The notes under the pieces were generated by a model. That model saw only the letters and a list, made by a program, of their open reading frames with translations, made no database searches and was not told the origin of the DNA. 64,000 bases of DNA from the NCBI RefSeq assembly GCF_900142735.1, contig NZ_FRBY01000002.1:186001-250000 (forward strand), given 5' to 3'. Both the position numbers and the translations under genes were made by a program. Shown piece by piece: positions 1-64,000 of this stretch. Origin of the DNA: Flavobacterium saccharophilum (lineage in GTDB: Bacteria; Bacteroidota; Bacteroidia; Flavobacteriales; Flavobacteriaceae). Within the stretch, counting starts at the first letter, position 1. The number at the start of each line of letters is the position of its first letter.

Positions 1-339
1 TTTTATGCGCTCTACCAATTCTTCAAAACTAAATGGCTTTTTGATGTAATCATTTGCGCCGGCTTTCAAACCCTCAATGGTTTCCTGAACCGTATCTTTT
101 GCAGTCAGAAAAATAATCGGTGTCTTCTGGTCTTTAATCCTGATAGCTTTACATAAATCTAATCCATTGATTTTAGGCAACATCCAATCTAATAAAATTA
201 AATCAAATTGTTGATTATGAATCAATTCAAAACCTTTAGAACCATCACTCGCAGTAGTAACTTCATATCCTTCTTCCTGCAGCCCTTGTTGTAAAAACTG
301 AACAATTCCTATCTCATCTTCTACTATTAAAATATGCAT
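1..339 (-). CDS. Response regulator receiver domain protein, 3' end outside window
   Basis: The visible 113 residues form a complete-looking CheY-like receiver domain that starts MHILIVEDE. The acidic pocket is E7-D8-E9, the phospho-acceptor is D51 in LLDWMLPK, the switch threonine is T79 in FLTAKD, and the conserved lysine is K101 in the KKPF motif. The frame stays open to base 1. The output domain is therefore outside the window. An OmpR/PhoB-type winged helix is the usual partner of such receivers, but this is inference. The ATG at 339 is supported by a TACCTTTG box at 395-388. The cognate histidine kinase is not visible and may lie further left. Confidence 0.9.
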   Translation of the reverse strand, partial: MHILIVEDEIGIVQFLQQGLQEEGYEVTTASDGSKGFELIHNQQFDLILLDWMLPKINGLDLCKAIRIKDQKTPIIFLTAKDTVQETIEGLKAGANDYIKKPFSFEELVERIK

Positions 340-387
340 TTGTTCTTTTTTATTAAAATTATATTCTTCGCCTTTAATTTAATCAAT

Positions 388-395
388 CAAAGGTA
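388..395 (-). promoter_or_regulatory. Bacteroidota -7 box TACCTTTG for the response regulator
   Basis: On the minus strand the spacer reads TACCTTTG, matching the Bacteroidota TAnnTTTG -7 element. It lies about 50 bases before the response regulator ATG. A second TACCTTTG lies further upstream at 489-482. No clear -33 TTG was found at the expected distance. Confidence 0.45.
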
Positions 396-525
396 AAAAT
401 TTAAATTTTTGGAAATGACTAAAAATCATTTCAATACCACCAAAACTTATTCATCTTAAGCGAATATTAAGTTAATTCTAACAAAGGTAAAAGCTGAACT
501 TAATCCCGAATTAATGAACCGGAAT

Positions 526-533
526 TAATTTTG
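526..533 (+). promoter_or_regulatory. -7 box TAATTTTG for the sulfatase gene
   Basis: TAATTTTG matches TAnnTTTG and ends 15 bases before the ATG at 549, implying a very short leader. It is the only such match on the plus strand of this spacer that I noticed. Confidence 0.4.
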
Positions 534-548
534 TAAAAAAATAATTTC

Positions 549-2639
549 ATGACTTTTTACAAAAAACTTTCTCCTTTATACAATCTTGCACTGTTCTATT
601 TTATAATAAGTTTTCTATTGCGAATTGTTCTCTTTTTTCATCCAATTACACAAAGCTCTTTCACCATTCTTCAGAGTCTGAAAATTTTTAGTTTAGGGCT
701 TATTTCAGATTTTTTCGTATTTATTATAGCTAGTGCTTTTTTGTGGTTTTATTTAATTTTTATTTCAAATTCAAAATACAATAAGCCTTACGGCTATATT
801 ATTCTGGGGCTGTTTGTTGCCTTATTTTTATATGTAGCATCCGGAAAAAGTGTTTTTGACGAATATGGCGGTGCATTGCCCGGAATTATTTTAATTTTCG
901 TCGGAATCAAAACAACACTTTTTGCTCTTTTTCTTTTCCTTCCAAAATGGAGAAATAAAATCAGATTTTGGTTGTTTGCTTTTGTTATCTTTTTATACAT
1001 TTTATTAATTCTTCAAAATGGCTTAAGTGAATATTTCTTTTGGAATGAATTTGGGGTGAAGTATAATTTTATTGCCGTAAATTATTTGATCTATACTAAC
1101 GAAGTTATTGGAAACATAATACAGTCTTACCCTGTAATTCCTTTGTTTTCAGCTTTATTTGCATTAACCGGAATTTCAACTTATTTTATTTTAAGAAACT
1201 CTAAAAACTTCATTCTGGATATTCCGTCCTTTAAAGAAAAAATTAAACTCTCAGGGTTTTATATTGGATTATTTTTGATCTCATTAATTGCTATTCCAAC
1301 CTTAGCAAAAACAGAAAATTCTAAGAATGTCTTTGTTAATGAATTACAGGCAAATGGATTATATAAATTTTACCTGGCTTTTCAAAATAACAAATTAGAT
1401 TACTTTAAATTTTACAAAACACTTCCAAACAAAGAAGCGTATGCACTTCTGAAACGACAATTTCCTACTAGTACTGGAAAAAATACTGAAAGAACCATAA
1501 CTAGTGATTCACTTGAAAATCATAAAAATGTTGTTTTAATTACGATAGAAAGTCTGAGTGCTGAATTCATGAAGTGTTATGGAAACGAACAAAATATCAC
1601 GCCTTTCTTAGACAGTTTAGCTAAAGAAAGCCTTCAGTTCACCAATTTATACGCTGCAGGAAACAGAACTGTTCGTGGTTTAGAAGCTGTGACTTTGTGT
1701 TTGCCTCCAACGGCTGGAGAGAGTGTGGTAAAAAGAGAAGATAACAAAAACAAATTCTCAACTGGAGCACTCTTTAAACAAAGGGGATACGATGTGAGAT
1801 TCATGTACGGTGGAGATGCTTTTTTTGATAATATGCAGGATTTTTATTCTGGAAACGATTATCAGATTGTAGACAAATCAAGCTTTAATCCTGATGAAAT
1901 CACATTTTCGAATGTTTGGGGTGTTTGTGATGAAGACATGTATAACAAGGCTATAAAAGTAATGAATACTGAAGCCAAGGAAAACAAACCTTTCTTTAAT
2001 CATATCATGACGGTTAGCAATCACAGACCTTTTACCTATCCTAATAATAAAATTGATATTCCCGGTGACATAAAATCGCGAGATGGTGGCGTAAAATATA
2101 CCGATTATGCATTGAGGAAATTCTTTGAGATGGCTAGTAAACAGCCATGGTTTAAAAACACGGTATTCGTCATTGTTGCTGATCATTGTGCTTCGAGTGC
2201 CGGAAAAACACAACTTCCGCTGGACAAATACAGAATTCCGGCTTTTATCTACAATCCAACTGGTAAATCAACAAAATGCAATAAATTAATGTCTCAAATA
2301 GATTTAATGCCGACACTTTTTGGATTATTACATTTTAATTATCAAAGTAAGTTTTTTGGTCAGGATGTTTTAAAAGCGGATTATAAACCCAGAGCTTTCA
2401 TTGCTACTTATCAGGATTTAGGCTTGATAAGAGATAATGTCTTGACGATTTTATCCCCAAAACAAACCGCTAGACAATTTAAATTAAAATTGAATCCAAA
2501 ACCAGGAGTCGCTCCGGAGTACCAAATTCATTATGATGAAATTCCGTTGCAAAAAGAAAGAACTGATCTGACCAATGAAACTATCTCTTTTTATCAGACC
2601 GCTTCAGATATGCTGAAGAAGAAGAAATATCAGAAGTAG
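549..2639 (+). CDS. LTA synthase-like membrane sulfatase (alkaline phosphatase superfamily)
   Basis: This 696-residue protein has about five membrane helices in the first 250 residues and a periplasmic sulfatase-fold domain from about 325. Catalytic features of the LTA synthase/phosphoglycerol transferase group are visible: metal-binding E334 in ITIESLS, nucleophile T374 in GNRTVRG, H492 in SNHRP, and the D545-H546 pair in VADHCAS. Family members transfer or hydrolyse phosphoglycerol or phosphoethanolamine groups on envelope lipids or glycans. Gram-negative Bacteroidota do not make lipoteichoic acid, so the substrate here is unknown. The gene stands alone. It is convergent with the S1/P1 nuclease gene and separated from it by a shared terminator. 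Confidence 0.88.
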   Translation: MTFYKKLSPLYNLALFYFIISFLLRIVLFFHPITQSSFTILQSLKIFSLGLISDFFVFIIASAFLWFYLIFISNSKYNKPYGYIILGLFVALFLYVASGKSVFDEYGGALPGIILIFVGIKTTLFALFLFLPKWRNKIRFWLFAFVIFLYILLILQNGLSEYFFWNEFGVKYNFIAVNYLIYTNEVIGNIIQSYPVIPLFSALFALTGISTYFILRNSKNFILDIPSFKEKIKLSGFYIGLFLISLIAIPTLAKTENSKNVFVNELQANGLYKFYLAFQNNKLDYFKFYKTLPNKEAYALLKRQFPTSTGKNTERTITSDSLENHKNVVLITIESLSAEFMKCYGNEQNITPFLDSLAKESLQFTNLYAAGNRTVRGLEAVTLCLPPTAGESVVKREDNKNKFSTGALFKQRGYDVRFMYGGDAFFDNMQDFYSGNDYQIVDKSSFNPDEITFSNVWGVCDEDMYNKAIKVMNTEAKENKPFFNHIMTVSNHRPFTYPNNKIDIPGDIKSRDGGVKYTDYALRKFFEMASKQPWFKNTVFVIVADHCASSAGKTQLPLDKYRIPAFIYNPTGKSTKCNKLMSQIDLMPTLFGLLHFNYQSKFFGQDVLKADYKPRAFIATYQDLGLIRDNVLTILSPKQTARQFKLKLNPKPGVAPEYQIHYDEIPLQKERTDLTNETISFYQTASDMLKKKKYQK

Positions 2640-2640
2640 T

Positions 2641-2716
2641 ATTTTTAAATTCCAATTTGAAAAATTCCAAATTCCAATTTAACCGCAAAGTTCGCAAGGG
2701 TTTTACGCAAAAGTTT
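2641..2716. repeat. Spacer low-complexity repeats (TTCCAATTTGAAAA and CGCAAAGTTCGCAAGG words)
   Basis: Right after the sulfatase stop, the words AAATTCCAATTTG and TTCCAAATTCCAATTT repeat. They are followed by a CGCAAAGTTCGCAAGGG-type word. The same kinds of words recur in other spacers (29716-29812 and 35820-35880). No coding potential is seen. Confidence 0.5.
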
Positions 2717-2729
2717 ACTACGATTGACA

Positions 2730-2772
2730 AAAATAAAGCCTCAAATTCAATAAGAATTTGAGGCTTTATTTT
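2730..2772. terminator. Bidirectional hairpin terminator
   Basis: A near-perfect inverted repeat (arms AAAATAAAGCCTCAAATTC at 2730-2748 and its complement at 2754-2772) has a short loop, with A and T runs at the outer ends. It sits between convergent genes (sulfatase on plus, S1/P1 nuclease on minus) and should stop transcription from both sides. Confidence 0.85.
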
Positions 2773-2832
2773 GAGTTAATGTTCCTCATTTCAACTTGAA
2801 ACCTGAAACAAAAAAAACTTGAAACAAAATTT

Positions 2833-3831
2833 TTAATCATTTTGATTCTGCATTCCAAAAAGATCTCCCTTTTGATACAATTCCAGATCATCTTTTAAAG
2901 CTTGATTATTTCTTTGCGTCACTGCTGATGAATCTAAATCGCTTAAGTCAGGTTTTCCCGCATTTACCCACGCAGTGTACCAAAAACTAGCTGTTGCTGC
3001 AATGGCTTTTCTCATTTGGCTTTCGACCATTCCGTTCAATTCTTTATGTAGTTTTTTAGCATAATCTTCAGAGAAAACAGAAGTATTGTACTTGCTTTTC
3101 AAAACTTTTCCATCAGTATCCATCTTGAAAACCTGATTTTCAGGTGTTGCAGTTCTTAGTTTTTTATCTATGTCTAATAACGGTTGAGCTAAACTATGTG
3201 TATCATTAATCATATCCCAAACTGCCTTATGAACATCTCCATAATATTGTGCCTGTGGAACATTTAATTTATAATTCCTGGCAAACAATTCAGGTAATCT
3301 GCTTTCCCAAAGTGAATGAATTCCTTTTTGATCGCTCAATTGTCCATCATGATTTGCAGAAGTATGCAATGGCATATGAGCATCACCAATATAATGTCCT
3401 AAATCAGCAGCAAGAAATAAAATCTCTGCTCTGTTTTTATCTTTAAAAGCCTTTGTTAATTTAGCCATCATATCTTCAATGTACCAAGGTAAAATTCCGT
3501 TATCATTTAGGAATTTTGCATTGTATTTTTTCTTTGCTTCTTCCATGGTTTGTGGCAGGCTATCAGCAGAGCCAAAGTTTTCCATATCAAAATAATGCCT
3601 CGGATTTTCGTCTTTATAATTCAGTGCATATTTACGAATATCCGGAACAGAAGCTTCCTGCGTAATAAAGTCAATATGATTGTAGAAGAATATTTGTACT
3701 GGACGAGGTAAAGCCATTACTGCTGCTTTATTAATACGCTCGTGACCAACGATTCCCCATGATAAGGTCAAAAATCCAATTCCTAACGCAAGAAAAGCAA
3801 TTAGTCCTGGTTTCATTTTAATGTTTTTCAT
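2833..3831 (-). CDS. S1/P1-type zinc-dependent nuclease
   Basis: The protein has 332 residues with a signal peptide of about 24 residues, giving a mature start at the family-typical Trp (W25, then G-I-V-G-H30). Zinc ligand motifs of the S1/P1 and phospholipase C superfamily follow in order: D64 in SVPD, H146, D150 and H156 in GHYIGDAHMPLH, and H172/W175 in HSLWES. Such enzymes cut single-stranded DNA and RNA and release 5' nucleotides. Secretion to the periplasm or outside suggests nucleic acid scavenging. The length matches the family. A good promoter lies just upstream. Confidence 0.9.
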   Translation of the reverse strand: MKNIKMKPGLIAFLALGIGFLTLSWGIVGHERINKAAVMALPRPVQIFFYNHIDFITQEASVPDIRKYALNYKDENPRHYFDMENFGSADSLPQTMEEAKKKYNAKFLNDNGILPWYIEDMMAKLTKAFKDKNRAEILFLAADLGHYIGDAHMPLHTSANHDGQLSDQKGIHSLWESRLPELFARNYKLNVPQAQYYGDVHKAVWDMINDTHSLAQPLLDIDKKLRTATPENQVFKMDTDGKVLKSKYNTSVFSEDYAKKLHKELNGMVESQMRKAIAATASFWYTAWVNAGKPDLSDLDSSAVTQRNNQALKDDLELYQKGDLFGMQNQND

Positions 3832-3853
3832 TTTTTAAATTTGTTTGAGGGGG

Positions 3854-3882
3854 CAAATTTATCTCATTTAAAGGAAATTCAA
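3854..3882 (-). promoter_or_regulatory. Promoter for the S1/P1 nuclease (TTG-N18-TAAATTTG)
   Basis: On the minus strand TTG (3882-3880) and TAAATTTG (3861-3854) are 18 bases apart, close to the Bacteroidota -33/-7 arrangement. The -7 box ends 22 bases before the ATG at 3831. Confidence 0.6.
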
Positions 3883-3982
3883 AAGGAAACCAACTAAGAA
3901 TGTATTAATTTAATTTTTTTCAGGTTTTTAAAGATATAATTGCAATAAAATCATTTTTGCAATTATTCATAAATTAATTGTA

Positions 3983-4960
3983 TTAACTAAAATACAAAAT
4001 TGCCACCAAACTTAAAGTTGCAATAAATATCCAAAGAAAAACTCCTTGCAGCAAAGGCTTTACTCCTACTGATTTTAAAGTATTTACATTTAGAGTTGCC
4101 CCAATTAAAAACAAAGTTATGGTTAAACCAACTTTAGCAATACTCACAATATATGGAGCAAAAAGCGCCGTTTCTGGCACGTATGTATTAAAAAGCATTG
4201 CCAGAATAAACAAACCTATAAAATATGGAACCCTTATTTTTGTTCCGACGCTTCCGGGTTGATTTTTAAAAAGTACTGCTGTTCCAAGCGAAATGGGAAT
4301 AATCCACAAAGCTCTGGCTAATTTTACCGTTGTTGCGACCTGTAAGGCCTCAGCCCCATATTTGTTGGCAGCACCAACTACCGAACTGGTATCGTGAATT
4401 GCAATAGCACACCACAAACCAAAATCTTTCTGAGATAAATTAAGTTGATGCCCAATAAACGGAAAAATAAATAAAGCGATAGAATTCAGAATAAAAATAA
4501 TACCCAAAGCAATTGAAGTCTGATTTTCACGTGATTTTATTACCGGAGAAATTGCTGCAATAGCACTTCCTCCACAAATTGCTGTTCCGCACGATATTAA
4601 ATGTGATGTTTTTTTATCCGTTTTAAGCCATTTACCTAAAAGGGTTCCGAAAATCAAAGTGCTAAAAATTGAAAAAACAGTTAATAAAAAGCCCTCTTTT
4701 CCAGCTGAAATAGCTGATAGAGCATTCATTCCAAAACCTAAACCTACCACTGAGAATTGTAATAAAAAAGTAATCGCTGTCTGATTGAATGCAGCAAATG
4801 GATTCCCGAAAATATTTACAACCAAAACACCCAATAGTAAAGCAATTGGAGGAGAAATAATAGAGAACAAACACAAACCAATTACCAAGGCAAAAACTGC
4901 CTGCTGGAAATAAAGATTAACTGCGAATAAATAAGTTTCGGAATGTTGTTTTGTTTTCAA
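3983..4960 (-). CDS. YeiH/UPF0324 family putative sulfate exporter
   Basis: This 325-residue integral membrane protein has about ten hydrophobic segments and the conserved HLISCGTAICGGSAIAA and AIHDTSSVVGAA stretches of the YeiH/UPF0324 family. Related proteins have been annotated as sulfate exporters, mostly by association. In many bacteria they sit beside a LysR/CysB-like regulator, as here, where the LysR gene ends 74 bases upstream on the same strand. This suggests the pair answers to sulfur or small-anion status. The real substrate is not shown by the sequence. Confidence 0.85.
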   Translation of the reverse strand: MKTKQHSETYLFAVNLYFQQAVFALVIGLCLFSIISPPIALLLGVLVVNIFGNPFAAFNQTAITFLLQFSVVGLGFGMNALSAISAGKEGFLLTVFSIFSTLIFGTLLGKWLKTDKKTSHLISCGTAICGGSAIAAISPVIKSRENQTSIALGIIFILNSIALFIFPFIGHQLNLSQKDFGLWCAIAIHDTSSVVGAANKYGAEALQVATTVKLARALWIIPISLGTAVLFKNQPGSVGTKIRVPYFIGLFILAMLFNTYVPETALFAPYIVSIAKVGLTITLFLIGATLNVNTLKSVGVKPLLQGVFLWIFIATLSLVAILYFS

Positions 4961-5034
4961 AATAGGCTACTTGATAATTATTATACAAAGGTCTGCTATA
5001 TAAATTGAAAACACCAATCGTAAAATGCAATTGA

Positions 5035-5931
5035 CTATAACTTTAAATTATAGTAGGATGAAATGTTTTGTATGAACAACTCCGATAACGGATCTGATTT
5101 TCCAAGTAAAGTAATAATATAAAAATATCTTTCGATAGCAAGATTCTCTACATCTAACACAATTAACTCATTATTTTTAAGTTCCTTATCTACTGCATGT
5201 ATTGACATAAAAGCAAAACAATCTGAGTTTAGTAAATATGATTTTATACTTTCAGTACTTCCTAATTGCATTTCGATCTGCAAATCAGTAAATTTTACAT
5301 TTAATTGTTTTAGAGCATATTCTATAACTTCAAGTGTTCCAGAACCCCTTTCGCGCGTTATGAATTTCATTGCTTTTAGATCTTCCAATGAAATTTCATT
5401 CTGTTTAACCAAAGGATTTTTGGTACTACAAACCAAAACCAATTCGTCTTTTAAAAACGGAATGTATTTAATAGACTGATTCTTCGACTGTCCTTCAACA
5501 ATTCCAATTTCTATTTCTTTATTGATTAAAGCATTTTCTATTTGTTCTGTATTTCCATTTAGCAGATTAACCTTGATATCTTGCTGCTTCTGATGGAATC
5601 GTGCCAAAACGGGAGAAATAATATATTGAGAAATGGTAGTACTTGACCCTAATCGCAGCAATCCCTGGCGTTCGTTGATAAATGAACTCATTTCAAAATC
5701 GATTTCCCTGTAAATTTCAAAAATGTTTTTGGTATGTTTTAAAAGAATTTCTCCTGCGGGAGTCAAAGCGATTTTTGAACCATTTCGTTCAAAAAGTTTG
5801 GTTTTATAGGTTTCCTCGAGTTCCTGAATGTGTTTTGAAACTGCAGGCTGGGAAATGTATAATTCCGTTGCCGCCTTAGTAAAATTTAAGCGGAGTGCAA
5901 CGGTGTAGAATACTTTTAGCCTGAAATCCAT
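5035..5931 (-). CDS. LysR family transcriptional regulator
   Basis: The N-terminal winged helix-turn-helix reads MDFRLKVFYTVALRLNFTKA, with SQPAVSKHIQELE as the recognition helix. A periplasmic-binding-like effector domain follows. I place the start at the ATG at 5931, giving 298 residues, because LysR proteins begin with exactly this DxRxLxxF segment. An in-frame ATG at 5961 would add an unusual 10-residue basic tail. It lies just upstream of the YeiH exporter gene on the same strand. It probably controls that gene in response to a sulfur-related or other small ligand (inference). Confidence 0.92.
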   Translation of the reverse strand: MDFRLKVFYTVALRLNFTKAATELYISQPAVSKHIQELEETYKTKLFERNGSKIALTPAGEILLKHTKNIFEIYREIDFEMSSFINERQGLLRLGSSTTISQYIISPVLARFHQKQQDIKVNLLNGNTEQIENALINKEIEIGIVEGQSKNQSIKYIPFLKDELVLVCSTKNPLVKQNEISLEDLKAMKFITRERGSGTLEVIEYALKQLNVKFTDLQIEMQLGSTESIKSYLLNSDCFAFMSIHAVDKELKNNELIVLDVENLAIERYFYIITLLGKSDPLSELFIQNISSYYNLKL

Positions 5932-5989
5932 AGTATTTGTTCTTTTTGTTTGCTTCGCCAATTCGGCTAGAGCCTCGTGTCATGTTTAA

Positions 5990-6055
5990 AATTTCAGGTT
6001 AAGCACAAACTACAAAACCTTTGAACCTATGAGCCTTTGCTTCTTTGTACCTCTT
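5990..6055. repeat. Spacer repeat of the TTTGAACCTATGAGCC word family
   Basis: The spacer reads as repeated words around CTTTGAACCTATGAGCC, CTTTGCTTCTTTG and TACCTC. The reverse complement of the same family follows recG at 54061-54095. No ORF is seen. Confidence 0.5.
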
Positions 6056-8083
6056 TTAAAGCAATCCATTATACTTTCTAACAAACCATTCCGTAGTCAA
6101 TAAAGCTGCAATTAAAATTAATAACCAAACCCAATCAATTAACGGAGTTTTGGTCGAAATATTTTTCTCGATCGACTTGTATTCTTTATTTTCTAAAAGT
6201 GCATTAATTAAATCATCGGCCTGATTTTCGAAAAAAGCTTTTCCGTTGGTTTGTAAGGCCAATTGTTTCAACTTTAAAACATCAGGATTTACAAATTGCT
6301 TTTCGATATCGAAATCCAGAATTTCAAAATGGCTTGAATAAGATGTGTTTGAGTTTAATTCTTTTACAGAAAAATTATATTTTCCGGCTGTTAAACCGTC
6401 GAGATTCACAGAGAACGAATTATTTCCTTTTAACAAATCGTAATTTTTGCTTTGTTTTGTTTCGGCGTTTGTAACTGTAATAGTAAGTCTTGCCTTTTCA
6501 TCAAACTCATAATTTTTGTTGAAGTATTGCGCGTTAATTGCAATTGCTTCTCCTGAATTATAAAAGCTTTCATGTGTTACCACTAATGACTTCTTAGAAG
6601 TTGATGAAGCCAAGTATTGAATAATTTTGTCTGTAAAAACATCATATTTCTCAAAAGACTGATTATCAATATGACTTTGTAAACGCCACTTCCAACTATT
6701 TTCTCCTAATAAAAAAGCTGTTCTTTTTCCCTGATTTTCGGCGAAAGCCAATAAAGGTGCATTTGTAGCAACGTTTCTAATTTTTGAAGAAAGCAAAACA
6801 GAGACATTTCCATTTGTTGAAATTGTTCCGAATAAATTCTGTAACGGTGGAAAATTTTCAAAACCAAAATCTTCAATGGCAAACAAATTAAACTGAGATT
6901 GAAATTCGGATAAATAATCTTCCCTTTGTCCACTCATTTTAAAAACCAAATTGTTCTGTTGTTGGTTTAAAAAATTAAAATCGGTATTGTTTCCTGTGAT
7001 GATAAAAGTATTTCTTCCCGCTAATTTGTTATTATCGAATATAGCTTTGAAAGCTGTTGTTGGCTGATACAAAACCAGAACAGTAGCGTCTTGTAATTGA
7101 TTAATATCATTTGGCTTAACCAAAATCACTTTACGTTGTGCATTAACTTCAATTGAACGTTTTAAAGATGCAATATCTGGGTGATTTATAGCAGAAACAA
7201 TAGCAATAGTTGATTTCTGATCAATTACTTCAACGGCAAAATTCTTGATGTTATTGTAGCTGTTTTTCTCTTTTGCGTTGGATGAAATGGTTGCCTTAAA
7301 AATTTGCAATCCCACTTTATCTGCAGGTAAAAGTAAATTTACGGTAGCTGTTTTTTTAGAAGGAGAAAAAGAAACTTTCTCTTTTGCAACAACTGAATTT
7401 CCTTGTGAAATTGTAAAATCTGCCGTTGTAGCTTTGTCTCCGGCATATTGAAGAAAAACTTCAACAGGAAATTTATTTTTATGAAATGCGTATTTATTTA
7501 CGTTAAGCTGATTGATTTTTAAATCAAAAAAAGTAGTTGTATCTCCTACAACCAAAGGATAAACTTTATTGGCAGGATCAAAACGATATACATAATCGTT
7601 TCCTGTAGTCTGATTTCCATCTGTAATTACAACCGTTGGAAAAATCAGATTTTTATTGATGCTTTTTAAATTCTTGGCGACTTCATCAAGATTGGTTTGC
7701 TTTCCTTTGAAATCAAATTTATCTGAAGGTTTAAAATCGGCATCAAATTGATAAGACTGAATTTCAAATTTTTCCTGAAGCGCAGGATTTGAAACTATTT
7801 TTTGATATAATTCAGCAACTTTTTTATCTGATTTTAAAGCTGTTATCGAACTCGAATTATCAACTGCAATTGCCAGAGGCGTTTTGGTGATTTCAAGTGA
7901 ATTTTTAGAAACGATCGGATTTATTAATAAAACCAACAATCCAAAAATAGCCAGAAAACGTAAAAAAGCCAAAAACACAATCACATTGGATTTGTTTTTG
8001 GCTTTAAAATAATATTGAAAATACGACAAACCACCCGCTATTACTAAAGAAAGCAATAATAATAGAATCGTATTTGTAGTCAT
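6056..8083 (-). CDS. VWA-like membrane protein of unknown function
   Basis: This 675-residue protein has two N-terminal membrane helices (about 4-22 and 36-56), a long extracytoplasmic region and a C-terminal helix (about 647-665) ending in a short basic tail. Just after helix two, AIAVDNSSSI gives a D75-x-S77-x-S79 MIDAS-like motif, and VVITDGNQTTG follows near residue 160, as in von Willebrand A domains. This overall plan recalls the BatA/BatB-like and DUF4159-neighbour proteins of Bacteroidota, but those genes are not adjacent here. It lies 145 bases downstream of fabG on the same strand. The role is unknown; an adhesive or envelope-assembly function is possible. Confidence 0.75.
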   Translation of the reverse strand: MTTNTILLLLLSLVIAGGLSYFQYYFKAKNKSNVIVFLAFLRFLAIFGLLVLLINPIVSKNSLEITKTPLAIAVDNSSSITALKSDKKVAELYQKIVSNPALQEKFEIQSYQFDADFKPSDKFDFKGKQTNLDEVAKNLKSINKNLIFPTVVITDGNQTTGNDYVYRFDPANKVYPLVVGDTTTFFDLKINQLNVNKYAFHKNKFPVEVFLQYAGDKATTADFTISQGNSVVAKEKVSFSPSKKTATVNLLLPADKVGLQIFKATISSNAKEKNSYNNIKNFAVEVIDQKSTIAIVSAINHPDIASLKRSIEVNAQRKVILVKPNDINQLQDATVLVLYQPTTAFKAIFDNNKLAGRNTFIITGNNTDFNFLNQQQNNLVFKMSGQREDYLSEFQSQFNLFAIEDFGFENFPPLQNLFGTISTNGNVSVLLSSKIRNVATNAPLLAFAENQGKRTAFLLGENSWKWRLQSHIDNQSFEKYDVFTDKIIQYLASSTSKKSLVVTHESFYNSGEAIAINAQYFNKNYEFDEKARLTITVTNAETKQSKNYDLLKGNNSFSVNLDGLTAGKYNFSVKELNSNTSYSSHFEILDFDIEKQFVNPDVLKLKQLALQTNGKAFFENQADDLINALLENKEYKSIEKNISTKTPLIDWVWLLILIAALLTTEWFVRKYNGLL

Positions 8084-8098
8084 ATTTATTTAGTATTC

Positions 8099-8228
8099 AG
8101 TATCAGTTTACAGTAATCAGATTTAAAAAGTCATCATATGAGACTATTCGGTTCCAGTTTCATTCGAGAATAAAATAAAAACTGATTACTAAAACCTTAG
8201 AATCTTAGCAACTTAGAACCTTAGCTTC
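8099..8228. repeat. Spacer repeats, including CTTAGAATCTTAGCAACTTAG words
   Basis: The fabG-VWA spacer contains CAGTATCAGTTTACAGTAATCAG with an inverted partner CTGATTACT (8178-8186 region). It then has four tandem words of the CTTAGAAYCTTAGCA type up to the fabG stop. The same CTTAGAATC family appears at 19676-19712, 44684-44722 and 44905-44967. Confidence 0.55.
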
Positions 8229-8975
8229 TTAGGTAAGCATTCCTCCACAAACATTAAGTACTTGTCCTGTAACATAAGCACTCATATCTGAAGCTAAGAA
8301 AAGACATGCATTTGCAACATCTTCAGTAGTTCCTCCACGTTTCAATGGAATTCCGTCTCTCCATCCTTTTACCACATCTTCAGGTAATTTTGCAGTCATC
8401 TCCGTTTCAATAAAGCCCGGAGCAATTGCATTACAACGAATATTACGAGAACCTAACTCCAAAGCAACAGATTTTGTAAAACCAATTGCACCTGCTTTAG
8501 ACGCTGCATAATTTGTTTGACCAGCATTTCCTGAAACTCCAACTACTGAACTAATATTAATAATAGAACCTGCACGTTGTTTTAAGAAAGTCTTTTGAAT
8601 CGCTTTAGTCATATTAAATACTGACTTTAAGTTCACATCAATAACCTGATCAAAATCAGCCTCTGACATACGCATCAATAAATTATCTTTTGTAATTCCG
8701 GCGTTGTTAATTAAGATGTCAACTGTTCCGAAATCAGCCAAAACAGCATCAACAAAAGTTTGCGCTTCATTAAAATCGGCCGCATTCGATTGGTATCCTT
8801 TTGCTTTAACTCCTAAAGCATTTAATTCAGCTTCTAATGCCTCTGCAGAAGCAGCAGATGAACTATATGTAAAAGCAACATTTGCTCCATGCTTAGCAAA
8901 AACTTCAGCAATTCCTTTTCCAATTCCACGACTAGCGCCCGTTATAATGGCAACTTTTCCTTCTAGTAATTTCAT
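8229..8975 (-). CDS. fabG: 3-oxoacyl-[acyl-carrier-protein] reductase
   Basis: This short-chain dehydrogenase (248 residues) reduces 3-oxoacyl-ACP with NADPH in fatty acid elongation. The Rossmann signature GASRGIG is at residues 13-19, NNAG follows, and the catalytic Ser and YAASK triad are intact. The C-terminal SAYVTGQVLNVCGGM is typical of FabG. I start at the ATG at 8975. A longer frame would need TTG at 8981 and adds only two residues. A TATATTTG promoter box lies about 55 bases upstream. Confidence 0.95.
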   Translation of the reverse strand: MKLLEGKVAIITGASRGIGKGIAEVFAKHGANVAFTYSSSAASAEALEAELNALGVKAKGYQSNAADFNEAQTFVDAVLADFGTVDILINNAGITKDNLLMRMSEADFDQVIDVNLKSVFNMTKAIQKTFLKQRAGSIINISSVVGVSGNAGQTNYAASKAGAIGFTKSVALELGSRNIRCNAIAPGFIETEMTAKLPEDVVKGWRDGIPLKRGGTTEDVANACLFLASDMSAYVTGQVLNVCGGMLT

Positions 8976-9390
8976 ATTCAAAATTAATTTTAATATTTAT
9001 TTGTAGCTATTCCTGCTATGAATGACTTGCCAAATATATGATAATTCCCTTTTTAAAAAAATAACAATCGCAATAACCTATCAACATTACATTTTACATA
9101 TTTAAAAACTCGTATCCCTATTTATCTCAAAACTTACTAAAAATGGCAGTCTCAATAAATAAAACCACAAACAATATATGCCCTACATTACTCCCCAAGT
9201 CAATAAAAATAAGCTTTTCGCCAGTAAAAATCGATAATGATAAAACTGAACATCTTAAGTACAATTAACTTTTATATAAAAAGAAAACATATGTAAGATA
9301 TTATTATTTTCTTCGTATTCCTATTTTATTCATCATTGATTTCTATCGCAATTTCGTCGGTAAAATACATATTACTCTTTACTGAAATAA
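8976..9390. other. AT-rich non-coding spacer upstream of fabG
   Basis: No convincing ORF is present in this roughly 415-base spacer. It holds the fabG -7 box near its left end. Otherwise it is AT-rich sequence without a clear repeat or structured RNA that I could identify. Confidence 0.5.
9031..9038 (-). promoter_or_regulatory. -7 box TATATTTG for fabG
   Basis: The minus-strand sequence TATATTTG matches TAnnTTTG and lies 55 bases before the fabG ATG. The -33 element is unclear. Confidence 0.5.
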
Positions 9391-9420
9391 AAAAAGCAGC
9401 TCAAAAATTGAGCTGCCCTT
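9391..9420 (-). terminator. Intrinsic terminator of the SusCD operon
   Basis: The arms GCAGCTCAA (9396-9404) and TTGAGCTGC (9408-9416) form a tight hairpin. On the minus strand it is followed by a run of T residues. It sits 34 bases after the stop of the DUF4302 gene and closes the operon. Confidence 0.85.
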
Positions 9421-9453
9421 CCTCCAAAAATTAAAATCAAAACTAAAAAATTC

Positions 9454-10800
9454 TTAATTAAGCTTCCATGTCGTCATTCTAAATGGACTTGACGCACTAG
9501 TGAAGGTATAAACCGGTTCAGAATAAACTAATCTGAAATTTTCTTTTTTCACATAAATCCCCTCCGGATCCATCAAATATTTATCAAAACTTGCAAGGAT
9601 TGCGGGTGTTGCCACCGTTGTATTTCCGTTCCATGATTTATGTTTAAGGACCATCTTTTTACCTGCTTCATCTTCTTCAACAGTAACAAAATGCTGTAAT
9701 GGTGCTCTTCTCACAAAACTGTAATAAATAAAGGTTCCAATCCTGCTATTACTATAGATTTCAATCGTTGAAATACTTTGCCCCTCTGGTAAGGCTGCAT
9801 TAATTTTTTCTATTTCTGCATAAAATAATGGGGAATTAGTAGGTGCTTCTACAGTGTAATCATCTATAAAGAATCCAAACCAGCCTAATGGTTGCCCGGG
9901 AAGTAATAATTTATAATCATCAGTAAGAGCCAAAGGCTTGTCTGTGTATTTTATAACAGCACTGACACCATTTGTACCAGTTGCTGTAAAGCTCCCATCC
10001 GTATCACTATAAGTAAAATTGGTTAATTTTTGTCCGCCAACTTCAACGGCAGGACTTACTACAATTCCGGTTGGAGTATATCCAACTCCCATATTATAAC
10101 TTACAGAATACCCCGTTTCAATAGAATTTGATTCAGCAAAACGAGTTGCCGCCGTAAATGAGAAATCAAATTTATGGATAGCTGTACCATCATTAGTTTC
10201 AAGCAGTCTAAAAAGTGGTCTGTCTTCTCCACCTATAACATTTTGCTCCATTATAAGATTTTCTGACAGATCTGTCCAATCTTCGGCTGTTGCTTTTACA
10301 AAACGTAATTCTCGATTGTTTCTATTTGTTTTAAAAACAATATCTCCATTTTCTTGTCCATAATACAAAAACTGAAAATCTCCCAAATATCCTTCTGCTT
10401 CGAGCGAAGGAATTGGATAACTATTGGAGTCTGATAAAAGGTGAATTCTGTTTTTAGTGGTAAAAACGACACTAACAGTACTACCTAACTGAATTTCGTA
10501 TTCACTTTTATAAGTCTTAGTATCACTATCAAAATCTGAAGCCATTTGAACAGTTCCGTCTTTGGCAAACTTAAATAAATGCGTATATCCGCCTAAAACC
10601 GTGTTATCTGTAAAATAAACGGCTTTCCATCCAAATTCTGAAGAAAGCAATAAGTCATTTAATTCTCCTTTTTGAGCATTTAAACGCTCTGTCGGCGTTT
10701 GGTCAAACTTTTGTTCAGCATCTGTATTATCATTACAGCTGCTCAAATGCAGAACTAAAAGTGCTGCAAATAAATACTTATATAGGTGTTTTATTTTCAT
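9454..10800 (-). CDS. DUF4302-like lipoprotein
   Basis: This 448-residue protein has a lipoprotein signal peptide ending in LHLSSC with Cys22 as lipid anchor. The region after it (about residues 35-110: TPTERLNAQKGELNDLLLSS and SEFGWKAVYF) matches what I know of the DUF4302 family, which is found beside SusC/SusD genes in Bacteroidota. The function is unknown; it is probably a surface-exposed ligand-binding or accessory component. It is the last gene of the unit, 10 bases after the zinc metallohydrolase gene. The family name is from memory and needs a profile search. Confidence 0.75.
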   Translation of the reverse strand: MKIKHLYKYLFAALLVLHLSSCNDNTDAEQKFDQTPTERLNAQKGELNDLLLSSEFGWKAVYFTDNTVLGGYTHLFKFAKDGTVQMASDFDSDTKTYKSEYEIQLGSTVSVVFTTKNRIHLLSDSNSYPIPSLEAEGYLGDFQFLYYGQENGDIVFKTNRNNRELRFVKATAEDWTDLSENLIMEQNVIGGEDRPLFRLLETNDGTAIHKFDFSFTAATRFAESNSIETGYSVSYNMGVGYTPTGIVVSPAVEVGGQKLTNFTYSDTDGSFTATGTNGVSAVIKYTDKPLALTDDYKLLLPGQPLGWFGFFIDDYTVEAPTNSPLFYAEIEKINAALPEGQSISTIEIYSNSRIGTFIYYSFVRRAPLQHFVTVEEDEAGKKMVLKHKSWNGNTTVATPAILASFDKYLMDPEGIYVKKENFRLVYSEPVYTFTSASSPFRMTTWKLN

Positions 10801-10810
10801 AATAGTTCTT

Positions 10811-11671
10811 TTAATTATTTATTACAGCTGTTGTGTTTTTTTCGGCCTCATCTCTTAAAGCATAGAAATCCATATTGAAAGCTTCCTTGAAATACTTTAC
10901 CACGATGGCTTCTTTTGCTTTTAACGCAGCAAGAGCTGTCGGACTTTGAATACCCGCTAAAAACGCAGCATATTCCGCTTTAGAATAGATTAGGATCATC
11001 GAAGCGGTTTCTGCAAAATCTTCATTGATATTTGACCTTGCATAACTCGTGATAAATCCAAGTTCATTTGATTCCGGTATTGCATAATTATACCAATCTG
11101 CCGTATAACCTCCTGGCGTCAGGAGTTTCCATGCTTTTTCATCAAATGGTTTATTCTGATTTAAAATATGAATGTACTCGTGCTGAATTGTATGTATAAA
11201 CTCAGACACATTTGCACGATTTGATTGATCGATATAATCAGTTTCAAACAAGGTAACTCGCTGTCCGCCTTCGGCCAAACCTAAAGTTCTGGTACCTACA
11301 CTATTTAAATTTACCCCTCCTACCAAAACAATCTCTCTTGGTGCTATTTTTTTCACGAAATCCGGACCTCCAATTGTTGCATAACTTTTAAGCCATATTG
11401 TCTGTACAATTTCGAGTGCAGGCTTTACTTTATTAATTGTTGGAGGAAATAAATAACGACTATTATCAACGGTATTTTGATTCCATTTATACTGAACATT
11501 AATATTATATGGATTTAAATAATTAGTTGTTATCCAATTATCCAAGCTTGTTTTTACCGGCTGTGTATAATTTAATTGACTTTCTTTCAGTTGATCATCT
11601 CCAGCACATGAAATTAGAGCCATCGAAACTATTGCTAAAACCGCAATTTTATTATATTTTAATAATTTCAT
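10811..11671 (-). CDS. Substrate import-associated zinc metallohydrolase lipoprotein
   Basis: This 286-residue lipoprotein has a lipobox ALISC with Cys22. It carries a zinc protease motif H164-E-Y-I-H168 in TIQHEYIHIL, and a downstream NEDFAE segment (216-221) can supply the third zinc ligand. Proteins of this type (TIGR04549 as I recall) are encoded directly beside SusC/SusD pairs. They are thought to process the substrate before import. It lies between SusD (17 bases upstream) and the DUF4302 gene, all on the minus strand. The natural substrate is unknown; a peptide or protein-bound compound would fit the HExxH motif. Confidence 0.85.
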   Translation of the reverse strand: MKLLKYNKIAVLAIVSMALISCAGDDQLKESQLNYTQPVKTSLDNWITTNYLNPYNINVQYKWNQNTVDNSRYLFPPTINKVKPALEIVQTIWLKSYATIGGPDFVKKIAPREIVLVGGVNLNSVGTRTLGLAEGGQRVTLFETDYIDQSNRANVSEFIHTIQHEYIHILNQNKPFDEKAWKLLTPGGYTADWYNYAIPESNELGFITSYARSNINEDFAETASMILIYSKAEYAAFLAGIQSPTALAALKAKEAIVVKYFKEAFNMDFYALRDEAEKNTTAVINN

Positions 11672-11688
11672 AATTTTAAATTTTAAGA

Positions 11689-13167
11689 TTATCTAGGATT
11701 TAATTCTACTCCTGTATTCGATGCATGAAGTGGAATTTGCAACGCTCTACGATTATCATCCTTTACTAATATATTAACAGGTTTGTTTGACGTTTCATGT
11801 TTAACCACAATGTTAAAACGCTTTATATCAAACCATCTCAATCCTTCATGTATAAAATCTCTTCTTCTTGTTTCTGCAATTGCTTTTACATAAGAGGTTT
11901 GTACAGGTGTCATTGTATAAAATGGTGTGTATTCGTCTGGAACAACTGGGAATTTCGCTACTACTCTTGCCTCAGTCAACTTATCTGTTGTACTGTCGTA
12001 TGTTGGTGTTCTGGTTGCTAAAAAGTACTCTAATTCCTCATTTACCAGATCTATTTGACCTTTCATAACGTGAGCTTCTATTCTGTTTAAGAAAAACTCA
12101 TCGTTACTAAGCAAAACTTCGGCAACATAGGGATCTCCAATTCCAGCAGTTACATTTGAATATTTAAAATACTCATAAAACTTTGGAAGAAATAAGGTAA
12201 TACTACCATTTGACGAATAAAAGTTATAATAATAAGCTTTTCCAAAAAGGTTTGTAGTTCCTCCAAAAATTTCCGGGCGACCTATACCTGAGAGATTAAA
12301 ACGGTTTAAAGAATACACTCTGCTCACAATTGAATTTGCAGAAACAATCAACAAATTTGTTTCAACATTGCTGCTTCCATATTTTAATTGCTGATCTTCT
12401 ACACCTATAGATTCATAAGTAGAAAAATCCCTTAGTTTACCTTCTGGTCTTGCCCCTAAATCATCTGACAATTCAATAACTCTGTCCCAGTCTCCTTTTA
12501 CTAAATAGAATCTACTCGCAAAAGCTTTTGATGCATTTACATTAAAATGAAATCTTGGCTCTTTGTAATCATTTGTAACATATTTTAAACCTTCTTCGAT
12601 GTCTTTTTCAATAAAATCAAAAACTTCGGCAACAGTATTTCTTTTGTATTTAGTCAATAATTCCGTTTCTGGTTTTGTCACATACGGAATCCCTAAATCT
12701 GATGCAGCAGTATCTGGATTGTAACGCTTAGACCAAAGTGAAACCAACATAAAATGAGAATAAGCCCTTGCGATCAGTGCTTCTCCTTTTTGCGGATTAA
12801 GACTTGTTGGATTTCCTAATTCTTCGATGGCCTGCAAAGCTTTGTTGGCATGGGCGATTGCTTTATAGCATGCATCCCAATAGTAAGCCTGTGTATCAAT
12901 ATTTGTCGTTTCTGTCTGAATCAGCCAGTTATAATTCTGCTCGTTATTTGCCAATGTTTCAGGCATTCCACTATCAAAAACGTTATCAGACATTGTTTCG
13001 GCAATTTCAAAATAACTCATTTGAGGATAAGCTTCCACTAATAATTCTGATATTTTTGCAGGCGTATCAATTTCAGTTCTGTTATCTGGTTTTTCAGATA
13101 GGAAATCATCACAGCTTGAAATACATATAAGTATTAAAAGGGATAATGTTATTTTTAAGTTTTTCAT
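11689..13167 (-). CDS. RagB/SusD family nutrient uptake outer membrane lipoprotein
   Basis: The 492-residue protein has a signal peptide with lipobox CISSC (Cys19). The SusD fold is indicated by early TPR-like segments (YWDACYKAIAHANKALQAIE, then GEALIARAYSHFMLVSLWS) and by the C-terminal ETRRRDFIHEGLRWFDIKRF signature of the family. SusD proteins form the lid over the SusC channel and bind the incoming ligand. It starts 11 bases after the SusC gene ends and is its partner. Confidence 0.95.
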   Translation of the reverse strand: MKNLKITLSLLILICISSCDDFLSEKPDNRTEIDTPAKISELLVEAYPQMSYFEIAETMSDNVFDSGMPETLANNEQNYNWLIQTETTNIDTQAYYWDACYKAIAHANKALQAIEELGNPTSLNPQKGEALIARAYSHFMLVSLWSKRYNPDTAASDLGIPYVTKPETELLTKYKRNTVAEVFDFIEKDIEEGLKYVTNDYKEPRFHFNVNASKAFASRFYLVKGDWDRVIELSDDLGARPEGKLRDFSTYESIGVEDQQLKYGSSNVETNLLIVSANSIVSRVYSLNRFNLSGIGRPEIFGGTTNLFGKAYYYNFYSSNGSITLFLPKFYEYFKYSNVTAGIGDPYVAEVLLSNDEFFLNRIEAHVMKGQIDLVNEELEYFLATRTPTYDSTTDKLTEARVVAKFPVVPDEYTPFYTMTPVQTSYVKAIAETRRRDFIHEGLRWFDIKRFNIVVKHETSNKPVNILVKDDNRRALQIPLHASNTGVELNPR

Positions 13168-13178
13168 GATTTTGACTA

Positions 13179-16100
13179 TTATAATGAAAGGTTTAAAGTA
13201 AATGTGTATTGAGATGTTACTGGTAAAGCAACTCCTCCAGAATTACGAAACTCAGGATCCTGACCATTTAATCTTTTATCAGAATAAAGTAACCATGGAT
13301 TAACCGCAGATCCTTTTAAAGTAAACGTACTTACTCCAATTTTTCTCTTGAAATCACTAGGAAATTCCCAACTCAATGATATATTTTTTAATCGGACAAA
13401 ATCACCATCTGCAATACGTACATCTGAATAATTGTATGTATTGTATGCTTTTGCAAGGTTACGTGCCCCATCATAATTAGCATTCAGACGTTTGTCAGCG
13501 ATAACTGGAACATTTGTAAAATTTTCATCTCCAGGATTGATCCAGCGGTTTGTAAAATCTTTAGTAAATACAGTTAAATCATCATAAGTACTATCGTAAA
13601 TTGGATTCAAGCGAACTTTGTTTCCTCCTGACCCAACAAAAAACACATATAAGGACCAGTTTTTGTAGGTAAATGTATTAGCTAAACCAATCGATTTATT
13701 AGGTTCTATTGATCCTTCATATTTTAAATATTTTGTAACATTTAAATTGTCCTGAAAATTGGCTTCTGTAATATTATTTTCAGCTCCATCCTGCAAAATA
13801 AAGGTCGGAAGGCCTTGGTTGTTTAGACCTGTAAATTGGTATGAATACAATGAATTTCTCGGGTGTCCAACTGTATTTCCTCCATTCGCATCAATTAAAT
13901 CAAATGCCGTTGGTGTATTTTCCAGTCTTGTAATTTCTTGGTTATAAACTGAAAAATTAAGTGTTGTAGACCATTTAAAATCTTTATTATCAAAGTTTTT
14001 AGTTGTAAATGCAACCTCTAAACCTTTAGTTTCCATATCAGCATTATTTCCTTGTCTTATTCTTTGTCCGCCAATTCCGGAAGTAATTACATAATCCACT
14101 AAGTCAAATGCTTTACGGCTATAAACATCAGTAGTAAACTGAACTCTGTTATTAAACATTCCAAGATCAACACCGATGTTAGTTTCGAATTGTTTTTCCC
14201 AAGTTAAATTTGAATTTTGTAATTCATCGATTCTAATTCCTGTTTCTCTGTCATCAAGATTAAAACGATCCGTTACAGCACTTTTGTAGATTGCCAAAGA
14301 ATTTGTTGCAGGCCCCGCTGTAGCAGTTAAACCATACGAAGCTCTTAATGCTAAAGTGTTTACTGATTCAACATTTTTCATGAATTTTTCTTCAGCAACA
14401 TTCCATTTTCCACTAAAAGTATACGTTGGAAGCCATCTTGATGAATCACTATTTCCTTGTCTGTTTGATCCGTCATAACGCCCTGTAACAGATGCCGTAT
14501 AACGACGATCGTAAGTGTAACCTACTTTCCCAAAGAAACCAACTGTTCTTTCTTTTTCTTCATTGAAACCATAATATGAATCTCCTCCATTGATTATTTT
14601 TTCAATTATTCTTGGGTCTGTAAATGCTGTTAATCCTCTGTCGTATTGTAAACCTGCCGCGGTAAAATTATCGCTAGATCGGTCTACCACTCTCATCTCA
14701 GTTCCAAACAAACCTTCTACTTCATGTTTATCACTGAATGTATTTCTGTAATTAACACTATTCCTTAAGTTATAAGATGTCATGTCGTTAGTGAATTTCC
14801 TCAAGAAACCACCATTTGGTAAAACAGAAACTTTTGGAGCATTTAAATCGTTAGGATCCTGATATAAAAAGATATTATCATTTCTAACAAGAGTATTCAC
14901 TCCATCTTCACCATCTGGTGTTCCGGCTTTGTAAGCTCCAACAACGTTTGAACCTTCTAATATTTTATGCTCACGGCTTGTATTTGCGTAACGCGCTGAA
15001 CCTGTTAAATTATAAGTTAAGTGTGGTGATATTTTGTAATCTAAATCCAATTGAAAACGGATATCTTTTACCTCAATTTCCATATAATTGTTGGCCAATT
15101 CGTTTACAATATTCATTTTTGCCCAGTTATTTCTGTAGTATTCCAGATTACCATTTTCGTCATAAGGACGTAAGGTTCTGCTCGTATTTAATACATAGTT
15201 GAATGGGTTGATATCAAAATCACGTGTTACTTTACCAAAAACGACATCTTTCTCACTTTCATAACTTCCCGGCGCACCCTGATCGCGAATAGAAGCTAAT
15301 GTAGATAAGGTAATATTCAATTTATCGTTTACATAAAATGTCCCTTTGATGTTACTTGAAATTTGTTTTACATCATCTGCAATCGTCCATCCCGGATCTG
15401 TATAGTAGCCTAATGAGGCATAAAATGTGTTGTTTTTTCCTCCACCAGAGAAACTTAAAGAGTGGTTTTGTGTAATGGATGGTCTAAATAAAACATCGAA
15501 CCAATCTGTATTAGCCATTTCATATTTTCTTAGAAAATTATTACGGCTAACAGGGTCATTATTCACTAAATAATTTCCTGTCGTAGGGTTATATGTGTTT
15601 ATTGCTCTTCCTAAAATGTTATATGCTCCACCATATCTCCCATTTACTGTTGAAGGCAAATCAAGATAACCTTTGGCTTCCATCTCCTTAAAAATACTCA
15701 TAGACTCCTGAGAATTTAAAATATCATATTGGCTGTAGTTTGGAACTGTTCGAACCGTTTGTTCTAAACCATATGATATTTTTAAAGGCGAATCTCTACG
15801 ACCTTGCTTTGTTGTTACAACTACAACTCCGTTTAATGATCTTGAACCATAAATTGAGGTTGCAGATGCATCTTTAAGAATTTCAATACTTTGAATATCA
15901 TTTGCATTTAAACCCGCTACTGATGAACTCAATAGTGTTTCTGAATTTCCAGAGGCTAAATCTGCGAATGACATATTAATAATATCTTCCTGAACTACAC
16001 CATCAATTACCCATAAAGGCTTTGTGTCTCCAAAAATAGAAGAAGATCCACGAACCGTGATTTTAGGTGCCGTACCAAAAGTTCCTGTTACGTTTTGTAC

Positions 16101-16904
16101 TGTAACCCCAGCTGCTTTACCTTCAATCATTCGGCTAACATCAACAACCCCATCAACTTTCAATTCAGTTCCTGAGATTTTACTTATTGCTCCTGTAAAA
16201 GTTCTTTTTGAAGTTTTCTCATAACCTGTAGTCACAACAACTTCCTTCAAATTTTGACCAAGTTCAGTTAAAACGATTGTTGGATTTGTATTTGAAATTC
16301 CAACTTCTTTAGTTTCCATTCCAACATAAGAAATGACGATTACAGTACTATTGGCTGGCATTTCAATAGAAAAGTTTCCATCAAAATCAGTCAAAACTGC
16401 AATTTTGGTTCCTTTAGCCATAACTGTTGCCCCAGGTAAAGGACTTCCGGTTGCATCGGTAACTTTTCCTTTAATCGTCGGTCCAGCAAATATTTCAAAT
16501 AGTGAATCATGATTAGTTGCATTTGAAAGTGGATCTGAAATCGCATTTTTTTGCAAAATAATCTGATTACTAACTTCTGAGTAAGTAATATTAAATGGTA
16601 CTAAAATTCGGTTAAGAATACTAGACAAAGTTTCTTCATTTGCCTGAATACTAACCTTTTGATTTAATTGCGGCAATCTTGAATTATAAGAAAATTTTAC
16701 ATGTGCGGATTTTTCTATTTTAGATAATGCATTGTCTAAAGTTAAATTTGCAACTGTAATTGTGACTTTTGTATCTAGTTTTCTTTGCCCATTTACACTG
16801 TTTGCCATTGTAACACTTGAAAACACAAGTGCTAAGACAAACTGAAATAGCGTTATTTTCATGATTCGATGGAGTAATCGTTGTTTAACAACTGGTTTTT
16901 TCAT
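13179..16904 (-). CDS. SusC/RagA family TonB-linked outer membrane protein with STN signalling domain
   Basis: This 1241-residue protein has a signal peptide (about 1-40) and a secretin/TonB short N-terminal (STN) domain (about 46-105). A carboxypeptidase-like beta-sandwich (about 143-215) follows, then the EVVVTTGY TonB-box-like segment (221-228), a plug (about 230-365) and a long beta-barrel ending YTFTLNLSL. The STN domain is the feature that lets TonB receptors signal to a FecR anti-sigma factor, and the adjacent fecR-like and fecI-like genes fit this. It imports an unknown ligand together with the next gene, SusD. No glycoside hydrolase genes are near, so a sugar polymer is not the obvious substrate. 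Confidence 0.95.
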   Translation of the reverse strand: MKKPVVKQRLLHRIMKITLFQFVLALVFSSVTMANSVNGQRKLDTKVTITVANLTLDNALSKIEKSAHVKFSYNSRLPQLNQKVSIQANEETLSSILNRILVPFNITYSEVSNQIILQKNAISDPLSNATNHDSLFEIFAGPTIKGKVTDATGSPLPGATVMAKGTKIAVLTDFDGNFSIEMPANSTVIVISYVGMETKEVGISNTNPTIVLTELGQNLKEVVVTTGYEKTSKRTFTGAISKISGTELKVDGVVDVSRMIEGKAAGVTVQNVTGTFGTAPKITVRGSSSIFGDTKPLWVIDGVVQEDIINMSFADLASGNSETLLSSSVAGLNANDIQSIEILKDASATSIYGSRSLNGVVVVTTKQGRRDSPLKISYGLEQTVRTVPNYSQYDILNSQESMSIFKEMEAKGYLDLPSTVNGRYGGAYNILGRAINTYNPTTGNYLVNNDPVSRNNFLRKYEMANTDWFDVLFRPSITQNHSLSFSGGGKNNTFYASLGYYTDPGWTIADDVKQISSNIKGTFYVNDKLNITLSTLASIRDQGAPGSYESEKDVVFGKVTRDFDINPFNYVLNTSRTLRPYDENGNLEYYRNNWAKMNIVNELANNYMEIEVKDIRFQLDLDYKISPHLTYNLTGSARYANTSREHKILEGSNVVGAYKAGTPDGEDGVNTLVRNDNIFLYQDPNDLNAPKVSVLPNGGFLRKFTNDMTSYNLRNSVNYRNTFSDKHEVEGLFGTEMRVVDRSSDNFTAAGLQYDRGLTAFTDPRIIEKIINGGDSYYGFNEEKERTVGFFGKVGYTYDRRYTASVTGRYDGSNRQGNSDSSRWLPTYTFSGKWNVAEEKFMKNVESVNTLALRASYGLTATAGPATNSLAIYKSAVTDRFNLDDRETGIRIDELQNSNLTWEKQFETNIGVDLGMFNNRVQFTTDVYSRKAFDLVDYVITSGIGGQRIRQGNNADMETKGLEVAFTTKNFDNKDFKWSTTLNFSVYNQEITRLENTPTAFDLIDANGGNTVGHPRNSLYSYQFTGLNNQGLPTFILQDGAENNITEANFQDNLNVTKYLKYEGSIEPNKSIGLANTFTYKNWSLYVFFVGSGGNKVRLNPIYDSTYDDLTVFTKDFTNRWINPGDENFTNVPVIADKRLNANYDGARNLAKAYNTYNYSDVRIADGDFVRLKNISLSWEFPSDFKRKIGVSTFTLKGSAVNPWLLYSDKRLNGQDPEFRNSGGVALPVTSQYTFTLNLSL

Positions 16905-17141
16905 AATTTTGGTTTGTTTTGATTAATACTGTTCGCGTGTATTTTAAGAAACGTACTGAATTGCTCTTTACAGAGAGGAATTCAATTTTATAAGTGTCGA
17001 TAATGTTACAGCATTTCGGCACTTTTTTTATGCATACTGTTTTTACATAGGCATTAAATATTAGTTTGGTTTTGGTTGATTTTTAATTCTTTATTTTGGC
17101 TTTATTAGCATTTCATTGTAGTTACAGCTACATGGATTATG

Positions 17142-18254
17142 CTAGTTACAACCTTCTGATGTTATGGTTATTTGGTTACCATTCATTTCGAAATTGGTAT
17201 TAGTACCAATACTTTTACAGATAATTTTTAATTTTTCTGTTAATGGCTGATCACTTAGCGAAGTGGTAAGATGACAATCTTTTAATTTACTCTTCGGATA
17301 ATCAATGTCAACTAAATATGCCTGCTCGATTGTCTCGAAAATTTGGGAAACAGGTATATCGGTAAATTCAAAACTTAATTGCTCAATATTACCAACACTA
17401 CGAACTAACTCCTCGTCTTCAGTAATATTTGTTATTTTATTGAATTTTAAATCACTACGTAAAAATCGAAGCGCCTGATTAGGAAGTAATACTACTTCCT
17501 CCTGGTCTGATTTTCCTACCAGATCATTTGATCTAACCTTCACTTTACCGGTGCGAACAAGAACTTCAACATCAGGCTGATCAGAATAAGCTTTTACTCG
17601 AAAACTAGTTCCAACTACCTTCGTAACGATCTCGTTTGCATAAACATAAAAAGGCTTTGTTGGATTTTTACTAATTTCAAAGAAACCTTCCCCGGATAAA
17701 TAAACCTTTCTTTCGTTTCCGGTAAAGATTTTAGGGTAACTTAATTTACTATTGGGTTGTAACAAAACGGAACTACCATCAGATAATGTAATAATTTGAG
17801 ATTTACTTGAATTATTAGTCTGTTCAACTAAACCTTCACTATTTTCATCAATCAATTCTTTATAAGTAACAATATTATCTTTGCTGAAATGACTTTTATA
17901 AAACCACACTGACATTAAACAAAAGAATATACTTGCAGCAATTCCACTAAGAAGATATTTCCTATAGAAATTATCTCGTGAATTTTCAATAAAATTGATT
18001 TGATTTTCTTTTTCTTCAATTTTCAGCCAGGTCGTTTGTAATGCCTTCTGAATATCAGAAGTAGATAAATTTGATTCTGGTACTTTCATTGCCAATAACA
18101 AGTGTCTGGCATCTTCAACCAACTTTGCCCGGCTACGACTTTCTAATGTCCATTCTTCCCATCCATCTTCGTCAATTTTTGACAAAATCCATGACTGGAA
18201 TGATTCATCAGACAAAAAATCTTCTATTTCGGTATATGTATTACGTTTTTGCAT
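17142..18254 (-). CDS. FecR family anti-sigma factor
   Basis: The 370-residue protein has a cytoplasmic N-terminal part (1-98), one membrane helix (about 101-119) and a periplasmic part. The periplasmic part has FecR-domain motifs such as TLSDGSSVLLQPNSKLSYP, GEGFFEI, FYVYANEIVTKVVGTSFRVKAY-like strands, and a DUF4974-like C-terminus. FecR proteins hold an ECF sigma factor and release it when the SusC/FecA receptor is occupied. The cognate sigma gene is immediately upstream (89 bases) and the receptor gene downstream (237 bases), all on the same strand. Confidence 0.93.
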   Translation of the reverse strand: MQKRNTYTEIEDFLSDESFQSWILSKIDEDGWEEWTLESRSRAKLVEDARHLLLAMKVPESNLSTSDIQKALQTTWLKIEEKENQINFIENSRDNFYRKYLLSGIAASIFFCLMSVWFYKSHFSKDNIVTYKELIDENSEGLVEQTNNSSKSQIITLSDGSSVLLQPNSKLSYPKIFTGNERKVYLSGEGFFEISKNPTKPFYVYANEIVTKVVGTSFRVKAYSDQPDVEVLVRTGKVKVRSNDLVGKSDQEEVVLLPNQALRFLRSDLKFNKITNITEDEELVRSVGNIEQLSFEFTDIPVSQIFETIEQAYLVDIDYPKSKLKDCHLTTSLSDQPLTEKLKIICKSIGTNTNFEMNGNQITITSEGCN

Positions 18255-18343
18255 CTAAAAATGAGGTTACAAAAACATAGAGGACGCAACTCTTATTACA
18301 TACTCACCAAATTGTGATTTTTTTTCTTTTTTTTGAAATAAAA

Positions 18344-18955
18344 TTAAAAACTGCTTGAAGATAGTAGCAGAAATAAAGAGAAAGCCCCCTTCCATTCCTT
18401 GCGAAGACTAAGTAAACCACGGTGTAACAAGTTACTAGCAGATTGATAATTAACATCCAGCATTTCCGCAATTTGTTCAACAGTTAAACCTTGATTATAT
18501 CTAAGATATAGGGCTTCTTTTTGGCGAGAAGGCAATTCGTTTAATAATTTATTTAAATGAATGACTTTTTCTTTCGTTGCATAATCATCATCAATAAGTT
18601 CGTGTTCAACAGAAAACTCTAATAAAAAGGCAATAGAATCTGTACTTGTTGTTTTACGAAAAATATGATCCCTCTCAAACAAACGAGCAATCCTCTTTCT
18701 TACACTGGATAACAAATAAGCTTTTACCACAACAGAACCTTGTAATGAAGCACGGTACACCCAAATATCTGTAAATACGTCCTGAACACAGTCCTGAACT
18801 TTTTCTTCATAAGGAGAAAGTGAATTACCATAACGCACCAAATCTGCATAATATCTTTCAAACAACATAGAAAATGATTTTTCATCACCTTCTTTAAGAT
18901 TATTCCAAAGTGTAATATCGTCAAAACTAGTGAATGGTAAGACAGTGGTTTTCAT
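18344..18955 (-). CDS. ECF RNA polymerase sigma factor (FecI-like)
   Basis: This 203-residue sigma-70-type factor has region 2 in KSFSMLFERYYADLVRYG and CVQDVFTDIW. Region 4 is in LPSRQKEALYLRY, with the helix-turn-helix VEQIAEMLDVNYQSASNLLHRG. Lacking regions 1 and 3, it belongs to the extracytoplasmic function class. It heads a unit with FecR, SusC, SusD and two lipoproteins, so it most likely drives SusC expression when the receptor signals ligand binding. A hydrophobic C-terminal tail (LFLLLSSSSF) is present, as in many Bacteroidota FecI-like proteins. Confidence 0.93.
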   Translation of the reverse strand: MKTTVLPFTSFDDITLWNNLKEGDEKSFSMLFERYYADLVRYGNSLSPYEEKVQDCVQDVFTDIWVYRASLQGSVVVKAYLLSSVRKRIARLFERDHIFRKTTSTDSIAFLLEFSVEHELIDDDYATKEKVIHLNKLLNELPSRQKEALYLRYNQGLTVEQIAEMLDVNYQSASNLLHRGLLSLRKEWKGAFSLFLLLSSSSF

Positions 18956-19180
18956 GGTTAAATTGGGCTGGTATTCTTAAAAAAAATCAGTTAATGAGAT
19001 GAATATATTTTTTTAACATTATCCTTTCATTTTGTGTGATAAATATAGAAAAGCAAATATTTAAATCCCAATTTTTTCACATAAAAGAAACACTTTCTTA
19101 ATGTTAAAAAAATGACATGCTAACTGATTAAGCCTACACCAAACCAATTTAAAGATTATTTTTTTAACCTAAAAACAAAA

Positions 19181-19207
19181 AAAGCCTTGCTAATCTAACA
19201 AGGCTTT
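19181..19207 (-). terminator. Intrinsic terminator after the 142-residue GIY-YIG-like gene
   Basis: Arms AAAGCCTTG (19181-19189) and CAAGGCTTT (19199-19207) flank a 9-base loop. On the minus strand a T-rich stretch follows. It lies 27 bases after the stop of the neighbouring gene. Confidence 0.8.
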
Positions 19208-19233
19208 ACTAAATTATATTTGAGAATTAACTT

Positions 19234-19662
19234 TTAGAAAGCTACATTCCATCTTGGTAATTTCGCATTTTCATCTAAGAAATTTTGCAAAACCTGACCT
19301 TCAACTGCAGTTGGAATTGCTTTTACATCTGCATTAAACGTCTCATACCATACAACCTCTAAAGTATCAATACCTTCCAATTTCATTTGTGCTGGCCATG
19401 AATATTTTCTTCCCGTTTTAGCAAATTGATGACCGTTTACAATTTTATCATATAAGCCACCGTTTTTGCTTTTTAAAGTACCGTCATTTTGAACAGTTCC
19501 TGTAGAACCAACCATTATCAATTCTTTTGCATCACCTTCAATAGCGTAAACAACAAAAATCCCTGCACTTCCTTCAGGAGCGTTACAAACTTGTTCTAAA
19601 CTATCTTCGATTGTAAAAGTAAAACTGTTGCTTACTTTAAATTTTTTTAATTCTTTACTCAT
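19234..19662 (-). CDS. Small protein with degenerate GIY-YIG-like pattern
   Basis: I do not recognise this 142-residue protein by name. Its layout resembles a GIY-YIG nuclease domain: GIFVVY (34-39) in place of GIY, LIMVGSTG (48-55) in place of YIG, then GGLYDKIVNGHQF (68-80) in the Arg/His region. A Glu at 121 (AVEGQVLQNF) sits where the catalytic Glu would be, and RWN near the end resembles the usual helix cap. Both name-giving tyrosines and the arginine are missing, so nuclease activity is doubtful. The gene has its own terminator and stands alone between the sigma factor and sucD. It is probably cytoplasmic, with no signal or membrane segment. Confidence 0.55.
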   Translation of the reverse strand: MSKELKKFKVSNSFTFTIEDSLEQVCNAPEGSAGIFVVYAIEGDAKELIMVGSTGTVQNDGTLKSKNGGLYDKIVNGHQFAKTGRKYSWPAQMKLEGIDTLEVVWYETFNADVKAIPTAVEGQVLQNFLDENAKLPRWNVAF

Positions 19663-19675
19663 CTTTCTTATTTTT

Positions 19676-19712
19676 AAGCTCCTAAGATTCTAAGAATCTG
19701 AGTTACTAAGTT
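19676..19712. repeat. Spacer repeat of the CTAAGATTCTAAGAATC family
   Basis: The spacer between the GIY-YIG-like gene and sucD contains CCTAAGATTCTAAGAATC and GAGTTACTAAG. It is a reverse-complement member of the CTTAGAATCTTAG family seen at 8190-8228 and 44684-44722. Confidence 0.5.
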
Positions 19713-19742
19713 TAATTATATTTCCAATTATTTTAAAAATAT

Positions 19743-19776
19743 AAAAAAGTCTCAACACAATATTGAGACTTTTTTT
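19743..19776 (-). terminator. Intrinsic terminator of sucD
   Basis: AAAAAAGTCTCAA (19743-19755) pairs with TTGAGACTTTTTT (19763-19775) around a 7-base loop. On the minus strand it gives a stem followed by Ts, 29 bases after the sucD stop. Confidence 0.85.
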
Positions 19777-19804
19777 TGGAATTTTTTATTTTGAATACTG
19801 GCGA

Positions 19805-20677
19805 TTATCCAAGTACTTCTTTTACTTTTTTACCAATTTCAGCTGGTGAATCAACAACGTGAATTCCGTTGTCTCTCATAATTTGTTTTTTAGCAGCAGC
19901 TGTATCGTCAGAACCACCAACAATAGCACCTGCGTGACCCATTGTTCTACCAGCAGGAGCAGTTTCTCCAGCAATAAAACCAACAACTGGTTTACGGTTA
20001 CCATCAGCTCTAACCCATTTAGCAGCATCAGCTTCTAATTGACCTCCAATTTCACCAATCATGATGATAATTTCAGTTTCTGGATCATTCATTAATAATT
20101 CTACTGCTTCTTTAGTAGTAGTTCCAATAATTGGATCTCCACCAATTCCAATAGCTGTAGTAATTCCTAAACCTTGTTTTACAACCTGATCAGCAGCTTC
20201 GTAAGTCAAAGTTCCTGATTTAGAAACGATACCAACTGTTCCCTTTTTGAAAACGAAACCTGGCATAATACCAACTTTAGCTTCTCCCGGAGTAATAACA
20301 CCTGGACAGTTTGGTCCAATTAATCTAGAATTTCTTTCTTTAACATAATTATTTGCTTTAATCATATCTGCTACAGGAATTCCTTCTGTAATAGCAATAA
20401 TTACTTTAATTCCAGCATCAGCAGCTTCCATAATTGCATCAGCAGCAAAAGCTGGTGGTACAAAAATGATAGATGTATCAGCTCCAGCTTGATCAACAGC
20501 ATCTTTTACTGTGTTAAAAACCGGACGATCTAAATGGCTAGTTCCTCCTTTACCCGGAGTTACACCACCAACAACATTAGTACCGTACTCAATCATTTGA
20601 GAAGCGTGGAAAGTTCCTTCGCTTCCTGTAAATCCTTGAACAATTATTTTGGAATCTTTATTAACTAAAACACTCAT
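19805..20677 (-). CDS. sucD: Succinate--CoA ligase (ADP-forming) alpha subunit
   Basis: The 290-residue protein catalyses, with the beta subunit, succinyl-CoA + ADP/GDP + Pi to succinate in the TCA cycle. CoA-binding residues sit in the N-terminal Rossmann domain ([12 protein letters not shown]). The [12 protein letters not shown] loop and phosphohistidine motif [10 protein letters not shown] with H248 are intact. The usual length is about 290 residues. No sucC gene is nearby, so the beta subunit is encoded elsewhere. A minus-strand TACTTTTG box precedes the ATG. Confidence 0.97.
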
Positions 20678-20712
20678 GATATATATTTTATGTAGTTTTT
20701 AAAATTGTGATG

Positions 20713-20720
20713 CAAAAGTA
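20713..20720 (-). promoter_or_regulatory. -7 box TACTTTTG for sucD
   Basis: TACTTTTG on the minus strand lies 35 bases before the sucD ATG and matches TAnnTTTG. No good -33 TTG was seen. Confidence 0.5.
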
Positions 20721-20761
20721 AGGTTTTGTAATGTATTTTAATCTTTTTGTCTTCAAAAAAA

Positions 20762-21124
20762 TTAAGAAAATTGACTCATTTGATAACCACGATACAATTT
20801 ATCATCCTTAATTTGCCAAATTGTAGAAAAATGGGCTAATAACATCTCTTCTCTTGGGTTTTCAATCGTTTTCACAAAATGAGAATAACGTATTGAAACC
20901 AAGTCATCTTCGGCAATAATATGACTAATTCTGACCTTAGAACGCACGTAAGCTCGACTAAGTTCGTTGGCCATACTAATCATAGAATCATAATTCATCT
21001 GAATCAATCCTTTACTGCTATTCCACTCCACAACAATATCCGGATGTAGATAAGTTTTCATGATTTCACTATCAATTAAGGCATCCGACTTATAAAATTT
21101 TTGAACAAATTCTTTTATAGACAT
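20762..21124 (-). CDS. NTF2-like (SnoaL-type) protein
   Basis: This 120-residue cytoplasmic protein has the cone-fold pattern of NTF2-like/SnoaL proteins: helix (SIKEFVQKFYKSDALIDSEI), YLHPDIVVEWNSS strand, then alternating strands DDLVSIRYSHFV and FSTIWQIKDDKLYRGYQMS. No clear catalytic residues are evident, so the role (small ligand binding or enzyme) is unknown. It begins one base after the second LpxD-like gene and is therefore co-transcribed with the lipid A block. That arrangement hints at, but does not prove, an envelope role. Confidence 0.75.
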   Translation of the reverse strand: MSIKEFVQKFYKSDALIDSEIMKTYLHPDIVVEWNSSKGLIQMNYDSMISMANELSRAYVRSKVRISHIIAEDDLVSIRYSHFVKTIENPREEMLLAHFSTIWQIKDDKLYRGYQMSQFS

Positions 21125-21125
21125 A

Positions 21126-22055
21126 TTACTTCAATTTATTTAGAATTTCAGGAATCTTTTTGATATTGGCTAATTGTTTTAACTTTTCTCTTGATTCTTC
21201 GATTGGTGTACCAAAATAGGATTTTCCACCTTCAACCGATTTAGTAACTCCGGTTTGCCCCATAATAACAGCCTTCGCTCCTATCGTGATACCGCTGGTT
21301 GTCCCAACCTGTCCCCAAAGCGTAACTTCATCTTCAATAATAACACAACCTGCAATACCGGTTTGTGAAGCTATTAAGCATTTTTTACCGATAACAGTAT
21401 CATGTCCAACATGAACCTGATTGTCAATTTTTGTTCCTTCACCAATTGTTGTATCTCCCGTAACACCTTTGTCAATCGTACAAAGCGCACCAATACCAAC
21501 ATTATCTTCAATAACAACCCGTCCTCCTGAAATTAATTGGTCAAAACCGTCTGGGCGCTTTTTATAATAAAAAGCATCCGCTCCTAAAATTGTTCCTGCA
21601 TGAATGATAACATTATCTCCAATTACAGTATGATCGTAAATTGAAACATTTGAATGAATGAGGCAGTTTTTACCAATTTTGACATGATTACCAATAAAGC
21701 TATTAGGCTGAATTAATGTCCCTGCTCCAATTTCTGCAGAAGCTGAAATAGCCACATTTGCAAATTGAAAAGGTTTGAAGTGTTTGGTTAGCGTATTGAA
21801 ATCTCTGAAAGGATCATCAGAAATTAAAAGGGCTTTACCTTCCGGGCAATCTACTTTTTTATTAATTAAAACAATAGTGGCTGCCGATTGTAAAGCTTTG
21901 TCATAATATTTAGGATGGTCAACAAAAACGATATCTCCAGGCTCAACAACATGTATTTCGTTCATGCCTAAAACTGGGAAGTTTTGGTCACCGATAAATT
22001 CGCAATTAAGCAAATTTGCAATTTCTTGTAAAGAATGACTCTTTGGAAATTTCAT
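21126..22055 (-). CDS. LpxD-like acyltransferase, second copy
   Basis: This 309-residue protein has an N-terminal uridine-binding-like domain (1-~98) and a left-handed beta-helix of hexapeptide repeats. The acyl-transfer His is kept as H218 in HVGHDTVIG. It resembles UDP-3-O-acylglucosamine N-acyltransferase but is shorter than LpxD (347 residues at 25137-26180), with many differences. It is probably a paralogue with another acyl chain or nucleotide-sugar substrate rather than a backup LpxD. It is 1 base from the NTF2-like gene and 136 bases from efp, so it belongs to the lipid A/efp block. Confidence 0.85.
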   Translation of the reverse strand: MKFPKSHSLQEIANLLNCEFIGDQNFPVLGMNEIHVVEPGDIVFVDHPKYYDKALQSAATIVLINKKVDCPEGKALLISDDPFRDFNTLTKHFKPFQFANVAISASAEIGAGTLIQPNSFIGNHVKIGKNCLIHSNVSIYDHTVIGDNVIIHAGTILGADAFYYKKRPDGFDQLISGGRVVIEDNVGIGALCTIDKGVTGDTTIGEGTKIDNQVHVGHDTVIGKKCLIASQTGIAGCVIIEDEVTLWGQVGTTSGITIGAKAVIMGQTGVTKSVEGGKSYFGTPIEESREKLKQLANIKKIPEILNKLK

Positions 22056-22059
22056 ATAT

Positions 22060-22189
22060 TTTAATTAGAAAATTTGTCAATTAGAGAATGTGTCAATTAG
22101 AAAATGTGTCAATTAGAAAATAAAAATTATTCAATTTCTGCGTAAGCATCAATTTTCTAATTGACTCATTGACAAATTATCTAATTAAA
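22060..22189. repeat. 16-bp tandem repeat with inverted partner
   Basis: Units starting GTCAATTAGARAATGT begin at 22076, 22092 and 22108 (16-bp period), preceded by a partial unit. At 22150-22185 the inverse words TTTTCTAATTGAC and ATTGACAAATT occur, allowing a long imperfect hairpin. A related spacer lies at 51134-51205. It sits between efp and the second lpxD-like gene. Confidence 0.7.
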
Positions 22190-22191
22190 AA

Positions 22192-22758
22192 TTACTCTTT
22201 TACACGCTCCATGTAATTTCCTGAAGCAGTATCAATTTTAATTTTATCACCTTCATTGATGAATAACGGAACGTTTACTGTTGCTCCAGTTTCTACCGTA
22301 GCAGATTTTGTAGCATTTGTTGCTGTATTTCCTTTTACCCCCGGCTCTGCATAAGTAACTTCAAGAATTACAGAAGATGGCATGTCTACAGACAAAGGTA
22401 AATCAGTTTCAGTATTTACCTGAACCATTACACTTGTACCTTCTTTTAACAATCCCGGAGCATCCAGAATGTTTTTATTCAAAGAAATTTGCTCAAAAGA
22501 TTCTGTGTTCATAAAATGAAATTCATCTCCTTCAGCATATAGAAACTGGTAATTATGCGTCTCTACACGCACATCGTCAATTTTATGTCCTGCAGAAAAT
22601 GTATTATCTAATACTCTTCCTGTAGTTAAACTTCTCAATTTTGTTCTTACGAAAGCTGGACCTTTCCCCGGTTTTACGTGAAGAAATTCAACGATTTTAT
22701 AAATGTCGTGATTGAATTTAATACACAATCCGTTTCTAATATCTGATGTAGATGCCAT
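22192..22758 (-). CDS. efp: Translation elongation factor P
   Basis: The 188-residue protein has the standard three-domain KOW/OB/OB plan. EF-P binds between the P and E sites and relieves stalls at proline runs. The modification loop is HVKPGKGPAF, with K32 at the site that carries beta-lysine, or is otherwise modified, in other bacteria. No modification genes (epmA, epmB) are seen in the window. It lies between lpxA and the second lpxD-like gene on the same strand. Length and order of domains are normal. Confidence 0.97.
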   Translation of the reverse strand: MASTSDIRNGLCIKFNHDIYKIVEFLHVKPGKGPAFVRTKLRSLTTGRVLDNTFSAGHKIDDVRVETHNYQFLYAEGDEFHFMNTESFEQISLNKNILDAPGLLKEGTSVMVQVNTETDLPLSVDMPSSVILEVTYAEPGVKGNTATNATKSATVETGATVNVPLFINEGDKIKIDTASGNYMERVKE

Positions 22759-22780
22759 TTTTTTTAATTTTAGATTTTAG

Positions 22781-22822
22781 AATGTAGATTTTTGATTCTA
22801 AACGGAATCAAAAATCTACATT
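22781..22822. repeat. Perfect 17-bp inverted repeat between lpxA and efp
   Basis: AATGTAGATTTTTGATT (22781-22797) pairs perfectly with AATCAAAAATCTACATT (22806-22822) around an 8-base loop. It belongs to the TAGATTTT spacer word family. It may act as an mRNA hairpin between the two genes. Confidence 0.65.
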
Positions 22823-22895
22823 TTATTGTTTTATATTTTATTTGAGCTTTAATGATGGAGTAAGAAATCTAAAATCAGAAATCTAAACTCTAAAA

Positions 22896-23681
22896 TTAAT
22901 AATTTCCTGAATAACCTTTCATAATTCCTCTCGATGAATTTCTGATAAAATCTAAAATTTCATCTCTCTCAGGAGTAGCTTCCATTTCTGCTTCAATAAT
23001 ACTTAAAGCCTGAGTGGTATTGTAATTCTTTTGATATAAAATTCGGTAAATTTCCTGAATTTCTCTAATTTTTTCTGTGCTAAAGCCTCTTCTTCGTAAA
23101 CCAACAGAATTGATTCCAACATAAGATAACGGCTCTTTAGCGGCTTTTGTATATGGCGGAACATCTTTTCTTACCAAAGATCCTCCAGAAATCATAGCAT
23201 GATCTCCAATGTGGATAAATTGGTGAATCGCTGCCAAACCTCCAATTACAGCATGGTTTCCAACAACCACGTGACCTGCCAATGCAACTCCGTTTACAAT
23301 AATTGCATTGTTTCCAATTTCGCAATCATGCGCAATGTGAGCATAAGCCATTACTAAACAGTTGTTTCCAAGAATAGTCTGTCCAGATGCTACTGTACCT
23401 CTATTGATCGTAACACACTCTCTAATTGTGCAGTTATCTCCAATAATAGCCAAAGAATCTTCTCCGCCAAATTTTAAATCTTGTGGCACTGCAGAGATTA
23501 CGGCTCCTGGAAAAATATTGCAATTTTTACCAATTCGCGCGCCTTCCATAATGGTCACATTTGAACCAATCCAGGTACCATCACCAATAACAACATTATT
23601 GTGAATTGTTGTAAAAGGCTCGATTACAACGTTTTTAGCGATTTTAGCGCCAGGATGAACATATGCTAATGGTTGATTCAT
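22896..23681 (-). CDS. lpxA: Acyl-ACP--UDP-N-acetylglucosamine O-acyltransferase
   Basis: This 261-residue left-handed beta-helix protein starts lipid A synthesis by adding a hydroxyacyl chain to UDP-GlcNAc. The catalytic His is H118 in AHIAHDCEIG, which matches E. coli LpxA H125. The C-terminal helical region (GLRRRGFSTEKIREIQEIYRI) is typical. It lies 74 bases downstream of lpxC-fabZ. It is preceded by a TACGTTTG promoter box at 23733-23726. Confidence 0.96.
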   Translation of the reverse strand: MNQPLAYVHPGAKIAKNVVIEPFTTIHNNVVIGDGTWIGSNVTIMEGARIGKNCNIFPGAVISAVPQDLKFGGEDSLAIIGDNCTIRECVTINRGTVASGQTILGNNCLVMAYAHIAHDCEIGNNAIIVNGVALAGHVVVGNHAVIGGLAAIHQFIHIGDHAMISGGSLVRKDVPPYTKAAKEPLSYVGINSVGLRRRGFSTEKIREIQEIYRILYQKNYNTTQALSIIEAEMEATPERDEILDFIRNSSRGIMKGYSGNY

Positions 23682-23725
23682 CTGTATGTTTTATATTTTA
23701 AATTAAAATAGTCTAATTTGGGCAA

Positions 23726-23733
23726 CAAACGTA
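23726..23733 (-). promoter_or_regulatory. -7 box TACGTTTG for lpxA
   Basis: TACGTTTG on the minus strand lies 45 bases before the lpxA ATG in the lpxC-lpxA spacer. This suggests lpxA, efp and the downstream genes can also be transcribed independently of lpxC. Confidence 0.5.
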
Positions 23734-23755
23734 AACAATAATTTTCATTAAAGTA

Positions 23756-25144
23756 TTATTGTTTTTTTACAATTTGAGCCATTAATTCTGCCTCGGTAAC
23801 TAATTTACCGTTTGCGTATGCATTTGCCTGCATATGACAGATTCCTCTTCTGATTGGAGAAATCAATTCGCATTTGAAAATTAAGGTATCACCAGGCAAT
23901 ACTTTGTGTTTGAATTTAACATTATCTATTTTCATAAAATAAGTCAAATAGTTTTCAGGATCCGGAACGGTACTTAATACCAAAATTCCACCTGTTTGTG
24001 CCATAGCTTCCACAATTAAAACTCCCGGCATTACCGGAGCTTCAGGAAAGTGGCCAACGAAGAAATTTTCATTCATTGTAACATTCTTCAAACCTACAAC
24101 ATGTCTGTCTGACATTTCTATAATTCTGTCAATCAATAAAAACGGTGGTCTATGTGGCAACATAGCCATGATTTTATGAATATCCATTAAAGGCTCTTTG
24201 TTCAAATCATAAACCGGCACATGATTTCTTTGCTCAATTTTGATGATTTTCCCAATCTTTTTAGCAAACTGTGTATTTACGTAGTGTCCTGGTTTGTTTG
24301 CGATAATTTTCCCTTGAATTCTTACACCAATTAAAGCTAAATCTCCAACAACGTCTAATAATTTATGACGCGCAGCTTCGTTTGGATAATGTAAAGTAAG
24401 ATTATCTAAAACACCATTCGGTTTTACAGAAATTTTATCTTTACCAAACGCTTTCTTTAAATTTTCCATTGTAGAATCAGAAATCTCTTTATCTACATAA
24501 ACAATGGCATTATTCAAATCTCCACCTTTAATTAAACCATGCTCTAATAAAGACTCTAATTCATGTAAAAAACTAAAAGTTCTTGAATTAGCAATTTCAT
24601 CTTTAAAATCAGCTATGCTTTTCATAGTTGCATTCTGTGTACCTAAAACTTTAGTCCCAAAATCAACCATAGCAGTAACCTGATAATCATCGCTTGGCAT
24701 AACCAGAATTTCACTTCCTGTAGCTTCATCTGTAAAAGAAATTACTTCTTTTACAACATAAACGTTACGTTTAGCGTCTTGTTCTTCAATTCCGGCTTTT
24801 TCTATTGCTTCAACAAAATATTTCGAAGAACCATCCATAATTGGAAGTTCTGAAGCGTTTAATTCTATGATAACATTATCCAAATCACACCCAACTAATG
24901 CAGCTAGTACATGCTCAGGAGTTTGAATTTTTACACCTAATTTCTCTAAATTGGTACCTCTTTGTGTATTAACAACATAATTAGCATCAGCTTCAATCAC
25001 TGGCTGACCTTGCAAATCTACTCTTACAAAAGTGAAACCATTATTAATTGGAGCTGGTTTAAAAGTCATTGTAACTTCTTTTCCAGTATGTAATCCAACT
25101 CCTGTTAGTGAAATTTCATTTTTGATGGTCTTCTGTTTAACCAT
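23756..25144 (-). CDS. lpxC-fabZ: Fused LpxC deacetylase / FabZ dehydratase
   Basis: A natural fusion, as is usual in Bacteroidota. The first ~305 residues are LpxC, the zinc deacetylase that commits lipid A synthesis; numbering from an upstream ATG at 25153, zinc ligands are H81 in [10 protein letters not shown]263 and D267 in [11 protein letters not shown]. Residues from about 320 are FabZ, the 3-hydroxyacyl-ACP dehydratase of fatty acid synthesis, with H368 in [11 protein letters not shown] and E382 in VEAMAQ. Fusing the two enzymes couples the hydroxyacyl-ACP pool shared by lipid A and fatty acids. I start at ATG 25144; the ATG at 25153 is an alternative. The start overlaps the lpxD stop. 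Confidence 0.95.
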
Positions 25145-26180
25145 TATTTCCATTTTTTGGGTTTATTATTTGTTTTTTTAATTCATCCAGTTCGGACACA
25201 ATTTTAGGTAAATTTTTAAAATGGACATATGATTTATTAAAATCAGTATATCCAAGTGATGGCGTTCCCTGCAATATCTCATCATCTTTGATGTTTCTTG
25301 CTACTCCTGACTGAGCCTGAAGCCTAACATTATTTCCTATAATTAAGTGTCCTGCGATACCAACTTGCCCGCCAATCATACAGTTTTCGCCAATTTTTGT
25401 AGAACCTGCAACGCCTGATTGAGCAGCAATTACGGTATTCTTACCAATTTCTACATTATGGGCAATCTGAATTTGATTGTCTAATTTAACTCCTTTTCTT
25501 ATAATGGTAGAACCAAGAGTAGCTCTGTCTATTGTAGTATTCGCGCCAATATCTACGTTATCTTCTATAATTACATTACCAATCTGCGGAACTTTACTAT
25601 ATACTCCCTCTTCATCTGGTACAAAACCAAAGCCATCAGCACCAATTATAGTTCCCGAATGAATGGTGCAATTATTTCCGATAATGGTTTCTGAATATAT
25701 CTTAGCCCCGGCAAAAATATATACATTGTCGCCAATAATAACATTATCGCCAATAAAACTGTTCGGATAAATTTTCACATTATTACCTAAAACTACATTT
25801 TGTCCTATATAACTAAAGCTTCCTAAATATAAATTTTCTCCATATTTAGTTCCTTCAGACATAAAAGATTGTGCTTCTATTCCATTTTTATTCAGTTTAA
25901 CTTGATTGTAAAACTGCAAAAGTTTAGAAAAAGACGCATAAGCATCTTCAACTTTAATCAAGGTTGTAGTAATTTCCTGTTCCGGTATAAAGCTATCATT
26001 AACAATTGTTACTGAAGCCTTAGTAGTATATATGTAGTTGATGTATTTGGGATTAGCCAAAAAGGTAAGCGATCCTTCCTCGCCTTCTTCTATTTTAGAT
26101 AACCGAGAAACTTCTGCGTTAGGATCCCCAACAACTTCTCCTTCTAAAATTCCCGCTATTTGTTCTGCTGTAAATTTCAT
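25137..26180 (-). CDS. lpxD: UDP-3-O-(3-hydroxyacyl)glucosamine N-acyltransferase
   Basis: The 347-residue protein adds the second hydroxyacyl chain in lipid A synthesis. It has the N-terminal uridine-binding domain, hexapeptide beta-helix and C-terminal helices. The catalytic base is H241 in [11 protein letters not shown], matching H239 of E. coli LpxD. It overlaps the start of lpxC-fabZ by a few bases and follows the HD hydrolase gene by 39 bases. Together with lpxA this forms a compact lipid A block. Confidence 0.97.
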
Positions 26181-26185
26181 TGCGA

Positions 26186-26193
26186 CAAAAATA
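26186..26193 (-). promoter_or_regulatory. -7 box TATTTTTG just before lpxD
   Basis: TATTTTTG lies only 5 bases from the lpxD ATG, so a transcript starting there would be nearly leaderless. It may be a coincidence in AT-rich sequence. Confidence 0.3.
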
Positions 26194-26219
26194 TAAAAAA
26201 TAGATTTTAAATGTTAATT

Positions 26220-27449
26220 TTAGATAAGTTGTTTTGGAAAACAGATGTAATATTTTGTCACCAATTTAGATAACGATTTCAAATTCAACTGATCAGACGC
26301 TTCTACAACGTCTTCAATAGTTTTATCTTTTTTCAAAATTCGTATCGGTTCAGCCTCTTTGCTGTAAGCCTGGTTTTTAATTTTTCCTCTAAAAATAAAA
26401 TATCCGGCATCAACAGCCGAAATATGATGCTCTTCTGCAAACTCTTCTTTCATGGATTGCGACTCTTCCATAGGAATCTTTTCTGCACTCAACTTTATCT
26501 TCAGTAAATCCCTGTTTATGATCATTTTACTTAAAGTAGAAAGTATAAAATCATCATATTTTTGCCAGGCTTTTAAAGCACTTATAATATCAAAATCATC
26601 CAATTGAGAAAATAAATCCAGCTTTTCAGCATCAAAATCTTCCAGGGCAACTTTGTTTTTCATAAAAAACAAAAGTGGTTCACTGCAAGGCAACGAATTT
26701 CCTTTTAAAGTTAGTTCTTTGGCTCTTTTCAATACTTTCATCAAAATTAACTCAGCCACTAAACTCGTTTTATGCAAGTAGGCCTGCCAATACATCAATC
26801 TTCTGGAAAGAAGGAATTTTTCTACTGAATAAATTCCTTTTTCTTCAATAACCAAAACGCCGTCAACAACATTCATCATCTGAATCAATCGCTCAGAATT
26901 GACATTTCCTTCAGCAACTCCGGTATAAAAACTATCACGTTTTAAATAATCCATTCTATCCATGTCTAATTGACTTGAAATCAACTGTAACATGAACTTT
27001 CTGTGATACTCGCCTTTAAAAACCTGAATTGCCAAACTCAATTTCCCGTCAAACTCTTCATTTAACTGGTTCATAAACAATAGCGAAATTGCCTCATGAT
27101 TCACATCTTCAACAATACTTTTTTCCATAGCATGAGAAAATGGCCCGTGACCAATATCATGCAATAAAATAGCAATTAATAAGGCACATTCTTCATCATT
27201 TGAAATGGCAACTCCTTTAAAACGAAGTGTTTCAACAGCTTTCTGCATTAAATGCATACATCCTAAAGCATGATGAAAACGGGTATGATTAGCACCCGGA
27301 TAAACCAAATACGACAATCCCATCTGTGATATACGGCGTAAACGCTGAAAATATGGGTGTTGAATTAAATCGTAAATAAGTTCGTTCGGGATTGAAATAA
27401 ACCCATAAATGGGATCATTAAATATTTTTAACTTGTTGATCTGAGTCAC
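26220..27449 (-). CDS. HD-domain phosphohydrolase (dGTPase-like)
   Basis: The 409-residue protein has a full HD metal site: H60 in TRFHHALG, H97-D98 in LLHDIGHGPFSH, and a distal Asp in SQLDMDRMDYLKRD. The layout matches dNTP triphosphohydrolase-like HD proteins of Bacteroidota, a group related to SAMHD1. It heads the lipid A block but shows no sign of a lipid role. A TATATTTG box lies 22 bases upstream of its ATG. The precise substrate is unknown; a nucleotide is most likely. Confidence 0.88.
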   Translation of the reverse strand: MTQINKLKIFNDPIYGFISIPNELIYDLIQHPYFQRLRRISQMGLSYLVYPGANHTRFHHALGCMHLMQKAVETLRFKGVAISNDEECALLIAILLHDIGHGPFSHAMEKSIVEDVNHEAISLLFMNQLNEEFDGKLSLAIQVFKGEYHRKFMLQLISSQLDMDRMDYLKRDSFYTGVAEGNVNSERLIQMMNVVDGVLVIEEKGIYSVEKFLLSRRLMYWQAYLHKTSLVAELILMKVLKRAKELTLKGNSLPCSEPLLFFMKNKVALEDFDAEKLDLFSQLDDFDIISALKAWQKYDDFILSTLSKMIINRDLLKIKLSAEKIPMEESQSMKEEFAEEHHISAVDAGYFIFRGKIKNQAYSKEAEPIRILKKDKTIEDVVEASDQLNLKSLSKLVTKYYICFPKQLI

Positions 27450-27471
27450 TATTTAGTTCTTTTTTGGTCAA

Positions 27472-27479
27472 CAAATATA
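27472..27479 (-). promoter_or_regulatory. -7 box TATATTTG for the HD hydrolase/lipid A block
   Basis: TATATTTG on the minus strand is 23 bases from the ATG at 27449. A TTG at 27498-27496 lies 16 bases further upstream, short of the usual distance but plausible. Confidence 0.5.
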
Positions 27480-27672
27480 AGTAAATAACTATAAACAACT
27501 TTCGGTTTTTCACTTAAAAATCAACAATAATTTATACTGATTTCCAAAGTAATACCGTAATTAAAAAAAGATTTTAAACTAAAAACAGCATTCATTATTC
27601 TGAATTTTATACTATTTTTAATACTTTTTAAGTTCTATACTTCTAAATTGCATTAAAAATTAAAATACGTTT

Positions 27673-29226
27673 ATGGACAAGATAAAAATACTTTGGGTCG
27701 ACGATGAAATCGATCTTTTAAAACCACATATATTATTTCTGGAGAAAAAAAACTACGCTGTAACTACCTGCAACAATGGATTAGACGCTATTGCTTTGTT
27801 TGAAGAAGACAATTTCGATATTGTTTTTTTGGATGAAAATATGCCCGGAATGAGCGGTTTGGAAACACTTTCAGAAATGAAAGAAAAAAAATCGGCCATT
27901 CCGATGATTATGATTACCAAAAGTGAAGAAGAATATATAATGGAAGAAGCCATTGGTTCTAAGATCGCTGATTACCTGATTAAACCCGTAAATCCGAATC
28001 AGATTTTATTAAGTTTGAAGAAAAATCTGGATCATTCGAGATTAATTTCAGAGAAAACTACTTTAGATTATCAAAAAGAATTCCGCAAAATCTCCATGGA
28101 ATTAGCAATGGTTAATTCTTTTGAAGATTGGGTTGAATTGTATAAAAAATTGATTTTCTGGGAATTAGAATTAGAGAATATCAACGATCAGGGAATGATT
28201 GAAATCCTTGAATCTCAAAAAGTGGAAGCCAATTCACAATTCGGAAAATATATTGAAAGAAATTACGAAGACTGGTTTGCACCAAAAGCAGATAAACCAA
28301 TTCAATCTCACAATTTATTTAAAGAATTAGTTGTTCCTGAACTTAAAAAGAAAGACAAGCCTATTTTATTCGTAGTTATTGATAACTTACGTTACGATCA
28401 ATGGAAATCCTTTGAAACTGTAGTTTCTAACTATTATAAACTAGAAAAAGAAGTTCCCTATTTTTCTATTCTTCCAACGGCAACACAATATGCAAGAAAT
28501 GCAATTTTCTCTGGTTTATTACCGATAGAAATGGAAAAACAGTTTCCGCAATATTGGAAAAACGATGTTGAAGACGGTGGAAAAAACCTTTACGAAGCCG
28601 AATTTCTTTCCGCTCAATTAAAACGTTTAGGATTAAACATTAAAGAAGATTATTTTAAAATCACCAATTACGCAGGTGGTAAAAAATTAGCAGAAAATTT
28701 CAAAGCTTTAAAAGGCAATGATTTAGTAACGGTTGTTTACAATTTTGTCGACATGCTATCGCACGCTAAAACCGAAATGGAAGTGGTAAAAGAACTTGCT
28801 TCTGACGATAAAGCGTATCGTTCTTTGACTTTAAGCTGGTTTAAAAACTCTCCGCTTTTAGAAATTATTCAACAGGCACAACTTTTAGGCTTTAAATTAA
28901 TTTTAACCACAGATCACGGTACAATTAATGTAAAAAATCCTTCGAAAGTGGTTGGGGATAAAAATACAAGCTTAAATTTGCGTTATAAAACCGGCCGTAG
29001 TTTAACTTACGAGCAAAAGGATGTGTACGTTGTAAAAGAGCCAAAAGACATTGGTCTACCAGCCATAAATATGAGTAGTTCTTTTATTTTTGCTAAAAAT
29101 GACTATTTTTTAGCTTATGTAAACAACTACAACCATTATGTAAGTTATTACAGAAATACGTATCAGCATGGCGGAATTTCATTAGAAGAAATGATAATCC
29201 CGTTTTTGGTTTTTAACCCTAAATAA
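27673..29226 (+). CDS. porX: PorX, response regulator with PglZ domain (type IX secretion regulator)
   Basis: The 517-residue protein is the PorX type. A CheY-like receiver (D10-D11, phospho-acceptor D54 in FLDENMPG, T82, K104) is fused through a helical linker to an alkaline-phosphatase-superfamily PglZ domain (about 200-510) with metal-site motifs VVIDNLRYDQW and TTDHGTINV. In Porphyromonas gingivalis PorX works with PorY and the sigma factor SigP to control type IX secretion genes. Its presence implies this organism has type IX secretion and perhaps gliding. It is followed 80 bases on by tsaE on the same strand. Confidence 0.93.
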   Translation: MDKIKILWVDDEIDLLKPHILFLEKKNYAVTTCNNGLDAIALFEEDNFDIVFLDENMPGMSGLETLSEMKEKKSAIPMIMITKSEEEYIMEEAIGSKIADYLIKPVNPNQILLSLKKNLDHSRLISEKTTLDYQKEFRKISMELAMVNSFEDWVELYKKLIFWELELENINDQGMIEILESQKVEANSQFGKYIERNYEDWFAPKADKPIQSHNLFKELVVPELKKKDKPILFVVIDNLRYDQWKSFETVVSNYYKLEKEVPYFSILPTATQYARNAIFSGLLPIEMEKQFPQYWKNDVEDGGKNLYEAEFLSAQLKRLGLNIKEDYFKITNYAGGKKLAENFKALKGNDLVTVVYNFVDMLSHAKTEMEVVKELASDDKAYRSLTLSWFKNSPLLEIIQQAQLLGFKLILTTDHGTINVKNPSKVVGDKNTSLNLRYKTGRSLTYEQKDVYVVKEPKDIGLPAINMSSSFIFAKNDYFLAYVNNYNHYVSYYRNTYQHGGISLEEMIIPFLVFNPK

Positions 29227-29230
29227 AAAA

Positions 29231-29288
29231 AGTTTTCAGTCGCAGTTTTCAGTTTTCAACTGAGACTAAAAACCGCGACTGAGACTAT
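29231..29288. repeat. Spacer repeat with CAGTCGC hairpin
   Basis: CAGTCGCAGTTTTCAG words are followed by the inverse AACTGAGACTAAAAACC and GCGACTG. CAGTCGC (29237-29243) can pair with GCGACTG (29275-29281) and the interior pairs partly. A related word follows mutS2 at 35061-35090. Confidence 0.55.
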
Positions 29289-29306
29289 TATAAAAATAAA
29301 TACAAA

Positions 29307-29714
29307 ATGAATATCGTTTTTTCATTAGATCAAATTCAGGAAGTAGCGGAGCAAATTATAGCTTCAAATCCAAAAAAAATTATTCTTTTCAACGGAGAAA
29401 TGGGCGTTGGAAAAACTACTTTAATTAAGCAATTATGTAAAAGTCTGGGCGTTCAGGACGCGACAAGTAGCCCAACCTTTTCTTTAGTTAATGAATATTA
29501 TACTTCTAACAATCAAATCGTTTATCATTTTGATTTTTACAGATTAAACAAGGAAACCGAAGCGCTTGATATGGGCGTTGATGATTATTTGTATTCTGGA
29601 AATTGGTGTTTTATTGAATGGTCTGAAAAAATCGCAAGTCTAATTCCGGAAGAACATTCTACAGTTACAATAGATCTGTTGGCAGATGGAAAAAGAAACT
29701 TAGAGCTAGTTTAA
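29307..29714 (+). CDS. tsaE: tRNA threonylcarbamoyladenosine biosynthesis ATPase
   Basis: This 135-residue ATPase is part of the TsaB-TsaD-TsaE complex that makes t6A37 on ANN-decoding tRNAs. Walker A is G30-E-M-G-V-G-K36-T37-T38, followed by SSPTFSLVNEY, the YHFDFYRL motif and the terminal FIEWSEK segment, all typical. TsaC, which makes the threonylcarbamoyl adduct, is encoded at 41537-42157 in this window. Neighbouring porX is a common association in Bacteroidota. Confidence 0.95.
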   Translation: MNIVFSLDQIQEVAEQIIASNPKKIILFNGEMGVGKTTLIKQLCKSLGVQDATSSPTFSLVNEYYTSNNQIVYHFDFYRLNKETEALDMGVDDYLYSGNWCFIEWSEKIASLIPEEHSTVTIDLLADGKRNLELV

Positions 29715-29715
29715 A

Positions 29716-29812
29716 ATTCCACAGAGATTCACGGAGAATCACAAAAACTATTTTAAAAAAACTTTGTGAACCTTTGCAAAAAACTTCGTGTACCTCTGTG
29801 TAACAACATATT
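29716..29812. repeat. Spacer repeat words (CTTTGTGAACCTTTGCAAAA family)
   Basis: The spacer contains CACAGAGATTCACGGAGAATC, CTTTGTGAACCTTTGC and CTTCGTGTACCTCTGTG words. These give a weak CACAGAG/CTCTGTG inverted pair (29721-29727 with 29795-29801). A similar word is at 2684-2716. No ORF is seen. Confidence 0.45.
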
Positions 29813-29815
29813 ATT

Positions 29816-30289
29816 ATGAATACCAAAAATACAGTAGAAATAATCCCCTACTCACCAGATTTAAAAGAACACATCAAAACCTTAAACAAAGAATGGCTTC
29901 AAAAGTATTTTAGAGTTGAAGATAAAGATGAATTAGTACTTTCAAATCCACAAGAAGAAATTATAGACAAAGGCGGAATGATTTTCTACGCGAAATATAA
30001 TGAGGAAATTCTGGGAACAGTGTCTCTAATGAAACTTGACGACAACACTTTCGAATTGAGTAAAATGGCTGTTTCGGACAAAGCACAAGGTCTCGGAATT
30101 GGAAATAAACTATTGATTCACAGTATCGCTGTTGCAGAAGAAAACAATATTAAAAAATTGCTTTTATATTCGAACAGAATTTTACTGCCTGCTCTTCATT
30201 TATATGAAAAATTTGGTTTTATTGAAGTGCCATTGGGTGACGTCAGTTACGAAAGAGCCGACATAAAAATGGAAAAAACAATCTCTTAA
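29816..30289 (+). CDS. GNAT family N-acetyltransferase
   Basis: This 157-residue protein has the GNAT core: LSKMAVSDKAQGLGIGNKLL is the acetyl-CoA binding helix and loop, followed by NRILLPALHLYEKFGFIEVPLG at the C-terminus. The acceptor substrate is unknown; amino acid, amine or protein substrates are all possible. It lies between tsaE and ald but is separated from each by about 100 bases. Confidence 0.9.
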   Translation: MNTKNTVEIIPYSPDLKEHIKTLNKEWLQKYFRVEDKDELVLSNPQEEIIDKGGMIFYAKYNEEILGTVSLMKLDDNTFELSKMAVSDKAQGLGIGNKLLIHSIAVAEENNIKKLLLYSNRILLPALHLYEKFGFIEVPLGDVSYERADIKMEKTIS

Positions 30290-30373
30290 TATTGACTTTT
30301 AGTATTAGCAGAATATTTACACTAATTTTAAAACTTTTTACGTAATTTGTACTCTTAATTATTCGCATAACCC

Positions 30374-31573
30374 ATGTCAATTACTTTAACTCCATTTACG
30401 AAACAACAATTGTTGCCACAAGAAGAAAAACTTGAAGTGGGCCGATTTAAAAGAGAGCTTTTCATAGGAATACCTAAAGAAACGAGTTATCAGGAACGTC
30501 GTATTTGCCTAACGCCGGACGCAGTAAATTCACTTACCTATGAAGGACATCGTGTAATGATTGAATCTGGTGCCGGAGAAAGTTCTAGTTATTCTGACAA
30601 GGAATATAGTGATGCGGGTGCAGAAGTAACAAAAGATACCAAAAAGGTTTTTGGCTGTCCGATGTTGCTTAAAGTAGAACCACCAACTTTGGCTGAAATT
30701 AAAATGATTAATCCGGAAACGATTATTATTTCAGCTATACAATTAAAGACAAAAAAGAAAGAATACTTTGAAGCTTTAGCTCAAAAAAAGATAACTGCAT
30801 TAGCCTTTGAATATATTAAAGATGAAGATGGTTCATATCCAGCCGTAAAATCTTTAAGCGAAATTGCCGGAACAGCATCTATACTTATTGCTGCCGAATT
30901 AATGATTACAGATGAATTTGGAAAAGGATTATTATTCGGAAATATTACCGGTGTCCCTCCTACTGAAGTTGTGATTTTAGGTGCCGGAACTGTTGGCGAA
31001 TTTGCAGCTAAAACAGCAATCGGACTTGGTGCAAATGTGAAGGTTTTCGACAATTCAATTACCAAATTACGTCGTCTACAGAATAATTTGAATCAAAGAA
31101 TTTTCACTTCTACTGTTCAGCAAAAAGCTTTACTTAAAGCATTAAGACGTTGTGATGTAGCTATTGGCGCTATGCGTGGAAAAGAACGCTGCCCGATTGT
31201 AGTAACAGAAACGATGGTGGAACACATGAAAAAAGGTGCCGTAATTGTTGATGTTAGTATAGATACTGGAGGTTGCTTCGAAACCTCAGAAGTTACTACC
31301 CATGAAAAACCGACTTTCATAAAAAGCAATGTTTTACACTATTGCGTACCAAATATCCCATCAAGATATTCCAAAACCGCCTCATTATCAATCAGTAACA
31401 TATTAACTCCATACCTACTTCAAATAGCAGACGACGGTGGTTTAGAAAGCTCTATCAGATGTAATAAAGGTCTAAAAAACGGAGTTTATTTATACCACGG
31501 AATCCTAACAAATAAAGCAATTGGCGATTGGTTCGATTTGCCAGATAACGATATTAATTTACTTGTATTTTAA
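30374..31573 (+). CDS. ald: Alanine dehydrogenase
   Basis: The 399-residue enzyme interconverts L-alanine and pyruvate + ammonium with NAD. It has the AlaDH/PNT N-terminal segment (IGIPKETSYQERRICLTPDAV), the NAD-binding glycine motif GAGTVGEFAAKTAIGLGANVK and a helical C-terminus. The protein is longer than the ~370-residue classical enzyme because of an N-terminal extension. Bacteroidota carry this form. It is preceded by a spacer with TAATTTGT, a near match to the -7 box. Confidence 0.92.
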   Translation: MSITLTPFTKQQLLPQEEKLEVGRFKRELFIGIPKETSYQERRICLTPDAVNSLTYEGHRVMIESGAGESSSYSDKEYSDAGAEVTKDTKKVFGCPMLLKVEPPTLAEIKMINPETIIISAIQLKTKKKEYFEALAQKKITALAFEYIKDEDGSYPAVKSLSEIAGTASILIAAELMITDEFGKGLLFGNITGVPPTEVVILGAGTVGEFAAKTAIGLGANVKVFDNSITKLRRLQNNLNQRIFTSTVQQKALLKALRRCDVAIGAMRGKERCPIVVTETMVEHMKKGAVIVDVSIDTGGCFETSEVTTHEKPTFIKSNVLHYCVPNIPSRYSKTASLSISNILTPYLLQIADDGGLESSIRCNKGLKNGVYLYHGILTNKAIGDWFDLPDNDINLLVF

Positions 31574-31586
31574 AGGAACTTTACCT

Positions 31587-31594
31587 TACCTTTG
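31587..31594 (+). promoter_or_regulatory. -7 box TACCTTTG before the DUF4258-like gene
   Basis: TACCTTTG lies 15 bases before the ATG at 31610. It decides the start: the apparent longer frame from TTG at 31592 would begin inside this box. An upstream TTG at 31563-31565 is 21 bases away. Confidence 0.55.
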
Positions 31595-31609
31595 CAAAAA
31601 ATTTATTTC

Positions 31610-31996
31610 ATGAAGTTCGTACATCGTTTTGCTTATTATTTGATTGGTTTGATTATGGGATGCTTTTTTGTAGCCCTTGTTTTTAGTGGAAAAGATACGC
31701 GTTGTAACTACTTCCCGAATGCCAGAGTTTTAAATAATTTGCGTACAAAACCTTTTCAATATTCAGATAAGGCAATTCAGACTTTGAACGAAAAATGGGT
31801 TGATACTGCAGATATCAAAAACACATTAACCTACGGAGATGTTGATTTTGATCAAAGTAATGTTGACTTTAAAAAAGGAAAATTATACATCATTGAAGGT
31901 AAAACGGTAAAAAATCAAGAAATTATTCTGAAAGTAGTTAACTACGAAAAGAAAGCCGTTTTAGAGGAGATTGTTAAAAAACCTACTGAAAAATAG
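31610..31996 (+). CDS. DUF4258-like membrane-anchored protein
   Basis: Starting at ATG 31610, this 128-residue protein has one N-terminal membrane segment (YYLIGLIMGCFFVALVF). It then has a DUF4258-like small domain with alternating strands (VLNNLRTKPFQYSDKA, DTADIKNTLTYGDVDF, YIIEGKTVKNQEIILKVV). The function is unknown. It lies in the gap between ald and ung and has its own promoter. A TTG start at 31592 is rejected because that codon is part of the -7 box. Confidence 0.75.
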   Translation: MKFVHRFAYYLIGLIMGCFFVALVFSGKDTRCNYFPNARVLNNLRTKPFQYSDKAIQTLNEKWVDTADIKNTLTYGDVDFDQSNVDFKKGKLYIIEGKTVKNQEIILKVVNYEKKAVLEEIVKKPTEK

Positions 31997-32004
31997 TAAA
32001 GTTT

Positions 32005-32106
32005 TTGTCATTTCGAGGAACGAGAAATCACACACGAAACTCGACAAAGATTGGCGATATTCTACACGGAATTACTAATGTGATTTCTCCTTCGTCGAAA
32101 GGACAA
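32005..32106. repeat. 102-bp long inverted-repeat element in the spacer
   Basis: The outer 28 bases at 32005-32032 (TTGTCATTTCGAGGAACG...) and 32079-32106 are inverted repeats matching at about 24 of 28 positions. A 46-base central region separates them. It lies between the plus-strand DUF4258-like gene and minus-strand ung. From memory, similar 100-base palindromic elements are common in Flavobacterium; that cannot be verified here. It carries no coding potential. Confidence 0.75.
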
Positions 32107-32115
32107 GATTGTGTA

Positions 32116-32784
32116 CTACCACTCAATTTCCTTAAGCCTTTTTGATTTCAGAAAAGCATTTGTTTTACTAAAATGTTTGTTACCAAACCATTTTCCCTGA
32201 TTCGCACTCATTGGAGACGGATGTCCCGATTCTAAAACATAATGTTTAGATCGGTCAATTTTTAATCCTTTTTTTTGAGCAAAACTCCCCCATAATAAGA
32301 AAACAACATTTTCTTTTTTATCTGAAATAGCCTGAATAACAGCGTCTGTAAAAAGATTCCATTTTAAATGTTTATGACTATTTGGACTATCTTTTCGAAC
32401 GGTCAAAGAAGCGTTTAAAAGTAAAACGCCCTGATCTGCCCAGTTTTCTAAATTTCCAGAAGTAGGCATAAAAACAGAATCCAAATCAGAATTTATTTCC
32501 CTGAAAATATTACGCAGAGAAGGCGGGATTTTTACATTGTCATTTACTGAAAAACTTAATCCATTGGCTTCTCCAACTCCATGATAAGGATCCTGGCCAA
32601 TAATAACCACTTTTACATCTTTGAAAGAACAATGATTAAAAGCAGAAAAAATTAAATCTAAAGGCGGATAACAAATATGATGTTTACAATCTTCTTCTAA
32701 AGAAGCAAGCAATTCTTTAAAATACGGTTTTGCAATTTCATCTACTAAAACATCTTGCCATTCCGGAGAAAGATTAATTTTCAT
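32116..32784 (-). CDS. ung: Uracil-DNA glycosylase
   Basis: The 222-residue family-1 UDG removes uracil from DNA in base excision repair. The water-activating loop GQDPYHG has D65, and the uracil-binding NGLSFSV and the leucine-loop HPSPMSANQGKWFGN with catalytic H188 are intact. It stands alone between a palindromic spacer element and the divergent mutS2-like gene. Confidence 0.97.
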   Translation of the reverse strand: MKINLSPEWQDVLVDEIAKPYFKELLASLEEDCKHHICYPPLDLIFSAFNHCSFKDVKVVIIGQDPYHGVGEANGLSFSVNDNVKIPPSLRNIFREINSDLDSVFMPTSGNLENWADQGVLLLNASLTVRKDSPNSHKHLKWNLFTDAVIQAISDKKENVVFLLWGSFAQKKGLKIDRSKHYVLESGHPSPMSANQGKWFGNKHFSKTNAFLKSKRLKEIEW

Positions 32785-32863
32785 ATTATTAAATTTATTT
32801 ACAAATTTCGCAAAGTTTTTTTCAAAGTACTAATTAATAGTACTATTTCGTTTTAAAACTTTG

Positions 32864-32871
32864 TAACTTTG
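32864..32871 (+). promoter_or_regulatory. -7 box TAACTTTG for mutS2-like gene
   Basis: TAACTTTG lies 24 bases before the ATG at 32896. A longer frame starting with TTG at 32869 would begin inside this box, so the ATG is preferred. Confidence 0.55.
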
Positions 32872-32895
32872 AACCATTACAACTTACGATATATA

Positions 32896-35061
32896 ATGAT
32901 ATCCATTACCGAAAAAACATTACAAGATTTACAATTTCCAACAGTGCTCGAAACCATTTCGGCTGGCTGTAACACAGATATTGGAAAAGAAAAAGCTTTA
33001 CAAATAACACCATTTAGAGATAAAGAAACTTTGATCCAGGCTTTGATGCAAACATCAGAATATGTTTCTTCTTTTCAAAATAACAACGCCATTCCGAATC
33101 ACGGATTTGACGCCATAACACACGAAATCAAATTCCTGGCTATTGAAGATAGTTTCCTGGAAGTAGGAAGTTTTAGAAAAATTGCCACACTTTCGTCAAC
33201 ATCAAATTTCTTGCTGAATTTCCTGAAGAAATTTGACGATTATTATCCAAATCTAAATGCAAGAGCATCCCGAGTTGAATATACCAAAGATATTGTTACA
33301 CTAATTGACGCCATTGTAGACAAATACGGAGAAATAAAAGATAATGCCTCTCCAGCCCTTTTGAGTATTCGTCAGAATATGAATATTGTTCGAGGAAAAG
33401 TAAATCAAAGTTTTGGAGTTGCACTTTCTCATAATAATAGTCTTGGTTATCTGGACGATATTAAAGAAAGTTTTGTACAAAACCGTAGAGTATTAGCGGT
33501 TTTAGCAATGTATCGTCGTAAAGTAAAAGGTTCTATTTTAGGAAGTTCTAAAACCGGAAGTATTGCTTATATTGAACCGGAAGCTACTTTACAATATTCG
33601 AGAGAACTAGCAAATCTTGAATATGAGGAAAAGGAAGAAATTACAAGAATTCTAAAACAATTATCCAATCAGATTCGTCCGTACTTACCTTTGTTAATTG
33701 AGTATCAGGAATTTTTAAGTGATATTGATGTTGTTGCCGGAAAAGCAAAGTATGCCAATAGAATCAACGGAATATTACCAACCATTACAGAAGAAAGAAG
33801 ATTATTCTTTCGAGAAGCGTATCATCCTATTTTGTATTTGAATAACAAGCAAAAAAACGAAATTACGCATCCGCAAACTATTGAATTAAAGCAAGATAAT
33901 CGAATCATTGTAATTTCTGGACCAAATGCCGGTGGAAAAACAATTTCGCTTAAAACGGTTGGTTTATTACAATTGATGTTACAATCAGGAATGTTGATTC
34001 CGGTTCACGAGCGAAGTGAAACTTTCTTATTTGACCGAATTTTGACGGACATTGGAGATAATCAATCTATTGAAAATCATTTAAGTACTTACAGTTATCG
34101 TTTAAAAAACATGAATTACTTCCTAAAGAAGTGCAACAAGAAAACCATGTTTTTAATTGATGAATTTGGTACAGGTTCTGATCCGGAATTAGGAGGTGCT
34201 TTAGCAGAAATTTTCCTGGAAGAATTTTACCATCGTGAAGCTTTCGGAATTATCACAACGCATTATTCCAATTTGAAAATTCTCGCAAACGAGTTGCCTT
34301 TTGCAACAAATGCAAATATGATGTTTGATGAGAAATCATTAGAACCAATGTACAAATTAGCTCTTGGTCAGGCCGGAAGTTCGTTTACTTTTGAGGTTGC
34401 CTTAAAAAATGGTATTCCGTTTGGACTGATTAATCGTGCGAAAAAGAAAATTGAAGTTGGAAAAGTCCGTTTTGATAAAACAATTGCAACACTTCAAAAA
34501 GAGCGTTCCAAATTGGAAAAGACTTCTATTAATTTAAAAGAAGAAGAAACCCGCGCACGCGAGGAAAGTAAAAAGATGGAAAACATCAATGTAAAAATTA
34601 AGCAAAAATTGGAAAGCTATCAGGAATTATATGACAGCAACCAAAAAACGATTTACATTGGCCAGAAAATTGAAGACATTTCAGAGAAATATTTCAATAA
34701 TAAAAACAAAAAAGAACTTATTGGAGAATTTTTAAAAATCATAGAAATTGAAAATTCAAAACGTAAAAAAGCAACTCCAAAAGAAGCTAAAGCCATAATC
34801 GAAAAGAAGAAAGAAGTGATTGCCGAAGTTTCTGTTCAGGTTGAAGAAATCAGAAAAGAGAAAAAAGAGAAGAAACTTAAACCTGTGACCGAAAAACCAA
34901 AACCGATTTTAAAAGTGGGTGACCGAGTAAGAATGTTAGACGGAAGATCTGTTGGAAGTATCGATTCAATAGAAAAAAATAAAGCAACTGTAAATTACGG
35001 AATCTTTACTTCAAAAGTAAGTTTAGATGAATTGGAATTTGTTGAGGCGGGGAAGAAATAG
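32896..35061 (+). CDS. MutS2-like DNA-binding ATPase lacking a Smr domain
   Basis: The 721-residue protein has the MutS core of helical lever and clamp followed by an ATPase. Walker A is GPNAGGKT (about 342-349 from this start), the Walker B/signature is FLIDEFGTGSDPELGGA, and a long charged coiled coil follows. The protein ends in a small strand-rich segment (VGDRVRMLDGRSVGSIDSI). It has no DNA-mismatch N-terminal domain and no C-terminal Smr nuclease domain, which MutS2 of Bacillus has. It may act in recombination control or stalled-ribosome rescue like other MutS2 proteins; this is inference. Confidence 0.88.
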   Translation: MISITEKTLQDLQFPTVLETISAGCNTDIGKEKALQITPFRDKETLIQALMQTSEYVSSFQNNNAIPNHGFDAITHEIKFLAIEDSFLEVGSFRKIATLSSTSNFLLNFLKKFDDYYPNLNARASRVEYTKDIVTLIDAIVDKYGEIKDNASPALLSIRQNMNIVRGKVNQSFGVALSHNNSLGYLDDIKESFVQNRRVLAVLAMYRRKVKGSILGSSKTGSIAYIEPEATLQYSRELANLEYEEKEEITRILKQLSNQIRPYLPLLIEYQEFLSDIDVVAGKAKYANRINGILPTITEERRLFFREAYHPILYLNNKQKNEITHPQTIELKQDNRIIVISGPNAGGKTISLKTVGLLQLMLQSGMLIPVHERSETFLFDRILTDIGDNQSIENHLSTYSYRLKNMNYFLKKCNKKTMFLIDEFGTGSDPELGGALAEIFLEEFYHREAFGIITTHYSNLKILANELPFATNANMMFDEKSLEPMYKLALGQAGSSFTFEVALKNGIPFGLINRAKKKIEVGKVRFDKTIATLQKERSKLEKTSINLKEEETRAREESKKMENINVKIKQKLESYQELYDSNQKTIYIGQKIEDISEKYFNNKNKKELIGEFLKIIEIENSKRKKATPKEAKAIIEKKKEVIAEVSVQVEEIRKEKKEKKLKPVTEKPKPILKVGDRVRMLDGRSVGSIDSIEKNKATVNYGIFTSKVSLDELEFVEAGKK

Positions 35062-35237
35062 TTTTTAGTCTTCAGTCGCAGTTTTCGGATCTGAAATTAT
35101 GATGAAAAATCATCAAAATTAAAATAAAGCGATTAAAGCGAATGTTTTCAAAAAAGCGAGAATGAAGATCGGAAATTTTTAATAAGCTTTTAAAATAAAT
35201 TTATGTGAGTCAATTTTGATTTAGTAAACTTATTAAA
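35061..35237. repeat. Non-coding spacer with AGTCGCAGTTTTC word
   Basis: This short spacer starts with TTTTAGTCTTCAGTCGCAG, a member of the 29231-29288 family. The rest is AT-rich without a recognised element. Confidence 0.35.
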
Positions 35238-35699
35238 ATGAAATTCGTAATAGATAAAACAAATAGCACAAAACCATTGAAATTCATGCCCGATTTTCCA
35301 CCAAATAAAAAAATCATCCTCTTCGACGGTGTTTGCAATTTATGCAACAATGCAGTTCAGTTTATCATCAAAAATGATAAAAAAGATATTTTTCGTTTTG
35401 TTGCTTTACAATCAGAATTGGGAAATGAAATTTGCAAATACATTGGAGTGGATCAAAATAAAATTGATAGTATAATTTTATATAATCCTGGAGTTGCCTA
35501 TTATTATAAATCTTCAGCAGCATTAGAAATTGCTGAAGACTTAGGAGGAATTTATAGCCTGATTTCAGTTTTAAAAATATTTCCTGAAAAACTTCGAAAT
35601 TACGTTTACGATCATATTGCGAAAAATCGTTACAAATGGTATGGCAAAAAAGAAAGTTGCATGATCCCTACTCCGGAATTGAAAGCAAAGTTTTTATAG
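35238..35699 (+). CDS. DCC family thiol-disulfide oxidoreductase-like protein
   Basis: The 153-residue protein has the DCC motif: FDGVCNLCNNAVQFII with a C-x-x-C pair (VCNLC), plus the family FRFVALQSE segment and ILYNPGVAYYYKSSAALEIA. DCC proteins are predicted oxidoreductases with a thioredoxin-like active site; their partners are mostly unknown. An alternative start is the ATG at 35286, which gives a shorter N-terminus closer to the family core. Confidence 0.85.
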   Translation: MKFVIDKTNSTKPLKFMPDFPPNKKIILFDGVCNLCNNAVQFIIKNDKKDIFRFVALQSELGNEICKYIGVDQNKIDSIILYNPGVAYYYKSSAALEIAEDLGGIYSLISVLKIFPEKLRNYVYDHIAKNRYKWYGKKESCMIPTPELKAKFL

Positions 35700-35720
35700 T
35701 AAAAGCTCTTTTGAAAATGA

Positions 35721-35804
35721 GTGCCCTAGCCCTGATAGAAGCGGCATCCTTTTATGGTGGGGTTCACCATAAAAGATACAGCGGATAGCAGGAAATAGCT
35801 CCTG
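35721..35804 (+). ncRNA. Structured element, copy 1 (possible Flavo-1-type RNA)
   Basis: After DCC the spacer reads CCCTAGCCCTGATAGAAGCG, then a perfect 11-bp hairpin (arms 35749-35759 and 35765-35775, loop GGGTT), then GATACAGCGGATAGCAGG and a CAGGA/TCCTG mini-hairpin (35789-35804). A second diverged copy is on the opposite strand at 44777-44862. The Flavo-1 RNA of Flavobacteria is the candidate name I recall, but I could not check it. The strand is chosen from the shared motif order. Confidence 0.6.
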
Positions 35805-35819
35805 AAAATTCTAATTATA

Positions 35820-35872
35820 AAAAAAATCCCAAATTCAAATCTATTACAATTTGAAATTTGGGATTTTTTAAT
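35820..35872. terminator. Bidirectional terminator between DCC gene and ettA
   Basis: AAAAAATCCCAAATTCAAAT pairs with ATTTGAAATTTGGGATTTTTT around an 8-base loop with one bulge. Convergent genes lie on both sides and the stem ends in A/T runs. It is made of the AATTTGAAATTTGG spacer words. Confidence 0.8.
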
Positions 35873-35889
35873 TTGAAATTTAACTGGAT

Positions 35890-37581
35890 TTATCTAATTA
35901 ACTTTCTGTATTTCAAACGTTTTGGAGTTAAATCACCACCTAAACGTTTCTTTTTATTTTCTTCGTATTCAGAAAAACCTCCTTCGAAATAGTAAACCTC
36001 AGAATCTCCTTCAAAAGCCAGAATGTGCGTACAAATTCTGTCTAAGAACCATCTGTCGTGCGAAATAATTACAGCACAACCTGCAAAATTCTCTAAACCT
36101 TCTTCAAGGGCACGAAGTGTATTTACATCCAAATCATTCGTAGGCTCATCTAATAAAAGAACGTTTCCTTCTTCTTTCAATGTCATTGCTAAGTGTAAAC
36201 GGTTACGCTCACCACCTGAAAGCATTGAAACTTTTTTGTTTTGCTCACCACCACCAAAATTAAAACGTGACAAATAAGCTCTTGAGTTCACTTGCTTTCC
36301 TCCCATCATAATCAATTCCTGACCGTCAGCAAAATTTTCCCAGATTGATTTATTTGGATCGATGTTAGAGTGAGACTGATCTACGTACGCGATTTTTACA
36401 GTTTCTCCAACTGAAAATTCTCCGCTATCTGTAGCTTGCTCGCCCATAATCATTTTGAAAATAGTTGATTTACCTGCACCGTTTGGTCCGATAATCCCAA
36501 CAATTCCCGCTTGTGGCAAAGTAAAATTTAAATTATCATACAACAATTTATCTCCAAATGCTTTTGCAACATTTTTAGCTTCAATAACATTTGTTCCTAA
36601 ACGTGGACCGTTCGGGATATAGATTTCCAGATTTTCATCCAGTTGTTTTTGATCTTCGTTTAATAATTTGTCGTAATTCTGTAAACGTGCTTTTTGCTTC
36701 GTTTGACGACCTTTAGCTCCCTGACGAACCCAGTCCAACTCACGCTCTAAAGTTTTTCTACGTTTAGACGCTACTTTTTCTTCTTGTGCCATACGACTAG
36801 ATTTTTGATCTAACCAGGAAGAGTAATTCCCTTTCCATGGAATACCTTCTCCTCTGTCCAGTTCCAAAATCCAACCTGCAACATTATCAAGGAAGTATCT
36901 ATCGTGCGTTACCGCAATTACAGTTCCGGAATATTGCGCTAAGTGTTGCTCTAACCAAAGTACCGACTCAGCGTCTAAGTGGTTAGTAGGCTCATCCAGT
37001 AACAATACATCAGGCTGTTGCAACAACAAACGACATAAAGCCACACGACGACGCTCTCCTCCTGAAAGGTTTTTGATTGGCGTATCTCCTTCCGGAGTAC
37101 GTAACGCATCCATTGCGATTTCTAGTTTTGTGTCGATTTCCCAAGCACCAAGAGCATCAATTTTATCCTGTAAAGCTGCCTGACGATCCATCAACTTATC
37201 CATTTTATCAGGATCGGAATAGTTTTCTTCAAGACCGAATAAATCATTAATTTGGTTGTATTCTTCTAAAACTGCCATTGTTTCCGCAGCTCCTTCACGA
37301 ACAATTTCGATAACTGTTTTAGAATCATCAAGGATTGGTTCCTGCTCTAAATAACCAACGGTATAACCGGGTTGAAAAACAACATCTCCCTGATAATTTT
37401 TATCTACACCGGCAATAATTTTTAAAAGAGAAGATTTCCCAGAACCATTTAAACCTAAAATACCAATTTTAGCTCCGTAAAAGAAACTCAAATAAATGTT
37501 TTTAAGTACTGGTTTGTCTGCTCCCTGATAGGTTTTACTCAATTTTTGCATTGAGAAAATTACTTTCTTATCGTCTGACAT
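35890..37581 (-). CDS. ettA: Energy-dependent translational throttle protein (ABC-F)
   Basis: The 563-residue protein has two ABC-ATPase domains. Walker A motifs are GLNGSGKSSLLK and GPNGAGKSTIFKM, signatures are LSGGERRRVALCR and LSGGERNRLHLAM, and DEPTNHLD and DEPTNDLD Walker B/D-loops are present. It lacks membrane segments, so it is a soluble ABC-F factor that acts on the ribosome E-site, not a transporter. Length and motif order fit EttA (about 555 residues). Alone in its transcript, it is convergent with the DCC gene across a strong terminator. Confidence 0.95.
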   Translation of the reverse strand: MSDDKKVIFSMQKLSKTYQGADKPVLKNIYLSFFYGAKIGILGLNGSGKSSLLKIIAGVDKNYQGDVVFQPGYTVGYLEQEPILDDSKTVIEIVREGAAETMAVLEEYNQINDLFGLEENYSDPDKMDKLMDRQAALQDKIDALGAWEIDTKLEIAMDALRTPEGDTPIKNLSGGERRRVALCRLLLQQPDVLLLDEPTNHLDAESVLWLEQHLAQYSGTVIAVTHDRYFLDNVAGWILELDRGEGIPWKGNYSSWLDQKSSRMAQEEKVASKRRKTLERELDWVRQGAKGRQTKQKARLQNYDKLLNEDQKQLDENLEIYIPNGPRLGTNVIEAKNVAKAFGDKLLYDNLNFTLPQAGIVGIIGPNGAGKSTIFKMIMGEQATDSGEFSVGETVKIAYVDQSHSNIDPNKSIWENFADGQELIMMGGKQVNSRAYLSRFNFGGGEQNKKVSMLSGGERNRLHLAMTLKEEGNVLLLDEPTNDLDVNTLRALEEGLENFAGCAVIISHDRWFLDRICTHILAFEGDSEVYYFEGGFSEYEENKKKRLGGDLTPKRLKYRKLIR

Positions 37582-37638
37582 TTTTTATGTTTTTTATTTT
37601 AATTATTTACTTCTTTATTTATCTAAAATATATTGCAA

Positions 37639-37821
37639 TTAAACTCTTCCTTTCAACGCATTAAAAACCCATGCATTAGCTAAGAAACCAACTCCAACAG
37701 CACCAAATCCCCAGCCTGAAACATCACTATATCTAAATACTCCAAGACCTATAAGTAAGAATCCCATAAGTACCATTATAAAAGTAGCCCAACCTAAAAC
37801 GGTATTTTTATTCATTCCCAT
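37639..37821 (-). CDS. Small two-helix membrane protein (CAL67264-like)
   Basis: The 60-residue protein has two hydrophobic segments (ATFIMVLMGFLLIGLGVF and WGFGAVGVGFLANAWVF) joined by a short polar loop, ending in a basic LKGRV. I recall a flavobacterial family named CAL67264 family membrane protein with this pattern; it has no known function. It follows ettA by 57 bases on the same strand. It looks like a real gene because it is well composed for a membrane peptide and lies in an otherwise unused space. Confidence 0.7.
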   Translation of the reverse strand: MGMNKNTVLGWATFIMVLMGFLLIGLGVFRYSDVSGWGFGAVGVGFLANAWVFNALKGRV

Positions 37822-37888
37822 AATTGTAATAATTATTTTTTTGTTGTGATTTATTTTTAGAAGTGCAAATATCGTGAATTTTAGTGGC

Positions 37889-38893
37889 TTAATTAAATAT
37901 TTTATACAGCATTTCTTTTAGCAGATCCGACTGCGGTAAAGCATTTGCACCAACTCCTTTACTTTTAACATCTACATCACGTAAAGCACCAACAATCTGA
38001 CTCACTTTTCGCATTGGATAATTTTTAAGAGCTAAATCATATTCCTTTAAAAAATAAGGATTTACACCAATTGCAGATGCCACATTTTTTGGATTTTTAT
38101 CTTTCAATCCGTGGTACTTTAAAAGCTGCACAAAAAATCCAAAAACCAATCCGGTGGTCATTACTAATGGATATTCTTTAGGATTATGAGCGAAATTTTC
38201 TGCTATTTTATAAGCTTTTAACTGATTGCGCTCTCCGATTGCTTTTCGAAGTTCGAATACATTATAATCTTTACTAAAACCAATATTTTCCTCAATATGC
38301 TGTGGAGTGATCATGGTTCCCTGAGGTAAAATAATCTGTAGTTTTTCTAATTCATTATTTATTTTACTCAAATCAGTACCTAAAAACTCAACCAACATTG
38401 CATTCGCTTTTGGGTCGATTGTATATTTTTTTCCGGCAAGAATTCGTTTTATCCAGTCTCCTACCTGGTTCTCATATAACTTTTTACTCTCGTAAACGAT
38501 TCCGTTTTGTGCTAGTAATTTGGTGACTTTTTTACGCTTATCAAGTGTTTTATACTTGTAGCAAAAAACCAAAACCGTTGTTTCCATTGGATTGTTCACA
38601 TACGATTCGATTTTATCAATCGTTCTGGATAAGTCCTGAGCTTCTTTTACAATAACAACCTGACGATCAGCCATCATAGGATAGCGCTTGGCCGTTGAAA
38701 CAATATCTTCGACAGAAACATCTCTTCCATATAAAACTGTTTGATTGAATCCTTTTTCTTCTTCAGAAAGAACATTCTGCTCAATATACTCCGATAATTT
38801 ATCAATATAATAAGGCTCTTCACCCATCAAAAAATAAATCGGTTTTATATTTCCCGCTTTAATATCATTAACAATTTTTACAACTTCGTCCAT
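37889..38893 (-). CDS. holA: DNA polymerase III subunit delta
   Basis: The 334-residue protein is the clamp-loader delta subunit that opens the beta clamp. Family features are an N-terminal IKPIYFLMGEEPYYID, AKRYPMMADRQVVIVKEAQDL, and a helical C-terminal domain with NPYFLKEYDLALKNYP. It is divergent from the HsdR-N-like gene. Length matches HolA (about 340 residues). Confidence 0.92.
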   Translation of the reverse strand: MDEVVKIVNDIKAGNIKPIYFLMGEEPYYIDKLSEYIEQNVLSEEEKGFNQTVLYGRDVSVEDIVSTAKRYPMMADRQVVIVKEAQDLSRTIDKIESYVNNPMETTVLVFCYKYKTLDKRKKVTKLLAQNGIVYESKKLYENQVGDWIKRILAGKKYTIDPKANAMLVEFLGTDLSKINNELEKLQIILPQGTMITPQHIEENIGFSKDYNVFELRKAIGERNQLKAYKIAENFAHNPKEYPLVMTTGLVFGFFVQLLKYHGLKDKNPKNVASAIGVNPYFLKEYDLALKNYPMRKVSQIVGALRDVDVKSKGVGANALPQSDLLKEMLYKIFN

Positions 38894-38899
38894 TCAAAT

Positions 38900-38970
38900 C
38901 TTTTGTTTCAGGTCCCAAGTTTCAGGTTGGTTTCAATAACTTGAAACTTTAAACTTGAAACCTGAAACTA
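38900..38970. repeat. Spacer repeat of the GTTTCAGGTT/AACTTGAAACC family
   Basis: Words AAGTTTCAGGTT and GGTTTCAATAACTTG are followed by AACTTGAAACC and CTGAAAC inverse words, forming an imperfect hairpin. The same family is at 2797-2827 and 42185-42275. Confidence 0.5.
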
Positions 38971-38976
38971 TTTTAA

Positions 38977-38984
38977 TATTTTTG
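38977..38984 (+). promoter_or_regulatory. -7 box TATTTTTG before the HsdR-N-like gene
   Basis: TATTTTTG ends 4 bases before the ATG at 38989, so the mRNA would be essentially leaderless if this is used. Short AT-rich matches like this can be random. Confidence 0.3.
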
Positions 38985-38988
38985 CTTT

Positions 38989-39441
38989 ATGCAGCGATTA
39001 AATTTTCCACTCTATCCTTTCCGATTCAAAAATAGCGAAAATAAAGTGTCTATTTTTGATGAAATCAGAAAAAAATTTATCATTCTTACCCCGGAAGAAT
39101 GGGTTCGCCAACATGTTGTTCATTATTTAATGACTGAGAAAAAATATCCTAAATCATTAATAAACGTAGAGAAAGTTTTAACAGTCAATGGTTTACGAAA
39201 ACGATATGATGTAGTGGTATTCAATTCTGACGGCTCTATACATATATTAGTAGAATGCAAAGCACCGGAAGTAAAAATATCGCAAGCAACTTTTGATCAA
39301 ATTGCACGTTACAATATGACAATGCAGGCACGGTTTTTGAAAGTCACAAACGGTCTGAATCATTTTTATTGTCAGATGGATTTTGAAAACGAAAAATATG
39401 AGTTCTTAAAATCACTACCCGATTACAAAGAAATTTATTAA
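38989..39441 (+). CDS. HsdR N-terminal nuclease-like domain protein
   Basis: The 150-residue protein contains only the N-terminal PD-(D/E)xK domain of type I restriction R subunits: D74 in RYDVVVFNSDG and E89-C-K91 in ILVECKAP. No helicase follows and no hsdM or hsdS genes are near. The standalone form sits beside holA and 18 bases upstream of a glycosyltransferase gene. It is a probable DNA-processing accessory nuclease, but its role is unknown. Confidence 0.85.
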   Translation: MQRLNFPLYPFRFKNSENKVSIFDEIRKKFIILTPEEWVRQHVVHYLMTEKKYPKSLINVEKVLTVNGLRKRYDVVVFNSDGSIHILVECKAPEVKISQATFDQIARYNMTMQARFLKVTNGLNHFYCQMDFENEKYEFLKSLPDYKEIY

Positions 39442-39459
39442 ATTATAACATTAATACTT

Positions 39460-40479
39460 TTGGATAAAATAGCAGTTGTCATTTTAAATTGGAACGGAAT
39501 AAGATTGCTTGAGCAATTTTTACCCTCAGTTATTCAATTTTCACCACAAGCTACTATATACGTAGCCGATAATGCTTCGTCAGACGCTTCTGTAAATTTC
39601 GTAAGACAAAATTTCCCAACCATAAAAATCATCCAAAACAATGGTAATCATGGTTTTGCCAAAGGCTATAATGACGCTTTAAAAGAGGTAGATGCCGAAA
39701 TATACGCTTTAGTTAATTCAGATATTGAAGTAACCGAAAATTGGTTACAACCCATAATTGAAACTTTTGACAACGAAAAGCAAACTGCTATAATTCAGCC
39801 TAAAATTCTTGATTTTAAAAACAAGGAATATTTTGAATATGCTGGTGCTGCTGGTGGATTTATAGATAAATATGGTTTCCCATTTTGTCGTGGACGTATT
39901 TTTGACACAGTTGAAAAAGATAACGGACAATATGATGATACTATTGAATTGTTCTGGGCTTCAGGCGCCTGTTTCTTTATCAGAAAAGAAGTATATGATG
40001 AGTTGAAAGGCTTTGATGAAACTTTCTTTGCACACCAGGAAGAAATTGATTTATGCTGGCGTGCTGCAAACGAAGGGCACATTATTAAATACAACTCAAG
40101 ATCAGTCGTATATCATGTTGGTGGTGCAACATTACAGCAAGGAAATCCGAAAAAGACATTTTTAAATTTCCGAAATTCATTGCTAATGCTGGTTAAAAAC
40201 CTACCAAAAAAAGGATTGTTTTTTAGAATTTTCTTCCGAATGATTTTAGATGGAATTGCCGCTATCCGTTTTCTTACACAAGGAAAGTTCAGTCATACTT
40301 TTGCAATTTTAAAAGCACATTTTTCTTTTTATTGCATATCTTTAAAGTATCTTCGAGAAAGAAAAGATTTTCAAATACAGCAATACTATACCGTAAAAAG
40401 TATCGTTTACTTATATTACATAAAGAAATTGGTTGTTTTTAAAGAAATCTTTAACAGTAATCAAAATATTAAAAACTAA
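39460..40479 (+). CDS. Glycosyltransferase family 2
   Basis: The 339-residue protein has a GT-A domain: VVILNWNG at the start, ADNASSDAS, HGFAKGYNDAL and VNSDIEV, with the QEEIDLCWRA motif near residue 200. It resembles rhamnosyl- or other sugar transferases that build envelope polysaccharides. The only possible start is TTG at 39460: no ATG or GTG lies between it and the upstream in-frame stop, which is the stop of the preceding gene. Signs of a membrane helix are seen in the basic C-terminal part. Acceptor and sugar are unknown. Confidence 0.85.
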   Translation: MDKIAVVILNWNGIRLLEQFLPSVIQFSPQATIYVADNASSDASVNFVRQNFPTIKIIQNNGNHGFAKGYNDALKEVDAEIYALVNSDIEVTENWLQPIIETFDNEKQTAIIQPKILDFKNKEYFEYAGAAGGFIDKYGFPFCRGRIFDTVEKDNGQYDDTIELFWASGACFFIRKEVYDELKGFDETFFAHQEEIDLCWRAANEGHIIKYNSRSVVYHVGGATLQQGNPKKTFLNFRNSLLMLVKNLPKKGLFFRIFFRMILDGIAAIRFLTQGKFSHTFAILKAHFSFYCISLKYLRERKDFQIQQYYTVKSIVYLYYIKKLVVFKEIFNSNQNIKN

Positions 40480-40484
40480 ATTTG
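40477..40484 (+). promoter_or_regulatory. -7 box TAAATTTG for the OmpA lipoprotein gene
   Basis: TAAATTTG lies 29 bases before the ATG at 40514 and overlaps the stop of the preceding glycosyltransferase gene. It matches TAnnTTTG; no clear -33 TTG was found. Confidence 0.45.
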
Positions 40485-40513
40485 TAATCAACGTTTAATT
40501 AAATATAATACCT

Positions 40514-41347
40514 ATGAGAAAAATAGTTATCGCACTAACAGTATTAACGGCCTTAACTTCTTGTGTATCGAAAAAGCAATACGCAGCATTAGAAGCTAAG
40601 AACAAAGAAACTCAAGATTTATTAAACTCTTGCACAGTTAAATTAAATACTTGTTTAGAAGAAAAAGCAGGATTGGCAGCTACAGCTGAAAGTTATAAAG
40701 CACATAATCAAGATTTGATCAACAGTTCTAAAGATTTAACTGTATTAACTACTAAAGGAGCTGAAAACCTTGAGAAATCTTTAGAGAGCTTAAAAGAAAA
40801 AGATTTAAAAATCTCAAGACTTCAGGATGCTTTAACTAAAAAAGACAGTGTGACTTTAGCATTAGTTACAAGTTTAAAAGGAGCTGTTGGAATCAACGAT
40901 CCGGATATCGAAATCAATGTTGAAAAAGGAGTTGTATTTATTTCTATCGCAGATAAATTATTATTCAAAAGTGGTAGCTACGAAGTAAGTGATAAAGCAA
41001 AATCTGTTTTAGCAAAAGTTGCAAAAGTAGTTAACGACAAACCAGATTTCGAATGTATGGTTGAAGGTCACACTGATGATGTACCATACAAAAGCAACGG
41101 TATAATTCTAGACAACTGGGATTTAAGTGTTAAACGTTCGACTTCTATTGTACGTGTATTAACAAACGACCTTGGTGTTAACCCTGCAAAATTGATTGCT
41201 GCTGGTAGAAGTTCATATGTGCCTTTAGTTGCAAATGACAGCCCAGAAAACAAAGCACGTAACAGAAGAACTCGTATCGTTGTTATGCCAAAAATAGATC
41301 AATTCTACGATATGATTGAAAAAGAAATGAAAAAACAAGCTAAATAA
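40514..41347 (+). CDS. OmpA family peptidoglycan-associated lipoprotein
   Basis: The 277-residue lipoprotein has lipobox ALTSC (Cys17), a coiled-coil region (about 25-115) and an OmpA/MotB domain (about 130-260). The peptidoglycan-binding motif VEGHTDDVPY and the NRRTRIVV tail of the domain are present. It likely anchors the outer membrane to the cell wall. A hairpin terminator follows 28 bases after the stop. Confidence 0.92.
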   Translation: MRKIVIALTVLTALTSCVSKKQYAALEAKNKETQDLLNSCTVKLNTCLEEKAGLAATAESYKAHNQDLINSSKDLTVLTTKGAENLEKSLESLKEKDLKISRLQDALTKKDSVTLALVTSLKGAVGINDPDIEINVEKGVVFISIADKLLFKSGSYEVSDKAKSVLAKVAKVVNDKPDFECMVEGHTDDVPYKSNGIILDNWDLSVKRSTSIVRVLTNDLGVNPAKLIAAGRSSYVPLVANDSPENKARNRRTRIVVMPKIDQFYDMIEKEMKKQAK

Positions 41348-41374
41348 TTTAGCGTTTTACATACTCTAAAAACT

Positions 41375-41403
41375 AAAAAGCAGGTCAATCGACCTGCTTT
41401 TTT
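41375..41403 (+). terminator. Intrinsic terminator after the OmpA lipoprotein gene
   Basis: Arms AAAAAGCAGGTC and GACCTGCTTTTTT enclose a 4-base loop. The T run follows on the plus strand, 28 bases from the stop. Confidence 0.9.
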
Positions 41404-41536
41404 GTATTCTTAATTCTTCTATTTAAACAATTAAATGCAAATCAAGAATAACATTATTTTTAATTAACTAACTAAATTTTAACTAATAATAAAATTACTT
41501 AATAATTTTAAATTATTACGCAATTTCAGTATTTAT

Positions 41537-42157
41537 TTACAAAATATCAATATCCCCTTTTCCTTCCCTTACAATTACTGGCTCGTGCTCAGATAAATCG
41601 ATAATTGTAGATCCTACATTGTCACCATAACCTCCGTCAATTACCATATCAACAAGATTTTGCCACTTCTCAAAAATTAATTCAGGATCTGTTGTATATT
41701 CAATTACATCATCTTCATCACGAATAGAGGTTGAAACTACTGGATTTCCTAATTGACGAACAATTTCCAAAATAATATTATTATCCGGAACACGAATCCC
41801 GACCGTTGTCTTCTTTTTGAACTCTTTTGGTAAATTATTATTTCCCGGTAAAATAAACGTATAAGGTCCTGGTAGCGCTCTTTTTAAAATTTTAAAAGTC
41901 GAAGTATCAATTTGTCTCACATAATCAGATAAATTGCTTAGATCGTGACAAATAAAAGAAAAATTTGCTTTCTCTAACTTCACCCCTTTTATCTTTGCGA
42001 TTTTTTCTAAAGCACGTGAATTGGTAATATCACAACCTAAACCGTAAACAGTATCTGTTGGATAAATTACCAAACCTCCGTTCTGAAGTACTTTTACCAC
42101 TTTTGCGATTGCAGCTTCACTTGGTTTATCAGGGTATATTTTTATAAATTCGGCCAT
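41537..42157 (-). CDS. tsaC: L-threonylcarbamoyladenylate synthase (TsaC/Sua5)
   Basis: The 206-residue YrdC-domain protein has the family core GGLVIYPTDTVYGLGCD, KIKGVKLEKANFSFICHD and KRALPGPYTFIL. It makes threonylcarbamoyl-AMP from threonine, bicarbonate and ATP for t6A synthesis. TsaE, encoded at 29307, belongs to the same pathway. It lies downstream of the UvrD-like helicase on the same strand but is separated by a repeat-rich spacer. Confidence 0.93.
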   Translation of the reverse strand: MAEFIKIYPDKPSEAAIAKVVKVLQNGGLVIYPTDTVYGLGCDITNSRALEKIAKIKGVKLEKANFSFICHDLSNLSDYVRQIDTSTFKILKRALPGPYTFILPGNNNLPKEFKKKTTVGIRVPDNNIILEIVRQLGNPVVSTSIRDEDDVIEYTTDPELIFEKWQNLVDMVIDGGYGDNVGSTIIDLSEHEPVIVREGKGDIDIL

Positions 42158-42184
42158 TTAAAATTTTGTTTAAAGTTTAATTTT

Positions 42185-42275
42185 GTTTCATGTTTCAAGT
42201 TTAAAATTCGAGTAAAATTTAATCCTAAAATTAGAAAAGATTTACACAAAGCCAGGCAAACTTGAAACCTGAAAC
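42185..42275. repeat. Long imperfect inverted repeat with GTTTCAAGTTT words
   Basis: Arms GTTTCATGTTTCAAGTTT (42185-42202) and AAACTTGAAACCTGAAAC (42258-42275) match at 17 of 18 positions, with a 55-base centre. Further words of the same family continue to 42297. It may form a long hairpin in the uvrD-tsaC spacer. Confidence 0.65.
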
Positions 42276-42296
42276 TTTGAAACTTGAAACTTTCTT

Positions 42297-44633
42297 TTAA
42301 CCTATTATGTCAAGTTTAGCAAATCGTAGTAACAGCTTTTTAATTCCACCTACTTCAAATTTAATTTCAGCCTTTTTATCAGGACCAAAACCTTCTAAGT
42401 TAACCACTTCACCTTTTCCAAAACGTTCGTGCATTACAACGTTCCCTATCGTTAACTTACTATCAAATAAATTGGGAGCAGTTGAATTTGGATTATTGGC
42501 TGCTACAGGTTTCAACTTTCTAATATTCAAATCTGGTTTAGGCTCATTATCCGTAACATGTTTTGGCGGTGTACCTCCAATTGGTTTTGCTAATCTTAGT
42601 TTCGATTTATCCACATCACCAAAAATATCACTATCAATCGTTGATTTATAACGATAATTGCTTTCTGCAGGTGTTAAATATTCTAAATATTGCGGATCAA
42701 TTTCTTCAATAAAACGAGATGGTTCACTATCTGTCAATTTCCCCCAACGGTAACGTGATTGTGCATACGTCAAGTACGCCTGATGCTCTGCACGAGTTAA
42801 AGCTACGTAAAATAATCGACGTTCTTCTTCCAATTCACTTCTAGTACTCATACTCATAGCACTCGGAAACAAATCTTCTTCCATTCCCACTACAAAAACA
42901 TGCGGAAATTCAAGACCTTTTGCTAAGTGAATCGTCATCAAAGCCACACGATCTTCATCAGAGGTGTCTTTATCCAAATCAGTTGCAAGTGCCACATCTT
43001 CCATAAATTCAGAAAGTGCTCCTCTTGCTCCGTCGATTTCTCTTTGCCCTTCCGTAAAATCTTTTATACCGTTTAAAAGTTCTTCGATATTCTGAATTTT
43101 TGCCATTCCTTCCGGCGTAGCATCTTTTTTCAATTCCTGAACTAATCCTGTTTTTTTAGCAACGTGATCAGTTAGATAAAAAGCATCCTGATTTTGATCG
43201 ATAACCTGAAAACTCTGAATCATCGTCACAAAGTCTTTCAGTTTATTTTTTGTTCCGGTATTCAGTTTTAAATCGATTTTATCAATGTTTACCATCACTT
43301 CCCAAATCGAACGCTTGTAATGATTGGCCGCAATAGTTAATTTTTCAACAGTTGTATCTCCAATTCCACGTGCCGGATAATTAATAACACGAATTAAAGC
43401 TTCTTCATCTTTTGGGTTAATTACCAAACGTAAATAGCACAAAACATCTTTAATTTCTTTACGTTGATAGAACGATAATCCACCATAAATTCGGTACGGT
43501 ATATCGCGTTTTCTTAATGCATCCTCCATCGCACGCGACTGAGCATTCGTACGATACAAAATTGCAAAAGCCCCGTTATGAAGCTGATTTTGCATTTTCT
43601 GTTCAAAAATGGTACTGGCTACAAAACGTCCTTCCTCTGCATCTGTCAAACTACGATGCACTTTAATTTTTGCACCAAAATCATTCGCCGTCCAAACAAC
43701 CTTATCCAATTTGGTTTTATTATGCTCCATTACCGTGTTTGCCGCCTCCACAATATTTCGGGTCGAACGGTAATTTTGCTCCAGACGAAACATTACAACA
43801 CCTTCATAATCCTTCTGAAAATTCAAGATATTATTAATGTTCGCTCCACGAAACGCATAAATACTCTGCGCATCATCACCAACTACACAAATATTCTGAA
43901 ATTTATCTGATAAAGCCCTAACAATCAAATATTGAGAGTGATTTGTATCCTGGTACTCATCAACCAAAATATAACGAAAACGATTCTGGTATTTCGCTAA
44001 AACTTCTGGAAAGCGAGTTAATAACTCATTGGTTTTCAATAATAAATCATCAAAATCCATGGCGCCTGCTTTAAAACAGCGATCAACATATTGCTGATAA
44101 ATCTCACCTAACCTTGGTCTTTTTGCCATTGCATCGGCTTCAACCAATTCTGGATTATTGAAATACGCTTTTACTGTAATTAAGCTGTTTTTATAGCTCG
44201 AAATACGGCCTAAAATCTGCTTTGGTTTATAAATATCACGATCCAGCTGCATTTCCTTAATAATCGAAGAAATAAGTCTGGCCGAATCTTGTGAATCGTA
44301 AATTGTAAAATTTGAAGGGTAACCTAAATGATCTGACTCTGAACGCAGGATACGGGCGAAAATCGAGTGAAAAGTTCCCATCCACAGGTTCTTAGCTTCA
44401 GTTGCTCCCACAATATCCGAAATCCTATGTTTCATTTCACGGGCCGCTTTATTTGTAAAAGTAAGCGACAAAATGTTGAATGCATCAACACCTTGTGCCA
44501 TCAAATAAGCAATTCTAATAGTTAAAACACGGGTTTTTCCAGATCCTGCACCAGCAATAATAATCATTGGCCCATCTTTCTTTAAAACGGGTTGTCGTTG
44601 TGCTTCGTTGAGCTGGTCAATATATTTTTGCAT
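42297..44633 (-). CDS. UvrD/PcrA family ATP-dependent DNA helicase
   Basis: The 778-residue SF1A helicase has all motifs in order: Q-motif NEAQRQPV, Walker A GAGSGKTRVLT, Ia TFTNKAAREM, motif II VDEYQDTNHSQY, III VGDDAQSIYAFRGA, IV EQNYRST, V TIHLAKGLEF, VI VALTRAE. A PcrA-like C-terminal tail (VMHERFGKGEVVNLEG) binds partners such as RNA polymerase in other bacteria. It acts in nucleotide excision repair and replication restart. It is transcribed alone; a TATTTTTG box is 21 bases upstream. Confidence 0.96.
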   Translation of the reverse strand: MQKYIDQLNEAQRQPVLKKDGPMIIIAGAGSGKTRVLTIRIAYLMAQGVDAFNILSLTFTNKAAREMKHRISDIVGATEAKNLWMGTFHSIFARILRSESDHLGYPSNFTIYDSQDSARLISSIIKEMQLDRDIYKPKQILGRISSYKNSLITVKAYFNNPELVEADAMAKRPRLGEIYQQYVDRCFKAGAMDFDDLLLKTNELLTRFPEVLAKYQNRFRYILVDEYQDTNHSQYLIVRALSDKFQNICVVGDDAQSIYAFRGANINNILNFQKDYEGVVMFRLEQNYRSTRNIVEAANTVMEHNKTKLDKVVWTANDFGAKIKVHRSLTDAEEGRFVASTIFEQKMQNQLHNGAFAILYRTNAQSRAMEDALRKRDIPYRIYGGLSFYQRKEIKDVLCYLRLVINPKDEEALIRVINYPARGIGDTTVEKLTIAANHYKRSIWEVMVNIDKIDLKLNTGTKNKLKDFVTMIQSFQVIDQNQDAFYLTDHVAKKTGLVQELKKDATPEGMAKIQNIEELLNGIKDFTEGQREIDGARGALSEFMEDVALATDLDKDTSDEDRVALMTIHLAKGLEFPHVFVVGMEEDLFPSAMSMSTRSELEEERRLFYVALTRAEHQAYLTYAQSRYRWGKLTDSEPSRFIEEIDPQYLEYLTPAESNYRYKSTIDSDIFGDVDKSKLRLAKPIGGTPPKHVTDNEPKPDLNIRKLKPVAANNPNSTAPNLFDSKLTIGNVVMHERFGKGEVVNLEGFGPDKKAEIKFEVGGIKKLLLRFAKLDIIG

Positions 44634-44653
44634 GAAATTTTTCTCCTTTGATG

Positions 44654-44661
44654 CAAAAATA
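44654..44661 (-). promoter_or_regulatory. -7 box TATTTTTG for uvrD-like helicase
   Basis: TATTTTTG on the minus strand is 21 bases before the ATG at 44633. No convincing -33 TTG was seen. Confidence 0.4.
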
Positions 44662-44683
44662 GCAATTAAAGATGTAAAAAGAA

Positions 44684-44722
44684 AGATACTAAGATACTAA
44701 GGTTCTAAGTTGCTAAGATATT
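44684..44722. repeat. Spacer repeat of the CTAAGATACTAAGG family
   Basis: Words GATACTAAGATACTAAGGTT and CTAAGTTGCTAAGAT repeat with a 10-base period. It is the same family as 8190-8228 and 44905-44967. Confidence 0.55.
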
Positions 44723-44776
44723 TTAAAATTAGTTAATTAGGTCAGGATACAATGATTGTCAGAAGCAAAACAAAGA

Positions 44777-44862
44777 GCTCTTTTTCAGGCAACATTCCCG
44801 CTTTCGGCTATATCTCTCCGTTTCACTCCGAGGATACCGCCTCAATCGGGGCTAGCCCAAAC
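44777..44862 (-). ncRNA. Structured element, copy 2, diverged
   Basis: On the minus strand the sequence reads CTAGCCCCGATTGAGGCGGT, ATCC, a weak hairpin around GTGAAAC, then GATATAGCCGAAAGCGGGAA and TTGCCTGAAAA. These motifs match copy 1 at 35721-35804 in the same order, with base changes spread across the arms. Between the copies, the conserved blocks are retained while the hairpin stem differs. That suggests a retained structural or protein-binding role rather than coding. Confidence 0.55.
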
Positions 44863-44904
44863 AATTGGCTTCTATTATACAAAGTTACTGACACAGTAAA
44901 TCAC

Positions 44905-44967
44905 TAAATTACTAAGCATTTTAATAAAAACTTAGCATCTTTGTATCTCAGAACCTTAGAATCTTAT
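44905..44967. repeat. Spacer repeat of the CTAAATTACTAAGC family
   Basis: CTAAATTACTAAGCATT, then TTAGCATCTTTG, then CTCAGAACCTTAGAATC follow up to the tauE stop. Member of the CTTAGAATC family. Confidence 0.5.
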
Positions 44968-45731
44968 TTAAAAAACACATCATAAGCAAATCGAATTAAA
45001 GTACCAACTACCACAACCAAAAAGAAAATTCGAATAAAACCATTTCCTTTATTGATAGCTAGTTTTGCACCAAGCCAACCGCCAAGTCCGTTGCTAACAG
45101 CCATTGGAATTGCGATCGTCCAAATGATTTTTCCTTTTATCATAAACAAACAGATCGAACCGAAATTAGTGGCCAGATTTACCATTTTAGCATTCGCGGA
45201 AGCGTGCAAAAAATCAAAACCTAAAAGGGCGATAAAAGCAACCACAAAAAAACTTCCAGTTCCCGGACCAATAAATCCGTCGTAAAAACCAACAATCACG
45301 CTAATAACAACCGCATAAATTATCTGAGTAGTAGCCGAATGATCTTTAGCAACATGCTGCCCAAAATTCTTCTTCGCATAGGTATATATAAGCAACAAAG
45401 ACAAAACTACTAACAGAAGCGGTTTCATGAAATCATTGCTGACCAATGTCAATATAGTAGAGCCTAAAAATGCTGATGGAACAGCTAAACACATCATGAT
45501 CAAAAGTAATTTCCATTGGATCACTACTTTTTTTAAATATTGAAAAGCGGCGAAAGCAGTTCCGGTAAAAGCAGGTAATTTTAAAGTTCCAATAACAGTT
45601 GAAACGGGTAAATTTGGCAATAAAATCAATCCCATTGGAGTCTGAATCAATCCGCCACCACCAACAATGGCATCAATAAATCCTGCGGCAAAAGCAGCCA
45701 AACAAAGTAAAATTATAATATAGCTTTCCAT
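44964..45731 (-). CDS. TauE/SafE (TSUP) family membrane permease
   Basis: This 255-residue integral membrane protein has the repeated TSUP glycine motifs: FIDAIVGGGGLIQTPMGL near the start and GFYDGFIGPGTGSFFV in the second half, with about seven helices. Such proteins export or import organosulfur compounds or sulfite. The substrate cannot be read from sequence. A good promoter (TTG-N20-TACTTTTG) precedes it. Confidence 0.9.
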   Translation of the reverse strand: MESYIIILLCLAAFAAGFIDAIVGGGGLIQTPMGLILLPNLPVSTVIGTLKLPAFTGTAFAAFQYLKKVVIQWKLLLIMMCLAVPSAFLGSTILTLVSNDFMKPLLLVVLSLLLIYTYAKKNFGQHVAKDHSATTQIIYAVVISVIVGFYDGFIGPGTGSFFVVAFIALLGFDFLHASANAKMVNLATNFGSICLFMIKGKIIWTIAIPMAVSNGLGGWLGAKLAINKGNGFIRIFFLVVVVGTLIRFAYDVFFK

Positions 45732-45767
45732 TAATCGTATGTTTCAGGTGGTTTTGCGAACTGTGCA

Positions 45768-45798
45768 CAAAAGTAAACTTCCCTTTTGTTTATTACAA
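45768..45798 (-). promoter_or_regulatory. Promoter for TauE permease (TTG-N20-TACTTTTG)
   Basis: On the minus strand TTG (45798-45796) and TACTTTTG (45775-45768) are 20 bases apart, the best full match to the Bacteroidota promoter in the window. The ATG follows 36 bases after the -7 box. Confidence 0.65.
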
Positions 45799-45830
45799 TA
45801 GAATTAATCGTGTTTTCTCAGCAAAAATTA

Positions 45831-45838
45831 TATTTTTG
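45831..45838 (+). promoter_or_regulatory. -7 box TATTTTTG for the hypothetical membrane protein
   Basis: TATTTTTG lies 17 bases before ATG 45856. The longer frame starting TTG at 45847 is less likely because an ATG is only 9 bases further on. Confidence 0.4.
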
Positions 45839-45855
45839 TTGAAAAATTGAACCAA

Positions 45856-46377
45856 ATGGATTATACAAGAATTATAGAATTAGCCAGTTATACTTTACCA
45901 GCCATAGTTACCGGATTTGTAGCCTACAGTTTCTTCGAATTGCATATTAAAAACAATGATAAGAAACGTGCTTTTTTATTAAACAGAGAATATCAGAAAC
46001 AATCCTTACCAATTCGTTTACAGGCTTACGAACGTATGACCTTATATCTAGAGCGTATCAACCTAACCAAATTATTAATTAGAATTGCTCCAATTTCAAA
46101 CGAAAAACATGATTATGAAAACTTTGTAATCGACCAAATCGAACAAGAGTTTGAACATAACTTAACACAGCAAATTTACATGTCTGACGAATGTTGGACA
46201 ATCATAACAACAGCTAAAAACTCAACTATCCAAATTATTCGTAAAGCGGCCATGAGTGACAGAGTTGATAGTGCTGATAAATTAAGAGAGAAAATTTTGA
46301 ATGATTTATTAGAGAAGCAATCTCCGAGTAATGCTGCTTTGGGATATATTAAGAATGAAGTTTCTGAACTTTGGTAA
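45856..46377 (+). CDS. Hypothetical membrane-anchored helical protein (DUF7935-like)
   Basis: From ATG 45856 this is 173 residues. One membrane helix (about 10-27, YTLPAIVTGFVAYSFFEL) is followed by charged helices (ERMTLYLERINLTKLLIRI, EQEFEHNLTQQIYMSDECWTII). I recall a Bacteroidota family with this pattern (DUF7935) but cannot verify the name. No enzymatic motif is visible. The convergent neighbour is the patatin gene, separated by a double hairpin. Confidence 0.7.
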   Translation: MDYTRIIELASYTLPAIVTGFVAYSFFELHIKNNDKKRAFLLNREYQKQSLPIRLQAYERMTLYLERINLTKLLIRIAPISNEKHDYENFVIDQIEQEFEHNLTQQIYMSDECWTIITTAKNSTIQIIRKAAMSDRVDSADKLREKILNDLLEKQSPSNAALGYIKNEVSELW

Positions 46378-46389
46378 ACTTCAATTTTA

Positions 46390-46454
46390 ATCCCGAAGCT
46401 TCGGGATCAGATTTTAGATTTTAGATTCTCAATGGTAATCTAAAATCTAAAATC
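46390..46454. terminator. Two consecutive perfect palindromes, likely bidirectional terminator
   Basis: A perfect 18-base palindrome ATCCCGAAGCTTCGGGAT (46390-46407) is followed at once by an 18-bp perfect inverted repeat (arms 46410-46427 and 46437-46454, 9-base loop). It lies between convergent genes. The second arm is made of ATCTAAAATCTAAAATC words. Neither stem ends in a long T run. Confidence 0.65.
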
Positions 46455-46460
46455 ATCAAT

Positions 46461-47366
46461 CTAAGATTGCCTGTTATCGCTCATAACCTCAGACTTATTC
46501 TGAGCATATTCATACCCTTGCTCCCACCATTCTTTCATTACTTCTTTATTAAAAATAAGTGCATTATCGGTCAATTTTGTGGGTGTGTAATATAAGTTAA
46601 GCTTCACATTCTTATTGTTTGCCATAAGTTTTCCTATAGCAATGTCGTGTTTTTCAACCTGATCCAACGCAATTCGAAATAAGTCAATCATCAGTGAGAA
46701 TGGGTTTTTACCAATAACCGTTTTATCCATATTAACTTCGGTTTCCAGAATGATAACATCAATTTCTGTAGCGCCCCGATTGATGGCTTCACGGATTGGC
46801 ACCAAGCTTGAGAACCCACCATCGCCATACTCGCAATTGTCTTTTTCAACCAGACTCATAAACGGAACATAATTGCTTGAGATCCATGACCAATCACAAA
46901 ATTCCTCATAAGTACAATCCTTTACAGATTTATATTCTGATTCGTTTTTGGTAAAATTAGTTACCGTAATAACAACATCATTATTCAGTTTTTTCAGTTT
47001 ATTGAAATCGGATAGCGAAAAATTATTTCTGATGTATTTTTTTAAGCCTTTGCTTTCGCCAAAAGTTCTTTTTCCTCTGAAAAACTGACGTAGTACATTG
47101 AAGTGATTAATCGTTACAATATCTACTCCATCTTTGTTTTTAACTACAAAAGGGCAAATATTAAAGATACTTCCCATCGTAACATTCGTATAAACCGAGT
47201 GAATTTTTTTGATATGACCTAATGCCAAATGCGGAATAAGCAAACTTCCAGTAGAAGTTCCTAAAAACAAATCGTATTCGTAATTTTTTTCTTCTATTAG
47301 ATATTGCGCCACACCACCGGCAAATGCTCCTTTACTTCCACCGCCAGAAATAACCAATGCTCTCAT
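46461..47366 (-). CDS. Patatin-like phospholipase
   Basis: The 301-residue protein has the oxyanion hole GGGSKGAFAGG near the N-terminus, serine-nucleophile G-x-S-x-G (GTSTGS, S38) and the catalytic Asp in the DGG motif (D182 in YGDGGFSS), forming the Ser-Asp dyad. It is probably cytoplasmic, as no signal peptide is seen. The lipid substrate is unknown. It is convergent with the membrane protein gene across a double hairpin. Confidence 0.92.
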   Translation of the reverse strand: MRALVISGGGSKGAFAGGVAQYLIEEKNYEYDLFLGTSTGSLLIPHLALGHIKKIHSVYTNVTMGSIFNICPFVVKNKDGVDIVTINHFNVLRQFFRGKRTFGESKGLKKYIRNNFSLSDFNKLKKLNNDVVITVTNFTKNESEYKSVKDCTYEEFCDWSWISSNYVPFMSLVEKDNCEYGDGGFSSLVPIREAINRGATEIDVIILETEVNMDKTVIGKNPFSLMIDLFRIALDQVEKHDIAIGKLMANNKNVKLNLYYTPTKLTDNALIFNKEVMKEWWEQGYEYAQNKSEVMSDNRQS

Positions 47367-47389
47367 AAATTTATTGTAGGTTTTTTATT

Positions 47390-47525
47390 TAGAGAATAGA
47401 AAAAAGAATAAAGAGGAAAGACTTTCTTATCTGTATTAAATCTTTACTCTTGCCTCTTACTTCTCTCTGTATTCTATTCTGTATATTCTATGTTCTAATC
47501 TCTTCAATATTTCCTCTTGTCTCTT
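47390..47525. repeat. Pyrimidine-rich spacer with CTATTCTCTTTATTC words
   Basis: This stretch is strongly pyrimidine-rich on the plus strand from about 47424, with words ATTCTATTCTGTATATTCTATG and CTCTTGTCTCTTGCTTC. It shares the CTATTC word family with 51844-51905 and 58085-58122. No ORF is seen. Confidence 0.45.
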
Positions 47526-47529
47526 GCTT

Positions 47530-49599
47530 CTACTTCTCTATCTCTTTCAGCAAACGACTCAATTGAAACTGTTCATCGGGGGTCAAATTAGGCAAAATTC
47601 TTTCAAACGAAGCACGCATTTCTGAATTTTTTAATAAAAACCGAATTGTATCTCTTCCAAATTTTGAAAATTGCCACATATGATGCGTTGTGGCTCCAAC
47701 TAAATTACTCAAAACCTGATCGTTAATTATTTTAAACGCAATTAGCTTTTCAAGTGCATTCTGTCTTGTAGTGGCTTCATATTTTGCAGAAGAAAAAGAA
47801 ATCAGTTCAGCAATCAAAGTTTCTGGATTCTCTGCATAATTCGGAGTTGACAAAGCCAATGAGAGCCACATTGTACGCAGATTATAATCATTAAAACCAA
47901 TCCAGTTTTTAGATTTTTCCAGATATTCAGCACGATAATCCGGAAAATTTTTCCAAAGCCAGTACAATGCAATTTCCTGTGTTTGATAGGATTTATCATC
48001 AAGCAAGGTTTCATATTCAGCTCTAAAATCTTCTGGAATCTTACTCAAAGTTGTCGCAACATCCTGACGAATCTGAATATTATTGGTTTTTAAAGCAATT
48101 AATAAGAGTGCTTTTTTAGCCTCGTATTTTTCATTTTCCAATTGATCAACAATTGCCTGTTTTACAGAATAATATACCTCTGACTCTAATGTTTTCTTAA
48201 AGAAAGCTTCTTTTTCTAATAAAGGTGTTTTCTTCAATTTATCGACTTCTAATCGAACCTGAATTGCTTTGTTCTTACTTAATAAAGCATTGGCTGTTGC
48301 CGTATCAAAAACAGTCGATTCTAACCAGGTTTTCTGAAATTTATCTAAATCAAAATTGGAAACTTTTTTAATTTCGTCGAAGAAATCCTGAGTGTTTACA
48401 GTTTTATAAGCATACTTTTTTAAATAACTTTTTATGGCTTTTTTAAAAGCTTTATCTCCAATCGATTCATGTAAAACAAACAAAGCCCAGGCTCCTTTTT
48501 CATAAAAAGTAAGCGAACTTGCTTTAGCATTCAAAACCGGAATCGTATCCGTTCTGGAGGCAAATTTGATCTGTTGTGCCGTATCGTAAAATTTGGAGTA
48601 AAAATAATCTTCACCATAAATTTCTCTTTCTGCTAAAGCTGCATAATAAGTTGCAAAACCTTCCTGAAGCCAATGGTGTGTACTACTTTCGGCTGTAATT
48701 AAATCGCCAAACCAATGGTGCGCCAACTCATGCGCATCAACATTCGTATAATTTCGATCTTCAAAACCAATAGAATCTACTACATATCGCGTAGCAAAAA
48801 GTGTCGAAGTCGTATTTTCCATTCCAGCGTAAAGAAAATCGCGAACCGGAATCTCTCTGTAAATTTCCCATGGATATTTCACTCCAATTTCTATCTCCAA
48901 AAAATCAAAGATTCGTTTCGAATAACGATACGTTGGTTCAAAACGATTTACGTCTTTATTCTCCAGATAATATTCTAACGGAATTTTAGATTTTGCTGTC
49001 AATTCTTTTTTATCATATTTGCCAATGGCAAGCATTAATAAATAAGAGCTCATTGATTTTTCCATTTTGTATTGCCAGTGAACAGAATTTCCGTTTGAAG
49101 TTTTATCTTTTAAAATCCCATTTGAAACTACCTGATATCCTGCCTCATAATTGATTCCTAAATTAAAAATCACTTTTTCATTAACATCATCAAAACTCGG
49201 AAACCAATTACTGGTATATCTTCCCTGCCCTTGCGTCCAAATTTGCACTTCTGAATTCTCAATAGTAACATAATACAATGCCTGTTTTGGCTTAACGACG
49301 TATTCAAAAGTCAAATGATTTTTTCCTTTTTGAAAATTACTGATTATTTGCAATTCTTTACCTGTATTTACAGAATAAACCTCTTTACTGTCAATTTGGA
49401 CATTGGTAAATTCCATGTTTTTAGCATCAATCTTAATGGTGTCAATTGGTTTTAAAACTTCAAATTGATAATCAATCGAGCCGGAAACCAATTTTTCCTT
49501 TGCATTTAAAGACAATTGTCCTGAAACGGTTTTAAAATCGACAAACTTGGTTTGTTGTGCAAAAAGGAATGTGGTAAAAAATAGGAGGATGTATTTCAT
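47530..49599 (-). CDS. M1 family metallopeptidase
   Basis: The 689-residue peptidase has a short signal peptide ending FLFAQQ and a family GxMEN element (GMENTT, 259-264). The zinc site is H290-E-L-A-H294 with E313 nineteen residues on, as in M1 enzymes. It probably acts outside the cytoplasm, cutting N-terminal amino acids from peptides. A HEAT-like C-terminal part (about 460-689) completes the fold. Its ATG overlaps the RAYT stop by four bases (ATGA), suggesting translational coupling. Confidence 0.93.
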   Translation of the reverse strand: MKYILLFFTTFLFAQQTKFVDFKTVSGQLSLNAKEKLVSGSIDYQFEVLKPIDTIKIDAKNMEFTNVQIDSKEVYSVNTGKELQIISNFQKGKNHLTFEYVVKPKQALYYVTIENSEVQIWTQGQGRYTSNWFPSFDDVNEKVIFNLGINYEAGYQVVSNGILKDKTSNGNSVHWQYKMEKSMSSYLLMLAIGKYDKKELTAKSKIPLEYYLENKDVNRFEPTYRYSKRIFDFLEIEIGVKYPWEIYREIPVRDFLYAGMENTTSTLFATRYVVDSIGFEDRNYTNVDAHELAHHWFGDLITAESSTHHWLQEGFATYYAALAEREIYGEDYFYSKFYDTAQQIKFASRTDTIPVLNAKASSLTFYEKGAWALFVLHESIGDKAFKKAIKSYLKKYAYKTVNTQDFFDEIKKVSNFDLDKFQKTWLESTVFDTATANALLSKNKAIQVRLEVDKLKKTPLLEKEAFFKKTLESEVYYSVKQAIVDQLENEKYEAKKALLLIALKTNNIQIRQDVATTLSKIPEDFRAEYETLLDDKSYQTQEIALYWLWKNFPDYRAEYLEKSKNWIGFNDYNLRTMWLSLALSTPNYAENPETLIAELISFSSAKYEATTRQNALEKLIAFKIINDQVLSNLVGATTHHMWQFSKFGRDTIRFLLKNSEMRASFERILPNLTPDEQFQLSRLLKEIEK

Positions 49600-50297
49600 T
49601 GAAAATTAGAATTTATGGAATCTGTATCCCAAGATCGTGGATTGCTTTTTATATAATTATAAATCGTTTCAAATCTTTTGTAATTACGGACAATATGGTC
49701 GTGATAGTTGGTTTGCCATATTTTAGTAGAACCAGATTGATTTTTGTCATCACAAATCTTATTAATTTGTGTCGTTGTAACTGATTTGAATAACGCTACG
49801 AACGATGAAATTGAATTAGGTCTCCTTGAAAATTTAAATTCGGATTGATCAAGATTCATATTCTCGATCCAATTATCACGTAGAGGCGCACGGCAGTGCG
49901 TCTCGGCAACGTTTGGCCCAATCTTTGTCGACACACTGGACGTAGACGCACTGCTGTGCGTCTCTACGATATGCGTGTGTGGATCATTCACGTCTAAAAT
50001 ATCCGTTGTGGGTACAACATTATTTATATTTTGAATTTCAATTAAAAGATGAACATGATTTGGCATCACAATCCAATTATGAAAAAACCAATTTTTACGA
50101 ATTTTAATAGATTTCAAAAGCTCATTCTCTACAATTTGACCATTTTCATTTAAAATCATTTTCTCATTTTCAATCGAACCAAAAATGCATTCTCTATTTT
50201 TTGTAACTATTGTTATAAAATAAATTGCCTCACTTGAATAGTCCCAGTTCTTTAATCTTTTAGAGTCGATTTTATATTTATCTTGATATAATGTCAT
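49596..50297 (-). CDS. REP-associated tyrosine transposase (Y1/IS200-like, RAYT)
   Basis: The 233-residue protein has the Y1 transposase fold: histidine-hydrophobic-histidine motif H81-V-H83 in WIVMPNHVHLLIEI and a late catalytic Tyr, Y198, in WQTNYHDHIVRN. This is the RAYT type, which moves or controls REP palindromes. Between residues about 110-140 it has an extra segment that does not belong to the core: it is encoded by a pair of inverted REP-like palindromes (49879-49969) and stays in frame. No terminal repeats of an insertion sequence were seen around the gene. It overlaps the following M1 peptidase gene. Confidence 0.88.
   Translation of the reverse strand: MTLYQDKYKIDSKRLKNWDYSSEAIYFITIVTKNRECIFGSIENEKMILNENGQIVENELLKSIKIRKNWFFHNWIVMPNHVHLLIEIQNINNVVPTTDILDVNDPHTHIVETHSSASTSSVSTKIGPNVAETHCRAPLRDNWIENMNLDQSEFKFSRRPNSISSFVALFKSVTTTQINKICDDKNQSGSTKIWQTNYHDHIVRNYKRFETIYNYIKSNPRSWDTDSINSNFQ
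49879..49969. repeat. Inverted pair of REP-like palindromes inside the RAYT gene
   Basis: Element A at 49879-49906 has palindromic arms GAGGCGCAC and GTGCGTCTC around GGCA. Element B at 49942-49969 has arms AGACGCAC and GTGCGTCT around TGCT. The plus strand of A aligns with the minus strand of B over 28 bases with a few mismatches, so the pair is inverted and separated by 35 bases. The pair is GC-rich against the AT-rich background and is in frame, encoding VETHSSAS- and AETHCRAP-like segments. Confidence 0.85.
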
Positions 50298-50317
50298 TTT
50301 TTGGCGTATAAGAATTC

Positions 50318-50325
50318 CAAAGTTA
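50318..50325 (-). promoter_or_regulatory. -7 box TAACTTTG for RAYT/M1 peptidase operon
   Basis: TAACTTTG on the minus strand is 21 bases before the RAYT ATG, implying that the RAYT and M1 peptidase genes are transcribed together. The divergent Dph6-like gene lies on the other side. Confidence 0.45.
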
Positions 50326-50386
50326 CAAAGGTTTCATCAACAAATCGAATGAAATTTGTAAGTTTACGACATAAAATAACAACAGC

Positions 50387-51133
50387 GTGCCAACACCAAA
50401 AAAAGCCTTATTTAACTGGAGCAGCGGAAAAGATTCTGCTCTTACTTTATATAAAATTCTACAAGATCCTGAATATAAAATTGAATGTTTACTGACCAGC
50501 GTAAACCAGCAATTTCAGCGTATCTCTATGCATGGCGTTCGCGTTGAATTATTAAAAGCACAAGCAAAAAGCATTGGATTGCCTTTAGAAATTTTACAAG
50601 TTCCGGAAATGCCAACTATGGAAGTCTATGAAAATGTTATGACGAAAACATTGACAGAATTAAAGAGTAAAGGTATCACACATTCTGTTTTTGGAGATAT
50701 TTTTCTGGAAGATTTGCGTAAATACCGAGAAGATCAATTGGCAAAGATTGGTTTTGAAGGTGTTTTCCCAATATGGAAAATTCCAACAAAAGAGCTGATT
50801 CAGGAATTTATTTCGTTAGGCTTTAAAACTATAGTAGTTTGTGTAAACGAACGCTATTTAGATAAAAGTTTTGTGGGTCGAATTATCGATCAGGATTTTA
50901 TAAATGATTTGCCTGAAAATGTAGATGTTTGTGGCGAAAATGGCGAGTTTCATACTTTTGCTTTTGATGGTCCAATTTTCTCAAAACCAATTGATTTTGA
51001 AATTGGAGAAATCGTTTATAGAAAATATGAAAAACCCAAAAACGAAGATTCTTCAGATACTGCTTGCGACACTAATGTCAGCGATGCTTTTGACTACGGA
51101 TTTTGGTATTGCGATTTAATTCCTAAAAACTAA
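50387..51133 (+). CDS. Dph6-like ATP-pyrophosphatase (adenine nucleotide alpha hydrolase)
   Basis: The 248-residue protein has the PP-loop motif FNWSSGKDSALTLY near the N-terminus and the family segment GDIFLEDLRKYRE. It ends in HTFAFDGPIFSKPIDFEIG. It is related to diphthine--ammonia ligase Dph6, but bacteria make no diphthamide, so another ATP-dependent amidation is likely. The start is GTG at 50387: an in-frame stop lies 13-15 bases upstream and no ATG falls between. Confidence 0.88.
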   Translation: MPTPKKALFNWSSGKDSALTLYKILQDPEYKIECLLTSVNQQFQRISMHGVRVELLKAQAKSIGLPLEILQVPEMPTMEVYENVMTKTLTELKSKGITHSVFGDIFLEDLRKYREDQLAKIGFEGVFPIWKIPTKELIQEFISLGFKTIVVCVNERYLDKSFVGRIIDQDFINDLPENVDVCGENGEFHTFAFDGPIFSKPIDFEIGEIVYRKYEKPKNEDSSDTACDTNVSDAFDYGFWYCDLIPKN

Positions 51134-51141
51134 ATTAGACA

Positions 51142-51200
51142 ATTAGAAAATGTGTCAATTTGATAATTTAAGAATATCTATAATTATCACATTTTCTAAT
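51142..51200. repeat. Inverted repeat of the ATTAGAAAATGTG family
   Basis: ATTAGAAAATGTG (51142-51154) and CACATTTTCTAAT (51188-51200) form a perfect 13-bp inverted repeat with a 33-base centre. It lies between the convergent Dph6-like and DUF1697 genes and may act as terminator. The word family is shared with 22060-22189. Confidence 0.6.
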
Positions 51201-51741
51201 TTTCAACATACATTTTTAGCAAGTTTGTAACCGTATTCCAGTTTCTCATTGTTACTATAACGTTGAGTTTTTTCTCAATGTATTTCCCTTCTAATCTTGT
51301 TTTTCCAGCACCAACAGCATATTTAATAAAAATTCTGTTTCCGTCAATACTTGCTTCATCCGGTTTAAATTGGCTGATTTTTAAATCGTTTATATTTTCC
51401 TTTTTTAGTTCCGTTGAAGCAAAAGCCACATATAATTTTTTAGTATCAATATCTTTTTCTTTTAGATAAGGACTGTTTTTAAAACACAATTCCAAATCTT
51501 CTTTTGTAATTACAATCGTAGGAACTTCATGTCCAAAAACCTTGAAGATTTCCTGTTTGATCATAAAACCCACTTTCGAAGCACTTTCTTCCTCAGAATC
51601 CACAAAAACATTTCCAGATTGGAGATAGGTTCTCACATTTGTAAAACCAATATTTTCCAGCATTGTTTTCAAAGCTTCCATTTTCATCATATTGTGGCCA
51701 GAAACGTTGATACCTCTTAAAAGTGCTAAATGTGTTGTCAT
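51196..51741 (-). CDS. DUF1697 family protein
   Basis: The 181-residue cytoplasmic protein has the family N-terminus LLRGINVSGHNMMKMEALKTML, then NVRTYLQSGNVFVDSEE, and a C-terminal VTMRNWNTVTNLLKM. DUF1697 proteins are widespread and of unknown function. A TATCTTTG box lies 20 bases upstream of the ATG. Confidence 0.9.
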   Translation of the reverse strand: MTTHLALLRGINVSGHNMMKMEALKTMLENIGFTNVRTYLQSGNVFVDSEEESASKVGFMIKQEIFKVFGHEVPTIVITKEDLELCFKNSPYLKEKDIDTKKLYVAFASTELKKENINDLKISQFKPDEASIDGNRIFIKYAVGAGKTRLEGKYIEKKLNVIVTMRNWNTVTNLLKMYVEN

Positions 51742-51760
51742 TTCAAATAATTTTATTCTT

Positions 51761-51768
51761 CAAAGATA
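51761..51768 (-). promoter_or_regulatory. -7 box TATCTTTG for DUF1697 gene
   Basis: TATCTTTG on the minus strand lies 20 bases before the ATG at 51741; a TTG at 51786-51784 is 15 bases further upstream. Confidence 0.45.
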
Positions 51769-51843
51769 TATTTTTCTAAACTTCAATTTATCAGATTTTT
51801 AAATTTCCCAATTAAAATCTATCTTCGCTGTTTCAGAGATAAA

Positions 51844-51897
51844 AGAGTATAGAATAAAGAATATAGACAAAAATCTATTCTCTTTATTCTATACTCT
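51844..51897. repeat. 17-bp perfect inverted repeat upstream of recG
   Basis: AGAGTATAGAATAAAGA (51844-51860) and TCTTTATTCTATACTCT (51881-51897) are perfect inverse copies; the pairing extends with two mismatches. Part of the CTATTC word family; AAATCTAAAA words continue to 51950. Confidence 0.65.
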
Positions 51898-51951
51898 ATT
51901 TTCTAAATCTAAAAATCTAAGCCAGTCTAAAATCTAAGTAGTCTAAAAAAA

Positions 51952-54060
51952 ATGTCTAACAATCTCCTTGAAACCCCAATTGAATACCTAAAAGGTGTTG
52001 GTCCGAGTCGTGGCCAGCTGCTTCGTAAGGAATTGGGCATTCATAAATACAGAGATTTAGTTAATTTTTTTCCGAATAGATACATTGACAGAACCCGTTA
52101 TTATAAGATAAATGAACTTCAAAACACAGGAGCCGAAGTTCAGATTATTGGTAAAATTATCAATATAAAAACCGTTGAGTTTGCAAAAAATAAAAAGCGT
52201 TTGGTTGCCACTTTCGTGGATGTTACAGGACAAATCGATCTGAATTGGTTTCAGGGACATAAATGGATCAGAGAGAGTTTAAAACTGAATGAGGTTTGTG
52301 TTATTTTCGGAAAATGTTCTTTATACGGAAGTCAGTTTAGTATGGCGCATCCGGAAATTGAATTGTTAAGTGAGCATGAAAAAAGTTTGCGGTCTGCAAT
52401 GCAACCCGTTTATCCGTCTACGGAAACATTAACCAATCGCGGAATTTCAAACCGAACGATAAATAAGTTAATGGAACAGCTTTTTATCGAAACACAGGCT
52501 CTATTTACTGAAACTTTTCCGCCTTATTTAATCGAAGAATTAAAGTTAATTCCGAAAAGAGCGGCTTTATTCAATATCCATTTCCCAAAAAGTACTGAGG
52601 TTTTGGCGAAAGCCCAATTCCGCTTAAAATTTGAAGAATTGTTTTTTATTCAGCTTCAATTAATTACTAAAAACCTGATTCGAAAACACAAAATAAAAGG
52701 GCATCCGTTTACAAAAGTAGGCGAACTTTTTAATGAATTCTATCAGAACCATTTACCATTTGAATTGACTAACGCTCAGAAAAGAGTAATTAAAGAAATT
52801 CGTTCAGACATGGGAAGCAACGCCCAAATGAACCGTTTATTACAAGGAGACGTTGGTTCCGGGAAAACAATTGTTGCTTTTATGAGCATGCTTTTGGCCA
52901 TTGATAATGGTTTTCAGGCCTGCTTAATGGCTCCGACTGAAATTCTGGCCAATCAGCATTTTATTGGTTTATCGGAATTGGCTAAAACTTTAGATCTCAA
53001 TATCAAAATCCTTACAGGTTCAACGAAAACAGCAGCCCGAAAAATCATTCATGAAGAGCTTGAAAATGGAAGCCTGCACATTTTAATAGGCACGCATGCT
53101 TTATTAGAAGATAAGGTACAATTCCAGAATTTAGGTTTGGCTGTAATTGATGAACAGCATCGTTTTGGTGTAGAACAACGTTCAAAATTGTGGAAAAAAA
53201 ATGAAATTCCGCCACACGTATTAGTAATGACCGCCACTCCTATTCCGAGAACTTTGGCGATGAGTTTATACGGTGATTTGGATATTTCTGTAATTGATGA
53301 ATTGCCACCCGGAAGAAAACCCATTCAGACCGTACATCGTTTTGACAGCAATCGTCTGAAAGTTTGGAAATTCCTTCGTGATGAGATCGCTTTAGGAAGA
53401 CAAATTTATATTGTTTATCCGTTGATTCAGGAATCGGAAAAAATGGATTACAAAGATTTGATGGATGGTTACGAAAGTATTTCGAGAGATTTTCCGTTGC
53501 CTCAATATTCGATTTCGATTTTACATGGAAAAATGAAACCAGCAGATAAAGATGCTGAAATGAAACGCTTTTCTGAAGGAAAAACCAATATTATGGTCGC
53601 CACGACTGTAATTGAAGTTGGTGTAAACGTACCAAATGCCAGTGTAATGATTATCGAAAGTGCAGAACGTTTCGGATTATCACAATTACATCAATTACGC
53701 GGACGTGTTGGCCGTGGGGCTGAACAAAGTTATTGCATTTTAATGACGAGCCACAAATTAAGCGCCGATAGCAAAACCCGAATGGAAACTATGGTTCAAA
53801 CCAATGATGGCTTTGAAATTGCCGAAGTAGACCTGAAATTGCGCGGCCCTGGCGATTTAATGGGAACACAACAAAGTGGTGTTTTAAATCTTCAGATTGC
53901 AGATATAGTCAGAGATCGTGACATTTTAGGTTTAGCAAGAAACTATGCTATGAAAATTCTAAAAGAAGATGGTCCGCTTCAAAAACCGGAACACGCTGTT
54001 TTAAAAGCTGTTTTTATAGAATTAACCAAAAAGAAGAATATTTGGAATTATATTTCTTAA
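51952..54060 (+). CDS. recG: ATP-dependent DNA helicase RecG
   Basis: The 702-residue protein has the wedge (OB) domain followed by SF2 helicase motifs: Walker A GDVGSGKTIVA, DEQHRFG Walker B, TATPIPRTLAM and the motif VI region QLRGRVGRG. RecG remodels stalled forks and branched DNA. Length (about 690) and motif order are normal. Repeat words fill the spacer in front. Confidence 0.97.
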   Translation: MSNNLLETPIEYLKGVGPSRGQLLRKELGIHKYRDLVNFFPNRYIDRTRYYKINELQNTGAEVQIIGKIINIKTVEFAKNKKRLVATFVDVTGQIDLNWFQGHKWIRESLKLNEVCVIFGKCSLYGSQFSMAHPEIELLSEHEKSLRSAMQPVYPSTETLTNRGISNRTINKLMEQLFIETQALFTETFPPYLIEELKLIPKRAALFNIHFPKSTEVLAKAQFRLKFEELFFIQLQLITKNLIRKHKIKGHPFTKVGELFNEFYQNHLPFELTNAQKRVIKEIRSDMGSNAQMNRLLQGDVGSGKTIVAFMSMLLAIDNGFQACLMAPTEILANQHFIGLSELAKTLDLNIKILTGSTKTAARKIIHEELENGSLHILIGTHALLEDKVQFQNLGLAVIDEQHRFGVEQRSKLWKKNEIPPHVLVMTATPIPRTLAMSLYGDLDISVIDELPPGRKPIQTVHRFDSNRLKVWKFLRDEIALGRQIYIVYPLIQESEKMDYKDLMDGYESISRDFPLPQYSISILHGKMKPADKDAEMKRFSEGKTNIMVATTVIEVGVNVPNASVMIIESAERFGLSQLHQLRGRVGRGAEQSYCILMTSHKLSADSKTRMETMVQTNDGFEIAEVDLKLRGPGDLMGTQQSGVLNLQIADIVRDRDILGLARNYAMKILKEDGPLQKPEHAVLKAVFIELTKKKNIWNYIS

Positions 54061-54120
54061 GGTTCAAAGCTACAAAGGCTCAAAGAGACAGAGGTTTTGA
54101 AAACCTGAAATATGGAAACT
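54061..54120. repeat. Spacer repeat of the CAAAGGCTCAAAG family
   Basis: GGTTCAAAGCTACAAAGGC and CAAAGAGACAGAGG words occur after recG. They are reverse-complement relatives of 5990-6055. Confidence 0.45.
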
Positions 54121-54267
54121 TAAAAAACCTCATTGTATCAGACTCAAGTTATGGATTAAGTCCTTAAAAATATTCAAATGTCCTTGGTAAGGTGATTAGA
54201 TTTGTTGGGGGCAAATTTTGGTTTGAATATTTTTTACGATACAATGAAGCGTATTAATTCTATTTTA

Positions 54268-54873
54268 TTATTTCTTTTTAGGAGCCTCTTTCTTTTCAAA
54301 AAGACCACTAAAAATACCTTTGCTTACTTTATTTTTATCATCTTTTCCTGTTGCTACAAGGTGATCAATATATTCCATATATGTTTTTTTACGTTCCTCC
54401 AGAAAACCAGTCAGATATTCCTCAGATGCTGACATCCCACTGGCTTCTTCGATATGCAAAAGTTTTTTATAAAGAGGTTCAATAAATTTTACAATAATAT
54501 CCTCGGAAACAGATTTTCTTGTTCCAAAATAACCAACGATTTCTCCATCAGAATCGGCTATAATTTTAAAATCGGTAATTACCCAATAATATCTGCCCGT
54601 TTTTGACATATTCTTGATGACAACATGAATATTTTTACTTGATTTAATACTGTCCCATAAGAATTTAAAAATCACTTTTGGCATGTCTGGATGACGAATT
54701 ATATTATGAGGCTGTCCAATAAGTTCAAATTCATCATAGCCGGATACGTCAATAAAATCTTCATTCGCATACAAAATAGTTCCTTTTGTATCTGTTTTAC
54801 TTAGCAATACTTTATTTTTATTCCAATCAACTTCTCTGTCTGATGGGGTTGGGCGGGTAATTCTGACATCCAT
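54268..54873 (-). CDS. Aer-like PAS domain protein without output domain
   Basis: The 201-residue protein has an Aer-type PAS domain (about 22-125). The signature NIIRHPDMP spans 57-65, with W73 (FLWDSI) and W97 (YYWV), and R60-H61-x-D63 match residues that bind FAD in E. coli Aer, as I recall. In Aer or other chemoreceptors this domain is followed by a signalling domain. Here only a short helical tail (about 130-201) remains and no methyl-accepting domain is present. It is the last gene of a block with a membrane sensor and a redoxin. Redox or oxygen sensing is a strong guess, not shown. Confidence 0.85.
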   Translation of the reverse strand: MDVRITRPTPSDREVDWNKNKVLLSKTDTKGTILYANEDFIDVSGYDEFELIGQPHNIIRHPDMPKVIFKFLWDSIKSSKNIHVVIKNMSKTGRYYWVITDFKIIADSDGEIVGYFGTRKSVSEDIIVKFIEPLYKKLLHIEEASGMSASEEYLTGFLEERKKTYMEYIDHLVATGKDDKNKVSKGIFSGLFEKKEAPKKK

Positions 54874-54967
54874 AAATTTTGTATTTAAATTAATATGTAA
54901 TTACATTCTGAGTATAATCTTTAATTCCCATAAGTAAATTAATTATTGATTACTAATAAGTTCAAAG

Positions 54968-55828
54968 CTAGTGCCCAGGCCTGCTATTGATTGACTTAAC
55001 ATGAATATCATTAACCATATCATCAATTTTTTTAGCGCTATCACGCATCATATCTAAATAACTCAAAAGCTGATCATTATCTGTATGTCCTTTTGAAACA
55101 TCAATAAGTTTCAAAACCGAACTTACCGGCAACTTAAGATCTAAAGTTGTTCTGTGCACAAAATCATTATATTCCTTTGTAGCTGTTAAAGAACTATATT
55201 TTGCCGATGCCAATTTCATGTTTTCCAATTCATATTCATCCGATATTTTTGAAATATGGTTTTGACTATGTGTTTTAAAGTAGTATGCCCAATATCCGTT
55301 CATGAAGAAAACGACTGCAGCCAGCACAATATGAATAATAAGCGTTTCTAAATCAAAATTGACTTGCGAAAAATACAATTGTATTCCTTTTGGATCAGTG
55401 TAAACAAAGTTTTGCATATAGGCTAAAACAACATGATGTCCAACTACCAAAAGAGTAAGCGGAATCTGTAGTTTCCAGTTTTGATAAATAATCAGAATTG
55501 TACTGGCAATGAAAACAGTGAAATGCATTTCGAACAAACCGTGCATCTGATAAATATATTGTGCCATAAATATAGCCAGCACAAACGATAAAACGTACTG
55601 GTAAAACTTAGAGTTCTTTAGAAGAAACTTTGCTGAATAATAGGCCAATAAATTTAATGTTCCTACTCCTGCTCCAATCTCCCAGGTATCATATTTAAAA
55701 GCCAAAGCTATTCCAAGAAGAAAATAAATGGCAAGAACATAATTAATAATCGTATCCGATTTTTGTGTCATTGTTGACATGAAATTGTGCAGGTAATCCT
55801 GTTCGTTCAAACTAGCTTTTGCTTTCAT
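54968..55828 (-). CDS. Membrane sensor protein with degenerate histidine-kinase-like tail
   Basis: The 286-residue protein has about six membrane helices (from about 28 to 185), with a conserved HFTVFIASTILIIYQNW - GHHVVLAYMQ stretch (H102, H131-H132) resembling a membrane sensor found in some methyl-accepting chemotaxis proteins. The cytoplasmic end looks like a dimerisation helix pair (NDFVHRTTLDLKLPVSSVLKL). The position of the phospho-accepting His in kinases is Leu229 here, and no ATPase domain follows. So it cannot act as a kinase. It lies 94 bases upstream of the PAS gene and 25 bases downstream of the redoxin gene. Confidence 0.7.
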   Translation of the reverse strand: MKAKASLNEQDYLHNFMSTMTQKSDTIINYVLAIYFLLGIALAFKYDTWEIGAGVGTLNLLAYYSAKFLLKNSKFYQYVLSFVLAIFMAQYIYQMHGLFEMHFTVFIASTILIIYQNWKLQIPLTLLVVGHHVVLAYMQNFVYTDPKGIQLYFSQVNFDLETLIIHIVLAAVVFFMNGYWAYYFKTHSQNHISKISDEYELENMKLASAKYSSLTATKEYNDFVHRTTLDLKLPVSSVLKLIDVSKGHTDNDQLLSYLDMMRDSAKKIDDMVNDIHVKSINSRPGH

Positions 55829-55853
55829 AAGTTAGGTAATGTTAAGGTTAGAT

Positions 55854-56450
55854 TTATTTAGTGCATTTTGGTAACGAACATCCATAAGCCCTTAGGGCTA
55901 ACGCATCAAATGAAGGGGCATTTGTATGACTTAATAAAGAATCTATTGCCTGTTGGGCATAATTACTGTCAGCATCTGTACAGTATCTTGTTTTATTATA
56001 ATTTCCGCGATAGTATAAATTTTGGGAGGCATCAATAAGAACCGCCTGAGGTGTAGAGAAAACGCCGCAATTTTTTGCTATTTCTTCATCAAAATAGACA
56101 GGAATTTTAGCATCAAACTTGTTCTGGATTTCTTCAATTGTGAAAGTCTTTTCTTTGTTTAATACTACGATTTTAAAATTGATTTTGTCTCTATACTTTT
56201 TAATCAAGCCACTTACATGGGGCACATTAAATCGGGAACATGGGCATTCAGGATTAAAAAAATGTATAAAAACCGGCCTCTGATCTGTCACGCAGCATTT
56301 TAATTCCACTTTACTTCCCATGGCTATATCATGGTAATTTTGAGGAATTGGTGTAGGCAAGCTGTATTGATATTCGTTTTGCCAAAACAAATAAGAAATG
56401 GCAGCAAGTAAAAAAGTAAACCATAAACCAAGAAGTATTTTTTTCTTCAT
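55854..56450 (-). CDS. Membrane-anchored thioredoxin-fold (redoxin-like) protein
   Basis: The 198-residue protein has one N-terminal membrane helix (about 5-23). A redoxin fold follows with the active-site-like NPECPCSRFN (C-P-C) near residue 72, then VFSTPQAVLIDASQNLYYRG and a C-terminal AYGCSLPKC pair. It probably acts in the periplasm on thiols or copper-like ligands. The gene heads the sensor block, in the order redoxin, membrane sensor, PAS, and is divergent from the RND efflux operon. Confidence 0.75.
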   Translation of the reverse strand: MKKKILLGLWFTFLLAAISYLFWQNEYQYSLPTPIPQNYHDIAMGSKVELKCCVTDQRPVFIHFFNPECPCSRFNVPHVSGLIKKYRDKINFKIVVLNKEKTFTIEEIQNKFDAKIPVYFDEEIAKNCGVFSTPQAVLIDASQNLYYRGNYNKTRYCTDADSNYAQQAIDSLLSHTNAPSFDALALRAYGCSLPKCTK

Positions 56451-56976
56451 AAACAGACGATTTTAAATTTAAATATAAACAGTTGTTAATTTATTCATTC
56501 TTAAAAAGTAAAAAATTTAACTTAATTAAAATAAAAAACCTACATATATTACTATTCTACCTAATAAAACATTAATATTCTCACAAAAAAATCATCATAT
56601 TGTTTAACCTTATCAATGTTACAAATAAAATCGATAAAGAGCAAAAGAAATCGGATAAATTACAAGAAAAAACATTAACAGATGTTTTTTCTTACTTTTT
56701 ATGCACGTGATTTTACGCTTTTTATCAGTAAAAACTTAAGAAACAAACTGCTTTATCCTGCGATTATTTTTTATTCAATCCTACTCTTTTAGAACGCAAC
56801 TTTTTTTTTCACTGCTACATTAAACCTTTATTAATTTAAAGAGTCTAATACGTAATCTAATCTAAAAATTTGTACATACAAATGTTAAATAAAAGCCAAC
56901 CTCTTCTGATTTCGGTTCAAAAAGTTAAATTTGTAAGCTACTAAAAACAATCCCAAAAAACATTTACCTCAATTTT
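56451..56976. other. 526-base divergent spacer, redoxin block and RND operon
   Basis: The spacer is AT-rich without a credible ORF. It holds a TAAATTTG promoter box for the RND operon (56926-56933) and the hexamer palindrome CACGTG (56705-56710). I saw no terminator or known repeat. Regulator sites for either operon may lie here. Confidence 0.5.
56926..56933 (+). promoter_or_regulatory. -7 box TAAATTTG for the RND efflux operon
   Basis: TAAATTTG lies 43 bases before the adaptor ATG at 56977. The -33 region is not clear. Confidence 0.5.
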
Positions 56977-58038
56977 ATGAAAGTAAAAAATCTAATTTAT
57001 GCCCTGCTAATTATAGTGCTCGGAGGATTTATCGCCTACAGAGTTGTTTCTAACAAAAGTAAAAACGACGAGTCTAAAAAGTCGGGGGATAAAGACCGCC
57101 CTACAACTGTAACAGGACTTGTAGTTACAACATCTACTTTTGACAACAACCTTTCATTATCTGGATCTATTGAAGCTAATGAACAAGTAGAAATTCACAG
57201 TGAAGTTTCCGGAATTGTTGAAGGTATTTATTTTACTGAAGGCACCTATGTAAATAAAGGGCAGGTACTTTTTAAGGTAAATGATATTGAATTAAGAGCA
57301 CAATTAAGACAAGCTCAAACAAAAGAAGGTTTAGCGGCTGAAAACGAAAGACGAGCTAAATTATTACTACAAAAAGAAGCTATTAGTCAGGAAGAATTTG
57401 ACGTTGCAAATGCGGACTATGCTTCTATGAAAGCACAAACTCAATTAATCAAGGCACAAATAGCTAAAACTTCTGTAAAAGCTCCTTTTTCAGGAAAAAT
57501 TGGTTTGCGTTCTATTTCACCTGGAACTTATATAACTCCTACTGTTTTGGTTGCAAAATTGGTAAACACAGGGAAATTAAAAATAACATTTTCTATTCCG
57601 GAAAAATATGCTTCTGAAGTTAGATCAGGTTCAACTATTGATTTTTCAGTATCAGGATCTGATAAAGTATATTCAGCAAAAATATACGCTATCGAACCTG
57701 AGGTAGAAGTAGCAACACGTACTTTACAAATTCGTGCTATTGCTGATAATATAGATGGAAAACTTTTCCCTGGAACTTTTGCTGATGTAAAATTACCTTT
57801 AAATATTATTAAAGATGCAATTGTAGTTCCGTCAGAAGCCATAGTTCCTGTACAAGATGGTAAAAAAGTATATATCGCCAACATGGGTAAAGCAAAAGAA
57901 GTTATGGTTGATGCAACAACCAGAACAGATGCTTCGATTTTAATTCTTTCAGGATTAAAAGCTGGTGATACACTGATTACAAGTGGTGTAATGTCATTAA
58001 AAAATGAAGCACCTATAAAAGTTCAAGTTAAAAAATAA
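56977..58038 (+). CDS. RND efflux periplasmic adaptor (membrane fusion protein)
   Basis: The 353-residue protein has an N-terminal membrane anchor (about 5-22) instead of a lipobox, a barrel-sandwich lipoyl-like motif (VEIHSEVSGIVEGIYFTEGTYVNKGQVLFKV), a short coiled-coil hairpin (about 110-165) and beta-barrel domains. It links the inner membrane pump at 58135 to the TolC-like channel at 61284. The cargo is unknown. Confidence 0.94.
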   Translation: MKVKNLIYALLIIVLGGFIAYRVVSNKSKNDESKKSGDKDRPTTVTGLVVTTSTFDNNLSLSGSIEANEQVEIHSEVSGIVEGIYFTEGTYVNKGQVLFKVNDIELRAQLRQAQTKEGLAAENERRAKLLLQKEAISQEEFDVANADYASMKAQTQLIKAQIAKTSVKAPFSGKIGLRSISPGTYITPTVLVAKLVNTGKLKITFSIPEKYASEVRSGSTIDFSVSGSDKVYSAKIYAIEPEVEVATRTLQIRAIADNIDGKLFPGTFADVKLPLNIIKDAIVVPSEAIVPVQDGKKVYIANMGKAKEVMVDATTRTDASILILSGLKAGDTLITSGVMSLKNEAPIKVQVKK

Positions 58039-58044
58039 AAATAA

Positions 58045-58122
58045 GGTTTTTAGTTATGAGTTATGGGTTATGAGTTTCTAACTTAAGTCTATTCTCTTTA
58101 TTCTATTCTCTTTATTCTTAAA
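58045..58122. repeat. Spacer repeat words (GTTATGAGTTATGGG, CTATTCTCTTTATTC)
   Basis: TTAGTTATGAGTTATGGG and GTTATGAG are followed by CTATTCTCTTTATTCT repeated twice. It sits inside the RND operon, between adaptor and pump genes. The second word family is shared with 51844-51905. Confidence 0.5.
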
Positions 58123-58134
58123 TCCTACAACATA

Positions 58135-61100
58135 ATGAGTTTATCAACTACAAGCATAAGAAGACCCGTTTTAACCATTGTACTGAATCTTTTGATTATT
58201 TTATTCGGTTTCATTGGTTATACTTTTTTGGGTGTTCGAGAATTTCCATCTATTGACCCGGCGCAAGTTTCTATCAGAACAAATTATACCGGAGCCAATT
58301 CAGATATTATTGAATCACAAATTACTGAACCCTTAGAAAAAGCTGTAAATGCGATTGACGGAATTCGAAATATTACTTCTTCAAGTAATCAGGGAAGCAG
58401 TAATATTACCATAGAATTTAATTTAGATAAAAACTTAGAAGAGGCAGCAAACGATGTTCGTGATAAGGTTTCGCAAGCTATTAGAAGTTTACCGCAAGAT
58501 ATTGATGCACCGCCTGTTGTATCTAAAGCCGATGCTGACAGTGATGCAATTATTTCGATGACTGTTCAAAGTGATAGTCGTAACTCACTAGAATTGAGTG
58601 ATTATGCTGAGAATGTAATTTCACAACGTTTAGAAACAATCCCCGGCGTAAGTGGTGTTCAAATTTGGGGACAAAAACGTTACGCAATGCGTCTGTGGAT
58701 TGATCCTGTAAAATTAACCGCCTACCGTTGTACCGTTGCAGATGTCCGTAATGCTCTTAATGCACAAAACGTAGAATTACCTTCTGGAAAACTAACCGGA
58801 AACAATACCGAATTAACAGTAAAAACGGTTGGTAACCTTTCTAAACCAGAAGAATTCAATAATATTATTGTTCGTACTGACGGTGATAAAATTGTTCGTT
58901 TGAGTGATGTCGGCGGAGCGGAATTAGGACCTGAAAACATTGAAACCAAATTAAGCCAATCCGGGCTTCCGATGATTGGTTTGGCTATTGTTCCGATGCC
59001 AGGCGCAAACTATTTAGACATTTCAGCTGAATTTTATAAAAAATACGAAGCTTTAAAGAAAGATCTTCCAAAAGATATTAAATTAAATATTGCGCTTGAC
59101 AATACTATTTTCGTAAAGAAATCGGTTTTAGAAGTTGCCGAAACCTTAGGAATTTCAATCATTCTGGTAATTATCATTATTTACTTGTTTTTTAGAGACT
59201 GGGCCATTGCGTTCCGACCTTTAATTGATATTCCGGTTTCCTTAATTGCTACTTTCTTTATTATGTGGCTTTTTGGATTCTCGATTAACGTATTGACGTT
59301 ATTGGCAATTGTTTTAGCAACAGGTCTGGTGGTAGATGACGGAATTGTAGTTACTGAAAATATCTTTAAGAAGGTTGAAGAAGGTATGTCACCAATCGAA
59401 GCTGCAATCAAAGGTTCTAATGAAATATTTTATGCCGTAATTTCGATTTCGGTAACACTAGCCGCGGTATTCTTACCTGTAATATTCTTAGAAGGTTTCG
59501 TCGGTCGACTCTTTAGGGAATTTGGTGTTGTAATTGGTGCCGCGGTATTAATTTCTGCCTTTGTGTCCCTGACTTTAACACCAATGCTGAACGCATATTT
59601 AATGAAAGGCGGCGAGCAGAAAAAATCGAAATTCTACGTAAAAACAGAACCTTTTTTCGAAAAATTAAATAGTGGTTATGCTGATTCCTTAAAACGTTTC
59701 ATGGATAGAAAATGGATCAGTTTTCCGATTCTTATTGCTTGTTTTGGATTAATCTATTTGTTCTTTACCATTCTTCCAAAAGAAACCGCTCCATATGATG
59801 ACCGTAGTTCGGTTACGATGCGTATGACAACTCCTGAAGGTTCATCTTATGAATATACAGATCGTTTCATGCAGGAAATTTCAAAATTAGTCGATGATTC
59901 GATTCCGGAGAAAAAGGTAAGTTTGGTTATTACAGCCCCGGGTTTTGGAGCTTCGGCTACAAATACCGGTTTTATAAGACTTTCCCTTAAAGAGCCGGAT
60001 GAAAGAAAAAAATCTCAAAAAGATATTGCTGATCAATTAACCAAATGGACAAAACAATATCCGGACGCTAAAACATCTGTAATTCAACAACCTACCATTG
60101 CTGTTAACCGACGTGGAGGTTTACCAATACAATATATTATTCAGGCTCCGAATTTTGAAAAATTAAGAGCAAAAATTCCAGTTTTTATGGAAGAAGTTGG
60201 AAAAAGTGATGTTTTCTCGACTACAGATGTAAACCTGAAGTTTAATAAACCTGAAATCAACGTTAGTATCGACCGTGAAAAAGCAGAAAGTTTAGGCATT
60301 TCAATCATTGATATCGCTCAGACTTTACAACTTTCTTTAAGTGGGCAACGTTTTGGTTATTTCATTAAAAACGGAAAACAATATCAGGTAATTGGTCAGT
60401 TTGATCAAAAAGACCGTTCAAAACCTTTGGATTTAACTTCTATGTTTGTAAAAAACAAAAGTGGTGAATTGATTCAGATGGACAACGTTGTTAAAGTTGA
60501 AGAACAAAGTAATCCACCACAATTGTATCACAATAACAGATATATGTCGGCGACCGTTTCTGCTGGTTTGGCTCCAGGGAAAAGTATCAGCGATGGTATT
60601 GAAGAAATGGACCGAATTAAAGCAAAAGTTTTAGATGAAAGTTTTACCACTGATTTAAGTGGTGAATCAAGAGATTTTGTTGAAAGTAGTTCGAATACTT
60701 CTTTCGCTTTTGGATTGGCTTTGTTATTGATCTTTTTAATTCTTGCCGCACAATTTGAAAGTTTTATTGATCCGCTTATAATTATTCTGACGGTACCAAT
60801 GGCGGTTGCCGGAGCATTATTCTCTTTATGGTTATTCAATCAGACCTGGAACATTTTTAGTCAGATTGGTACTGTAATGCTTATCGGACTGGTAACTAAA
60901 AACGGTATTTTGATCGTTGAGTTCGCCAACCAGTTACGAGAACAAGGAAAACCAAAATTAGAAGCTATTTTAGAAGCTTCTGAAGCACGTTTACGTCCAA
61001 TTTTAATGACGAGTTTAGCGATCGCATTAGGTGCATTGCCAATTGCAATGTCACTGGGTGCAGCATCTACAAGTAGAATCGGAATGGGAGTTGTAATTGT

Positions 61101-61230
61101 TGGAGGAACAATTTTCTCTTTAGCATTAACACTATTTGTAATTCCAGCAATTTATTTGATGTGGTCTAAAGCCAGAAAACATTATCCGGAATTTGATCAC
61201 ATTGAAGAATACGAAAAAGAAAGTAAATAA
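58135..61230 (+). CDS. RND family efflux permease (AcrB/HAE1-like)
   Basis: This 1031-residue inner membrane protein has twelve helices and two large periplasmic loops. Features are the N-terminal SIRRPVLTIVLNLLIILFG, ETTLGISIILVIII and the central GLVVDDGIVVTENI with the proton-relay pair D401-D402. It drives export by proton motive force. The length fits drug/toxic compound exporters rather than metal exporters. Confidence 0.96.
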   Translation: MSLSTTSIRRPVLTIVLNLLIILFGFIGYTFLGVREFPSIDPAQVSIRTNYTGANSDIIESQITEPLEKAVNAIDGIRNITSSSNQGSSNITIEFNLDKNLEEAANDVRDKVSQAIRSLPQDIDAPPVVSKADADSDAIISMTVQSDSRNSLELSDYAENVISQRLETIPGVSGVQIWGQKRYAMRLWIDPVKLTAYRCTVADVRNALNAQNVELPSGKLTGNNTELTVKTVGNLSKPEEFNNIIVRTDGDKIVRLSDVGGAELGPENIETKLSQSGLPMIGLAIVPMPGANYLDISAEFYKKYEALKKDLPKDIKLNIALDNTIFVKKSVLEVAETLGISIILVIIIIYLFFRDWAIAFRPLIDIPVSLIATFFIMWLFGFSINVLTLLAIVLATGLVVDDGIVVTENIFKKVEEGMSPIEAAIKGSNEIFYAVISISVTLAAVFLPVIFLEGFVGRLFREFGVVIGAAVLISAFVSLTLTPMLNAYLMKGGEQKKSKFYVKTEPFFEKLNSGYADSLKRFMDRKWISFPILIACFGLIYLFFTILPKETAPYDDRSSVTMRMTTPEGSSYEYTDRFMQEISKLVDDSIPEKKVSLVITAPGFGASATNTGFIRLSLKEPDERKKSQKDIADQLTKWTKQYPDAKTSVIQQPTIAVNRRGGLPIQYIIQAPNFEKLRAKIPVFMEEVGKSDVFSTTDVNLKFNKPEINVSIDREKAESLGISIIDIAQTLQLSLSGQRFGYFIKNGKQYQVIGQFDQKDRSKPLDLTSMFVKNKSGELIQMDNVVKVEEQSNPPQLYHNNRYMSATVSAGLAPGKSISDGIEEMDRIKAKVLDESFTTDLSGESRDFVESSSNTSFAFGLALLLIFLILAAQFESFIDPLIIILTVPMAVAGALFSLWLFNQTWNIFSQIGTVMLIGLVTKNGILIVEFANQLREQGKPKLEAILEASEARLRPILMTSLAIALGALPIAMSLGAASTSRIGMGVVIVGGTIFSLALTLFVIPAIYLMWSKARKHYPEFDHIEEYEKESK

Positions 61231-61283
61231 TTTATTAGCCGCGAATTTGAATCAATTGAATTCGTGGTAAAAGAAAAAAAAAT

Positions 61284-62594
61284 ATGAATACTAAAAGTTT
61301 GTTCCGCAGTTTATTCTTCTTCTTCTTTTGCATTACAACTATGAATGCTCAGGAAGTACTGACTATTGGAGACGCTATGAAAATAGCGTTAGAAAATAAT
61401 TTTGAAATTAAGATTGCAAAAAATAACACAAAAATAAGCGAAACTAATGTAACGATTGGAAACGCTGGAATGCTTCCTGTTGCAACTGCTTCGGTTACTG
61501 ACAACAATAGCATTACAAATTCATCGCAAACACGTCAGGATGGTACTTCGACTTCTTTGGATAATGCAAAAAACAACAGCTTAAATTACGGAGTAAGCTT
61601 AGGATGGACGGTTTTTGACGGAATGAAAATGTTTGCCAGACTGGATCAGCTAAAAGAACTTCAAAAACTCGGTGACACTCAGTTAAAACAAACGATTTTA
61701 ATCAAAATTGCTCAGGTTAATTCTTCATACTACGATTTAGTGCAACAGCAACAGCAATTGTCTGCATTAGATACTACGATCGTGATTTCGCAACAACGTT
61801 TAAAATTGGCTCAAAACCGCTTTAGCATAGGTAAAGCTTCAAAATTAGAAGTTTTAAACGCTCAGGTAGATTTAAACTCAGATCAGGTTGCTTTACTAAG
61901 ACAAAAGGAGTCGTATGCCAATGCCAAAATATTACTCAATCAATATTTAGCACGTGACCCAAAAATCGATTTTAAAGTCACGGATTTGGTTACCGTTGAC
62001 AATACATTGGTACTTGCCGATTTAATGGATTTGGCACAGAAACAAAACCCTGGTTTAGAAGCTCAGATCATTAATAAACGTATTGCCGAATTGCAATTAA
62101 AACAAGTAAAAGCAGATCGATATCCTGTCGTAAATTTAACTTCAGGCTATAACTTTTCAGAAAGTCAGTCAAGTTTAGGCTTTACCAGTCAGGCTTCATC
62201 AAAAGGTTTAAATTATGGTTTTAATGCCACTCTGAATGTATTTGATGGTTTTAATCAACATCGAAATGAAAAAGTAGCAAAACTGGAAATTGAAAATTCT
62301 CAAATTGCAATTGAGCAACAAAATATGATTTTGAACACACAATTAAGCACCGCTTTTCAGACCTATTTAACCAACTTAGAATTAATTGATCTTGAAGAAG
62401 ATAACGAAGCTATTGCGAGACAAAACTTAGAAATCACATTGGATAAATTCAAAATTGGAACTATAACAACACTTGATTTCAGAACAGCTCAGCTTAATTA
62501 TGTTAATGCAAAAGTACGTTACAGTAACGCACAATATGTAGCTAAATTATCTGAAATTGCATTAAAAGAATTAGCTGGAAATATGAATTTTTAA
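61284..62594 (+). CDS. TolC family outer membrane factor
   Basis: The 436-residue protein has a cleavable signal peptide (about 1-22, ending MNAQ). Two similar halves of long amphipathic helices (LDQLKELQKLGDTQLKQ, ISQQRLKLAQNRFSIGKASKLEVLNAQVDLN and, in the second half, NLEITLDKFKIGTITTLDFRTAQLN) are typical of TolC. It forms the trans-envelope tunnel and completes the RND system with the two upstream genes. Confidence 0.94.
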   Translation: MNTKSLFRSLFFFFFCITTMNAQEVLTIGDAMKIALENNFEIKIAKNNTKISETNVTIGNAGMLPVATASVTDNNSITNSSQTRQDGTSTSLDNAKNNSLNYGVSLGWTVFDGMKMFARLDQLKELQKLGDTQLKQTILIKIAQVNSSYYDLVQQQQQLSALDTTIVISQQRLKLAQNRFSIGKASKLEVLNAQVDLNSDQVALLRQKESYANAKILLNQYLARDPKIDFKVTDLVTVDNTLVLADLMDLAQKQNPGLEAQIINKRIAELQLKQVKADRYPVVNLTSGYNFSESQSSLGFTSQASSKGLNYGFNATLNVFDGFNQHRNEKVAKLEIENSQIAIEQQNMILNTQLSTAFQTYLTNLELIDLEEDNEAIARQNLEITLDKFKIGTITTLDFRTAQLNYVNAKVRYSNAQYVAKLSEIALKELAGNMNF

Positions 62595-62595
62595 G

Positions 62596-62603
62596 TAAAT
62601 TTG
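62596..62603 (+). promoter_or_regulatory. -7 box TAAATTTG for the bestrophin-like gene
   Basis: TAAATTTG lies 18 bases before the bestrophin-like ATG, straight after the tolC stop. The gene may thus also be transcribed on its own. Confidence 0.45.
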
Positions 62604-62621
62604 TTTCAAAATTTGACTTAA

Positions 62622-63485
62622 ATGATTGCATACAACACTAAGGAGTGGTTTACTTTTATATTTCGTTTTCATAAATCGGATACTGTTCGAAAATTATTTC
62701 CAATAATGATAGCGATCGGAATTTATTCCGGAATTGTAGGATATTTAGAAGTAGGATATTTAGGAATTGACAGTAATAATTACATAAAAAACATTCCATT
62801 AATGCATGGAATATTAGGGTTTGTAATTTCGCTTTTATTAGTATTCAGAACCAACACAGCTTACGATCGCTGGTGGGAAGCGAGAAAAATGTGGGGTGCT
62901 TTGGTAAACAACAGCCGCAATTTTGCCATAAAACTTTCTGCTATTTTAAAAGACGAGAACGATCGTAAATTTTTCAGGAAGTTTATTCCAAGTTATGCGA
63001 CTATTTTATACAAACATCTCAATAATTCTGAAACAGCAAAACAGCTTTTTGATGATGTAGATTTAGAATTGGATCATCACAAACACAAGCCTAATCAGGT
63101 AAAGCGAATGATGTCGCATAAAATTAATGATTTATACGAAGCTAAAAAAATAACAGGCGACCAGCTTATTATTCTAAATAATGAACTGGTTGCTTTTACT
63201 GATATCTGTGGTGCTTGTGAGCGTATTAAAAATACGCCTATTCCTTACTCTTACAGTGCTTTTATCAAAAAATTCATTTTCTTTTACACCATGACTTTAC
63301 CTTTTGGCTACTCCTTAAGTTTAGGCTATTATGTAGTTCCTGTTGTTGTTTTTATTTTTTACGTTCTGGCAAGTTTAGAACTAATTGCAGAAGAAATTGA
63401 AGATCCTTTTGGCGATGATGAAAATGATTTACCTATTAAAAAGATTTCTGAAAATATCAAGAAACATGTGGAGGAATTAATTTAA
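62622..63485 (+). CDS. Bestrophin-like anion channel protein
   Basis: The 287-residue protein has the bestrophin/UPF0187 signature VFRTNTAYDRWWEARKMWG (residues 74-92) and four membrane segments, with a Pro/Gly-rich gate region GDDENDLP near the end. Bacterial bestrophins form pentameric ion channels. It follows the TolC gene by 28 bases but has its own promoter-like box, so it is only loosely linked to the efflux genes. Confidence 0.9.
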   Translation: MIAYNTKEWFTFIFRFHKSDTVRKLFPIMIAIGIYSGIVGYLEVGYLGIDSNNYIKNIPLMHGILGFVISLLLVFRTNTAYDRWWEARKMWGALVNNSRNFAIKLSAILKDENDRKFFRKFIPSYATILYKHLNNSETAKQLFDDVDLELDHHKHKPNQVKRMMSHKINDLYEAKKITGDQLIILNNELVAFTDICGACERIKNTPIPYSYSAFIKKFIFFYTMTLPFGYSLSLGYYVVPVVVFIFYVLASLELIAEEIEDPFGDDENDLPIKKISENIKKHVEELI

Positions 63486-63673
63486 AAAAAAACCTAAACA
63501 ACTACAAAACAACCACTTAATCGCTAATATAATACTTTCAACGGGAATATTTTGAAATATTCTCAATAAGAAGTAAAATTTGTAATGATATTTTTAGATA
63601 CAGTTTGACAGTCATCATTTTCAAGCTGTATTTAAATAATGTTTTATCTTACTAATTTTAATTTCTTATTAAA

Positions 63674-64000
63674 ATGAAAAAAATTATCGTAATGCTGATT
63701 TTAGCTTTTATGATTGTCAATTGTACTAACGAGCCTTTAAGTACAGACATTCAAACTGATGCTAAAGAAACGAAAAGTTCATCTCTAACTGCCAAAGGAA
63801 CTTATTCAGAATGTGATCCCATTTCAATTAACATCATGGCCGGCCAATTTACGAATGCCGGTAAAATTTTAGTTGAAAATGATGCAACAAATCTTTATGT
63901 AACCTACAATGCGCTTGAAAATTGGTTTTTTAGTGAAATGCATTTATATGTTGGCTCTTTCGCCAATGTGCCTGCAAAAAATGGAAACCCGATTCCTGGA
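63674..64000 (+). CDS. Lipoprotein, truncated by the right edge of the window
   Basis: The first 109 residues are visible. A lipoprotein signal peptide with IVNC lipobox (Cys17) is followed by a Thr/Ser-rich linker. A domain follows with ISINIMAGQFTNAGKI, DATNLYVTYN and EMHLYVGSFANVP. This NLYVTY...HLYVG...NPIPG pattern is common in Bacteroidota cell-surface proteins. The gene continues outside the window, so the rest is unknown. Confidence 0.7.
   Translation, partial: MKKIIVMLILAFMIVNCTNEPLSTDIQTDAKETKSSSLTAKGTYSECDPISINIMAGQFTNAGKILVENDATNLYVTYNALENWFFSEMHLYVGSFANVPAKNGNPIPG

Follow-up and report, generated by a model that had tools for sequence, protein, structure and literature searches.

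Why should the gene of a transposase carry, within its own coding sequence, the palindromes on which such an enzyme is expected to act? The question is raised by a RAYT (TnpA-REP Y1 transposase) gene in a stretch of 64,000 nucleotides from Flavobacterium saccharophilum, hereafter the window. A preliminary description had noted two inverted, REP-like palindromes in this gene and had offered two explanations for them, namely self-insertion of the element or a recognition site kept in the gene for self-regulation.

The REP pair and its dispersed family

The host gene (49596..50297, minus strand) encodes a protein of 233 amino acids and was assigned by PF01797, by NF047646 and by alignments. The PF01797 match (E 1.3e-8) lies over the gathering score, and NF047646, the NCBIfam equivalog for the REP-associated tyrosine transposase, matches in two stretches at 70.7 bits, which is under its 80-bit cut-off. 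With the HUH motif PNHVH at residues 79-83, WQ at 194-195 and YIKSNP at 215-220, the gene is of the RAYT type, as had been supposed. Its reading frame is open throughout, palindromes included, and the palindromes do lie in frame between the core motifs, in the linker that leads from the HUH motif to the C-terminal helix (residues about 93-161; 49815..50021, minus strand). This linker is variable, also in length, in a MAFFT alignment with orthologues. AlphaFold gives residues 93-161 a pLDDT below 50 with nearly no secondary structure and, in a model that is weak overall (mean pLDDT 49), places the linker between a strand (81-88) and a helix (163-185).

Both inverted palindromes are real. The first REP (49944..49967, minus strand) has its GTAG foot at the outer 5' end and the loop AGCA, and is read as VETHSSAS; in the GTAG orientation it is GTAGAGACGCACAGCAGTGCGTCT, at 49967-49944 of the minus strand. 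The second, inverted REP (49880..49903, plus strand; GTAGAGGCGCACGGCAGTGCGTCT in the GTAG orientation) has its foot at the other outer end and the loop GGCA, and the gene reads it as ETHCRAPLR. Each REP is 24 bases long, the tetranucleotide GTAG stands at both outer ends of 49880-49967, and the two 24-mers are separated by 40 bases (49904..49943, minus strand), not by the 35 first described. With inverted REPs, outward feet and a short spacer, the segment 49880-49967 in the linker is a REPIN, a term reportedly defined for an inverted REP pair by Bertels and Rainey in 2011. A search of the 64-kb window with GACGCACNGCNGTGCGTC, at up to 3 mismatches, returned 2 matches, both within the gene, where shuffled sequence led us to expect 0.01. 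The segment folds into one long hairpin in which the two REPs pair with each other (RNA, -49.5 kcal/mol, z -4.8; DNA, z -4.4).

The further copies that the preliminary description had envisaged exist: beyond the two in the gene, the genome holds 12 sites (17-base core pattern, up to 2 mismatches), which makes the palindrome a member of a dispersed REP family, and some of these copies form outward pairs of their own (for example, C6:627463-627522). Controls with the reversed pattern gave 0 here, as they did in the counts below for related genomes, loop types and genomes lacking a RAYT match. In 30 of the 31 related genomes there were 29-193 matches (up to 3 mismatches, strands counted separately, in-gene copies included), with 168 in the genome of L057, strands again counted apart. 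Dispersed pairs with outward feet no more than 150 bases apart, spaced similarly to the in-gene pair, numbered at least 21, at least 4 and at least 8 in three relatives among the matches listed; inward and same-strand neighbors, likewise among the listed matches, were 16 and 7 in G028, 1 and 1 in G020, and 0 and 0 in G025, the copies in G020 and G025 being mainly those with 0 or 1 mismatch.

Six genomes of the genus have no listed RAYT match at E 1e-6. Three of these (G088, G115 and G185) hold 0 REP matches, and the others hold 7 (G099), 11 (G173) and 20 (G205); in 14 genomes outside the genus, also without a RAYT match, there were no REP matches. In G099, G173 and G205 the REPs may thus outlast or precede a detected RAYT gene, two courses that this comparison does not separate. 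The window's own genome also has two more distant Y1 genes, L062 (G000:C5:960708-961115) and L067 (G000:C7:411947-412153), with palindromes beside and not inside the gene: TCTTTG..AACTTTGACAAAGA occurs on both sides of L062, and CCCGTGGTTTCAACCACGGG occurs on one side of L067.

Conservation within Flavobacterium and beyond

A contig scan yielded 32 loci. Flavobacterium orthologues make up 31 of them (L027-L057); L058, a fragment belonging to another group, was left out. The linker contains a REP in every one of the 31 orthologous loci and two or more in 28, which means that the segment is shared in the genus. A recent self-insertion in this strain can therefore be dropped, and "insertion" is the wrong word for the window genome, since the orthologues have the segment in common; the data favor the other explanation first offered, that of a site retained within the gene. 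At the protein level, "VETHSSAS ... ETHCCAPL" or close variants appear in most orthologue linkers and are lost in a few. The preliminary description had taken the presence of the segment in all homologues at the protein level to speak against its proposal. Within the genus it is indeed so present, but the conservation sits at the DNA level, and for this reason the interest of the locus is left intact.

The arrangement of the REPs differs between orthologues. L048 and L050 lack one member of the pair, and in L053 a double-foot REP stands alone; the pair is thus not essential. Tandem REP pairs are present in L040 (two) and in L054, L055 and L057 (three each). L057, from the metagenome-assembled genome Flavobacterium sp. 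UBA7680, has a nonsense codon after residue 50 and yet three linker pairs. In the window gene and its orthologues, the start-to-start spacing of the in-gene pairs is 75 in 18 of 35, the others ranging from 48 to 105.

The surroundings of the gene are highly uniform. A gene for an M1 peptidase (47530..49599, minus strand; PF01433, PF17900) starts at the RAYT stop codon, and a homologue of it adjoins and follows the RAYT gene in 31/31 orthologous loci, with a PF01902 gene on the other side in 30/31. The RAYT locus is syntenic and fixed across the orthologues, and the REP pair has been inherited with the gene by descent at a single locus. Outside the gene, no REPs were found within 3 kb in 30 of the 31 loci, nor elsewhere in the 64-kb window. 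The sole flanked locus, L050 (F. hungaricum), has a long REP array upstream of the RAYT gene (558-2800) with a spacing of about 224 bases.

A third REP, in another reading frame, occurs in L029 at about nucleotide 510 of the gene. At the corresponding place the window gene (residues about 183-191), L027 and L028 have a 9-codon insert that is unrecognizable as a REP. We considered these inserts as decayed third REPs, which might have served as an internal control, and rejected this use of them. They match L029 at 14, 14 and 11 of 27 positions (window, L027 and L028, respectively), and because this identity is low and L029 is not a sister of the insert carriers on the tree, such decay stays a guess.

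The conservation extends to silent sites. Over the codon columns with a conserved residue in the window gene and 30 orthologues (31 genes), silent variation was absent from 11 of the 12 scored REP columns and from 9 of the 101 columns that lie outside the linker (Fisher p 3e-9, with codons taken as independent). The frozen codons are mostly rare ones, the mean major-codon usage being 0.15 over the 14 scored linker columns versus 0.65 outside. Among 83 in-gene REPs, with 8 pairs each, 655 of 664 stem cells are paired (618 Watson-Crick and 37 G.T), and the four-base loop takes 8 forms, the encoded amino acids changing with it. The feet are in register at the 5' side only in 44 of the 83, at the 3' side only in 36, at both in 1 and at neither in 2; a 5'-foot REP is directly followed by a 3'-foot REP, that is, with the feet outward, in 27 of 32 genes, the window gene included.

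At stem position 3, an A/G variant places G opposite T in 32 of the 83 REPs and, in the REP orientation, never changes side; the gene translates it as a change from Thr to Ala in one orientation and from Ser to Pro in the other. Since the variant is fixed in the orientation of the REP and is translated differently in each, the unit of variation is the REP. Covariation is scarce among the in-gene REPs; double changes are few and the stems are mostly invariant, for which reason the case for maintenance rests on invariance. Conservation that is nearly letter for letter suggests that the hairpins themselves matter, as opposed to a chance insertion.

Linker palindromes extend well beyond the genus. 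In a Bacteroidota sample of 198 genomes, the window protein found matches in 82, and genes were taken among the matches listed (80 listed stretches together with the search loci). From 119 open reading frames there, 113 had the HUH motif and 102 were scored, the latter set leaving out L062 (deliberately), N-containing genes, genes without the C-terminal FK/YK motif, those with a linker below 8 codons and identical genes. Perfect linker stems of at least 9, 10 and 14 bp were present in 73, 64 and 43 of the 102 genes (among the matches listed), respectively, versus 7, 6 and 0 for windows of the same length elsewhere in the same genes; 222 neighboring open reading frames, with about 14 times the sequence (216,720 bases), gave 12, 5 and 2. 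When the genes were shuffled synonymously, the observed linker stem was unreached by all 30 shuffles in 63 of the 73 genes, and for 27 of the 102 one or more of the 30 shuffles produced a stem of 9 bp. No linker stem of 8 bp was found in 21 of the 102 sampled RAYT-like genes (among the matches listed).

The palindromes differ between lineages. The 73 linker stems represent 65 different core strings, which are not to be taken as 65 unrelated families, and within the window's own genome the corresponding linker of a diverged paralogue contains another palindrome, perfect over 30 bases. The feet of the 73 stems are GTRG in 60 (in two frames, 54 and 6) and CYAC alone in 2, and 11 stems have neither foot. 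Absent among them is the frame of the GTRG foot that would put a TAG stop in register.

What the in-gene REPs may do

We propose that the segment, a REPIN from the REP family of this RAYT, has long resided in the coding sequence and is kept as a nucleic acid recognized by the Y1 enzyme, not for its peptide, and we regard this as a probable, if by no means assured, reading of the sequence comparisons. Those comparisons comprise the identity with dispersed REPs, the outward GTAG feet, descent at one locus, the frozen silent sites and the same stem variant in both orientations; from them we infer the RAYT as the reader, at the level of DNA or RNA, and a benefit through feedback or a linked donor. 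In this scenario, the encoded enzyme would recognize the GTAG foot plus the hairpin as nucleic acid. Most likely, the RAYT would bind, and perhaps nick, this hairpin while the strand that bears it is single during replication or transcription, or would act on it in its own mRNA; such binding would exert negative feedback on the RAYT, and the in-gene REP would also serve as a cognate donor copy that stays linked to the gene. Y1 transposases of this kind are not known to bind RNA. In other groups, TnpA-REP recognizes the GTAG foot and hairpin of REPs in single-stranded form and cuts close by, at CT dinucleotides (PMC8266576), and self-recognition is for this reason the simplest reading. We thus read the pair as the RAYT's own recognition site in cis and possibly a means of self-regulation.

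The main rival to this proposal is concerted evolution, in which dispersed REPs repeatedly overwrite those in the gene, by RAYT-driven strand transfer or gene conversion, and leave them with a semblance of conservation that is of no use to the gene. Such conversion could freeze the silent sites too. With three loop types and exact counts, the majority loop in the gene is also the dispersed majority in 28 of 31 genomes; the exceptions, L034, L037 and L049, lean toward private in-gene variants. Over 30 scored genomes the observed share of agreement was reached by 0 of 5,000 shuffles, with kinship not corrected, and on the tree the agreement amounts to about 3 to 4 changes; an independent-pairs test had 3 pairs and no power. 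As independent evidence of co-evolution we have accordingly rejected the loop match, because related genomes are not independent and independent changes are few. Compared pairwise within single genes, the loops match in 74 of 92 cases, and the multiplied REP pairs fall in one clade (L040, L054, L055 and L057), whose genomes have the highest dispersed counts (130-193); a Spearman coefficient of 0.58 over the 31 genomes, again uncorrected for kinship, points the same way.

Against this stand genomes in which no copy was found away from the gene. The F. soyangense genome (L053/G027) has 2 matches, which are one palindrome on both strands, at the gene (18410); no other REP copy was found there within 3 mismatches, and the in-gene REP is nonetheless perfect. 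Among more distant genomes, searched with the exact patterns used, no copy of the gene's palindrome was found outside the gene in G168, and in G162 and G102 the sole other copies adjoin the gene. Reversed-pattern controls in distant genomes were not zero (G153, 3 and 3; G162, 1 and 1; G082 and G135, 1 each), and the real matches used there are perfect palindromes. Concerted evolution may act as well, but as the explanation of the in-gene REPs it seems to us unlikely, and a local role is favored because the in-gene REP persists where no dispersed copy was found.

A second alternative, which is the reading of Quentin et al. 2018, holds that the linker, being flexible and disordered, took up REPs that cause no damage there and have persisted. 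The variability and low predicted confidence of the linker agree with this, as does its capacity for other material: in L041 and L052 it is enlarged by tandem peptide repeats without REP character (IERSQ/IEHKQ and NNHE, respectively). So do the third REP of L029, in another frame and at a different place, and the strong palindromes elsewhere in some sampled genes, such as L122, where one lies near the start of the open frame. A neutral passenger, however, would be expected to drift, and here silent sites and stems are frozen amid differences in the remainder of the gene; the REPs retain a single in-register foot each, at the outer end; and the sampled palindromes of at least 9 bp favor the linker, with 73 of 102 genes against 7 of 102 elsewhere in the gene. 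We therefore think mere tolerance improbable.

The hairpin could instead act on the transcript for a neighbor, tuning the level or stability of an mRNA shared with the M1 peptidase, without the RAYT. The peptidase match starts no more than 60 bases from the RAYT stop in 29 of the 30 loci measured (L057 lying outside this count) and overlaps or abuts it in 10 of the 30, and the REP segment has the strong RNA fold given above. In the window, the RAYT stop and the peptidase start overlap by 4 bases (ATGA, 49596-49599), an overlap that suggests co-transcription. Linker palindromes also occur, however, in other Bacteroidota RAYT genes, found by protein match alone, and the GTAG feet would be unneeded for such a function, to which we give little credence. 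Least of all do we believe that VETHSSAS / ETHCCAPL is a conserved protein feature with the palindrome as its by-product, for although V111, E112 and H114 are invariant among 20 aligned proteins, peptide-level conservation is ruled out by the frozen silent positions and by the frames, with loop residues varying among Ser, Cys, Arg, Gly and Asn and the palindromes of other lineages encoding unrelated peptides in two frames.

A broader and distinctly more tentative hypothesis is that Bacteroidota RAYT genes carry their own operator. By binding to the linker REP the enzyme would limit its own synthesis, the REP would keep a matching donor linked to the gene, and the palindrome would change with the specificity of the enzyme; we hold this generalization to be possible, albeit doubtful. 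If it is correct, a donor would stay linked even as the gene relocates or its dispersed copies disappear, and each RAYT gene would state its own target in its own coding sequence. Were the in-gene REP indeed the site of its enzyme, the linker would reveal what a RAYT targets, and this would help to match orphan RAYTs with their repeats. The benefit of REPs to RAYTs, and the means by which bacteria restrain such nucleases, would then become testable through one short segment.

Comparison with known systems

The rayT gene of Escherichia coli (b0228) belongs to the canonical REPtron, in which a Y1 transposase is accompanied by a cognate repeat tagged with GTAG. We found no perfect stem above 6 bp within it; REP-like stems do occur in the 1.3 kb around the gene, all of them outside it, and we take these to be REPs. 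The window pair resembles a REPIN in its two inverted REPs with a short spacer and in the dispersal of the repeat through the genome, and differs from one in lying inside the RAYT open reading frame and in being inherited with that gene. HUH relaxases such as MobM act at their own recognition site near their own gene and thereby regulate themselves. They provide a precedent for self-regulation, yet MobM is a plasmid relaxase and not a RAYT, and its oriT lies outside the coding sequence. Within the RAYT, TnpA-REP and REPIN literature, covered by title or abstract opening and chiefly in open-access papers, self-regulation through in-gene REPs was not found.

Palindromic repeats in frame in protein genes are themselves familiar from intragenic REPs and from the Rickettsia palindromic elements (Di Nocera et al. 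2013, PMC3733652). The host genes of those repeats are varied, whereas here the host is a transposase of the type associated with the repeat.

The closest counterpart is subclass 2.4 of the TnpA-REP proteins (group 4 of Bertels), described by Quentin et al. 2018 (BMC Genomics 19:475, PMC6006769), in which in-frame REPs occur within the gene between the HuH and Y motifs. In-gene REPs as such are thus known, and the statement of the preliminary description that REPs normally lie between genes stands in general, this subclass with its in-gene REPs apart. In that paper, in-gene REPs are presented as a unique and predominant feature of subclass 2.4, with little suggested impact on the protein and probably tolerated, and the subclass itself is characterized by NH[IFV]H, WQ and YIxNNP and assigned to Bacteroidetes and Cyanobacteria (PMC6006769). 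The window RAYT resembles it in the HUH motif NH[IFV]H, WQ and the Y1 core, in the variable insertion between strand 3 and helix C (the AlphaFold placement being of low confidence), in the in-frame REPs between the HuH and Y motifs, and in the GTAG feet, which in the subclass (PMC6006769) include "double foot" forms, as also seen in L053. The window protein has YIKSNP where the subclass has YIxNNP, and a good part of the orthologues have YIKNNP. The window RAYT departs from the subclass in its flanks: the subclass also has flanking REPs, which are usual there without being described as universal (PMC6006769), and within 3 kb 30 of the 31 Flavobacterium loci have none. Thus, the window gene fits subclass 2.4 in most of the features tested.

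To this known arrangement our analysis adds the 30 of 31 loci without flanking REPs and the genomes in which copies were found only in or beside the gene. It also adds the in-register outward foot, one per REP, and evidence of maintenance as nucleic acid: where Quentin et al. 2018 (PMC6006769) propose that the protein is little affected, our silent-site result speaks for the segment being maintained as DNA.
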